Of a DNA stretch of 40,750 nt, positions 1-40,750 are shown one piece after another. The stretch comes from Planctomycetaceae bacterium (GTDB lineage Bacteria; Planctomycetota; SZUA-567), in assembly GCA_021201355.1 (NCBI GenBank), contig JAJQFC010000118.1, forward strand, positions 1 through 40,750, in the 5' to 3' direction. The position numbers and the translations under genes were made by a program. Every line of letters starts with the position of its first letter. Within the stretch, counting starts at the first letter, position 1. The notes beneath the pieces are model-generated. The model worked only from the letters and a program-made list of their open reading frames with translations. It was not told the origin of the DNA and searched no databases.

Positions 1-512
1 GGGGCATTCTGGTGCCGTGGCCCGCGGGAGCCGTGTTTCCCCCGGGGGGAGGCGGGAATAACCCCGTCTCGGTGCACTAATTTCGGGGGGGGGCGGGGGG
101 TTACCCCGCCGGCCGGGCGGGAACCGGGGATATTGAGGGCGCCCCGGGTCCGTTCGCGGCAGCCCATGGCGAGGATGACGGCTTTTGCCTTGATTTCGTG
201 GACGCCGTGTTCATTGACGGCGGTGATGACGCGGTCCGGGGTGATGTCGAGTACCATGGTGCCGAGGAGGGTTTTTATTCCGAGTTCTTTGACGCGTTTT
301 ATGTCGCGTTCGGCGTATTCGGGACCGGTCAGTTCTTCCTTGAAGCGATGGAGGCCGAAGCCGTTATGGATGCATTGATTCAGGATGCCGCCGAGGGAGT
401 TGTAATCCCGTTCGAGGATGAGAATGTCTTTGACGCCTTGTTCGTGGGCGCCGAGGGCGGCGGCGAGTCCGGCGGGTCCACCGCCGATGATGGCGAGATC
501 GATATTTTCCAC
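1..512 (-). CDS. NAD(P)/FAD-dependent oxidoreductase, N-terminal part (runs off window; outermost ~120 nt garbled)
   Basis: Minus-strand translation from a GTG at 512, preceded by AGGAGG: MENIDLAIIGGGPAGLAAALGAHEQGVKDILILERDYNSLGGILNQCIHNGFGLHRFKEELTGPEYAERDIKRVKELGIKTLLGTMVLDITPDRVITAVNEHGVHEIKAKAVILAMGCRERTRGALNIPGSRPAG. Contains a GxGxxG FAD motif. Confidence 0.8.
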   Translation of the reverse strand, partial: MENIDLAIIGGGPAGLAAALGAHEQGVKDILILERDYNSLGGILNQCIHNGFGLHRFKEELTGPEYAERDIKRVKELGIKTLLGTMVLDITPDRVITAVNEHGVHEIKAKAVILAMGCRERTRGALNIPGSRPAGGVTPRPPPKLVHRDGVIPASPRGKHGSRGPRHQNA

Positions 513-811
513 GGAAACCTCCTGTATAATCGTATCAATGGCCCTGAGCGAAGCCGTCCCGAAATCCCCTCCACGTGCCATCCGGCGCGAGAGCGTCATT
601 GGGTCCAGCGTGACGCTGGCTGCGGGGTTTGGGGGCGCAGCCAGCCCCCAAAATTCTAAAAAATGAAATTGGAGCGCGCGAAAAGAATCCCTTATTCGGC
701 GGTATATCGGTGGAAAAAAACTATCGCGCGCGACTACCGATCAGAGCAAAAGAGCAAAGCGAATTTTGCGCCCCCGTTCCAAAAAGAAAAAAGGCATCAC
801 TACAAAAGCTC

Positions 812-2248
812 TCACAAAGTAGCCTTGTTCGCATAAAAGAGCAGCCGGCTTTCCCCGCCAAACTTGGTCACTTCGGTAATGTCAATCCCCGTTTCCGCCG
901 CAATGATTTCCGGCAGCCGCATGGAGCAGAACCCGGCCTGGCAGCGGCCCATGCCCGCCCGGGTGCGGCGTTTGATGGCGTCGAGGTCGCGGACGCCGAG
1001 GGGGGAGCGGAGAGCGGCGAGGACTTCCGCCTTGGTGACGCTTTCGCAGCGGCAGATCATGTGGCCGTAGTTCGGGTCGCGGGCGATGGCGGCGCGGCGT
1101 TCGGCGTCCGTCATGTGGCGGAAGCGGGGAGCGGCGCGGCGGACCGGGTTGAATCCGGGGTTCGGTTGCGGTTTCAGGATATCGACCACCATGGCGGCGA
1201 CGTCCTGGTGGATGGCCGGAGCGGAAGAGAGGCCGGGCGATTCGATGCCGGCGACGTTGATCATGCCGGGAACGTCGGCGACGGGTCCGATGACGAAATC
1301 CCCACGGGTGCAGTGGGCGCGGAGCCCGGCGAAGGAGGCGATGGTCTTCCCGAGCGGGAGGGCGACGACGTCGCGGAGAGCCATTTCGGTTATGAGCATG
1401 AGGCCGTCCCGGGTGGTATCGACGTTTTCCTTGTCCGGAATGTCTTCCGAAGTCGGGCCGACAAGGATGTTCCCGTCAACCGACGGTGTGACGAGAACCC
1501 CCTTCCCCATTTTTCCGGGAAGCTGAAAAACGGTGTGGCTGACCAGGCCGCTTTCAGTCCTGTCCATGAGGAAGTATTCGCCGCGGCGTGGGATGATTTC
1601 CAGCTTGTCCTCGGAGAGCATGTTGTTAATGGCGTCGGCGTAGACGCCGGCGGCGTTGACGAGGAGGCGGGACTCGATTACTCCCTGGGAAGTGTTGATG
1701 CGGAAGCCGTCCGCGGTGCGCGTTATCGACTCGACAAAATGGTTCAGCAGGAACTTCGCGCCATTGGCCGCCGCGTTTTCGGCGTGGGCGATGGTCATCT
1801 CGTACGGGCAGACAATGCCGCCGGTCGGGACGTCAAGGGCGGCGTGGACCTGGGGACCGAGGTTTGGCTCGCGCAGGAGCAGGTCCTGGCGGTTTAGTAT
1901 GGAGAGTCCCTTGACGCCGTTCTCGTTCCCCCGCTTTAAGAGTTCTTCGAGACCGGGCATTTCCTCTTCCGAAAAAGCAAGGACGAGGCTGCCATTCCGT
2001 TTGAAGGGAAAATCAAGCTCTTCCGCCAGCGCGTCGAACATCGGATTCCCGGCGATGTTATATTTCGCCTTGAGGGTGCCGGGCTTCGCGTCGTATCCGC
2101 CGTGGACAATGCCGGAGTTGGCCTTGCTTGTGCCGACGGCGGCGTCGGATCCCTTGTCAATGACGGCGACGTCGAGGCGGAAGCGGGTAAGTTCCCGGGC
2201 GATGCCGGCGCCGATAACGCCGGCGCCGATGATGGCGACATCGTACAT
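812..2248 (-). CDS. FAD-dependent oxidoreductase, glycerol-3-phosphate dehydrogenase (GlpA)-like with C-terminal BFD-type [2Fe-2S] domain
   Basis: MYDVAIIGAGVIGAGIARELTRF (FAD motif); C-terminal ICRCESVTKAEVLAAL...RRTRAGMGRCQAGFCSMRLPEIIA. AGGAGA upstream of the ATG at 2248. Confidence 0.85.
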   Translation of the reverse strand: MYDVAIIGAGVIGAGIARELTRFRLDVAVIDKGSDAAVGTSKANSGIVHGGYDAKPGTLKAKYNIAGNPMFDALAEELDFPFKRNGSLVLAFSEEEMPGLEELLKRGNENGVKGLSILNRQDLLLREPNLGPQVHAALDVPTGGIVCPYEMTIAHAENAAANGAKFLLNHFVESITRTADGFRINTSQGVIESRLLVNAAGVYADAINNMLSEDKLEIIPRRGEYFLMDRTESGLVSHTVFQLPGKMGKGVLVTPSVDGNILVGPTSEDIPDKENVDTTRDGLMLITEMALRDVVALPLGKTIASFAGLRAHCTRGDFVIGPVADVPGMINVAGIESPGLSSAPAIHQDVAAMVVDILKPQPNPGFNPVRRAAPRFRHMTDAERRAAIARDPNYGHMICRCESVTKAEVLAALRSPLGVRDLDAIKRRTRAGMGRCQAGFCSMRLPEIIAAETGIDITEVTKFGGESRLLFYANKATL

Positions 2249-2538
2249 GAGAGTTCTCCTATCGGATGACGTGTGGTGCCGGGCGCTGCCCATAACGCAC
2301 CCGCCGCATTTTCCGGTATGACCGGCAAGGCGGTGGAAAGCGGTTTTTACGGGTTCGGGTTAGACTTTTACATCACTCCATTCATGCGCCGAAGTTCGAA
2401 AAAGGTACACAGCCCCGCTCCCGTTCCGAAAAGGGGCGGCAATGGAGCGCGGGGAACATTCCGCGTGGAATTATGGCGTTTGTGAGTGAAAGCGGCGGTT
2501 CAGGGGAAAGAAGCAACTCAGGGTGATAGTCGTGGTTC

Positions 2539-3363
2539 TCAGGGTAATTTTTTGGGCGCCAGCCTGACGCTTTCAAGAGCGCGGTCGACGTCACAGATAT
2601 TCGATACAATGCGCCCGCGGTGGGCGCACAGCACATATATCGCATCCATAATCGCGGAGACCGCGATGCGCGCCGTCAGGGACGCGGTGTACCCGCCCCG
2701 CTTGGGGAACGAGGTGCAGAAAAAAACATCCGAGACCTCCTCCAGCGGCGTGCCGTGGTAATTGGCGATGCCGACGGTGAGGGCGCCGTTTCGCCGCGCC
2801 TCCCGGAGCACTCCCACCGTGGCGCGACTGCGCCCGGAATTGGAAAAGCCGAAAGCGACCTGCCCCTTTTGTATGCGGGCGGCGTGGAGCATCATTTCAA
2901 ATTCTTCGTTATGGGCCGAAGCGGAAATTTCCAGGTGGGTAAAACGGAGCGCTTCGTCACGCGCCGCATACCCGGACCCGCCGGAGCCAAAAAACACCAC
3001 TTTGTCAGCCTTGACCAAGGCATCCACCACCCGAAACAAATCCGCCTTGTCAATCTGGTCAAAGGTCTCGCGGATACTGAGAACATGGTTCTCGAAAACC
3101 TTCCGCGCCACCATTTCGTCATCGTCGTCCGGAGTGATGTCGGGAAATATTTCCTCGTCGTCCGGTCGTGTGACGCCCCTGGCGAAATTGAGGCGGAATT
3201 CTTTCCAGTCCTTGAATCCGAGGGTGATGGCGAGGCGGCTAACCGAAGCGATAGAGACGCCGGAAGCCTTTGCGACCTCGCTGATGGATAAATCGATGAC
3301 CGCGTCAGGATGGTCCACACAATAATTTGCCACCTTCGCCTCGCTGGGAGTAAGGGTTGGCAA
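2539..3363 (-). CDS. MurR/RpiR family transcriptional regulator (HTH + SIS domain)
   Basis: TPSEAKVANYCVDHPDAVIDLSISEVAKASGVSIASVSRLAITLGFKDWKEF (RpiR HTH) followed by SIS-like VVFFGSGGSGYAARDEALRF...GFSNSGRSRATV. Apparent TTG start. Confidence 0.88.
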   Translation of the reverse strand: MPTLTPSEAKVANYCVDHPDAVIDLSISEVAKASGVSIASVSRLAITLGFKDWKEFRLNFARGVTRPDDEEIFPDITPDDDDEMVARKVFENHVLSIRETFDQIDKADLFRVVDALVKADKVVFFGSGGSGYAARDEALRFTHLEISASAHNEEFEMMLHAARIQKGQVAFGFSNSGRSRATVGVLREARRNGALTVGIANYHGTPLEEVSDVFFCTSFPKRGGYTASLTARIAVSAIMDAIYVLCAHRGRIVSNICDVDRALESVRLAPKKLP

Positions 3364-3725
3364 AAAACTGTGTATTCGTGAAGCAACCGTGCTCAGTAGA
3401 TATTCCTCACGGACTGCAAAGCAAGAACTTGATTGTCATTTAAAGGTAGTATATGTAAAAAATATTCATCGTCAAGTTTTATTTTGAGAATTATTTACAA
3501 TTATTTCTGAAAACGATGTAAATCTTTTATGAATTTAAGGTTACAACTCCCCAGGCACCTCAACTTTTTTAGTATCGTAATGTCATCTCTCAAAAAAAGG
3601 TGACTCTATAAACATATAACGAGATCATTATGTACAAATACCATTCCATAATACCCCAATATTGCCACGTAACAACTTGCCGGACACGCGTCATTCCAGC
3701 TGAAATCCAGCCAGTTATCGGTGAG

Positions 3726-4541
3726 TCAAGCAAGTCGGATGAAGCTTTTCGATAATGGTGTAATATTCATTTGCATCGGAAATGAACATGCCTTCCCCGA
3801 TGCCGTTCTGACTATTTGCAACGGGTATTCAGTACGAGCGGTGCCTGACGAGTGATGAACGGGAAAATACAATTCCACAACACTGGGATCATCTGGTGAG
3901 GGATACCGTTCATGAACCGCGCCCGCAAGGGCCAAGCCCTTTTCGGGTAACAGAGTCGTCAAAGTGTGAGAAAATGCTTCACCATACCGTGCCAACGTTG
4001 TTTCGACGACAACGTACTCATAGTCGGGAACGCGCCATTTAACCCATCCATCAGGTGGTGCCGAATCATCCAGCGCCTCGAACCCTGCCAAATATTTTCC
4101 TCCGGTGGCGTCCCACGGTTTGAACGTCTCGTTGTGGTCACTCATTATAGCCCAGATGCCTGAAGGCATACCGCTATTCGCGCGCTTAACATGTCCGGCA
4201 ATCTCGTTGACATTGCCGGACGCCTCGGCCCATAACGGTGGTATCCAGGAGTCTTTATCTTCAACGCTGCCCTGCCCCAATTTTCCAATGACATAAAAGG
4301 CCGAGACTTTTTCAACTCGCATGGAGAATTCTCCCGCATGAACCCAGGCAAAAACACTCAGCGTCAACCATACCAGTGTACAGATTTTAGCAACCATAAA
4401 CTTTTTCCTCGTTCTTGCCTGAATTCCATTCCCACTCATACCGCACATAGTAGATGCCGATGATATTTCTAGCAATACAAATGGTGACGCTAAAATAATC
4501 ATAGCCTTCTTTGACATTTTCATATGCCTGATGAGTGGCAT
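3726..4541 (-). CDS. GyrI-like/effector-binding-domain protein with signal peptide; start probably near 4399 and C-terminus uncertain
   Basis: MVAKICTLVWLTLSVFAWVHA looks like a secretion signal; then FSMRVEKVSAFYVIGKLGQGS...GKYLAGFEALDDSAPPDGWVKWRVPDYEYVVVETTLARYGEAF, in the style of the AraC effector-binding/GyrI fold. The last ~45 aa look out of frame. Confidence 0.45.
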   Translation of the reverse strand: MPLIRHMKMSKKAMIILASPFVLLEISSASTMCGMSGNGIQARTRKKFMVAKICTLVWLTLSVFAWVHAGEFSMRVEKVSAFYVIGKLGQGSVEDKDSWIPPLWAEASGNVNEIAGHVKRANSGMPSGIWAIMSDHNETFKPWDATGGKYLAGFEALDDSAPPDGWVKWRVPDYEYVVVETTLARYGEAFSHTLTTLLPEKGLALAGAVHERYPSPDDPSVVELYFPVHHSSGTARTEYPLQIVRTASGKACSFPMQMNITPLSKSFIRLA

Positions 4542-4720
4542 TTTTGCCGTGCTTCCAACTATTGGCCATCGGCGTTTTTTTTAAAGATTTTTTGTTTCAC
4601 GGATTCCCATGCCCGAACAACAGATTGACTTAAGAAGATTCTTCTTTGCGTGAAATAGGTTGGTTCCAAGTAGTTTCCCTCATATTTCCGGCTGTGTGAT
4701 TCGTTAGGAAGTCACAACCG

Positions 4721-5158
4721 TTAACAGACCGCTGCCGGTGCCTGAATTGTGAGCTCTACGGACATTTTTGCAAAAACAATTTTTATCAAAGCAACGGCCA
4801 CGACAAGCGAAACGATATCCGCAATAGGTGCCGAAAAGAGCGTACCCATGAGGCCAAACTGGCTGGGCAAGATTATGATCAGCGGTACGCAAAGTATAAA
4901 TTCCCTCAAGAGGGACAAGGCCATAGAGTGTATCGGCTTCCCCAACGCTTGCAAAAAGATGCTCGATGCCTTCACTACACTGCAAAGAATAACGCTGGAG
5001 AGAAAAATACGGAAGCACAATACTGCGAATTCATTATATAAACCGTCCTCACTGCCAAAAATACTGATAATTCGTATCGGGAACAACTCAAAGGCCAGCA
5101 TGGAGACCGCCCCGACGCACAGCACGGCTGCCATCATCTTTTTAAAGATTTCCCGCAC
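4721..5158 (-). pseudogene. MATE-family efflux transporter, C-terminal fragment
   Basis: FELFPIRIISIFGSEDGLYNEFAVLCFRIFLSSVILCSVVKASSIFLQALGKPIHSMALSLLREFILCVPLIIILPSQFGLMGTLFSAPIADIVSLVVAVALI resembles the MATE C-terminus. Only ~145 aa, with an in-frame stop just upstream. Confidence 0.65.
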
Positions 5159-5537
5159 TCGCGGGAAAAAACAGAGTCACCATGAGTCGCAGAACACGTC
5201 CAAAGTCAGGCAATTTGTCATGCCTGTTCACCGTTTCCCCGAAAAGCGAACTGCTTAAATCTAAATCGGTTGGTAAGGTGAAACTCCCGCAATTATTTGA
5301 GGTGGTCCGCCCAGTTAACGCGATAACGCAACCTTTAGGTGGTTGGTGCCAAAAGCCGCCATATCGGGACTGAGACGTGTGATGAGGGGCAGTGTCGAAT
5401 CAAGCGTGCGGTTGTTTTATCGACCACCCACCCTATTTTGCGGGGTTAAAAGTCCGCTGTAAAGATGCTACGTTCACCTTCTCTGCCTAGCTGAGTTCGG
5501 CTGTAAGAACCCGCTGACGTATTATTGGGAAAACTTA

Positions 5538-6266
5538 TTATAATGGTAACCCTGGTTTTCTACGCACCACATCGGGGAGCCGGGGAAAGGCCATTCCATA
5601 TGCCAATGCTCCTGAAACGGGACAAGTTGAAATGCATTTAAAGCAATTGATGCAATGCGGGTGCCGGACCACCGCAGTCGATGAAACCCGGACACCCATC
5701 AGGCAGCGTGCGTCGCATTTTTTACATTTGACGCATTTGGCGCTGTCGCGCTTGACTGAAAACAGCCGTATAATGCTCAATAATCCATAATGCGCGCCAA
5801 ACCCGCACAAATACCGACAAAAAGGTCTTTCCATGAACAACGCAAGAAGGAGGAAGCCTCCCAGCATTGCATATGCGCCCACTTCCGCGCTCTTTCCGGA
5901 AAAATAACCGGAGAAAGCGAGGCGAGGCTCATATATTTCGATGGCGAAGACGCCAAGTACAATCAACACCAGGTACCGGCTGTAGGATAACAGCCTGTCG
6001 ATGCGCGGCGGTATCTTTAGCGAGTAACCAATGGTGCTTTGCCCAACATGGTAGAGCCATTCCTGAATCGTCCCAAACGGACACAACCATCCACAAAAAA
6101 ACATGCCGCCCATTATGACAATCGTATAGAAAGCCCATTTGGGCACCCCCATCCCCTTGATCAAGGCATAAGCGCCAACCACCGTTATGACAAGAGCGGT
6201 TGCTTGAACAACAAAGCGTCCTAGTTGCAACCAACTGTTGAAGGGCATTTGATTTCTCTTTCTCAC
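5538..6266 (-). CDS. Membrane 4Fe-4S binding protein (NapH/YccM-like)
   Basis: Several TM segments with CGWLCPFG and FCRYLCGFGAHYGLLS, then two ferredoxin motifs CVKCKKCDARC and CINCFKCISTCP. Confidence 0.8.
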   Translation of the reverse strand: MRKRNQMPFNSWLQLGRFVVQATALVITVVGAYALIKGMGVPKWAFYTIVIMGGMFFCGWLCPFGTIQEWLYHVGQSTIGYSLKIPPRIDRLLSYSRYLVLIVLGVFAIEIYEPRLAFSGYFSGKSAEVGAYAMLGGFLLLALFMERPFCRYLCGFGAHYGLLSIIRLFSVKRDSAKCVKCKKCDARCLMGVRVSSTAVVRHPHCINCFKCISTCPVSGALAYGMAFPRLPDVVRRKPGLPL

Positions 6267-6845
6267 TTTTTTTCCTTTCCGGCGCGAGTTATACTTCTGA
6301 TTAAATAGTGACGCGCCAATGCAATTCGTTACAAGCGGGCGTTGTTTTGATTGGTGTGTCCAGCACCCGGTTGAAAGGTCGACGTCAATTCAACATGCGG
6401 AGCCCAACCAGGGTGGATCTGCCGAAGTTCCTAAATCGTATAGCGGAGGCGGCGTTGCGAAGGGGCGTACCCTGTCGGCAGCGGCGATACAGGCGAACTC
6501 ACCAATCGAAATATTATGCGTATGGCAAGGCAGTATTCAGGCGGAAGCACGGCAGGTTTGGACTATGATCGCCAACTATTCGGAACTATGCAACAATGGA
6601 AGCTGGACTGAGGAAATTTGTTTACTCAGTTCAGCAACAATCAATTGAATGGTTTTGACTCGGTACGGCGTGGCATGGGCGAGGAAGCGGCTGATGGTGC
6701 AGCATGGCAACGAAACCGATCTGAATAAGAGAATTTGGAACGTATATTGATATATTTGGATCAAGCGATTCCTGCCGCGCAAAAACATTGATGGAGGTCA
6801 TCGAGGCCGTTTTGCTATTGATGTGCGGTAATGTTTGACGAGACT

Positions 6846-7325
6846 TTACGCCAGCGGTCTGAAAGGTCGCTGGCGCAACAACGTGATACTACTGTTCTTC
6901 ATGAATTTTGATAGTCCACATGTCCGTCGATCGAGGGGTCCTTTCTGTGTGTAAGGGTTAAAGTGGGGTAGCTTGGCGCCAAACTCTTTCACCCTTACAA
7001 TTGCTCCGCTTTCGTTAAATTGGAATATGGAAACACCATCGAAATATTCTTCCTCGCCCGTATCATATCGGTTCCGGAATCTCCACTCGACGGCGGTGGT
7101 CAGCCCCTGATGAATAAACTGGGCTATGTCCCATTGAGTAACCTGTGCGCGGTGGTTCCATTCCCTGAACCAGTGCAGCAATTGAGCGTAGCCGGTATAT
7201 TCAGGCCCCCATGACTCGGTATACACAACGGCTTCATCAAAAAGTCCGTCCAACAAAGCGATGCTCTGTTTAAGCCAAGCATCGAAGTAGCGCCGGATTG
7301 CCGCCTCTTTTGAACCATTTTCCAT
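6846..7325 (-). CDS. SnoaL-like/NTF2-fold nuclear transport factor 2 family protein
   Basis: AAIRRYFDAWLKQSIALLDGLFDEAVVYTESWGPEYTGYAQLLHWFREWN...TTAVEWRFRNRYDTGEEEYFDGVSIFQFNESGAIVRVKEF is typical of NTF2-like proteins. Confidence 0.65.
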   Translation of the reverse strand: MENGSKEAAIRRYFDAWLKQSIALLDGLFDEAVVYTESWGPEYTGYAQLLHWFREWNHRAQVTQWDIAQFIHQGLTTAVEWRFRNRYDTGEEEYFDGVSIFQFNESGAIVRVKEFGAKLPHFNPYTQKGPLDRRTCGLSKFMKNSSITLLRQRPFRPLA

Positions 7326-7334
7326 AAGTTCGCC

Positions 7335-7824
7335 CTAATTCGTCGGGGACTCTGATTTCAACATGTCCAGATAGTCGGCCCATGCCTGCATGATTTTACG
7401 CCGTTCCGGCAAAAACTCCGCAAAATTATACGCTGCTCTAACCTTGCTTCGCTCGGCGTGGGCAAGCTGGCGCTCGATAGCGTGACTATTCATTGAGCAG
7501 GGTGGAGGCCATGGATCGATATTCTCAAACGTGTTTTCGGTGAGTTCCCGCTCATGCTGCATCGCCGCTTTCTTACGGACGCTCGGATCGATACCTCTGG
7601 TCAGCAGTTCCTTGGCCTGTTCGCGGAGATACCGCGCCATTTTCATGCCAACAACCGGATAGGCTCCATAACTCAGCGTTTTAACCCTGCCGCCGAAACG
7701 TAAAACTGTCGCCAGAGTTTGCTCCCGGTGGGGGAGACGTGGACGTATAGGCCGCCGCCGTCATAATGTTTATGGACTTAACCCATTGCTTTGAGGTTTT
7801 TAATGGCGTCTCGGTCAAAGGCAT
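7335..7824 (-). pseudogene. P4-family tyrosine integrase remnant (N- and C-terminal segments; catalytic core deleted; frameshifts)
   Basis: Pieces in different frames: MPLTET / AIKNLKAMG* / KHYDGGGLYVHVSPTGSKLWRQF / LRFGGRVKTLSYGAYPVVGMKMARYLREQAKELLTRGIDPSVRKKA...ENTFE, joined directly to AIERQLAHAERSKVRAAYNFAEFLPERRKIMQAWADYLDMLK. Confidence 0.85.
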
Positions 7825-7989
7825 TGCAGGTATTTCCTTTTTCGGGAACTGACGACACCCGCAAAAGTACCTACTAAAATTCTAAATGTTAAGGTTTGAC
7901 GGAACCGAATCGGACCGGATTTCCATATAAAGCTAAATCCGCCAAGGCTTATGGGCCGTTGGCGGACGTTAGCGTTTTTAGTGTTGGTT

Positions 7990-8027
7990 CCCCGCCAGGA
8001 CTCGAACCTGGAACAAGAGAACCAAAA
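7990..8027. repeat. Displaced att copy (3' part of tRNA-Gln)
   Basis: ccccgccaggactcgaacctggaacaagagaaccaaaa is identical to 22404-22441. Outer flank gtgttggtt is also shared, with one nucleotide missing here. Confidence 0.9.
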
Positions 8028-8152
8028 ACGCATTTGGCGAAATTGCAACATCCCTTTAAAGCAAGGGTTATATGCCAACTTCTTTGCTTCGCACCAATTC
8101 CGCACCCTTTGATTTCGCCTGATGTTGCATGATTCTGCACCAAAAATGGGCT

Positions 8153-8175
8153 ATTGGTGCGGGATTGGTGCGGGG
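8153..8175. repeat. Tandem ATTGGTGCGGG direct repeats, candidate integrase arm-type sites
   Basis: attggtgcggg|attggtgcgggg. Related gcaccaattccgcaccc (inverted) at 8091-8107 and aatggtgcgggaaagggtgcggag at 22303-22326 near the other end. Confidence 0.5.
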
Positions 8176-8187
8176 AAATGCTGAGAT

Positions 8188-8673
8188 TTACCTGCCATCC
8201 ACATCGGCAATGACTGCCGCGATTAACTCTGGGGAGTAATGTGCTCCAGCCTCAATGAGTTTGTCAATGTGAGGCGCAATTATTTGAATAAGGCCCCGGC
8301 GCTTTGCCTTTCCCAAAAGCCCCAGAACACCGATGACTTCGAGGCCAACAGCTTTGGCAATACGTCTGCCGCGCAAGTCGTCAATACAGACGCGACGGAT
8401 GCCATTTTCAAGAGCCATTTGAATGACAGCAGCTTCCCCCTTATCCAGAGTTGCGCGAATCATTTCTGGAATGGGGGTAATTAAGGATTGTACGTGCAAC
8501 CACGGAGCATCAACAACCTGATGCCCGAGCTCGTCACCCACTTTCAACTCGTCAATTACCTCCTGTGGCGCGGTAAATTGATAAGGGAGTTGGGCAACCA
8601 CTGACAAAAGGTCGATTTTAGCCAGCAAAATAAGAGGTCCTGTGTCAATAGCGATATGCTTAATCATCGCCAT
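8188..8673 (-). CDS. DUF3368/PIN-like toxin
   Basis: IAIDTGPLILLAKIDLLSVVAQL...APQEVIDELK...LDKGEAAVIQMALENGIRRVCIDDLRGRRIAKAVGLEVIGVLGLLGKAKRRGLI matches the DUF3368 PIN-like style. Overlaps the upstream antitoxin ORF. Confidence 0.82.
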   Translation of the reverse strand: MAMIKHIAIDTGPLILLAKIDLLSVVAQLPYQFTAPQEVIDELKVGDELGHQVVDAPWLHVQSLITPIPEMIRATLDKGEAAVIQMALENGIRRVCIDDLRGRRIAKAVGLEVIGVLGLLGKAKRRGLIQIIAPHIDKLIEAGAHYSPELIAAVIADVDGR

Positions 8674-8926
8674 TGATGAACCTTAATTCGTCATCGGCAT
8701 CTTCGATACCCAGGTTTACGCAAGAATGCCCACGTCGCGCCAATTCATTCATGAAATCCACCTTGCCAAGGCCGCACATGGTGGCGGCTTGTCCCAGGCT
8801 GATTTTACCATCTTGGAACAGCTTGGCTGCAGTGGCAATTCTGGCAGTCTCGGCCAACTCTGTGCGCGACATGCCTGCGCTGGCCAGTATATCGTCTGTA
8901 TAAGGAATATCGATAACATTATTCAT
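8660..8926 (-). CDS. UPF0175-family antitoxin
   Basis: ARIATAAKLFQDGKISLGQAATMCGLGKVDFMNELARRGHSCVNLGIEDADDELRFI, typical UPF0175. Overlaps the DUF3368 gene start. Confidence 0.82.
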   Translation of the reverse strand: MNNVIDIPYTDDILASAGMSRTELAETARIATAAKLFQDGKISLGQAATMCGLGKVDFMNELARRGHSCVNLGIEDADDELRFINGDD

Positions 8927-9032
8927 AGTAATCCCTTTTTCACTTCTTAATGATACAAGAGCAGAAGTATAAGTCAAGGATTGGGCAGAAGTTGGGTTGA
9001 AAATGATTTATTGAGCAATCCCAAATGGCTCT

Positions 9033-12000
9033 CTACCACTCTTTTTTTTGTTCAAGTATCTTCATAATCCTTTGATACTCCTTGATTTTTGCCACCCCCG
9101 CATATGCACCCAAGGCTCTTAATACTTTCTCAAACTTATAGGGCCAAGATTTAATATCATGAGGTAAAAGTTTATGCAGTAGCCGAAATATTTCCAGGTG
9201 GTGTTTTTCGAGTACGGCTGCGTCTATATTGGTTAACATTATTGATGAACCGATCGTTCCAAGGCAATGCCTAGTCGCATGATAAATCCGCGGGAACAAT
9301 TCGACATCTGACATCATTATTCCCATGATTTGGTCGGTTGTGTTGGTTGTATTGACTGCTTTTTGTTTGGGCCAAACATCATTGAAAAACTCTCCGAACC
9401 TTGTGTACTCTTCTCTAGTATGTTGCTTTGCTCTGCGAAAATAATGTCCAATTGTCCATAGCAGTATTCGTCGATTATCGTCATTAACTCTTTGAATTAT
9501 ATCATGAAACTCTTTGTTGGACACCAATTGATTCCCCGAAATCTTTTTGTCGATAAACCAACCGTACAGGAGCAAATTCCAATATCGATCTCGGTCTCTT
9601 ATCTCCTTGGCAGTGCAGAGGACATCAATTAATTCATTTTTTAGGCTGTAAAATAACCTGGGCTGCGGATAGTCCGTCGCTCCCTTCATCCCTTCCAAAA
9701 TGATTATGCTTTCGCGTTTGTTGCCGTTCTTGAAGAAGCATAGGATATTGTGTTTTACCCATGTTTCTGCCTTTAGGTATAGCCAAGGTAGATTATGTGA
9801 AAGCATCGAGAGTGAGTAATCGCGCACTTCCCCCACGCAACCTAATAATTCTGTTAGCCCGTCTGTTTTCTGCTTAGGTAATTTAGTATTGTTTTTATCG
9901 TAACGCACATCCTTAAACCAGGCCCCCACGATTCTTCCCGTTGGCGAGTTCAATGCTTTCTCCAAGACCGAAATATCAGCGGGTGAGGTGATATTTGTTC
10001 TCGCGGTTTTTGGATATTCCTTGTTAATTGAGACAAGCTTGTCCATGAATGCATCATATGTTTCAGGATAATGTTCGGATAAGCCAGCACTTATTTTTTC
10101 AAACCAAGAGGACATACTGGGCATAATGTCCTTGAGGTTCAGATTGTGGTATTGCAAAAGACGACTTATAATAATATGACAAAGATAAAATCTCTTAGCA
10201 TTGATAGCGTCATTTTTCTTACAAATATTATAAAAAAATGTGCTCCATAGGTCTCTGTCAAATATATGCTTTCGGGCATGGTAAGTTAAAGCATGAAACG
10301 CTCTAATTGGCCGATGTTGGACCAAGCCAATGAAAGGTTTGTTCTCTTTTAGGAAATGTGTCTTCTTTTCTGAATGCTTAATACATTCGGAAACAATATT
10401 TCGGATGGGTACATTATTCAAGAAGCTAAAATCAGTAACGTATTGCACAAATCCGCCCGTCACTATTGGCTCAATAGCTCCATTCAGATTACGAATATAT
10501 CTTTCACTTAAATAATGATGTTTTTCCCGTAACTTTTCATAACGTTTTTGTGTTGTCTTCGAAAGACTACATTCTTTCAAGACCAAATAGCCCGCGTATT
10601 TCACGAAATCTGTTTCTTGGTGTTCTTTGGGTAGCTTTGGATGGCCGTGCAGCAAGCGATATTCAATTGCCTGTTTTTGCTTATTATTAAGGTATCCCCA
10701 TATGGTTTTAAGTGTTATTGTCAGGTCACGCCGATTATTATATTCCCAAAAATCGTCGTCGTTCACTTCCAAAAGACTGGCTACAATATTATCTAATGGT
10801 TGCAATTGGATAAATTTCGCAGCCCAAATTCTCAGGCAATCCCATATGCGCACGCCATTTTTGGGCCAGGAATAGTACTCGCTTTTGGCGGCATTAATAT
10901 CACACGTAATAGCTGTCTCGAATAGTGAAGTATAATAGTGCAGTAAGTAATTAAAATCGCTATCCCTAATGTGGCTCTTTTTTAGTGAATCATTAAATGG
11001 ATGAAGGCTGTATTCTTTGTATGGCTCCACTTGAAGGACCCAATCGATATGCCTTCGCACCTCCTTAAGAAAAAAGAATGTATATTTTTTATTAAAAAAG
11101 GATAATTTTTCATAATGATTAGGAAATCTGACTGTGACATTAAACCATTCTGACATATTTTTCGTGCGACAATTCAATATCTCTCTTAAACCAATTTTAG
11201 GCGTCACAAAAGCATAGGGGTGATTAAGTCTGAAAAAGGTGGCAAAAAGACTCATGTTTTTTTTGTGTTTACGTATCAAATCTGCGATTTTATCAGATTC
11301 ATGTTCAATTTGAAGTTCTAAATGGTTGTGTGGGTCGTCCCGCTGCTTCCATTCTTCTAAAAGGACATTCCATATTTTAAGGGAATCTGGATGTGCCTTG
11401 ATAAAGTCCACGAAACGTAATATCCGAGGATGTATCCCCGGTTGCTTGCAGGCCCACCACAGAGTGCAAGGCTCATTTAGTAGTTTTTCAAACCAGCCTC
11501 GAAACAAAAACACGCGCGGGGGTATTGAGCCATACGAACTTTTTTCGCTGACCAGGCCTGTTGTTAAGGATGCGTCTATCTCGATTTCGTCTGTTTCATT
11601 AAAACGGAAAAAATTCCATGCCGAAAGAGCAACCTCGTCGTTGGATTTTCCCGGAACAGCTGGAGGGGGGATATCGCTATCAAGTGCGTAATTCGCGAAC
11701 AAATCCACGTCGTCTTTTTTGGGTTTATTGAACCAATCATTTTCAGTATCTTTTTTGTTGTTGTAGCGTGTCCAAGGTGTAAACACACACAACCAAGACG
11801 ATGGTGGCGTCGGAATTGTTGAGGCAAAGGCCTTCATGCCCTCCTTGGACGAAACAAGATGCGCCACTTGACCTCGTTCAAAAGGTTTCAGTTTGTCTGG
11901 AGACTGGTGGGCCAGTGTGAGAACAGTTGATTCCCAGCGTGATTTATCCTTCACTTTGGCTGCCCAAGCCTTCAACGTATCCCATAAGACCGAGTGCCTG

Positions 12001-12824
12001 TCTGATTCGATGTATGGTATTGCTTGTACACCTTTATGAGCCCATTTTCCAGTTGCACTTATGTCGTCGCCAGATTGAAAGGCATAAATGTGATTGCATA
12101 GTAATGAATACTTGCCGAGTGCTTCCAAAAGATAACTTACTGGAGGGTCACTCGCTCCATATCCAATAAATACTACGGTGAAGTTGTCAATCAGATTGAC
12201 AATGAATTTGGTTGCCCAGCCTTCCGACAAATACGCCCGACCGAAGCTCGAACTTGAAAGTATTAATCCTTCACCATCAGGCGTATCATATTTTCTATTG
12301 GCAATTCCATGCAGGTGGATCAAGCCATCAAAATCAGGATTTGCATTGATATCGGGGAAGGAACCGGGGGTAAAAATGCGTAGTGTTGGATTTACTTCGC
12401 TGAAAAGGCGGTCAAAATTCGTTGTAACGACTCTTGTCTGTCCATCATCTGTTTTTGCTAAGTCCAGTATCACTTGGTGTGCAGAGAGGTAATCCTTCTT
12501 TTTTTTGGGTTTCAGAATACGGCATACAGTTGCATCAATCACTTCACGATTAAAGTCTCTTTCCAATTTTCCAAATATACGATCAAAAGAAAGACTTGTG
12601 TCTTCCTCTGCTGCCTAAATAAGCAATTTCTTGTACTCTGGATTATCGGATACTTTTAGTTCTTGGCACACCTTGTTTGTCAGATTAGGGAAATCTGGAA
12701 TTCCGGCCTTGGCTCGTGACACGCCTGCGCCACAAACAAATACAACACGGCCTCTGTCTCTGGCAGTAAGCAAGTCGCCTGGAATCAGTGGACCTTTTTC
12801 AATGAAACGCATTCCTGGAATCAT
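9033..12824 (-). CDS. SIR2-family large protein (putative anti-phage NADase effector), interrupted by an in-frame TAG at 12615-12617
   Basis: N-terminal RVVFVCGAGVSRAKAGIPDFPNLTNKV (12615-12824), then, same frame after TAG, RVVTTNFDRLF...FDGLIHLHGIANRK...FTVVFIGYGASDPPVSYLLEAL and a long C-terminal region. GGAGG upstream of the ATG at 12824. Confidence 0.78.
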
Positions 12825-12939
12825 AGACTTGCCTCCGTGGTGTCGTTTTTCTTTCGAATAACAGGTATGTGGCCATTATAAATGGTCACAAAGCATATAG
12901 CCAATATAAGTTTATTCTTACTATTCGAGCCTATAGTTT

Positions 12940-12968
12940 AATATGGCTATATAGGGTATACCCATATT
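12940..12968. promoter_or_regulatory. Palindromic cluster upstream of the serine recombinase (candidate res/operator site)
   Basis: AATATGG...CCATATT (12940-12946/12962-12968) enclosing perfect GGGTATACCC (12954-12963). Also ATATAGCC (12895-12902) inverted to GGCTATAT (12945-12952). Confidence 0.4.
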
Positions 12969-12984
12969 AGCCGGAGGCCAAATC

Positions 12985-13620
12985 ATGAAACCTGCACGAA
13001 TATATCAACGAGTCAGTACCGATGACCAAGACCTCGCTCGTCAGGAACAAATCGTCCGAGATGCCAAGGCGGCTGGTTATTATGTTGCCGGTGTATATAG
13101 TGAAAAGGCTTCGGGAGCCAATGCCGACCGGGCTGAACTTAGACGGATGATCAGCGATTTACAACCCGGGGACACCGTTATTGCCGAAAAAATGGATCGA
13201 ATTAGCCGTCTTGCCCTGCCGGAAGCGGAACAACTAATCGCGTCGATTCGTGATAAGGGAGCGAAGCTGGCAATTCCGGGGGTCGTGGATTTTACCGATC
13301 TTATCGCCGGAACCGATGAATTGTCCACAATCATCCTTAAGACGGTCCGGGATCTGCTAATGAAAATTGCTTTGCAAATGTCTCGCGATGATTACGAGGT
13401 AAGGCGCGAACGACAGCGACAAGGCATCGCTCTTGCCAAAACGGCAGGTAAATATCGCGGAAGAACGGCAAACACGGCAATCCATAAGCGGATTATTGCA
13501 CTACGAAAGGACGGAAACACATTGGCGCAAACCGCTGAAGCCGCCGGTTGCAGTATAAGCCAGGTTAAGAGAATTATGGCACTTTACCGAGAACAGTCAG
13601 CGCCAAGGGCATCTTCCTGA
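12985..13620 (+). CDS. Serine recombinase (resolvase/invertase family)
   Basis: ARIYQRVSTDDQDLARQEQ (catalytic Ser region), AELRRMISDLQPGDTVIAEKMDRISRLA and a C-terminal HTH (TLAQTAEAAGCSISQVKRIMALYRE). Confidence 0.92.
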   Translation: MKPARIYQRVSTDDQDLARQEQIVRDAKAAGYYVAGVYSEKASGANADRAELRRMISDLQPGDTVIAEKMDRISRLALPEAEQLIASIRDKGAKLAIPGVVDFTDLIAGTDELSTIILKTVRDLLMKIALQMSRDDYEVRRERQRQGIALAKTAGKYRGRTANTAIHKRIIALRKDGNTLAQTAEAAGCSISQVKRIMALYREQSAPRASS

Positions 13621-13810
13621 TTGACCCGAGTTAGAGAATTTTCAATGACTACCGCCCGCCAGTAATTATTTGACGCGATCAATTGTTTTAAATATAACGT
13701 AAGGGTGCCACCATTGTGAACCTTACTGATCTCCCAGATAAAGGATATAACCATTTAAATACCTGACCTGAAAATTTTCATGACGCACCGGCGTCAAAAT
13801 CTCGGAAGCG

Positions 13811-13936
13811 CAGACAAAAACCCGCCAGGTTTACTGCAAAGGCGTAGCCGGGAATGAGGCGCACCCCCAATTGATTTTTTGGGGGTGCTGTCCGCATTTC
13901 TGCTCCTTTGCGGGCCTCTGGCGGGGCCTTTGTCTG
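13811..13936. other. Nested inverted-repeat region; candidate structured ncRNA or cruciform
   Basis: CAGACAAA/TTTGTCTG (13811-13818/13929-13936), CCCGCCAG/CTGGCGGG (13821-13828/13918-13925), GCAAAGG/CCTTTGC (13836-13842/13905-13911), GCACCCCCAA/TTGGGGGTGC (13861-13870/13879-13888). Confidence 0.6.
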
Positions 13937-13990
13937 AGCGGTAGCGGCAGCCCCCCTTTCCTTTATATGCCGCATACCACGCTTTTATTA

Positions 13991-14016
13991 GACGCCGGAT
14001 ATTTCGGCGTCTTTTT
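13991..14016 (+). terminator. Rho-independent terminator
   Basis: GACGCCG gatattt CGGCGTC followed by TTTTT. Confidence 0.75.
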
Positions 14017-14144
14017 CTGTTTCTGACTGTTTTTCAAAGTTCAAAATCTCGAATATGAGCAGAGAAAATGTTTGCTACATCCAAAGGGGCGGTGTGAACG
14101 GCGTAGATATATATAGGTTTTCCAAACAAAAGGAAGGGTGGAGC

Positions 14145-14573
14145 ATGTTTAAGTTTATCACAATTGTTTTTTGTATTCTGTATGGTTCGATTGGGTTATC
14201 GGGAGAGGGTAACAAGCAAGATGGATCAGAATGCGTAGATACAGCGCATATTCCTCTTCATGTTTTGGTAGCTCCCGGAAATACCAATATGCATGGTAAC
14301 GTACCGACCCCGTCGTCCTCTCTTATTTTAAAGGACACTGGATTCTATCATGACGACGACGTAAGTGTATATCCTGATTTTTCCACTTTCTGTCCTTATC
14401 CCATGTGAAATGTACCTTCAATTTTGATTCGGGACGAGACGTGGGACAATCACCGGTAATGCAAATTCAGATTTTGGCGATAATCTCAACGTTATTACTC
14501 TAAAATCCCAAAACGGTAGGACACGAAAGGTTATTCTATATATTAAGGCTAACCAATTTAAGATATTTGGATG
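14145..14573 (+). pseudogene. Small secreted/lipoprotein-like unknown, probably frameshifted
   Basis: MFKFITIVFCILYGSIGLSG signal-like start after GGTGGAG. The intact ORF stops at 14408, but a coding-like tail (GTITGNANSDFGDNLNVITLKSQNGRTRKVILYIKANQFKIFG*) continues in another frame to 14573. Confidence 0.35.
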
Positions 14574-14621
14574 AAATTTTATCTTTCCGGAACAACTCTC
14601 AGGTTTTTTAAAGGAGGAAAT

Positions 14622-15854
14622 ATGATGGCTGCTAATAATCGTGAAAAATATAAAAAATCCTTTATGTATTTTGACTCCATTATTGGGTATTTTTTAAATT
14701 CATTTGTCCACGGAGCACGACGTTTAAAATACCATAAGCAGCTACTATTGGCTTTTTGTGCTTTATTGGTATTGTTATTGTGGCGAGAATCGGGAAAGTT
14801 CTCGAGAAATGCAACAGAAGCAGTCACCATGCCTGATGGAGGCATTATAGCACCTAATCACTATGATCTTATAAAGATGGACGGAAGTGTCGAGAACAAC
14901 CCCGATAAAACCAATAAACCAAAACAGTTTTTTTTGACAATGGAAACACAAAATAAAAAGGGTAAAATTCCCGATCATATAGGTCAAGTCTGGGAAATTT
15001 TTGATGACTTTCCCATGAAGTTAATTTCTGCCGAAACTGAGGATTTAAAAATCGATAAAAGTTCTGATAAATTATCGTATATATTAAAAATGACCGTTAA
15101 TCAAGAGCGTTACAATACATTTACTGATAAATTGCTTGAAATGGCTGAGGCAAATGGATACCCATGCAAACAGGAAAAAATAAAAACTCGATGGATGGGT
15201 TTGGTAAGCCGCTATGGTTCTGGAGGGAAAGGCACTACATTTTATAAACTTAGGAACTTAATCCATGATGAGCGTTTTGAGGAAGTTAAAGATATAAAAG
15301 GTTTTAGGATATTGGTAATTAAGAATTTATCAGTGACGAATATCGATAAAAATGGTACTGCCAATTTTGAGGTAGATGTTGTCAGCATAGACTTCCCGGA
15401 AGAATGCTCTCAAATTTTAGAATGCAGGTTAAATATACCATTTAGTTCCACAACTTATTTCTTTAACCGGAATAATCAATGGGTATACAAAAATCACAAT
15501 AAGATCAGAGAACCAGTATGGCAGGAGACGTACGCCATATCACAGGGATCAGCATGCGGATGGATAATTGCGCCACTAGTTTTATCAACAACTGGATATG
15601 GGTTCATTGCAGACCCTTTAATATTCAGAGGAGAGTTGAAACTAAAGGAATCCATCATCAATGACTTCAATGCATTACGTACGCTTGTTCACATTGACCC
15701 GGATATCGCTCCTCGCTCCTACGATAAAAATAACCTGATTGTAAATGGTACCTTTAAAGAGCAAGAGAGACTATGGCTTCAGCAAATTAGCGAAAACCCC
15801 AGTAATCATATTCAATACGCAATATCCAATGTAAATGGACGAATTGGTCAGTGA
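14622..15854 (+). CDS. Membrane-anchored protein of unknown function
   Basis: AGGAGG upstream of ATGATGGCT; one predicted N-terminal TM (LLLAFCALLVLLLW) followed by a large soluble domain. No recognised family. Confidence 0.7.
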   Translation: MMAANNREKYKKSFMYFDSIIGYFLNSFVHGARRLKYHKQLLLAFCALLVLLLWRESGKFSRNATEAVTMPDGGIIAPNHYDLIKMDGSVENNPDKTNKPKQFFLTMETQNKKGKIPDHIGQVWEIFDDFPMKLISAETEDLKIDKSSDKLSYILKMTVNQERYNTFTDKLLEMAEANGYPCKQEKIKTRWMGLVSRYGSGGKGTTFYKLRNLIHDERFEEVKDIKGFRILVIKNLSVTNIDKNGTANFEVDVVSIDFPEECSQILECRLNIPFSSTTYFFNRNNQWVYKNHNKIREPVWQETYAISQGSACGWIIAPLVLSTTGYGFIADPLIFRGELKLKESIINDFNALRTLVHIDPDIAPRSYDKNNLIVNGTFKEQERLWLQQISENPSNHIQYAISNVNGRIGQ

Positions 15855-16037
15855 TTGGTGTCGGAATCAAACTTCTGAAACGCAGCATGACGGATTCAAT
15901 ATGTGCTGTTGAAATCCGGAGAGTATAAGGCGTGCCGGACCTAGACGGATGAGCGCCTTAATAAAAAATCTCTTACTACTTTTAGGATAACAACAGCACT
16001 ATTCAAATAACCATGATCCCCCAGCTAGACTCCCCAT

Positions 16038-17957
16038 TCAATATTCATGCAATAATTGTGTTTGGTGAAATCCTATGCAACGGTGATTGTTTGCGATACC
16101 TTTTCCGTGATACTCCATTTCAAGGACCCATAAAAAGTCGGCCATAGTCACGATAGCGCCAGCACCCTGTCCCGAAGCCCGCCGGGCGGCATTGAGGACG
16201 ACATTTTTAATTTCGCCCCCAGTGAGCCGCCTTAGCGACAGGGCATCGAGATCCACGTCTGGCGCGAGCGGCATGCCAGGTGGCAGGAGCTTTTCCCATA
16301 TTTGGCGAACCTGATGGCGTGTGGGCGGTTCAAAATGGAGTTTAAGGGATATTCTTCGGGCGAGCGCCTTGTCCAGGGTTATGTCCCGGTTGGTGGATAA
16401 AATACACACTCCGTCGAAGCGCTCCAGCTCCTGTAGAAGTACATTGACGTGGCGCACTTCCCAATTCCTATTCGCGCTGTCGCGGTCGTAAAACATGGCA
16501 TCGGCCTCATCCCAAAACAGGACGCAATCATGATCCTGCGCCTCACGGAAGAGGCCAGTGATATTCTTTTCCGTCTCACCCACCCAGGAACTTTGAATTT
16601 TGCTGTAATCCGCGACTAATATGTGTTTTCCAAGCATACTGGCGACTGCCTCTGCGGACGCTGTTTTCCCCACGCCCGGGGGACCACAAAAAAGTAATGC
16701 AATCGCATTGCCGTATGGAAAGGTCGATTTTATGTTCCACTTGCTGAATACGTCTCGATGAGCAAATTGATTGCTTACCAATTGCAAAGCATCCACGATC
16801 TCCCTCGATAAAACCAGATGGTCAAATTTCATCAATGGTTTACGCACCCTGGAGCCGTCCATGATCCGCTTGGTCTTTTTCCTTTCAACCCCTATTTCAT
16901 CCAAACAACGGTCGGTAAGCTCGAATTCCATATTCCGAACTGAATCGGTATCTGCACCAACCATATCGTCAGCGTTTTTATTGACAGGTTGAATAACCTC
17001 TTTTGTTATTAGGCCGGAAGATGGAACGAAAAACGATTCAACTATCTCGCTTATCTCCGTTACATTTGAAGCGACGGCGCGAGCCAACCACTCTCCGGTG
17101 TAAAAATTATCTGATTCCATATAATACCTGCGCCCGATTTTATCCGCGCCCCAGACAGCCTTGTGCAGGAGCGCGACAAGTATTCCGTTCTCGGAAAAAC
17201 CATGCATGTCATCGAACAGCTTTTCCAATTTCCACCCTGGCTTAATACTGCTCAAAAACATCCGAACTAAGCGTTTTAACTCAAAATGTTCGGAAAATCT
17301 TTCGTGGTCTGCTCCAACGATTGAATTAACCGTATTGATGCATTCAAAAAGTTTATTCTGAATTTGCGGTAATTTTTTAAATAATTCTTCCTGGCTTTCG
17401 CAGTCCCAACCAGATACGAGATAACCCTTTTTTCGGAGAATCGGCTCAATTACACTCTGTGAGACAGATATATCGGAGCATTTTATAGGGTTTTGTTGAT
17501 GCAGGTCAACCAGCCCACTTGCGACCAATTTTGCATCGGGTAAAAACATCCTGGCAACTTCGATGTGGTTACACACGTCCCGTGGCAATACTTGTTGCAT
17601 ACAGCCAATCGTGTCAATCTGAGCGCCAATTCCAACAGCCGAACAAATCAGAATAAGCAACAAGTACATTTCAATAGGTGATAAGGCATATCTTTCCACG
17701 AGAACGCGTAATTGTTCGGGAATGGCCCCGTTTTCCAGTACCCGTATCAGCGAGGTAACTCCTTCCCGATATCGGAGAACGGCGTCTTCGGAGGTATTCT
17801 CTATCGCCTGACCACCGATATTGGTAATTGTGCCTATTATAAATAAAAGTGCATCTGGGTCGTCATAGGAGGATTTTATGTCATCAGCTATTTTATTAAT
17901 ATATTCTGGTAATTTGTCGAAAGGAATATCGGACACACGTCGAGATGCCCTACGCAT
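16038..17957 (-). CDS. AAA+ ATPase with a long unassigned N-terminal region
   Basis: Walker A GPPGVGKTASAEAVA, Walker B CVLFWDEADAMF, sensor 1 LSTNRDI and arginine-finger region DKALARRISLKLHFEPPT. Confidence 0.88.
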   Translation of the reverse strand: MRRASRRVSDIPFDKLPEYINKIADDIKSSYDDPDALLFIIGTITNIGGQAIENTSEDAVLRYREGVTSLIRVLENGAIPEQLRVLVERYALSPIEMYLLLILICSAVGIGAQIDTIGCMQQVLPRDVCNHIEVARMFLPDAKLVASGLVDLHQQNPIKCSDISVSQSVIEPILRKKGYLVSGWDCESQEELFKKLPQIQNKLFECINTVNSIVGADHERFSEHFELKRLVRMFLSSIKPGWKLEKLFDDMHGFSENGILVALLHKAVWGADKIGRRYYMESDNFYTGEWLARAVASNVTEISEIVESFFVPSSGLITKEVIQPVNKNADDMVGADTDSVRNMEFELTDRCLDEIGVERKKTKRIMDGSRVRKPLMKFDHLVLSREIVDALQLVSNQFAHRDVFSKWNIKSTFPYGNAIALLFCGPPGVGKTASAEAVASMLGKHILVADYSKIQSSWVGETEKNITGLFREAQDHDCVLFWDEADAMFYDRDSANRNWEVRHVNVLLQELERFDGVCILSTNRDITLDKALARRISLKLHFEPPTRHQVRQIWEKLLPPGMPLAPDVDLDALSLRRLTGGEIKNVVLNAARRASGQGAGAIVTMADFLWVLEMEYHGKGIANNHRCIGFHQTQLLHEY

Positions 17958-17980
17958 AATAACTCCCTATTTTGGTAAAA

Positions 17981-18424
17981 TTATAATCCGATCGCCTCTG
18001 CAAAGACCTGGCATGCCTTGTCCACCCGTTCTTGCATAACGCGCTGGTCTCGAAGGTAGGTCGATTCAGGGTTATTGCTCACTGTTATTCCGAGATCGAC
18101 TAGCGGCAGGATGATATTTATCGCCGGATTTGAATTTGGGAAATCGGTTTTCAGATGTACCCATATCACGGTTTTCAAAGCGCAGATAAGTTCCTTGTAA
18201 ATCGTATCGCCTAGCACACCGAAACGACGCTTAAATTCACGCGATATACTGACAACCATCATGTTATCGACCAATTCCACGTCGGTATTTCGCGAGTCCA
18301 CCGTGCATAGTTCCAGTGTATTGGTCCAGGACCAGTCACAATGCCCTCTGTCAGTCTGCGGTGGCTTCATAGTGGAATTGGTGTGAATCGGCGAATATAC
18401 GGCAGTTTTGCGGGGGCGAGCCAT
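17981..18424 (-). CDS. Hypothetical protein, probably co-transcribed with the AAA+ ATPase
   Basis: 147-aa ORF with AAGGAGA upstream of the ATG at 18424; 23 bp before the ATPase gene on the same strand. Confidence 0.6.
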   Translation of the reverse strand: MARPRKTAVYSPIHTNSTMKPPQTDRGHCDWSWTNTLELCTVDSRNTDVELVDNMMVVSISREFKRRFGVLGDTIYKELICALKTVIWVHLKTDFPNSNPAINIILPLVDLGITVSNNPESTYLRDQRVMQERVDKACQVFAEAIGL

Positions 18425-18515
18425 ATGCGTCTCCTTGCTATGAAAAAGGGATTAAACGTTCTATTAAATAATGGTTTCTGTGCAGATTCATTGACGTCGT
18501 GTCGATAAAATAATA

Positions 18516-18532
18516 TAGAACTAAAAGTTCTA
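18516..18532. promoter_or_regulatory. Putative CI-like repressor operator
   Basis: Perfect inverted repeat TAGAACT AAA AGTTCTA, with further GTTCTA half-sites at about 18458-18463 and 18558-18563, all in the divergent intergenic region. Confidence 0.6.
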
Positions 18533-18576
18533 AAATCAAGTGCAATTATTCCTTATAGTTCTAAAGGATATACAAC

Positions 18577-18807
18577 ATGTTGAATTGCAAGGAGATCGTA
18601 GGGCGACTTTTTTTGCTTTATGATGTTTCGACGCAAACCGCGTTAAGCGAAAAGCTTGGTATCACGCAGACCCTCATCAGTCGTTGGATAAAAGACCCAA
18701 CGCGAAGGCCGTCATGGGATACCATGGAAAAAGTAATTGAAGAGACAGGTGTTACGTGGGACTGGCTGCTGGAAGGGCGCGAGCCTCAGTACCGCGATCA
18801 GATTTAA
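18577..18807 (+). CDS. CI-like helix-turn-helix repressor
   Basis: ALSEKLGITQTLISRWIKDPTRRPSWDTMEKVIEETGVTWDWLLEGRE matches the phage CI HTH style. Confidence 0.82.
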   Translation: MLNCKEIVGRLFLLYDVSTQTALSEKLGITQTLISRWIKDPTRRPSWDTMEKVIEETGVTWDWLLEGREPQYRDQI

Positions 18808-18950
18808 GGGGGGCATAATCACGGGTATTTGTTAGTCTATCTCATAAAAACGTCACCTATCCTTATCATGACTCAACTCGTCGTTACCTGGTAATGCCAC
18901 AACACTGTGATGTGGCAATTTCAAGTCTCCAGTTACGATGAGGAAAAGTC

Positions 18951-19292
18951 ATGACAAAAGATGGAATTTGTGATCATCCTTCCAAGGAACAACAGCAGGC
19001 AGCAAACCCGTCCATAAAGCGCGTTTACAAAAAACCTAAAACCAAAGAACAGCGCTATAACGAAATGAGGGAGCGGATATTCCGCAAGTTGGACGGTATC
19101 ATAGTCAATTGCAGTGAGGACACGGTAATACAGGCTTATCAGGGATATTATGATAACCATGACCATGCTCTTACTGAATTCGAAAAATCAAAATGGCGCG
19201 GCAGAAATCTAACCTTGGAAGAGCAATCCTTATTTTTAAATAAAAGCATGTTTGTCCCGGATGATTTTGGCTCTGACGAATGGAAAAAATGA
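18951..19292 (+). CDS. Hypothetical protein, overlaps the following Rep-like gene
   Basis: 113-aa ORF. The next ORF starts at 19280, inside its 3' end (ATGGAAAAAATGAAG). Confidence 0.55.
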   Translation: MTKDGICDHPSKEQQQAANPSIKRVYKKPKTKEQRYNEMRERIFRKLDGIIVNCSEDTVIQAYQGYYDNHDHALTEFEKSKWRGRNLTLEEQSLFLNKSMFVPDDFGSDEWKK

Positions 19293-20407
19293 AGTTGCGG
19301 TATAGATACCGATCAAATGGCGTGAAACTCTGTTTTTCAACCGGAAATAGGTATGACAAACCCCAGCCAGGCACCTTGCCGAATATTGTTACAAGAATGG
19401 GGCCGGTCGCACTGAGGTATGGCCTGGTAGCGGCGAATAATTTTACAAATGCGGCAATTGCGGACATCGTGACCACTGTATGGGAGAGCTGGATCACCCG
19501 AATAGATATTTATGTTGATGTCGCGATTGCAACTGACCCATTTGTTGAATTCGTCCTGGATAATCGTTGCGCAGGAAGGCTTTCTAAAAAGGTTCGGCCC
19601 TATTTAAAGAAGAAATTAACAGATGATGGTTGCCTCACTGCCGTGGACGGGAATGGTGTCCATGTCAATTTAGGCGGGGATGTTGAAGTCGTTATCTACG
19701 ATAAAGCAGATAAATTCGACTCCGACGAATCGGAAGAAAGTAAACGTGTTTATGAAGATAAGCATGGAGAAATTACTTCAAAGCTAACGAGGTTTGAGTT
19801 CAGGTTTCATAGACCGTTTTTGACAAGTTGGGGTTACAATGGAGGACATTGCATTAATACCGTTGATGACTGGCTAAAATGCCGCGCTTCTTTGGTTAAA
19901 TATGTTATGACAAAATTGTTCAGGTTTACCGAAAAGGACGGCAAGACACTGCTGGTGTGGGAATGGATTGGCAATCAATTCCAGAACTGGGTGGAGTCGG
20001 ATAATGATCGCCTCGGAATTACAAGTGTTGACATCGAGAGAGTCATTAAACCGCAAACAGTAAGCGTAACACGCCTTTTCAAGCAGATTGCAGGTACAGC
20101 GCGTACTGCCATGCTCCGGCAAACACGTGAACGGGTAAGGGATGAATTTCAATTAATGCAATGGCTTCAGCAAGAAATTCTTAAACCCGAAATGAGGGAA
20201 AAAGTCTTTAACGCTGCATTCCATCAAGATAGCGCATTAAAATACCTCAAATTTAAAAGCCAGTTTGATAATTCCGATATATTAAATAATTCGATTATAA
20301 CCTCTGAATCCCAAGAACTCGAATATGGAGCCATTCATTACCTTCTTATGGGAACTTCTTACGATAACACTAATATTAACAATACATTACCATATAATGA
20401 CATATAA
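19280..20407 (+). CDS. Putative replication initiator (Rep_trans/filamentous-phage-like)
   Basis: Order ITRIDIYVDVAI ... VEVVIYDKADKF ... LTRFEFRFHRPFL resembles the RiDlavD / lRIYDKg / vRfElelr blocks of Rep_trans initiators. Confidence 0.5.
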   Translation: MEKMKLRYRYRSNGVKLCFSTGNRYDKPQPGTLPNIVTRMGPVALRYGLVAANNFTNAAIADIVTTVWESWITRIDIYVDVAIATDPFVEFVLDNRCAGRLSKKVRPYLKKKLTDDGCLTAVDGNGVHVNLGGDVEVVIYDKADKFDSDESEESKRVYEDKHGEITSKLTRFEFRFHRPFLTSWGYNGGHCINTVDDWLKCRASLVKYVMTKLFRFTEKDGKTLLVWEWIGNQFQNWVESDNDRLGITSVDIERVIKPQTVSVTRLFKQIAGTARTAMLRQTRERVRDEFQLMQWLQQEILKPEMREKVFNAAFHQDSALKYLKFKSQFDNSDILNNSIITSESQELEYGAIHYLLMGTSYDNTNINNTLPYNDI

Positions 20408-20608
20408 CTGGGGGCATCATAGATATCATAGATATAGATATGCCTCTCCATCCGCCAATGTTGATAGCATATGGACCATCACTGTGGATTTTGAATAAAT
20501 AAAACATCACCGAAATCGTTTTCGAATTTTTTCAATCGTTAACTCATGGTGGGCTTCGTTGCGCCTTTCGAAGCGTGTCAAATTTTTGACTATTCACCAG
20601 GTGCGATT

Positions 20609-20971
20609 ATGAAAAAATTAAAACAAAGCGATGCTGTCAGTTATAATGACACTTCCTATTCGGCAAAGCCGGTACAGCGACTGTTCTGGTCATTGGAGGA
20701 AACAGCAAGCATGTTGGGCCTTTCTCCGCGTTCGATGTATGAACTTCGGCACCAACATGCTTTGTATGCTCCTGATGGCAGCAGAACAACCAAAGGCGAT
20801 CCAAAAAAAGATTCTCCATTGTGGAGCGACGAGCTGATTCGTCTTATCGCGTTCGCTCGTTCAAAAACGTTACAGGGAGTACGGCAGCTTACAGACGATG
20901 AGGGATTAAAAATTCGGAAAGGCATGGGTGATAAAAAACGCCGCGAATACCTCTCTTATATTGATGATTAA
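20609..20971 (+). CDS. Excisionase-like/MerR-type HTH protein
   Basis: RLFWSLEETASMLGLSPRSMYELRHQHALYAPDGSR is a wHTH as in Xis/AlpA proteins. Ends next to the integrase 3' end. Confidence 0.55.
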   Translation: MKKLKQSDAVSYNDTSYSAKPVQRLFWSLEETASMLGLSPRSMYELRHQHALYAPDGSRTTKGDPKKDSPLWSDELIRLIAFARSKTLQGVRQLTDDEGLKIRKGMGDKKRREYLSYIDD

Positions 20972-20972
20972 A

Positions 20973-22289
20973 CTATATCAATTTATCAATATCATCGTCC
21001 CGGCTGTCACGAGGAACGAATTGTGCATAATGCTTTCGACAGACTTCAGGGGGTATTGCCCATCCATGATGTTATTTTGTCGAGGCTGACGCCCTCCTGT
21101 GCAAGAAGAGAACCGAAGGTGTGACGGAACGAGTTCCAGCCAATCCGTTCGAGATGCGCCTTCAATAGTTCTGTCTTTTTGGCAAGTTCGATTTGATAGT
21201 TTTTTTGGCTTTCCGATATTCAGCCTTCGCCTTTTTCCATTGCTCGCTGGTAAGCGATCGAGGTTTGCCGGTATAGAGGGATGGTTTAATTATTTGCCAT
21301 TCCTCCATGAGGCGCTTTTCCTTTTCCTTGCGGATATGTATTTTCAGGTCCGTTAGGCGGTTGGGACGGGTGAGTTCGTCCTTATTCTGATTGCCGGTGT
21401 CGCCTGGCATTTTCACGACGTATCCATGCCGCTCTGACTCTGGAATTTTTGATAGGAGGAGGATGAGTTCTTTGGCCAATGGGACTGTTCGTTTTCCAGT
21501 CTTTCCTTTTCGGACAACCAGATTGCCCTTGGTCAAAAAAACGTCGTTCCATTTCAGCCGGCATACCTCCTCGCGTCTCATGCCTGCATAAAAGGCGATG
21601 GGGATGGCGTGCCAGTCAGGCCAGCCGCTCGCTTTTACTATTTCGATTATTTCCCGCCTTTCAGCTTTGGTGCAGTATACGATGTCTTCTGCGTCTTGTT
21701 CGGGCAGAATTTTTATTCCTGCAAATGGATTCCTGCGCGTTCTATGGGTGCGGATTGCCCATTTGAAAAAACTGTTGCAGGCAGACAGCACTCGGTTTCG
21801 CGTTCCTGCTGATTTACCCGACAGTATGATGGAGTTCAGGTATTCCTGAGCCTGTGCGCTGGTCGTCATGCGGATATCGCCGTCATGCCGATTATGGTCT
21901 TTATTATTATTGCAGAATTCGTTCAGTTCATTTAGGTAGCGCATCGAATGGGTTGCCCAGCCTTTCGAGGCCTCGCTGAAGAGAGTGGATTGGTATGCCG
22001 CTATCCAATCCGGATCGGTCGGAATATCCGACTGGTCGTTGCGCCCATAACGGTCAAGCATGTACTGCAAAACAGCTGAAGACTCCACATACAGTTCGGG
22101 AAAGTCGGGTTCCGCCATCGCCAGGGCGGCAGAGATGAGTCGTAGATCCGAGTCCACCAGCGCCGTCTTTTTCTGGTCGAGGTAGTTGGTGGGGATGGAA
22201 TACTGTTTCCCATTCCATTTCCAATAAATGCGCCAGCGACCACCATGGTAGCGCTTTTTCGGGGTGGGTTTGAGACCAAGCCTGGGCAT
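20973..22289 (-). pseudogene. Tyrosine integrase of the island, with two apparent frameshifts (near 21176 and 21050)
   Basis: ORF 22289-21162 has YAGMRREEVCRLKWNDVFL (Arg I) but lacks HxxR and Tyr. These occur in other frames: KTELLKAHLERIGWNSFRHTFGSLLAQEGVSLDKITSWMGNTP, then PEVCRKHYAQFVPRDSRDDDIDKLI*. Confidence 0.85.
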
Positions 22290-22302
22290 GGGTAATCCTC
22301 CT

Positions 22303-22326
22303 AATGGTGCGGGAAAGGGTGCGGAG
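22303..22326. repeat. TGGTGCGGG-type repeats at the integrase end (candidate arm sites)
   Basis: aatggtgcgggaaagggtgcggag, related to the tandem repeats at 8153-8175. Confidence 0.45.
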
Positions 22327-22357
22327 AGGATATCATATAGCTACAGGAAGGTCAAAT

Positions 22358-22390
22358 AAAAACCCGCAACCTGTTGTGGCTGCGGGTTTT
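22358..22390 (-). terminator. Rho-independent terminator downstream of tRNA-Gln
   Basis: aaaaacccgcaacctgttgtggctgcgggtttt; stem AACCCGCA/TGCGGGTT with a T-run on the minus strand. Confidence 0.7.
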
Positions 22391-22397
22391 GGTGTGT

Positions 22398-22472
22398 TGG
22401 TTACCCCGCCAGGACTCGAACCTGGAACAAGAGAACCAAAATCTCTTGTGTTGCCAATTACACCACGGGGTA
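22398..22472 (-). tRNA. tRNA-Gln (anticodon TTG)
   Basis: TACCCCGTGGTGTAATTGGCAACACAAGAGATTTTGGTTCTCTTGTTCCAGGTTCGAGTCCTGGCGGGGTAACCA; cloverleaf with anticodon loop TTTTGGT and encoded CCA. Confidence 0.95.
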
Positions 22473-22640
22473 GTGAAGCCGAAATTATATGGACTGCGCC
22501 ATAAAAAGCAAGTGGCCGTCGGCTTTTATCCACGCCCGTTCACCAGTCGGCGATTCTTGTCAATTCGCCCCGATACATTTGGTTCCGTCCCTCACCGGGT
22601 CGATACGTTTCAGGCATAGTACAGTATAGAATATAAGTAT

Positions 22641-22668
22641 TTGCCACTCGTTAAATTAATGCTATAAT
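22641..22668 (+). promoter_or_regulatory. Sigma70-like promoter
   Basis: TTGCCA-N16-TATAAT upstream of the DUF362 gene. Confidence 0.45.
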
Positions 22669-22812
22669 CGGCATATATGATAAATTCCCGGGGTGGAGCA
22701 GCACAGTCGGCGCCGGTCCATAGCGTCCCCGGAAAAAGAAAAACCGGAAGGCCGGACCGACTCGTCAGCCATTCCGTTTCGATCTTTTATCCGCATGCCA
22801 TAAGGAGAATGC

Positions 22813-23784
22813 ATGGATAGGCGCGAATTTCTCAAGACTGCCGGAGCGACAGCCGCCGGGCTTTTCCTCGCCCACAGGTTACCCGGCGTGTCCTTTGCCG
22901 CCGCCGGCGAGCGGAACACCGGGAAGCCGGTGGTGTACTTCACGAGGGACCTCTCCGCAGACAGTCTGAAAAAGATGTACGGCTTCGTCAACCAGCCGCT
23001 CACCGGCCGGATTGCGGTCAAACTTCATACCGGCGAACCGAACGGTCCGAACATCATTCCGGCGGCCTGGATCAAGGAACTCTTCCCGAACATCCCAAAC
23101 GCCACCATTGTCGAAACAAACGTTTTCTACGGCGGCCCGCGCGCAACCACCGAGGGCCACCGCCGCACCCTGGCGGTCAACGGGTGGGATTTCGCGCCGG
23201 TCGACATTCTGGACGACGAAGGCGACGTCAACCTCCCCGTCCCCGGCGGCAAATGGTTTTCGGAAATCGCCATGGGCCGGAACCTGGTCAACTACGACTC
23301 CATGCTGGTCCTAACCCATTTCAAGGGACACGCCATGGGCGGATTCGGCGGTTCATTGAAAAACATCGGTATCGGCTGCGCGTCCGGGAAGGTCGGGAAA
23401 GCCCAACTCCATCGGAGCGGCGCCAACAACTGGGGCCATAGCGGCGCGCGTCTCATGGAAAACATGGTCGAATCGGGAAAGGCAATTCTTACCCATTTCG
23501 GTCCACGGATGGCCTACATTAATGTTTTGCGGAACATGTCCGTTGACTGCGACTGCGCCGGCGTCGGCGCCGCACCGGTCACGACTCCCGACATCGGCAT
23601 CCTCGCCTCCACCGACATTCTGGCCATCGACCAGGCATCGGTGGAATTAATCTACGCCCTGCCCGCCGACCAGCGCCGCGACATGGTCGAACGCATCGAA
23701 TCGCGTGGCGGCCTGCGGCAGTTGTCGTATATGGCAGAATTGGGCATGGGATCGAAGGACTACGACCTCGTCGGCGTCGACTAG
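22813..23784 (+). CDS. DUF362 domain-containing protein with Tat-like signal
   Basis: MDRREFLKTAGATAAGLFLAHRL signal; VAVKLHTGEPNGPNIIP-type and LTHFKGHAMGGFGGSLKNIGIGCASGKVGKAQLH motifs typical of DUF362. Confidence 0.85.
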   Translation: MDRREFLKTAGATAAGLFLAHRLPGVSFAAAGERNTGKPVVYFTRDLSADSLKKMYGFVNQPLTGRIAVKLHTGEPNGPNIIPAAWIKELFPNIPNATIVETNVFYGGPRATTEGHRRTLAVNGWDFAPVDILDDEGDVNLPVPGGKWFSEIAMGRNLVNYDSMLVLTHFKGHAMGGFGGSLKNIGIGCASGKVGKAQLHRSGANNWGHSGARLMENMVESGKAILTHFGPRMAYINVLRNMSVDCDCAGVGAAPVTTPDIGILASTDILAIDQASVELIYALPADQRRDMVERIESRGGLRQLSYMAELGMGSKDYDLVGVD

Positions 23785-24024
23785 CGTGGGTGGGTTTACA
23801 AGGCAATGGGCGAGTCTTCATTCTCCGTGCTCCGGGAGGCACGACTCTTTCGGGACGTGCAACCATTAATCGCTCAGAAAATGAAACCGCAGCGCTTCGA
23901 GAGCCAAAAACGGTACAGTTTCTCAAACCGCGACCACAAGCGGACAACCCATTCTCGCACTATACAGTTGATTTTGTTCGCCAATGCCGATACCCTCGTA
24001 GAGGAGTGAGGGCCGGCCGCGAAA

Positions 24025-25194
24025 GTGTCTGGCATGTGGTTACGGGTCTTTATTGTCATTCTCCTCTCCACCGGCATTATCCCTGCAGCCGAACCGGAAA
24101 GCGCCGCGACCGGACGGACCGACCGGCTTCGGGTCGGCGTTTATGTCAATCCGCCTTTCGTCATCCGTGACGGCGACACCTGCTCCGGCATGGCTGTCGA
24201 TCTATGGCGAAGTATTGAGGAACGTCTCGACCTCCATAGCGACTACCGGGAATACGGGAGCATTCGGGAACTCATCGAAGCGGCCCGGGGAGATCAGGTT
24301 GACGTCTGCGTCGCCAACCTCGCCGTCACGTCGGAACGAGCCGCCTCCGTTCTTTTTACGTTTCCCTGGTTCGACTCCGGCCTCCGCATCATGACCCCGC
24401 GGTATGAACACAAAGGCGTCTTTGAACGTCTTGTCACAAACGGGCACGCCCACGCCTACGTCCTCCTCTTACTCCTTTTCGTCGCCGTCTCCCTGGTCGC
24501 GACCGCCATCCGCCGCCGCCATGACGAAGGCTTTCCCGACCGCTGGCTGGACGGTTTCACCACTTGCCTCAAGGAAGTCATCTCCGTGGCCAAATCGGGC
24601 GAACTGCCGACCCGCAAGCCGAACTGGATCCGGAACCTCCTCGTCTCGGCCTGGATGATTTTCGGCATGGCCCTCCTCGCCTACATCACTTCCAGCGTCG
24701 CCAGCGCCATGACGATGGCGTCACTGCGGCAGCGCGGGGAAATTCACGAACTCGGCGATCTCCCCGGCCACACCGTCGCGGTCCTGTCCGGGAGTGGCGC
24801 CGAGACCCACCTCCCGGGCCTCGGTATCCGCGTCGTCTCCTACGGCAACCGCGACGCCGCCGCCGCCGCCGTTCTCGCCGGGGAAACGGACGCCTTCGTC
24901 GCCGACACGGCAGTCCTTGAATACTGGGCGGCGGAACATTCCGATGCCCGCGTCAGCGTCACCGGCCGGCCGTTCAAACCGTACAAATTCGCCTTTGCCA
25001 CCAGCCGGGACCAACCCGCCCTCGCCGACCGGCTGTCCGTGGCGATTATCGATCTGGCCGAAGCCGGCCTGGTCGAACAGATCCGCAGCCGCTACTTCGG
25101 CCGAAGCGTCGACCGAAGCGCCGGCGACGACCACGGAACCGCCATCACCATTCCTCCCTTGTTCAACCTGCCTTCGGGCGGCCAGGTGGAATGA
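24025..25194 (+). CDS. Periplasmic-binding/ion-channel fusion with iGluR (GluR0)-like layout
   Basis: Signal; SBP_bac_3 lobe RLRVGVYVNPPFVIRDGDTCSGMAVDLWRSIEERL; TM AYVLLLLLFVAVSLVATAI; pore-like stretch; TM LLVSAWMIFGMALLAYITSSVASAMTMASLRQ; second lobe to FGRS. GTG start, or ATG at 24034. Confidence 0.72.
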   Translation: MSGMWLRVFIVILLSTGIIPAAEPESAATGRTDRLRVGVYVNPPFVIRDGDTCSGMAVDLWRSIEERLDLHSDYREYGSIRELIEAARGDQVDVCVANLAVTSERAASVLFTFPWFDSGLRIMTPRYEHKGVFERLVTNGHAHAYVLLLLLFVAVSLVATAIRRRHDEGFPDRWLDGFTTCLKEVISVAKSGELPTRKPNWIRNLLVSAWMIFGMALLAYITSSVASAMTMASLRQRGEIHELGDLPGHTVAVLSGSGAETHLPGLGIRVVSYGNRDAAAAAVLAGETDAFVADTAVLEYWAAEHSDARVSVTGRPFKPYKFAFATSRDQPALADRLSVAIIDLAEAGLVEQIRSRYFGRSVDRSAGDDHGTAITIPPLFNLPSGGQVE

Positions 25195-25299
25195 TGCGAC
25201 GCGTGAAATAACACTACTTTTTAACGTTTACTATTGCATAATAGTTGACGAACAGCTACCATGCAGCCGGGTGAGGCAGTGAACAAAGGAGACACCACC

Positions 25300-25902
25300 A
25301 TGTTTGAACGCATCGCCCTCCCGTACGAATACGACGCGCTGGAGCCGTACCTCAACGCGGATACGGTCAAGACCCATTATGAAAAGCACCACAAGACCTA
25401 CACGGACAACTTTAACAAGCTGGTCAAGGAAGTCCCCGAATTCGAAGGCAAGAGCGCCAGGGAAATTCTCGACAATCTGGACAAGGCCCCGGCGGACAAA
25501 CGGACCGGCCTGAAAAACAACGGCGGCGGCTACTACAACCACAACCTCTACTTCGAAAGCCTGACGCCGAAGGGCGCCAAACCGTCCGGCACACTCAAAG
25601 AGATGATCGACCGCGATTTCGGCGGCTACGATCAAATGCTCGAAAAGCTCGACAGCGCCGCGACCGCCAAACTTTTCGGCTCCGGCTACGCCTGGCTTGT
25701 CAGTAAGAACGGTAAACTGGACGTCGTCATTTCCCCGAACCAGGATTTACCCGAAGGCAGCCCCACCCTCCTTCTCCCCATCGACATGTGGGAACACGCC
25801 TATTACCTCAAGTACAAAAACGAGAAAAAGGAATACGTAAAACAGTTCTTCACTATTATTAATTGGGAAAAAGTCGCCGAGCGCCTTGAAAAAGGCAAAT
25901 AG
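25300..25902 (+). CDS. sodB: Superoxide dismutase (Fe/Mn family)
   Basis: LPYEYDALEPYLNADTVKTHYEKHHKTYTDNFNKL ... GGGYYNHNLYFESL ... LFGSGYAWLV ... PIDMWEHAYYLKYKNEKKEYVKQFFTIINW. Confidence 0.93.
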   Translation: MFERIALPYEYDALEPYLNADTVKTHYEKHHKTYTDNFNKLVKEVPEFEGKSAREILDNLDKAPADKRTGLKNNGGGYYNHNLYFESLTPKGAKPSGTLKEMIDRDFGGYDQMLEKLDSAATAKLFGSGYAWLVSKNGKLDVVISPNQDLPEGSPTLLLPIDMWEHAYYLKYKNEKKEYVKQFFTIINWEKVAERLEKGK

Positions 25903-25984
25903 GACAGCCGCCTTCGAGATACCGGACCAGACCATCGGTCAACGTCATCCAGCACCACTCACCAGGACACGTAAAACGCTACAG

Positions 25985-26019
25985 CCGCCCGGACGCATCC
26001 AGTAGCTCCGGGCGGTTTT
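25985..26019 (+). terminator. Rho-independent terminator after SOD
   Basis: CCGCCCGGA cgcatccagtagc TCCGGGCGG TTTT. Confidence 0.75.
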
Positions 26020-26634
26020 GCCTGCCGCTACCCGAACGATTCCCATCCGGATTGACCGACCCTCCTTCGCCATACGCTCGGACCGACAGTAACCATTAAT
26101 ATCCGAAGATTTGAACTCAACGTTGACGCGCATGCTCGTATCACTGCCGACCGTTCGGTTAAAAACGTCAGTTAAACCGCCTGTCGAAATCCCACCAAAG
26201 GGTGACGCCCTGCCGCAAACCGTCTCTCATTACGTTAGGGATTCTTGTGGACATTCGCTGATGGTTGGCTATCATCGACCGAACCGGCGTTTTCCGCCAG
26301 ATAGGTTTGTGGACAAGATCGCGGCGATCGGTTGAGTGTTCAATGATCGGGTTTGGTCCGGTCCGATGCGACCGGATTATTCTGTTTACCGGTTACGCGA
26401 ACCGGATTGGTGATGATCCATTCCAGTCGAAACGCCTTTATGACGACGGAAACGTCCAGAAGACGATACCATGTTTCATGACAGTGTACTCTAGCGGCCG
26501 AACGGTCCGTCGTATGGTACGGCCCTCCCCGATTTTTTCCGATCGGGCCAAGCCGTTTCAACAGGTGTTTCCATGGTCAATTATCAGAAGTGAATGCCGA
26601 TTCGGCTCGCTTCAATGATAGAAGGTCTTAAAGA

Positions 26635-28416
26635 ATGCGCTCAGGCCTGGTTTGGAAAATGCTTATCGCGTCCGGTGTGACCATCGTCCTCGGACTCGTT
26701 GCCCTGAACATGGTGGCCCATGTCTTTTCAAACCGCATCAATGAAATGACGGAAGCCGGGATGCGCGAACTGTCCGACACCCTCAACCATGACACCGCCA
26801 CCGTATACCAGAGGATGGAAAACGACCTCCTCGCCACCATCGTCGCCGACCAGGAGGAGCGCGCCCGCCACCAGGTGGCGGCGGCGGCCATTTACGCCAT
26901 GCAGCCGCTTCAATACGGCGAAATCGCCATATTCCAGCAGATCAGCGCCCAGTTTATTGAAGGCGGCGATTATGTCGCCCTCTACGCGGTCTATCCGGAC
27001 GGCTCGTTTTTCTCCGGAGCCAGCCGGAACTCTTCTCCCGAGGTCACCAGCCGCATCGGCGAGGACGCCGGCCAGCTTCGCGTCGACAAGGTGGCGGAAC
27101 GGCTTATGGATCCGTCCATCTCCGGCGTCACCCAGTTTACCGCCCCGATTATCGACCTGGCCGGCGTCACGCGCGGCGAGGTCCGCCTCCTCGTCGTCGA
27201 CGACAGCGTCAAACAGCACCGGGCCGACATGGACGCCATCAGCGCCGAAATCCGCCAAAACATCGAAGCGTCGGTGGAAGGCCGGACCAGGGAGACGCTT
27301 CTCGCCGTCCATCAGGCCTCGAACGGTTTCCGTCGCGGCCTTTGGGTGGCCGGGCTCGGCACCCTCGCCCTCGCCTGCGTCGCCCTCTTTGTCACCACCC
27401 GTTTTATCGCCAGGCCGTTGGTGGCGGCCGCCCGTATGGCCAACGCCATCCGCGCCGGCGATTTGTCCGCCCGGGTCCATTCGGACGACAGCGGCGAGGT
27501 CGGCATGCTTATCCTCGCCCTGAACGACATGGCTGACAAGGTACGGGACCGGGACAGCGCCGCCCGGACCGCCCTGCACCGTCTCGGCCGGGTGCTGGAA
27601 CACGTAGCCCTTGCCGCCAACGAAATTACCGCCTCGGCCGGATACCTGTCCAATGCCAGCCAGGAGCTGACCAACGACGCCGACCGCCAGCAACGTCTCA
27701 TGCACACTATCGGTTCCTCCATTGGCGAATTGGAAGGCGGCATAAAACTTAGCACCCGGAACGCGGACAAAACCGCCGAACTGTCCACCCAGGCCCTCGA
27801 CGCGGCCAAAAAAGGCGACCGCGAAATGGAACGGATGACCCGAGCCATGACCGACCTGCAGGCTTCCCAGGGCAAGGTCGCCTCCGCCATGAAGGTTATT
27901 GACGAAATAGCCTTCCAGACCAACCTCCTCGCCCTGAACGCCTCGGTGGAGGCGGCTCGGGCCGGCAAGCACGGGCGCGGCTTCGCCGTCGTGGCCGGCG
28001 AGGTGCGGAACCTCGCCGCCAAGAGCGCCAAGGCCGCCCGGCAAACAGAACAGCTCATGCAGGAATCCCTCGACCGTTTGTCATACACCACGGACTGCCT
28101 CGCTTCCACCAATACCGCCCTGGCGGAAATCGAGAATGTCGTGGAGGAAGTGGGCGGCCTGATGACGGAAATCGCCCGGGTGGCGGGTGAAAACTTCCAG
28201 GGCATTTCGGCTGTGAAGGAAAGCGTCCAGGAAGTCGGACTGGCGGCCGAACGCACAGCCCAGTCCGCTTCGGCCTCGGCGGCGACGGCCGAAGAACTTC
28301 TCGCCATGGCCGGAGGCCTCAAGGATATCCTTCGCCTTAACCGGAACGGCGACAACAAGGCCCGCGCCGCCATCCCCCTGACCGACGCCGATCCCGCACC
28401 GGCTCCGCAGTTCTGA
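26635..28416 (+). CDS. Methyl-accepting chemotaxis protein
   Basis: N-terminal TM, sensor region, HAMP (RFIARPLVAAARMANAIRAGDLSARV), MCP core VIDEIAFQTNLLALNASVEAARAGKHGRGFAVVAGEVRNLAAKSAKAARQTEQLM. Confidence 0.95.
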   Translation: MRSGLVWKMLIASGVTIVLGLVALNMVAHVFSNRINEMTEAGMRELSDTLNHDTATVYQRMENDLLATIVADQEERARHQVAAAAIYAMQPLQYGEIAIFQQISAQFIEGGDYVALYAVYPDGSFFSGASRNSSPEVTSRIGEDAGQLRVDKVAERLMDPSISGVTQFTAPIIDLAGVTRGEVRLLVVDDSVKQHRADMDAISAEIRQNIEASVEGRTRETLLAVHQASNGFRRGLWVAGLGTLALACVALFVTTRFIARPLVAAARMANAIRAGDLSARVHSDDSGEVGMLILALNDMADKVRDRDSAARTALHRLGRVLEHVALAANEITASAGYLSNASQELTNDADRQQRLMHTIGSSIGELEGGIKLSTRNADKTAELSTQALDAAKKGDREMERMTRAMTDLQASQGKVASAMKVIDEIAFQTNLLALNASVEAARAGKHGRGFAVVAGEVRNLAAKSAKAARQTEQLMQESLDRLSYTTDCLASTNTALAEIENVVEEVGGLMTEIARVAGENFQGISAVKESVQEVGLAAERTAQSASASAATAEELLAMAGGLKDILRLNRNGDNKARAAIPLTDADPAPAPQF

Positions 28417-28611
28417 CGGTATCTTTCGGCAATTCTTCACAATGTAATAATTCCACAAATCATCAAGTGGGTGGAATGCCACGAGGCGCTACCTCGCTGA
28501 TGGCGCGGTGACCGAGCGGCGTGGCAGGCGAGAAAACCTCATGTCGTTTCACCCGGTTCGTCCACTACGCTGCTTCCCGAAGACAGCGACGCGGACGATG
28601 AAACAAGCGGT

Positions 28612-29340
28612 TCACAACCGCGCCTCGAGCCGGTCGGCAAGGGCTATGCGACCCGGCGTCACCTCCGCCCGATATGCCAAAAGTTCGACGCCGGCGGCGA
28701 CGACCCGTCGCAATGTCCGTCCCCAGTGCGGGTCGATGGCGTCGGCCGGGTTGAACCATTCGGCGTCGCTCCGCTGAACAACGATAAAGATGACGGCCCG
28801 GCAACCGTTCGCCGCCAGCGTCGCCAGTTCCTCGAGGTGCCGGGCGCCGCGAACCGTCACCGCGTCGGGGAAAAGGGCGGCGCCGTTTTCCACCAGGGTG
28901 CAGTTCTTGATTTCCACGAGCGTCTCCCGTCCGGCGGTTTCAAGAAGGAGGTCGAGGCGGCTGGCGCCGCGCCTCACTTCCCGCCGCAGGGCGTCCGGCC
29001 GGGGCAGTTCCGCGACCGCGCCGGCCGCCACCGCCGCTTCGACGAGGCGGTTCGGAATGCCGGTGTTGACGCCGACCATGGCGGACGGCATCCGGATCAT
29101 TTCGAGAGAGTACGGATATTTCCGTCCCGGCCGGTCGTGCCGGGACAGCCAGACCGGCCGACCCGGTTCGGAACAGCCGAGCATGGCGCCGGTATTGGCG
29201 GTGTGGGCGGTGACGAGGCTGCCGTCCTGAAGCGTCACGTCGGCGAGAAAGCGCTTGTAGCGCCTGACGAGAACGCCTTCCGTCAGCGGTTCCGGCCAGA
29301 CGAGGGAGCCGTCCGCCGCCGGGACCGGCAGACCGCTCAT
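28612..29340 (-). CDS. sfsA: SfsA family protein
   Basis: LVRRYKRFLADVTLQDGSLVTAHTANTGAMLGCSEPG ... SRLDLLLE...TLVEIKNCTLVENGAALFPDAVTVRGARHLEEL. Confidence 0.93.
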   Translation of the reverse strand: MSGLPVPAADGSLVWPEPLTEGVLVRRYKRFLADVTLQDGSLVTAHTANTGAMLGCSEPGRPVWLSRHDRPGRKYPYSLEMIRMPSAMVGVNTGIPNRLVEAAVAAGAVAELPRPDALRREVRRGASRLDLLLETAGRETLVEIKNCTLVENGAALFPDAVTVRGARHLEELATLAANGCRAVIFIVVQRSDAEWFNPADAIDPHWGRTLRRVVAAGVELLAYRAEVTPGRIALADRLEARL

Positions 29341-29822
29341 TTTCCCCTCCGGGTGAGGTAGCGGTCGAGGGCGTTCGCGAATTGCTGGACGCCGGTCCGA
29401 TCGAGTTCCCGAGGCCCGCCAACGTCCATCCCGCCCGACCGGAGCGAATCCATCAGGTTCCGCATGGCCAACCGTTCGCCGATGCTGGCGCTGTCCAACT
29501 GCTCGCCGTGGGTGTCGATGACCATAACGTCCTTTTCCACAAGGCGGGCGGCGAGGGGAATGTCGCCGGATATCGCCAGGTCGCCGGCGGCGGCGTGTTC
29601 GACAATAAAGTCGTCAGCTTTGTCCGCCCCTTCCGCCACCTGGTGAAAATGGAGATACGGCGAATTTTCCAGCCGCATGTAGCTGTTCGCGACAAAGCGC
29701 ATCGTCACCCGCCGCCGGAGCGCGGCGATTTCCAAAATGTCACGGAGCTGCCGGGGACAGGCGTCCGCGTCGACCCAAACGGTAAACTGCGGAGTGTCCG
29801 TGTTATTGTGTGGCGTTGCCAT
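29337..29822 (-). CDS. YaiI/YqxD family (DUF188) protein
   Basis: FTVWVDADACPRQLRDILEIAALRRRVTMRFVANSY ... DDFIVEHAAAGDLAISGDIPLAARLVEKDVMVIDTHGE. Overlaps sfsA by 4 nt. Confidence 0.92.
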   Translation of the reverse strand: MATPHNNTDTPQFTVWVDADACPRQLRDILEIAALRRRVTMRFVANSYMRLENSPYLHFHQVAEGADKADDFIVEHAAAGDLAISGDIPLAARLVEKDVMVIDTHGEQLDSASIGERLAMRNLMDSLRSGGMDVGGPRELDRTGVQQFANALDRYLTRRGK

Positions 29823-30046
29823 GATTCTCCTTATTCCTCCGGCACCCTTGTCCCGGTTTTATCCGCCGATGATCGGGACAATGTGCGTCTCCAATCCTAC
29901 GTAGATAGTACCCGCCCGCAGCAAAACGGCAACCACCCACGACCGCCCGCACGTTCCGCTTCGCCTCCGCTTGACCAAAAGGAAGGACGCGCCAATCCAG
30001 CCGGACCGGCGCGCCCATTGAATCGTTTCAGACGACGGACATCGTT

Positions 30047-31260
30047 TTACCCGACGAGCGGCACGCCGTCCTTCCGGCTTTCCGCCATTATTTCACCGAG
30101 ACGCTTTACATAATACCGGTATTCGCGAGCGGCGTATGCGGTGCCGCCTGGTGGTCGGTGCAGATGATGCAGCCGCCCTGGCGGATGACCGGCATGAGGC
30201 GGCGGAATTCAGCCTCGATGGCGGCGGTGTCCTTGACGAGGGCGAGCTTGTCGAATCCGCCCCAGAACCGCAGTCGCGGAAACTGTTCCCGAACCTTGAC
30301 GATGTCGACGCCGGCGTTCACATCCACCGGCAACACGCCTTCGATGCCGCAGTCCATCATCGTCGGCACCATCGGCACGAAGTCGCCGTCGGTGTCGAGA
30401 AACACCATGCCGACGCCGCGCTCCTTCAGGAACGGGATGATCTCGCGGTAACAGGGCGAGATGAATTCGACAAACGTCTCCGGTGAAATCATCGGTCCGT
30501 TGGCGCCGGAATAGTCCTCTTCGAAAAAGACGGTGGACGGATGAATGATGTCGAGGATGCCGGCCAGTTGTTCCTTGTAGACGTCGAGCTGAAAGCGGTT
30601 GATATCCTTTATGAGATCCGGCTCGAGCATGTAGGTGACGAGGTGTTCCTCTACGCCCATGAGGTCGCGGATAAGCCAGAAAAAACCGGCGAGGCGGAGC
30701 CGAATCGAAAACCGGTCGTCCCCGTCCCGGTAGCGGCCGTAGGCCTTTTCCATATTTTCCCGCGTGCAGTGGCGAGCCAGTTCCTGCCGGGTGTGGTCCT
30801 TGTGCCGCTCCCAGCTTTCCCAGTCCGACACCACCGGCGTTATTTCCTGAACAAGTTCGCGGCCTTTCACGTATTTCCTGACCCAGCCGTCCCGGTCGTA
30901 GCGGAGGAGGTATTCGTCCGTGTCCTCGAGAACCTTCGCCTCGTACGAGACAAACGGTATCCTGAACGACACCCGCTTCACCGGATCCCAGCCAAAGGCG
31001 GTTTCGTAGTCGCACACCAGATCCGTCTTCATGACGTTGTAGTACCGTTCCCACTCCTCGCGGGGGCGGCGGGCGTAGAACAGGTTTTCCGTCGGCAGTT
31101 CCGGACTTTCGAGCGCGTCAAGAAAGCCGCTGTCGAAACCTTGTTCCTTGAAGGCGCGGACTGTTTTAATCCACGGCCCCATGCTTTCGATGATGGCGCC
31201 GCGATCAAGGCCGTCGTTTGAAAAGCCGAGGGTGGCCAATTCGCGTTCTCGATAGTTCAT
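30047..31260 (-). CDS. Uroporphyrinogen decarboxylase-family protein (methyltransferase-like), apparent C-terminal frameshift near 30130
   Basis: MNYRERELATLGF ... VFFEEDYSGANGPMISPETFVEFISPCYREIIPFLKERGVGMVFLDTDGDF ... GCIICTDHQAAPHTPL. The expected tail EYRYYVKRLGEIMAESRKDGVPLVG* follows in another frame. Confidence 0.8.
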
Positions 31261-31381
31261 TGGTTGAAGCTTTCTCAAAAAGCCGCAGTCGAGTGTCCCG
31301 TACACGACCGGCACATTCCGGGTAATGGCGGCGGGGAGACGGTTCTTCCTCCCCGCCGCTTGAAAAAGATCGCCGAAGAGG

Positions 31382-32311
31382 TTACCGGCCGATGAATTCG
31401 TCGACATTGTCCTTCGTGATGAGGTTCACCTTGAGGACCGCTTCCTGCGGCATCGTTTCTCCCCGGGCAATGCGGACGGCGAAATCGACCGCGCCCTTCC
31501 CCTGCTCCCCCGGGTCCTGGTAGACGGTGGCGGCAAGGCGGCCCTGCTGGATGGACTCGAGGCCTTCCGGCACGCCGTCGACGCCGGTGACGACGATGCC
31601 CTGTTCCGAGCGGCCGAGGTTGTCGATGGCGAGGAGGGCGCCGAGGGCCATTTCATCGTTGTTGCAGAGGAAGGCGTTGATCTGGTCGCCGTGGGTGGTC
31701 AGGATGTTTTCCGCCACCCGGAGGCCGGGTTCCCGGAACCATTCGCCCGAATCTTCGGCTATGACCTTCATGTCCGGGTATTCGGCGACGACGCGTTTGG
31801 CGCCGTCGGTGCGGTTGACCGCCGCCTCGTGGTTGCCGCCCCGGATGATGGCGACGTTCCCCTTGCCGCCGAGTTTTTCACAGGCGTACCGCGCCGGATA
31901 TTCGCCTTCGAGCCGCGTGTCCGGAGCGAAGATATAGACGCCTTCCGGAATCGTCTGGCCCCGGAACGGATTCCGGTTGACGAAAACCAGCGGCACTCCG
32001 GCTTCGCGGCAGGCGCTGACCATGGGCATGACGGACGTCGTCTCGACGGCGATGGCGAGGATGGCGTCCGGCTTTTCCATGAGTGTGGTGATTGCCTGAT
32101 CGTTCTGGCGGATGACGTCGTCCTGGGCGTCGAAGAGTTCGACAGACACCGTGTCCGAATTGGCGCTGCGGGCCGCTTCGGCGATCTTCGACAGGAAGTT
32201 GTCGTTGAAGTTGCTGACAAGGTAGCTGACGCGAACCTTCTCGCCGGCCGCCGCCGGGGAGCCGAGGCCGAAGCCGACAAGGACGAGGATGGCGAGGAAC
32301 AGTCTCTGCAT
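31382..32311 (-). CDS. Sugar ABC transporter substrate-binding protein (RbsB-like)
   Basis: Signal peptide; VRVSYLVSNFNDNFLSKIAEAARSA...QNDQAITTLMEKPDAILAIAVETTSVMPMV...NAFLCNNDEMALGALLAIDNLGR...GVDGVPEGLESIQQGRLAATVYQDPGEQGKGAV. Confidence 0.9.
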   Translation of the reverse strand: MQRLFLAILVLVGFGLGSPAAAGEKVRVSYLVSNFNDNFLSKIAEAARSANSDTVSVELFDAQDDVIRQNDQAITTLMEKPDAILAIAVETTSVMPMVSACREAGVPLVFVNRNPFRGQTIPEGVYIFAPDTRLEGEYPARYACEKLGGKGNVAIIRGGNHEAAVNRTDGAKRVVAEYPDMKVIAEDSGEWFREPGLRVAENILTTHGDQINAFLCNNDEMALGALLAIDNLGRSEQGIVVTGVDGVPEGLESIQQGRLAATVYQDPGEQGKGAVDFAVRIARGETMPQEAVLKVNLITKDNVDEFIGR

Positions 32312-32723
32312 GGGTTCTCCTTTTCCGGAAATGATGGCACAAAGCTCCCGCCGTCCGGCAACCCTGTACGGGCGGCCGGTAACGCGGGGCGACGAATGAC
32401 AATTAGCATTACAGAACAGAATTCAAGATTCGCCGGCCGGAATTCCGTGCCGGCGGCGACGTCAATTGACCTGCGAGAGTAGGGAAAACCGTCTGGTGAT
32501 GTTGCCGGACAATAAGGAAGCCGCCGCGGCGGCAAGCATTCTTTCTATTTGGACATTCAAATGCTACAACGGCAGTATACCCCGGCCGAACCGGTTAGCA
32601 ACGGTCAATTAAACGCAATATTCCATCAATTTTGCGCAACCGTGGAATCCGCCCGCCCTCTCGGGTACACTAACGTTTTGTGCCGGTGCCGCCGATTCCC
32701 GCGCCGTCCGAAGGAGAACGCCG

Positions 32724-33869
32724 ATGCCGAACAATGTCGCCCTCTACCTGAGCCTTACCCAGATGCACCACCAGGGCATCGCCAACGGCGCCCTCCGCTA
32801 CGCCAATGCCAAGGGCTGGCGCATTTTCGGCGCCTATTGGCCGATGTACGAAATCGGCGCCATCGACGCCTGGAACGGCGACGGCATCATCGCAGCCGTT
32901 GAAAGTGCGGGCGAACTCCGGAAGCTTCGCCGCGCCGGCGTCCCGATTGTCGACATCTCCGGAGCCATCGAGCGGGACGACCTCACCCGGGTCAGTAACG
33001 ACAACGTTGCCATCGGCCGCCTCGCCGGCGACCACATCGCCCGTCTCGGCTACGACCGCTACTGCTTCGCCGCCGCCGCCGGCTCGCTCTGGTCCGACGA
33101 ACGTTTCCGGGGCTTTCAGGAGGCGACCGCCCCGTACCGCCGGGACGACGTCGCCGTGTTCAGGCGAAAATACGGCTGGTGGCAGTCGCCGGAATTTTCC
33201 CCGGAACTGGCGCGTTTTCTCCGCCGGCAGAAACGCCCGTTCGCCGTCATGGCCGCGAACGACATCATCGGTATGAACGTGGTCGGCGCCTGCCGCCTGG
33301 CCGGCCTCGCCATCCCGGCGGACGTCGCCCTCGTCAGCGTCGACAACGAGGAGCTTCTTTGCGAACTGTCGACGCCGCCGATGTCCAGCATTCCCTTCGA
33401 CCGGTTCGAAATCGGCTTCCGCGCCGCCGAGCGCCTGGACGCCCTCATGCAGGGCCTTATCGGCTACATGCCGCCCCTTCTCATCCCGCCCCTTCCCCTG
33501 GTGGAACGGGCGTCGTCGACGCTCCTGTCCTCCACCGACATCATGGTAAACGAGGCCCTGTCGTATATCCGGCAAAACGCCCGCCAGGGCATCGGCGCTG
33601 TCGAGGTTGTACGGCAGGCCAAGCGTTCCCGGCGGACGCTCGAGACGCGGTTCAAGAAGATTGTCGGCACGTCGATTCTTGAAGAGATCCACCGCGTCCG
33701 CATCGGCCACGCCAGTCATCTCCTCCTGGAGACGACCCTGCCGGTGAGCCGGATTTCAAAGGACTGCGGTTTCAATTCGGTGGCGCGTTTCATCGCCGTC
33801 TTTACGGAGATGACCGGCGCGTCGCCGAAGGCGTACCGCCAGCGGAAAGGGGTGATGGTGAAGGAGTGA
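32724..33869 (+). CDS. XylR-like transcriptional regulator (LacI-type binding domain + AraC HTH)
   Basis: Periplasmic-binding-like N-terminal part and C-terminal AraC domain VNEALSYIRQNARQGIGAVEVVRQAKRSRRTLETRFKKIVGTSILEEIHRVRIGHASHLLLETTLPVSRISKDCGFNSVARFIAVFTEMTGASPKAYRQ. Confidence 0.92.
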   Translation: MPNNVALYLSLTQMHHQGIANGALRYANAKGWRIFGAYWPMYEIGAIDAWNGDGIIAAVESAGELRKLRRAGVPIVDISGAIERDDLTRVSNDNVAIGRLAGDHIARLGYDRYCFAAAAGSLWSDERFRGFQEATAPYRRDDVAVFRRKYGWWQSPEFSPELARFLRRQKRPFAVMAANDIIGMNVVGACRLAGLAIPADVALVSVDNEELLCELSTPPMSSIPFDRFEIGFRAAERLDALMQGLIGYMPPLLIPPLPLVERASSTLLSSTDIMVNEALSYIRQNARQGIGAVEVVRQAKRSRRTLETRFKKIVGTSILEEIHRVRIGHASHLLLETTLPVSRISKDCGFNSVARFIAVFTEMTGASPKAYRQRKGVMVKE

Positions 33870-33955
33870 ATGTCACAAAGGTCAGGCGCTAAGGAGCGGA
33901 GCACGCCGATGACGGCGTCCGGAGATATCCTGGTCTGGACACGACGCGTGGAATC

Positions 33956-34648
33956 CTACCGTTCGTCAACAAAACCATACTGTATGCTGGATACCCCACC
34001 TTCCGGCTTGAAATACCCTATCTTATCGAACAACTCGGAATACGCACCGGCCACCGCTTTTGCCGGATCCTGATTATACTGTTCGGCAAAGCTCGTATTT
34101 TTATCCGCATAATTCAGGATTGTCGAAAGGGCGGCGATTCTTCCAAAAAGGTCGTTGTCAATGGACTGGTTGAATTTATGATAATTGTTCCTGTTGGAAG
34201 CATAGTCGATTTCTTCAACTCGGGTGACCGTCTCGCCATTGGCGTTTTCAAAGGTTTCAGTCTCGCCCTTACTGACGTGGATCAAAAGACCAGGCCGCGA
34301 CAGCGGCGGCGTGGTGCCGTCAAACGCGGTAAACTTCGGGAAGGTGACACTGCCCAGGATGCCGTTTTCGCGCATTGCCGTTTGGATGTTGTCGGAAAAC
34401 TGATTCTTTAACGATTCCACTTCTTCCCGAACCTCCTCCAAGGACTGAGGGGTGTTCGAAAAATACTGCCTAATCCGGTTTTCATACGTATTCTTCTCAG
34501 CCAGGTCTTTTGCTTCCGGCGAAATTTCCACGCTATCGCCAGCCACCGGGGAATTGGGTGATTCCTTATCTTCATTTGACTCGACCGAAGACGTCGAGGA
34601 AGTTTCGTACGTGTACTGCATCGCTTTGCAATAATTGGCAACGTACAT
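33956..34648 (-). CDS. Hypothetical protein
   Basis: Complete ORF MYVANYCKAMQYTYETSS...DSVEISPEAKDLAEK...; no clear family. Confidence 0.6.
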   Translation of the reverse strand: MYVANYCKAMQYTYETSSTSSVESNEDKESPNSPVAGDSVEISPEAKDLAEKNTYENRIRQYFSNTPQSLEEVREEVESLKNQFSDNIQTAMRENGILGSVTFPKFTAFDGTTPPLSRPGLLIHVSKGETETFENANGETVTRVEEIDYASNRNNYHKFNQSIDNDLFGRIAALSTILNYADKNTSFAEQYNQDPAKAVAGAYSELFDKIGYFKPEGGVSSIQYGFVDER

Positions 34649-34889
34649 CGCATCTCCTTTTACGCAGAATTGACCCTCCATGCTTGCCGTTTTAACGAGC
34701 AAGGAGCATGCCACTCCAATGATAAAATGACAAGGCGCTTGTCGCGCTTGGGTTTCTGCGCTACGTAAAAGAAATGGCGGCGTTTAGTTTTCTAAAAGAG
34801 ACGACATTTTTGCCGCCCGTGGCGGCATAAATCGGCTGGATACTCCTGGCACGCGTCTTCATACAGTTTTCATTGCCAGAAAACGGACA

Positions 34890-34927
34890 CAAAAAAACCG
34901 CCCCTCCAAAAGAGGCGGCGGTTTTTA
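34890..34927. terminator. Terminator of the thrS-infC-rpmI-rplT cluster
   Basis: aaaaaaaccgcccctccaaaagaggcggcggttttt; GC stem flanked by A- and T-runs. Confidence 0.7.
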
Positions 34928-34958
34928 GAAAATACCGGGTCAAACCGTAAGGCAAAAT

Positions 34959-35318
34959 CTACTTGCCGATGGCGGCCTTGGCCTTCTGGACGACGAGCTT
35001 AAACGCTTCCGGCTCGTTGATGGCGAGTTCGGAAAGGGTCTTCCGGTCGAGTTCGATCTTCGCCTTGACAAGCCCTTCAATGAAGCGGCTGTAGGAGATG
35101 TCGAGGGCGCGGACGGCGGCCGAAATACGGGTAATCCAGAGGCGGCGGAAATCGCCCTTCCGCTTGCGGCGGTCGTGGGTGGCGTAGACTTCGGCGCGGA
35201 TAACGGCGCCCTGGGCGATGCGGCGGAGCTTGGACCGGCCGCCGACAAACCCCTTGGCCTTCTTCATCGCCGCCTTGCGTTTTTTATGTTGAGCAACACC
35301 TGTCGTGGAACGTGCCAT
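34959..35318 (-). CDS. rplT: 50S ribosomal protein L20
   Basis: MARSTTGVAQHKKRKAAMKKAKGFVGGRSKLRRIAQGAVIRAEVYATHDRRKRKGDFRRLWITRISAAVR. Confidence 0.97.
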   Translation of the reverse strand: MARSTTGVAQHKKRKAAMKKAKGFVGGRSKLRRIAQGAVIRAEVYATHDRRKRKGDFRRLWITRISAAVRALDISYSRFIEGLVKAKIELDRKTLSELAINEPEAFKLVVQKAKAAIGK

Positions 35319-35406
35319 GGTAGAGACTCCCTTTTGACTGCATCCGCCGCTTCGGATTTTCCACGAGGCGCGGACGGATTGTGCCATTTCGTCTGTTGAA
35401 AATAGA

Positions 35407-35604
35407 TTAAATCAAACCCAGGCCTTGACGAATCTGCTTGACCGCCGCGCCTTCCAACGGACGAATCTTCGACAGGCGACGCTTCTGCACCGCGCTCTTC
35501 CGGACGCGCTTGTGGCGGCCTCCGGCACCCTTGGCCATAACCTTGCCGGTGCGGGTGACGCGCACCCGTTTCACCAGGGCTTTAACAGGTTTCTGTTTCG
35601 GCAT
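35407..35604 (-). CDS. rpmI: 50S ribosomal protein L35
   Basis: MPKQKPVKALVKRVRVTRTGKVMAKGAGGRHKRVRKSAVQKRRLSKIRPLEGAAVKQIRQGLGLI. Confidence 0.95.
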   Translation of the reverse strand: MPKQKPVKALVKRVRVTRTGKVMAKGAGGRHKRVRKSAVQKRRLSKIRPLEGAAVKQIRQGLGLI

Positions 35605-35939
35605 AGCATTGTTCCTTTCACTCTCACGCAGGGAAAAAACGGTCGCGGCGAATAACGCCAAATCCTTCCCGACCGCGTGGCTGTTTCCGGTTGCCCGTCA
35701 TGTCGCGTCACGTCGGCTTCGCCTGTCAGACCGTTACTCGGTTTTGCCGCATTGATCACAAAAATCGGTGGTACAAACTCATGTGTAAAAAGCGAACCCG
35801 GCTCGGCGTCGGCCGTAACGGCCACGCCGCGCTGAAAAACCAAATTCGCTTCAGAAATTTCTACCGCTTCATTCGCCAGCTTTGAAGAAGGCGCAGCCAA
35901 AAGCGGGAAACTCCACGCCGGCCGCCCTCTTCCGCCGCC

Positions 35940-36650
35940 TTATTCGTCGTCGTCTTCCAGCGGCTCGTCGTCGACATCGCCCAGCTCGTCCTTCGGAATG
36001 ATGCGGGTAATGCGTTCCAAATCCTGGGCGGCGCGCTTTTCCGCCTCGAGACGTTCCGCTTCCGCCTGGAGCCTGACCTCTTCCTTCTCGCGGGCGGCGA
36101 GGATTTGCTTGAGGTTCGGCAGCGGCGCCAGGGTCATCGTCATCTTCTTGCCGTCCTTCCGGGGCGGCGCGTCCATCTTGGAGATGTCCGACAGCGGTTT
36201 CGAGAACTGTTCCCGGAGGAGCTGTTCGCCGAGATCGGCGTGGGAATGTTCGCGGGCGCGGAACATCATAATGAACAACACCCGGTGGCCGGCTTCGAGG
36301 AACTGCCGCGCCTTGCTCCGCTTGATGCCGACGTCGTGCGGCTCGATGCGGAACGACTTGATGCGGAGCTGTTTCAGTTCCGACGCCTGGTATTTCCGCT
36401 TCTGCTCGTGCTCGCGCTTGGCCTGCTGGTATTTGAACTTGCCGTAGTCCATGATGCGGCAGACCGGCGGTTTGGCGGTGGGCGAAATTTCCACCAAATC
36501 CAGTTCCGCGGCCCGGGCCCGGTCAAAAGCCGCGCTGAAAGGAACCACCCCCAATGCTTCGCCGTCCTCGCCGATGAGCCGGACCTCGTCCACATTGCGA
36601 ATCTGCTCGTTAAGCCTCAGTTCCTTTTTGTTGCCGCCGCTGTTCGTCAT
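35940..36650 (-). CDS. infC: Translation initiation factor IF-3 with charged C-terminal extension
   Basis: LRLNEQIRNVDEVRLIGEDGEALGVVPFSAAFDRARAAELDLVEISPTAKPPVCRIMDYGKFKYQQAKRE. Confidence 0.97.
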   Translation of the reverse strand: MTNSGGNKKELRLNEQIRNVDEVRLIGEDGEALGVVPFSAAFDRARAAELDLVEISPTAKPPVCRIMDYGKFKYQQAKREHEQKRKYQASELKQLRIKSFRIEPHDVGIKRSKARQFLEAGHRVLFIMMFRAREHSHADLGEQLLREQFSKPLSDISKMDAPPRKDGKKMTMTLAPLPNLKQILAAREKEEVRLQAEAERLEAEKRAAQDLERITRIIPKDELGDVDDEPLEDDDE

Positions 36651-36733
36651 CCAGTCTCCCCTTTGAAGAGCCAAGCGATCGCACCGTATCTTCGGATACC
36701 CGCGCGATCAAAAAACCACCCGCACCCCGCGCT

Positions 36734-38656
36734 CTACTTTTCCGCCCGGGGCGGTAAACGCCGTTCGCGAATCTCCGCCGTCAGTTCGACCAGGATGTCG
36801 TCGACCCGGCGGCTGCCGATGTCGCCGACAAGGCGCCGGCGCATCGCCGCTTCGCCGGACTGCATTTCCTTTTCGCCGATGACAAGGGTGACCGGCACCC
36901 GGGCGATTTCGCTTTCCCGGATCTTCGCGCCGATCTTGTCGCCGCGATCGTCCAGGTGGGCCCGGATGCCCTCGCCCTTCAGTTTGGCGAGGATTTCGTT
37001 CCCGTACGGAATGGCGGCGTCGGTGACGGTGAGGATGCGGACCTGCTGCGGCGCCAGCCACAGCGGGAAGTCGCCGGCGAAATGCTCGATAAGCCCGCCG
37101 ACAAACCGCTCCATCGAGCCGAGGACGGTGCGGTGGAGCATGACCACCTTATGGCGCTCGTTGTCCGAGCCGACATACTCGACGTTGAACCGTTCGGGCA
37201 GGTTGAAATCGAGCTGCGTCGTCGGACCCTGCCATTCGCGGCCGAGGGCGTCGACGAGCTTGATGTCGATTTTCGGCCCGTAGAACACGCCGCCGCCTTC
37301 GTCGACTTCATACGGCATGTTCCGCCGTTCAAGCACGGCGCGGAGGGCGCTCGTCGCCATTTCCCACTGGGCGTCGGTGCCGATGGCTTTGGCCGGGCGG
37401 GTGGCGAGGAAGGCCTTGTAGGTGTAGCCGAAGGTCTTCATCATGTGTTCCATGAGGTCGAGAACACCGTTGATTTCGCCTTCCACCTGTTCCGGCGTGC
37501 AGAAGATGTGCGAGTCGTCCTGGGTAAAGCCGCGGACGCGGAGCATGCCGTGGAGGGTGCCGGACGGTTCGTAGCGGTACACCGTGCCGAGTTCGCACCA
37601 GCGGAACGGCAGTTCGCGGTAACTGTGGACATTGGAATTATAAATAAGGATATGGCCGGGACAGTTCATCGGCTTGACCCGGTACGGATTGCCGTCGATG
37701 TCCATCGGGCTGTACATCATGTCGCCGTAATTTTCGAGGTGTCCGGAGCGTTTGTAAATCTCCTCCGACGCGATATGCGGCGTGTAGAGAAGCTGGTACC
37801 CCCGCTTCAGGTGCTCTTCCTTCCAGAACGCCTCGACTTCGTGACGGATAATCGACCCGTTCGGATGCCAGAGAATAAGCCCCGGGCCGACGTCCGGCTC
37901 GGTGGAAAACAGGTCCATCTGCTTCCCGATGACCCGGTGATCGCGCCGCTTCGCCTCTTCAAGCTTCTTCAGATAATCCTTCAGTTCGTCCTGCGTCGGG
38001 AACGCCGTTCCGTAGACGCGGGTAAGCTGTTTCTGGGTGGCGTCGCCGTGCCAGTAGGCTCCGGCCAGGCTCATGACCTTGACGGCGCCGATCTTTCCGG
38101 TCGACGGCACGTGCGGCCCCCGGCAGAGGTCGGAAAACTCGCCCTGCTCGTAGAAGCTGATGACGTCGCCGTCGGCGCGGGCGATGTTGTCGAGCTTGTA
38201 CTCGTCCCCGGCGTACTTTTTCTCGGCTTCGGCCCGGGTCAGTTCCTGACGGACAAAGGGCCGGTTGGCCTTGATAATCTTCTGCATCGCCCGCTCGATC
38301 TTCGGCAGATCTTCCGCGGTGATGACGGTCGGCGAATCGACATCATAGTAGAATCCGTCCTCGACCGCCGGCCCGTAGGCGAATTTGGTGCCGGGAAACA
38401 GTTGGAGAATCGCCTCCGCCAGCACGTGGGAGCCGGAGTGACGCATAATATCCAGCCCTTCCGGCGTGTCCGGCATGACAAACGAGACGGCGGCATCGGA
38501 ATCGATGGTTTGGGTAAGATCGACGGTCTCGCCGTTGACGGTGGCGGCCAGGGCCTTTTTCGCCACGTCCCGGGACACGGCGGCGGCCACTTCGGACAAG
38601 GGGAGCGGTTTGTCAAACTGGAGTGATTTGCCGTCCGGCAAGCTGACTGTAAACAT
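36734..38656 (-). CDS. thrS: Threonyl-tRNA synthetase
   Basis: MFTVSLPDGKSLQF (TGS) ... MRHSGSHVLAEAILQLFPGTKFAYGPAVEDGFYYD ... MNCPGHILIYNSNVHSYRELPFRWCELGTVYRYEPSGTLHGMLRVRGFTQDDSHIFC. Confidence 0.98.
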   Translation of the reverse strand: MFTVSLPDGKSLQFDKPLPLSEVAAAVSRDVAKKALAATVNGETVDLTQTIDSDAAVSFVMPDTPEGLDIMRHSGSHVLAEAILQLFPGTKFAYGPAVEDGFYYDVDSPTVITAEDLPKIERAMQKIIKANRPFVRQELTRAEAEKKYAGDEYKLDNIARADGDVISFYEQGEFSDLCRGPHVPSTGKIGAVKVMSLAGAYWHGDATQKQLTRVYGTAFPTQDELKDYLKKLEEAKRRDHRVIGKQMDLFSTEPDVGPGLILWHPNGSIIRHEVEAFWKEEHLKRGYQLLYTPHIASEEIYKRSGHLENYGDMMYSPMDIDGNPYRVKPMNCPGHILIYNSNVHSYRELPFRWCELGTVYRYEPSGTLHGMLRVRGFTQDDSHIFCTPEQVEGEINGVLDLMEHMMKTFGYTYKAFLATRPAKAIGTDAQWEMATSALRAVLERRNMPYEVDEGGGVFYGPKIDIKLVDALGREWQGPTTQLDFNLPERFNVEYVGSDNERHKVVMLHRTVLGSMERFVGGLIEHFAGDFPLWLAPQQVRILTVTDAAIPYGNEILAKLKGEGIRAHLDDRGDKIGAKIRESEIARVPVTLVIGEKEMQSGEAAMRRRLVGDIGSRRVDDILVELTAEIRERRLPPRAEK

Positions 38657-39033
38657 GGGAGGTTCCGTTTCCTTTTCCGTCGGCCCGCTGCGGCGGCCGA
38701 CATGCATTTATATGAATGGTGGAAAAAGGGGAGCGGAACAAGGCGTGATTGTAGAAATGGGAACCTCGTCCCGGGGACGCGGTTCCGTCATGATTTCATC
38801 CACGTTGTCTCGCACCCTTTTCCAGCGACGGGCGGACGGATAAACTTCCGCCGGACACCATCGCGTCAGGCCGTACTCGGCCCGCTGCTTCAACCATGGG
38901 AAGGGAGGGCGCTCCCACCCAGGGCGGCGCTTACGAAAGAGGACAGAGGGAGGCATCCCTCATACGTTCCCCTGCCGGGCACAGTACCGAAGTATACGGG
39001 AGAGTGCACAGAAGCGCAAGTACGAAGAAAAAA

Positions 39034-39110
39034 TGGTGGGCGACACTGGGCTCGAACCAGTGACCCCCAGCTTGTCGAGCTGGTGCTCTAGCCAACTGAG
39101 CTAGTCGCCC
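39034..39110 (-). tRNA. tRNA-Val (anticodon GAC)
   Basis: GGGCGACTAGCTCAGTTGGCTAGAGCACCAGCTCGACAAGCTGGGGGTCACTGGTTCGAGCCCAGTGTCGCCCACCA folds as a full cloverleaf with encoded CCA. Confidence 0.9.
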
Positions 39111-39216
39111 ACTTCAATTTCGTAGAGAGAGCATCTTATGGCTATCGGCCAAATTGTCAAGATGTTTTTCTAAAACTTTTTCCAGACGCGAAAAAGACTC
39201 GCACCCGCCATTCCGG

Positions 39217-40750
39217 CTATTCAAGAATTGTCACCTTCCCGCCGATACGGGCAAAACTGAACAATTCCTCCACATCCTTGTCGTGCAGCCGGACGCATCC
39301 CGCCGAGGTATAGCCGGGGATGGAGTCGTCCACCGTCGTCCCGTGGATGCCGAGGCCCTGGGTATTCATCCCCTTCATCGCCATCCAGCGGCTGCCGAGG
39401 ATGTTTTCCGGATGGTCGTTCGGAAGGAGCTGCCCGTTCGCCGGGTTGGTCCACGACGGGAAGCGGTCCTTCGACGTAAAGGTGTATGTTCCGGCCGGCG
39501 TCTTCATGCCGTCCCCGACGCAGGCCGGATATTCCCGAACCCAGCGGCCATCGAGGAACCAGGTGAGGGTCGGGCCGCGTTCCGGATCGCGTTCGTTTTT
39601 CCTGACAATGACCTCGACGTCGCCGACGATGAGCTTCAGGTCAAGCCCGGCCCGGATGCGGTTCGGATCGATACTGTTGATGCGGGCGATGGATTCATAA
39701 TCGACCCGATACTTGTTCGCGATGCTCCCGAGGAGCTCCCCGTTCTCGACCTTGTGATACCGGGCCAGGCCAGACGGCGCCGTCCCGAAAAACACCATGT
39801 CGTTGATGCGGGACAATTTGGTTTTAATCCCCGCCTTCACCGCGTCGGGCAGGAACGGCGCATCGTCCTTTCCGAGAACGAGCGAGTACATTTTCTGTAT
39901 GTCGTCCCAATAGGATATCTGCGGCCGGTCGCCGGCGAAGCGGTGGTACCAGGTGTCGGCGAGGGCGAGGGCGCTGTAACGGCCGCCGCGGAGGGTCGGA
40001 TACGACGCCGCCGTTTCCCGCCAGGCCAGTTCGGCGGCGGTTTCGTCGCGAAGCATCCGGGCGGCATAGCCCTTCCGGTAGCCGGCCTCGGCCGCGTCGT
40101 CGGGTTCGAGCCGCATGGCGAGGATGTCGTCGAGCCGTTTCATCGCCTCGGCCGGATTCGACGACAACATCTGATCGACGGCGCGCATCTGCGCCTTGGC
40201 GTCGGACAGAACCGGCGCCGGAGCCGGTTGCGACTGGCTGGCGGCGTCGTTCCGAACCGGCGACGCGACAGCGCCGGATGTCCCGGTCGCCGCCGAGGCC
40301 GAAACGGCCCTGGCCCGTTCCTCCTCAAGGCGAAGCTGTCGCTGCTGCGCCGCCGCCTGTAATTGCAACTGCTGCATCTGCGGACTGACGGGCGGCGTCA
40401 CCGCCTCGCCCCCGTTCGTCGCCGGAGCCGCACCGCCGCCCGATCCCGAACGCGTATCAATGGTCGACGCCACCGCCGACACCGGAAGCGCGCCGGAGGC
40501 GGGAAGGTTCGGCCGGAGCGGTGCGGCTTCAGCGGCCGGTCGTACCGGCGCAGCGTCGGCGACCATGCTGAGGGCGGGCGATTCGATATGCCGGGGACTG
40601 CTCGGCGGACGAAGGCCGCTGTCGGCCGATCCGGGCGGAATGCGAAGCTGCGGCGCGGCAAGGGCATTGCCGGACGGCGCCGACGCGACCATCACCTCCC
40701 CGTCCGCGCTCTCGGCGGGCGCGGTGGCAGCGGCGGCGCCGGCATCCGGG
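39217..40750 (-). CDS. L,D-transpeptidase (YkuD) with LysM-like domain; N-terminus probably beyond the window
   Basis: KVENGELLGSIANKYRVDYESIARINSIDPNRIRAGLDLKL (LysM) and WMAMKGMNTQGLGIHGTTVDDSIPGYTSAGCVRLHDKDVEELF (YkuD catalytic HG...S.GC.R). The frame stays open to the window edge. Confidence 0.85.
   Translation of the reverse strand, partial: PDAGAAAATAPAESADGEVMVASAPSGNALAAPQLRIPPGSADSGLRPPSSPRHIESPALSMVADAAPVRPAAEAAPLRPNLPASGALPVSAVASTIDTRSGSGGGAAPATNGGEAVTPPVSPQMQQLQLQAAAQQRQLRLEEERARAVSASAATGTSGAVASPVRNDAASQSQPAPAPVLSDAKAQMRAVDQMLSSNPAEAMKRLDDILAMRLEPDDAAEAGYRKGYAARMLRDETAAELAWRETAASYPTLRGGRYSALALADTWYHRFAGDRPQISYWDDIQKMYSLVLGKDDAPFLPDAVKAGIKTKLSRINDMVFFGTAPSGLARYHKVENGELLGSIANKYRVDYESIARINSIDPNRIRAGLDLKLIVGDVEVIVRKNERDPERGPTLTWFLDGRWVREYPACVGDGMKTPAGTYTFTSKDRFPSWTNPANGQLLPNDHPENILGSRWMAMKGMNTQGLGIHGTTVDDSIPGYTSAGCVRLHDKDVEELFSFARIGGKVTILE

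Follow-up and report, generated by a model that had tools for sequence, protein, structure and literature searches.

We describe a family of structured RNAs in Planctomycetota, Verrucomicrobiota, and Bacteroidota. From covariation and predicted folds, we consider it probable (roughly 0.7) that these are widespread cis-acting leader RNAs which would operate as bistable transcription attenuators. The family was traced from one copy in the window, as we call the whole 40,750-nt stretch of DNA analyzed here (contig JAJQFC010000118.1 of a Planctomycetaceae bacterium). The block in the window is itself a member, as it is recovered by covariance models which were built without it.

Structure of the block in the window

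The structural part of the original prediction is confirmed. Co-linear stems span 13808-13939 and surround a 10-bp apical hairpin (arms GCACCCCCAA and TTGGGGGTGC at 13861-13870 and 13879-13888), a small hairpin (P0) is found 5' of the core, and a plus-strand intrinsic terminator follows at about 13990-14016. RNA folding of region 13782-14020 yielded -120.9 kcal/mol, compared to -81.0 +/- 5.1 for dinucleotide shuffles, and none of 200 shuffles was as stable (z -7.9 for the plus strand; the minus-strand fold of the block has z -5.1). The nesting of the stems is thus beyond chance, as had been claimed, and chance is further excluded by homologues which carry compensatory changes (see below). A single long ORF covers the block, on the minus strand (13778-13975, 65 aa). 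Because the copies of the family vary in size (about 110-150 nt) and keep no reading frame, this ORF is not expected to explain the structure, consistent with the earlier statement that no long protein accounts for it.

The features of the window copy and its surroundings are as follows:

13670..13698, plus strand: possible promoter TTGACG-17-TATAAC upstream of the RNA, as read from the sequence
13782..13795, plus strand: small hairpin P0, GACGC-ACCG-GCGTC, from sequence and fold
13801..13811, plus strand: S1, the 5' segment with family partner S1', from the family pairing test
13806..13946, plus strand: core, the long hairpin P1-P2-P3-P4; region behind the covariance models
13808-13809 and 13811-13818, plus strand: P1 5' strand, pairing with 13929-13936 and 13938-13939
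13818..13832, plus strand: mini-hairpin Pa, AAACC-CGCCA-GGTTT, with a loop region complementary to the Pm loop
13861..13888, plus strand: apical hairpin P4, GCACCCCCAA...TTGGGGGTGC, from sequence pattern and fold
13913..13928, plus strand: mini-hairpin Pm, GGCCT-CTGGCG-GGGCC, with a loop identical to the P2 3' strand
13948..13967, plus strand: tail CAGCCCCCC followed by a T-rich run, complementary to the P4 3' strand (13881-13890)
13990-14012 (stem) with T-run to 14016, plus strand: intrinsic terminator AGACGCCG...CGGCGTCT, present besides the family tail
14145..14408, plus strand: downstream ORF of 87 aa with an upstream ribosome site and a hydrophobic N-terminus (MFKFITIVFCILYGSIGLSG...)

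The candidate promoter was absent from the output of a strict consensus scan. Small hairpins comparable to P0 precede many other copies, as judged by eye. The apical pattern GCACCCCCAA...TTGGGGGTGC occurs in 3 of 41 genomes, all from the genus of the window host, and a control pattern occurs in none. An exact 11-bp direct repeat (TCAAAATCTCG at 13794-13804 and 14041-14051) flanks the structured block; it could be due to chance or represent an insertion scar.

Distribution of the RNA family

When the block was compared by BLASTN to the host genome, 199 relatives, plasmids, and phages, only the self-match was obtained. The sequence diverges too fast for BLASTN, and relatives are found only by covariance models. 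With a model from the single window copy (R1), members were found in three further genomes of the genus and in one genome from another family. The next model (R2), built from five of the R1-found copies with the window copy left out, scored the window copy at 124 bits and detected about 20 more copies. Model R3 was built from 20 copies, again with the window copy left out, and re-found it with 110 bits (E-value 5e-25, E-values of such home-made models being rough).

R3 had matches in all three phyla, namely in at least 34 of 294 genomes for Planctomycetota, 81 of 289 for Verrucomicrobiota, and 15 of 297 for Bacteroidota, the searches of more than 40 whole genomes having used strict filters, so that family counts are lower bounds. 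None of 33 genomes from other phyla had a match. A genome may carry up to nine copies: six each are found in the window host (five of them on other contigs) and in Victivallis vadensis, and five each in Odoribacter laneus and an Ereboglobus MAG. A stem pattern search of viral contigs gave no match; a similar apical palindrome is present in 19 viral contigs, none of which belongs to the family.

Tandem copies, about 280-300 nt apart, were observed in Odoribacter laneus and in G014:C39 (L216, L163). In three genomes from different genera (L150, L151, and L154 from G158, G050, and G260, respectively), the RNA and its near flanks are identical and reside within a block of 89-96% sequence identity.

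Covariation of the helices

Covariation analysis had been proposed together with the original prediction and supports the stems. In the set of 20 copies without the window copy, 87.3% of the pair cells hold standard pairs (58.4% after shuffling, about 41% when slid), with a covariation score of 0.603 compared to 0.163. For 57 copies outside any model, 90.3% of the pairs form (56.8% when shuffled), and 921 cells are compensatory, that is, changed on both sides, compared to 276 when shuffled; the covariation score is 0.759, compared to 0.199 for shuffled and about 0.10 for slid controls. Pairing is inflated in these numbers because alignments were fitted to the covariance model; an inflation that is large enough to explain the gap over the slid controls is not expected.

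The compensation is also seen in individual comparisons. Between the orthologous copies G014:C67 and G010:C13, which have nearly identical flanks, P2 has changed from CCGCCAG/CTGGCGG to CCTGAGA/TCTCAGG. In one genome (G007), three copies (L050, L056, and L065) share near-identical flanks and are followed by the same response-regulator gene, but their P1 and P3 helices differ and are internally compensated; here the helices evolve faster than the flanks. In the 20-copy set, invariant positions are found around P2.

Mini-hairpins and alternative pairings

Two mini-hairpins are embedded in the long hairpin, and the stems of both covary. The Pm hexaloop, mostly UUGGCG or CUGGCG, equals the P2 3' strand, and positions 2 and 3 of its stem are paired at 0.81 and 0.92, the swaps having values of 0.45 and 0.49 (sd 0.047). 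Pa is an AAA..UUU mini-hairpin which encloses the P2 5' strand (4.03 vs. a swap null of 3.45, sd 0.09; 3.93 vs. 3.04, sd 0.16, after deduplication). P2 can thus also be a loop-loop pairing. The window copy has both mini-hairpins with complementary loops.

Two further pairings are supported by the family. Segment S1 is complementary to S1', which precedes the apical hairpin (first set, 7.47 vs. a swap null of 5.24 with sd 0.13; independent set, 6.71 vs. 5.05 with sd 0.14). The P4 3' strand pairs with the tail (11.21 vs. 7.62, sd 0.17, and 11.17 vs. 7.67, sd 0.24, respectively), and in most copies a U-rich run follows directly 3' of the tail. Both pairings are 12 to 22 sd above the swap nulls in the two sets. 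Swap nulls leave relatedness in, and within-copy control windows and deduplication were therefore added: both pairings exceed the control windows and persist with one copy per distinct S1 (6.91 vs. 4.91 for S1:S1'). Both compete with the long hairpin, since S1' shares positions with the upper stem and pairing of the tail is at the expense of P4. The 3' half can adopt a terminator hairpin by itself. In Odoribacter laneus, the alternative fold is predicted to cost just 2-4 kcal/mol, and the 3' half would be a long terminator hairpin, tipped by Pm, which is nearly as stable as the best fold or part of it.

In the window copy, the S1 pairing is weak (GCGC/GCGT), and the pairing between the tail and the P4 3' strand, which represents the alternative terminator, needs one bulge and is followed by a degenerate, poor T-run. 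Together with the second terminator at 13990, these weak pairings suggest that the window copy may be a diverged family member in which control is partly decayed or rearranged.

Genes behind the RNA

A ribosome site and an ORF start in sense orientation are found within 300 nt downstream for 71 of 91 copies (median distance 76 nt), gene starts being predicted by a simple ribosome-site rule. On the divergent side, this holds for 14 of 84, and at random positions for 25%. About one-fifth of the copies have no recognizable gene start close downstream. In the window, the presumed target is the 87-aa ORF at 14145, which lacks a Pfam or PADLOC match and starts 198 nt past the core, farther than the family median.

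Different genes are found behind several copies of one genome. Overall, the downstream genes are diverse and code for lipoproteins, secreted proteins, response regulators, zinc-ribbon, ankyrin, methyltransferase, and nuclease-like proteins and, judged by resemblance, chemotaxis receptors. A common function was sought by Pfam and PADLOC for 81 downstream proteins, among which the top families occur just 2 to 4 times. Lipobox proteins (19% vs. 3%) and proteins with a hydrophobic N-terminus (39% vs. 11%) are enriched. As the genes share no function, they do not suggest a ligand; to our knowledge, neither a ligand nor a leader peptide is known for this family.

The integrated element around the block

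The window (G000:C84) contains an integrated element of 14.4 kb which is bounded by repeats of part of a tRNA-Gln gene (47-bp direct repeat at 7990-8036 and 22404-22450, with the first 38 bases identical). It codes for a tyrosine integrase (21162-22289), with a Pfam match that covers just the first half of the catalytic domain. The block is located between a ParA-type resolvase, which is directly 5' of it and shows about 66% sequence identity to plasmid proteins, and the 87-aa ORF. The 427-aa and 375-aa proteins of the element were used as queries and did not detect related viral loci.

An association between the RNA and the resolvase was considered and judged incidental, the latter being a common ParA-type plasmid resolvase. 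The resolvase paralogue of the host (C151) has no RNA copy directly downstream, the copy on that contig being 3.4 kb away; in G045, an RNA copy follows a distant resolvase. This second region of the host genome (L027 / L183, on G000:C151) thus has a resolvase with 75% sequence identity, a 3' fragment which resembles a tRNA, and an RNA copy as well.

Two other gene sets of the element are mentioned here. A SIR2_2-domain protein of about 1,200 aa is apparently encoded in two frames on the minus strand (12615-12824 and 9033-12566); this may be a defence gene in which the split is due to a frameshift or a sequencing error. A UPF0175 and DUF3368 pair (8188-8977), which looks like a toxin-antitoxin pair, adjoins the left end of the element.

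The original prediction had proposed the block as a candidate regulatory RNA of this element. A structured plus-strand RNA with a terminator and covariation is retained from this claim. The assignment to the element is not, given the host copies on other contigs and copies in relatives which precede ordinary genes.

Proposed switch and alternative explanations

The 5' and 3' halves of the leader are complementary along their length, and two folds can be envisaged. In fold A, which is predicted to be the most stable one and is supported by covariation, both halves would pair as one long hairpin. Fold B would combine two other pairings, both supported by covariation: the start of the 5' half with the stretch that directly precedes the apical hairpin, and the 3' strand of the apical hairpin with the tail that leads into the U-tract. 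The 3' half would then be a terminator, capped by the small Pm hairpin. As RNA polymerase advances, the 5' hairpin would form first, and the complementary loops of Pa and Pm may initiate pairing. Zipping of the halves into fold A would allow read-through, closure of the 3' half to fold B would lead to termination, and this choice would set the expression of the gene behind. It may be biased by a small molecule, a protein, the speed of transcription, or an RNA acting in trans. When both alternative pairings were forced in 145 copies, the median cost over fold A was 20 kcal/mol. Fold B would thus have to be kinetic or ligand-assisted, unless the pairings coexist as pseudoknots. A more specific version, to which we give even odds, is that the halves act as a sense/antisense pair, with kissing loops and a strand exchange that turns the terminator into a long duplex. 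This would be an undescribed class of switch and a common layer of control for accessory and surface genes in all three phyla.

A riboswitch proper would be a special case of the attenuator, with a small molecule bound at the Pa/Pm junction. The invariant positions around P2, the compact pseudoknot-like core, and the diverse gene sets, which are also known from second-messenger riboswitches, are compatible with it. The downstream genes lack a metabolic or transport theme, however, and the two mini-hairpins with their loop pairing account for most of the conserved nucleotides, so that we see this case as somewhat unlikely. It is improbable that the RNA is instead a small RNA which acts in trans, being an independent transcript with divergent paralogues in each genome and only incidentally followed by a gene. 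In favor of this reading, the RNA has its own terminator and several paralogues per genome, and pairing between copies might occur by the conserved complementary loops. On the other side, the spacing to ribosome site and gene is tight and oriented across phyla, attenuators typically show such an alternative pairing into the U-tract, and there is no other consistent partner. The long hairpin and the pseudoknot topology had also led us to consider self-cleaving ribozymes and 6S RNA, for neither of which there is support from an Rfam model.

That the block is a DNA hairpin for mobility or recombination (attC-like or MITE-like), which carries accessory genes, is quite improbable, even though the distribution is patchy, accessory and surface genes and some restriction-modification genes are found downstream, tandem copies exist, and the window copy resides in an integrated element between 11-bp direct repeats. 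Copies from the same genome have diverged with structure kept by compensation, near-identical dispersed copies were not found in the host genome, and oriented gene spacing and the U-tract fit an RNA rather than a recombination site. Cassette arrays were not seen, integron attC R'/R'' core boxes (GTTRRRY) were not detected by eye at the block ends, and copies are mostly single. Finally, the immunity or control RNA of a P4-type satellite, as initially hypothesized from a nearby integrase relic, is extremely improbable, even though the block resides in an integrated element that codes for a tyrosine integrase. The covariance model for C4 antisense RNA (RF01695), applied at its gathering score, does not match the window, while it detects the RNA of phage P4 (8420-8507, 74.9 bits) as a positive control, and our family model has no match in phage P4. 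The integrase, which had been taken for a relic of the P4 family, is unlike that of P4 (BLASTP to P4 Int with an E-value of 0.17, not significant), the block is flanked by the resolvase and the 87-aa ORF rather than placed in the leader of a P4-type replication operon, and many copies adjoin ordinary genes in other genomes.

Comparison to known RNAs

The Rfam search, likewise proposed at the outset, was run with permissive thresholds against Rfam 15 for the window and 27 other member loci from the three phyla, and no match over the RNA was obtained. With attenuators and riboswitch leaders, the family shares the position as a 5' leader, mutually exclusive pairings, a U-tract, and a gene start shortly downstream. 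Its architecture of two complementary half-hairpins, complementary loops, and long-range pairing of the tail has no match among Rfam 15 families.

In the P4 leader, RNA-RNA pairing influences transcription termination. The C4/P4 CI immunity RNA is similar in being a structured RNA in an integrated element with termination-linked RNA pairing; by analogy, RNA-RNA pairing probably decides transcription termination in the new family as well. Sequence and structure do not match in either direction, and in the new family the pairing partners are within one RNA, with many unrelated genes behind the copies. The plasmid antisense systems CopA/CopT and RNAI/RNAII proceed from kissing loops to an extended duplex. 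Complementary hairpin loops, a UUGG loop of the YUNR type, and an extended duplex between hairpins are shared with these systems; in the new family, however, both partners belong to a single transcript and pair in cis, and the genes which follow are many and unrelated.

Among published candidate RNAs, Rhodopirellula-1 has taxa that include Planctomycetes and is marked as probably cis-regulatory, and the taxa for GUCCY-hairpin include Bacteroidetes (Weinberg et al., 2010, PMC2864571). Both are also listed for Proteobacteria, and neither has an Rfam number in the table (PMC2864571). As the new family is absent from the 33 genomes of other phyla, it is set apart from these two by table description only, namely by the listed taxa. 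Neither Rfam 15 nor the searched discovery papers, with subscription journals covered to a small part, yielded a description of the family, and the leader RNA family is apparently undescribed.

Implications

It is rare for leader RNAs which covary to this extent and are this broadly distributed (130 genomes among those sampled from the three phyla) to have stayed unlisted. The family reaches the cultured species Victivallis vadensis and Odoribacter laneus and provides a concrete, testable candidate for an RNA switch in phyla where cis-regulatory RNAs are little studied. The missing metabolic theme points to a general signal which would control surface and accessory genes.
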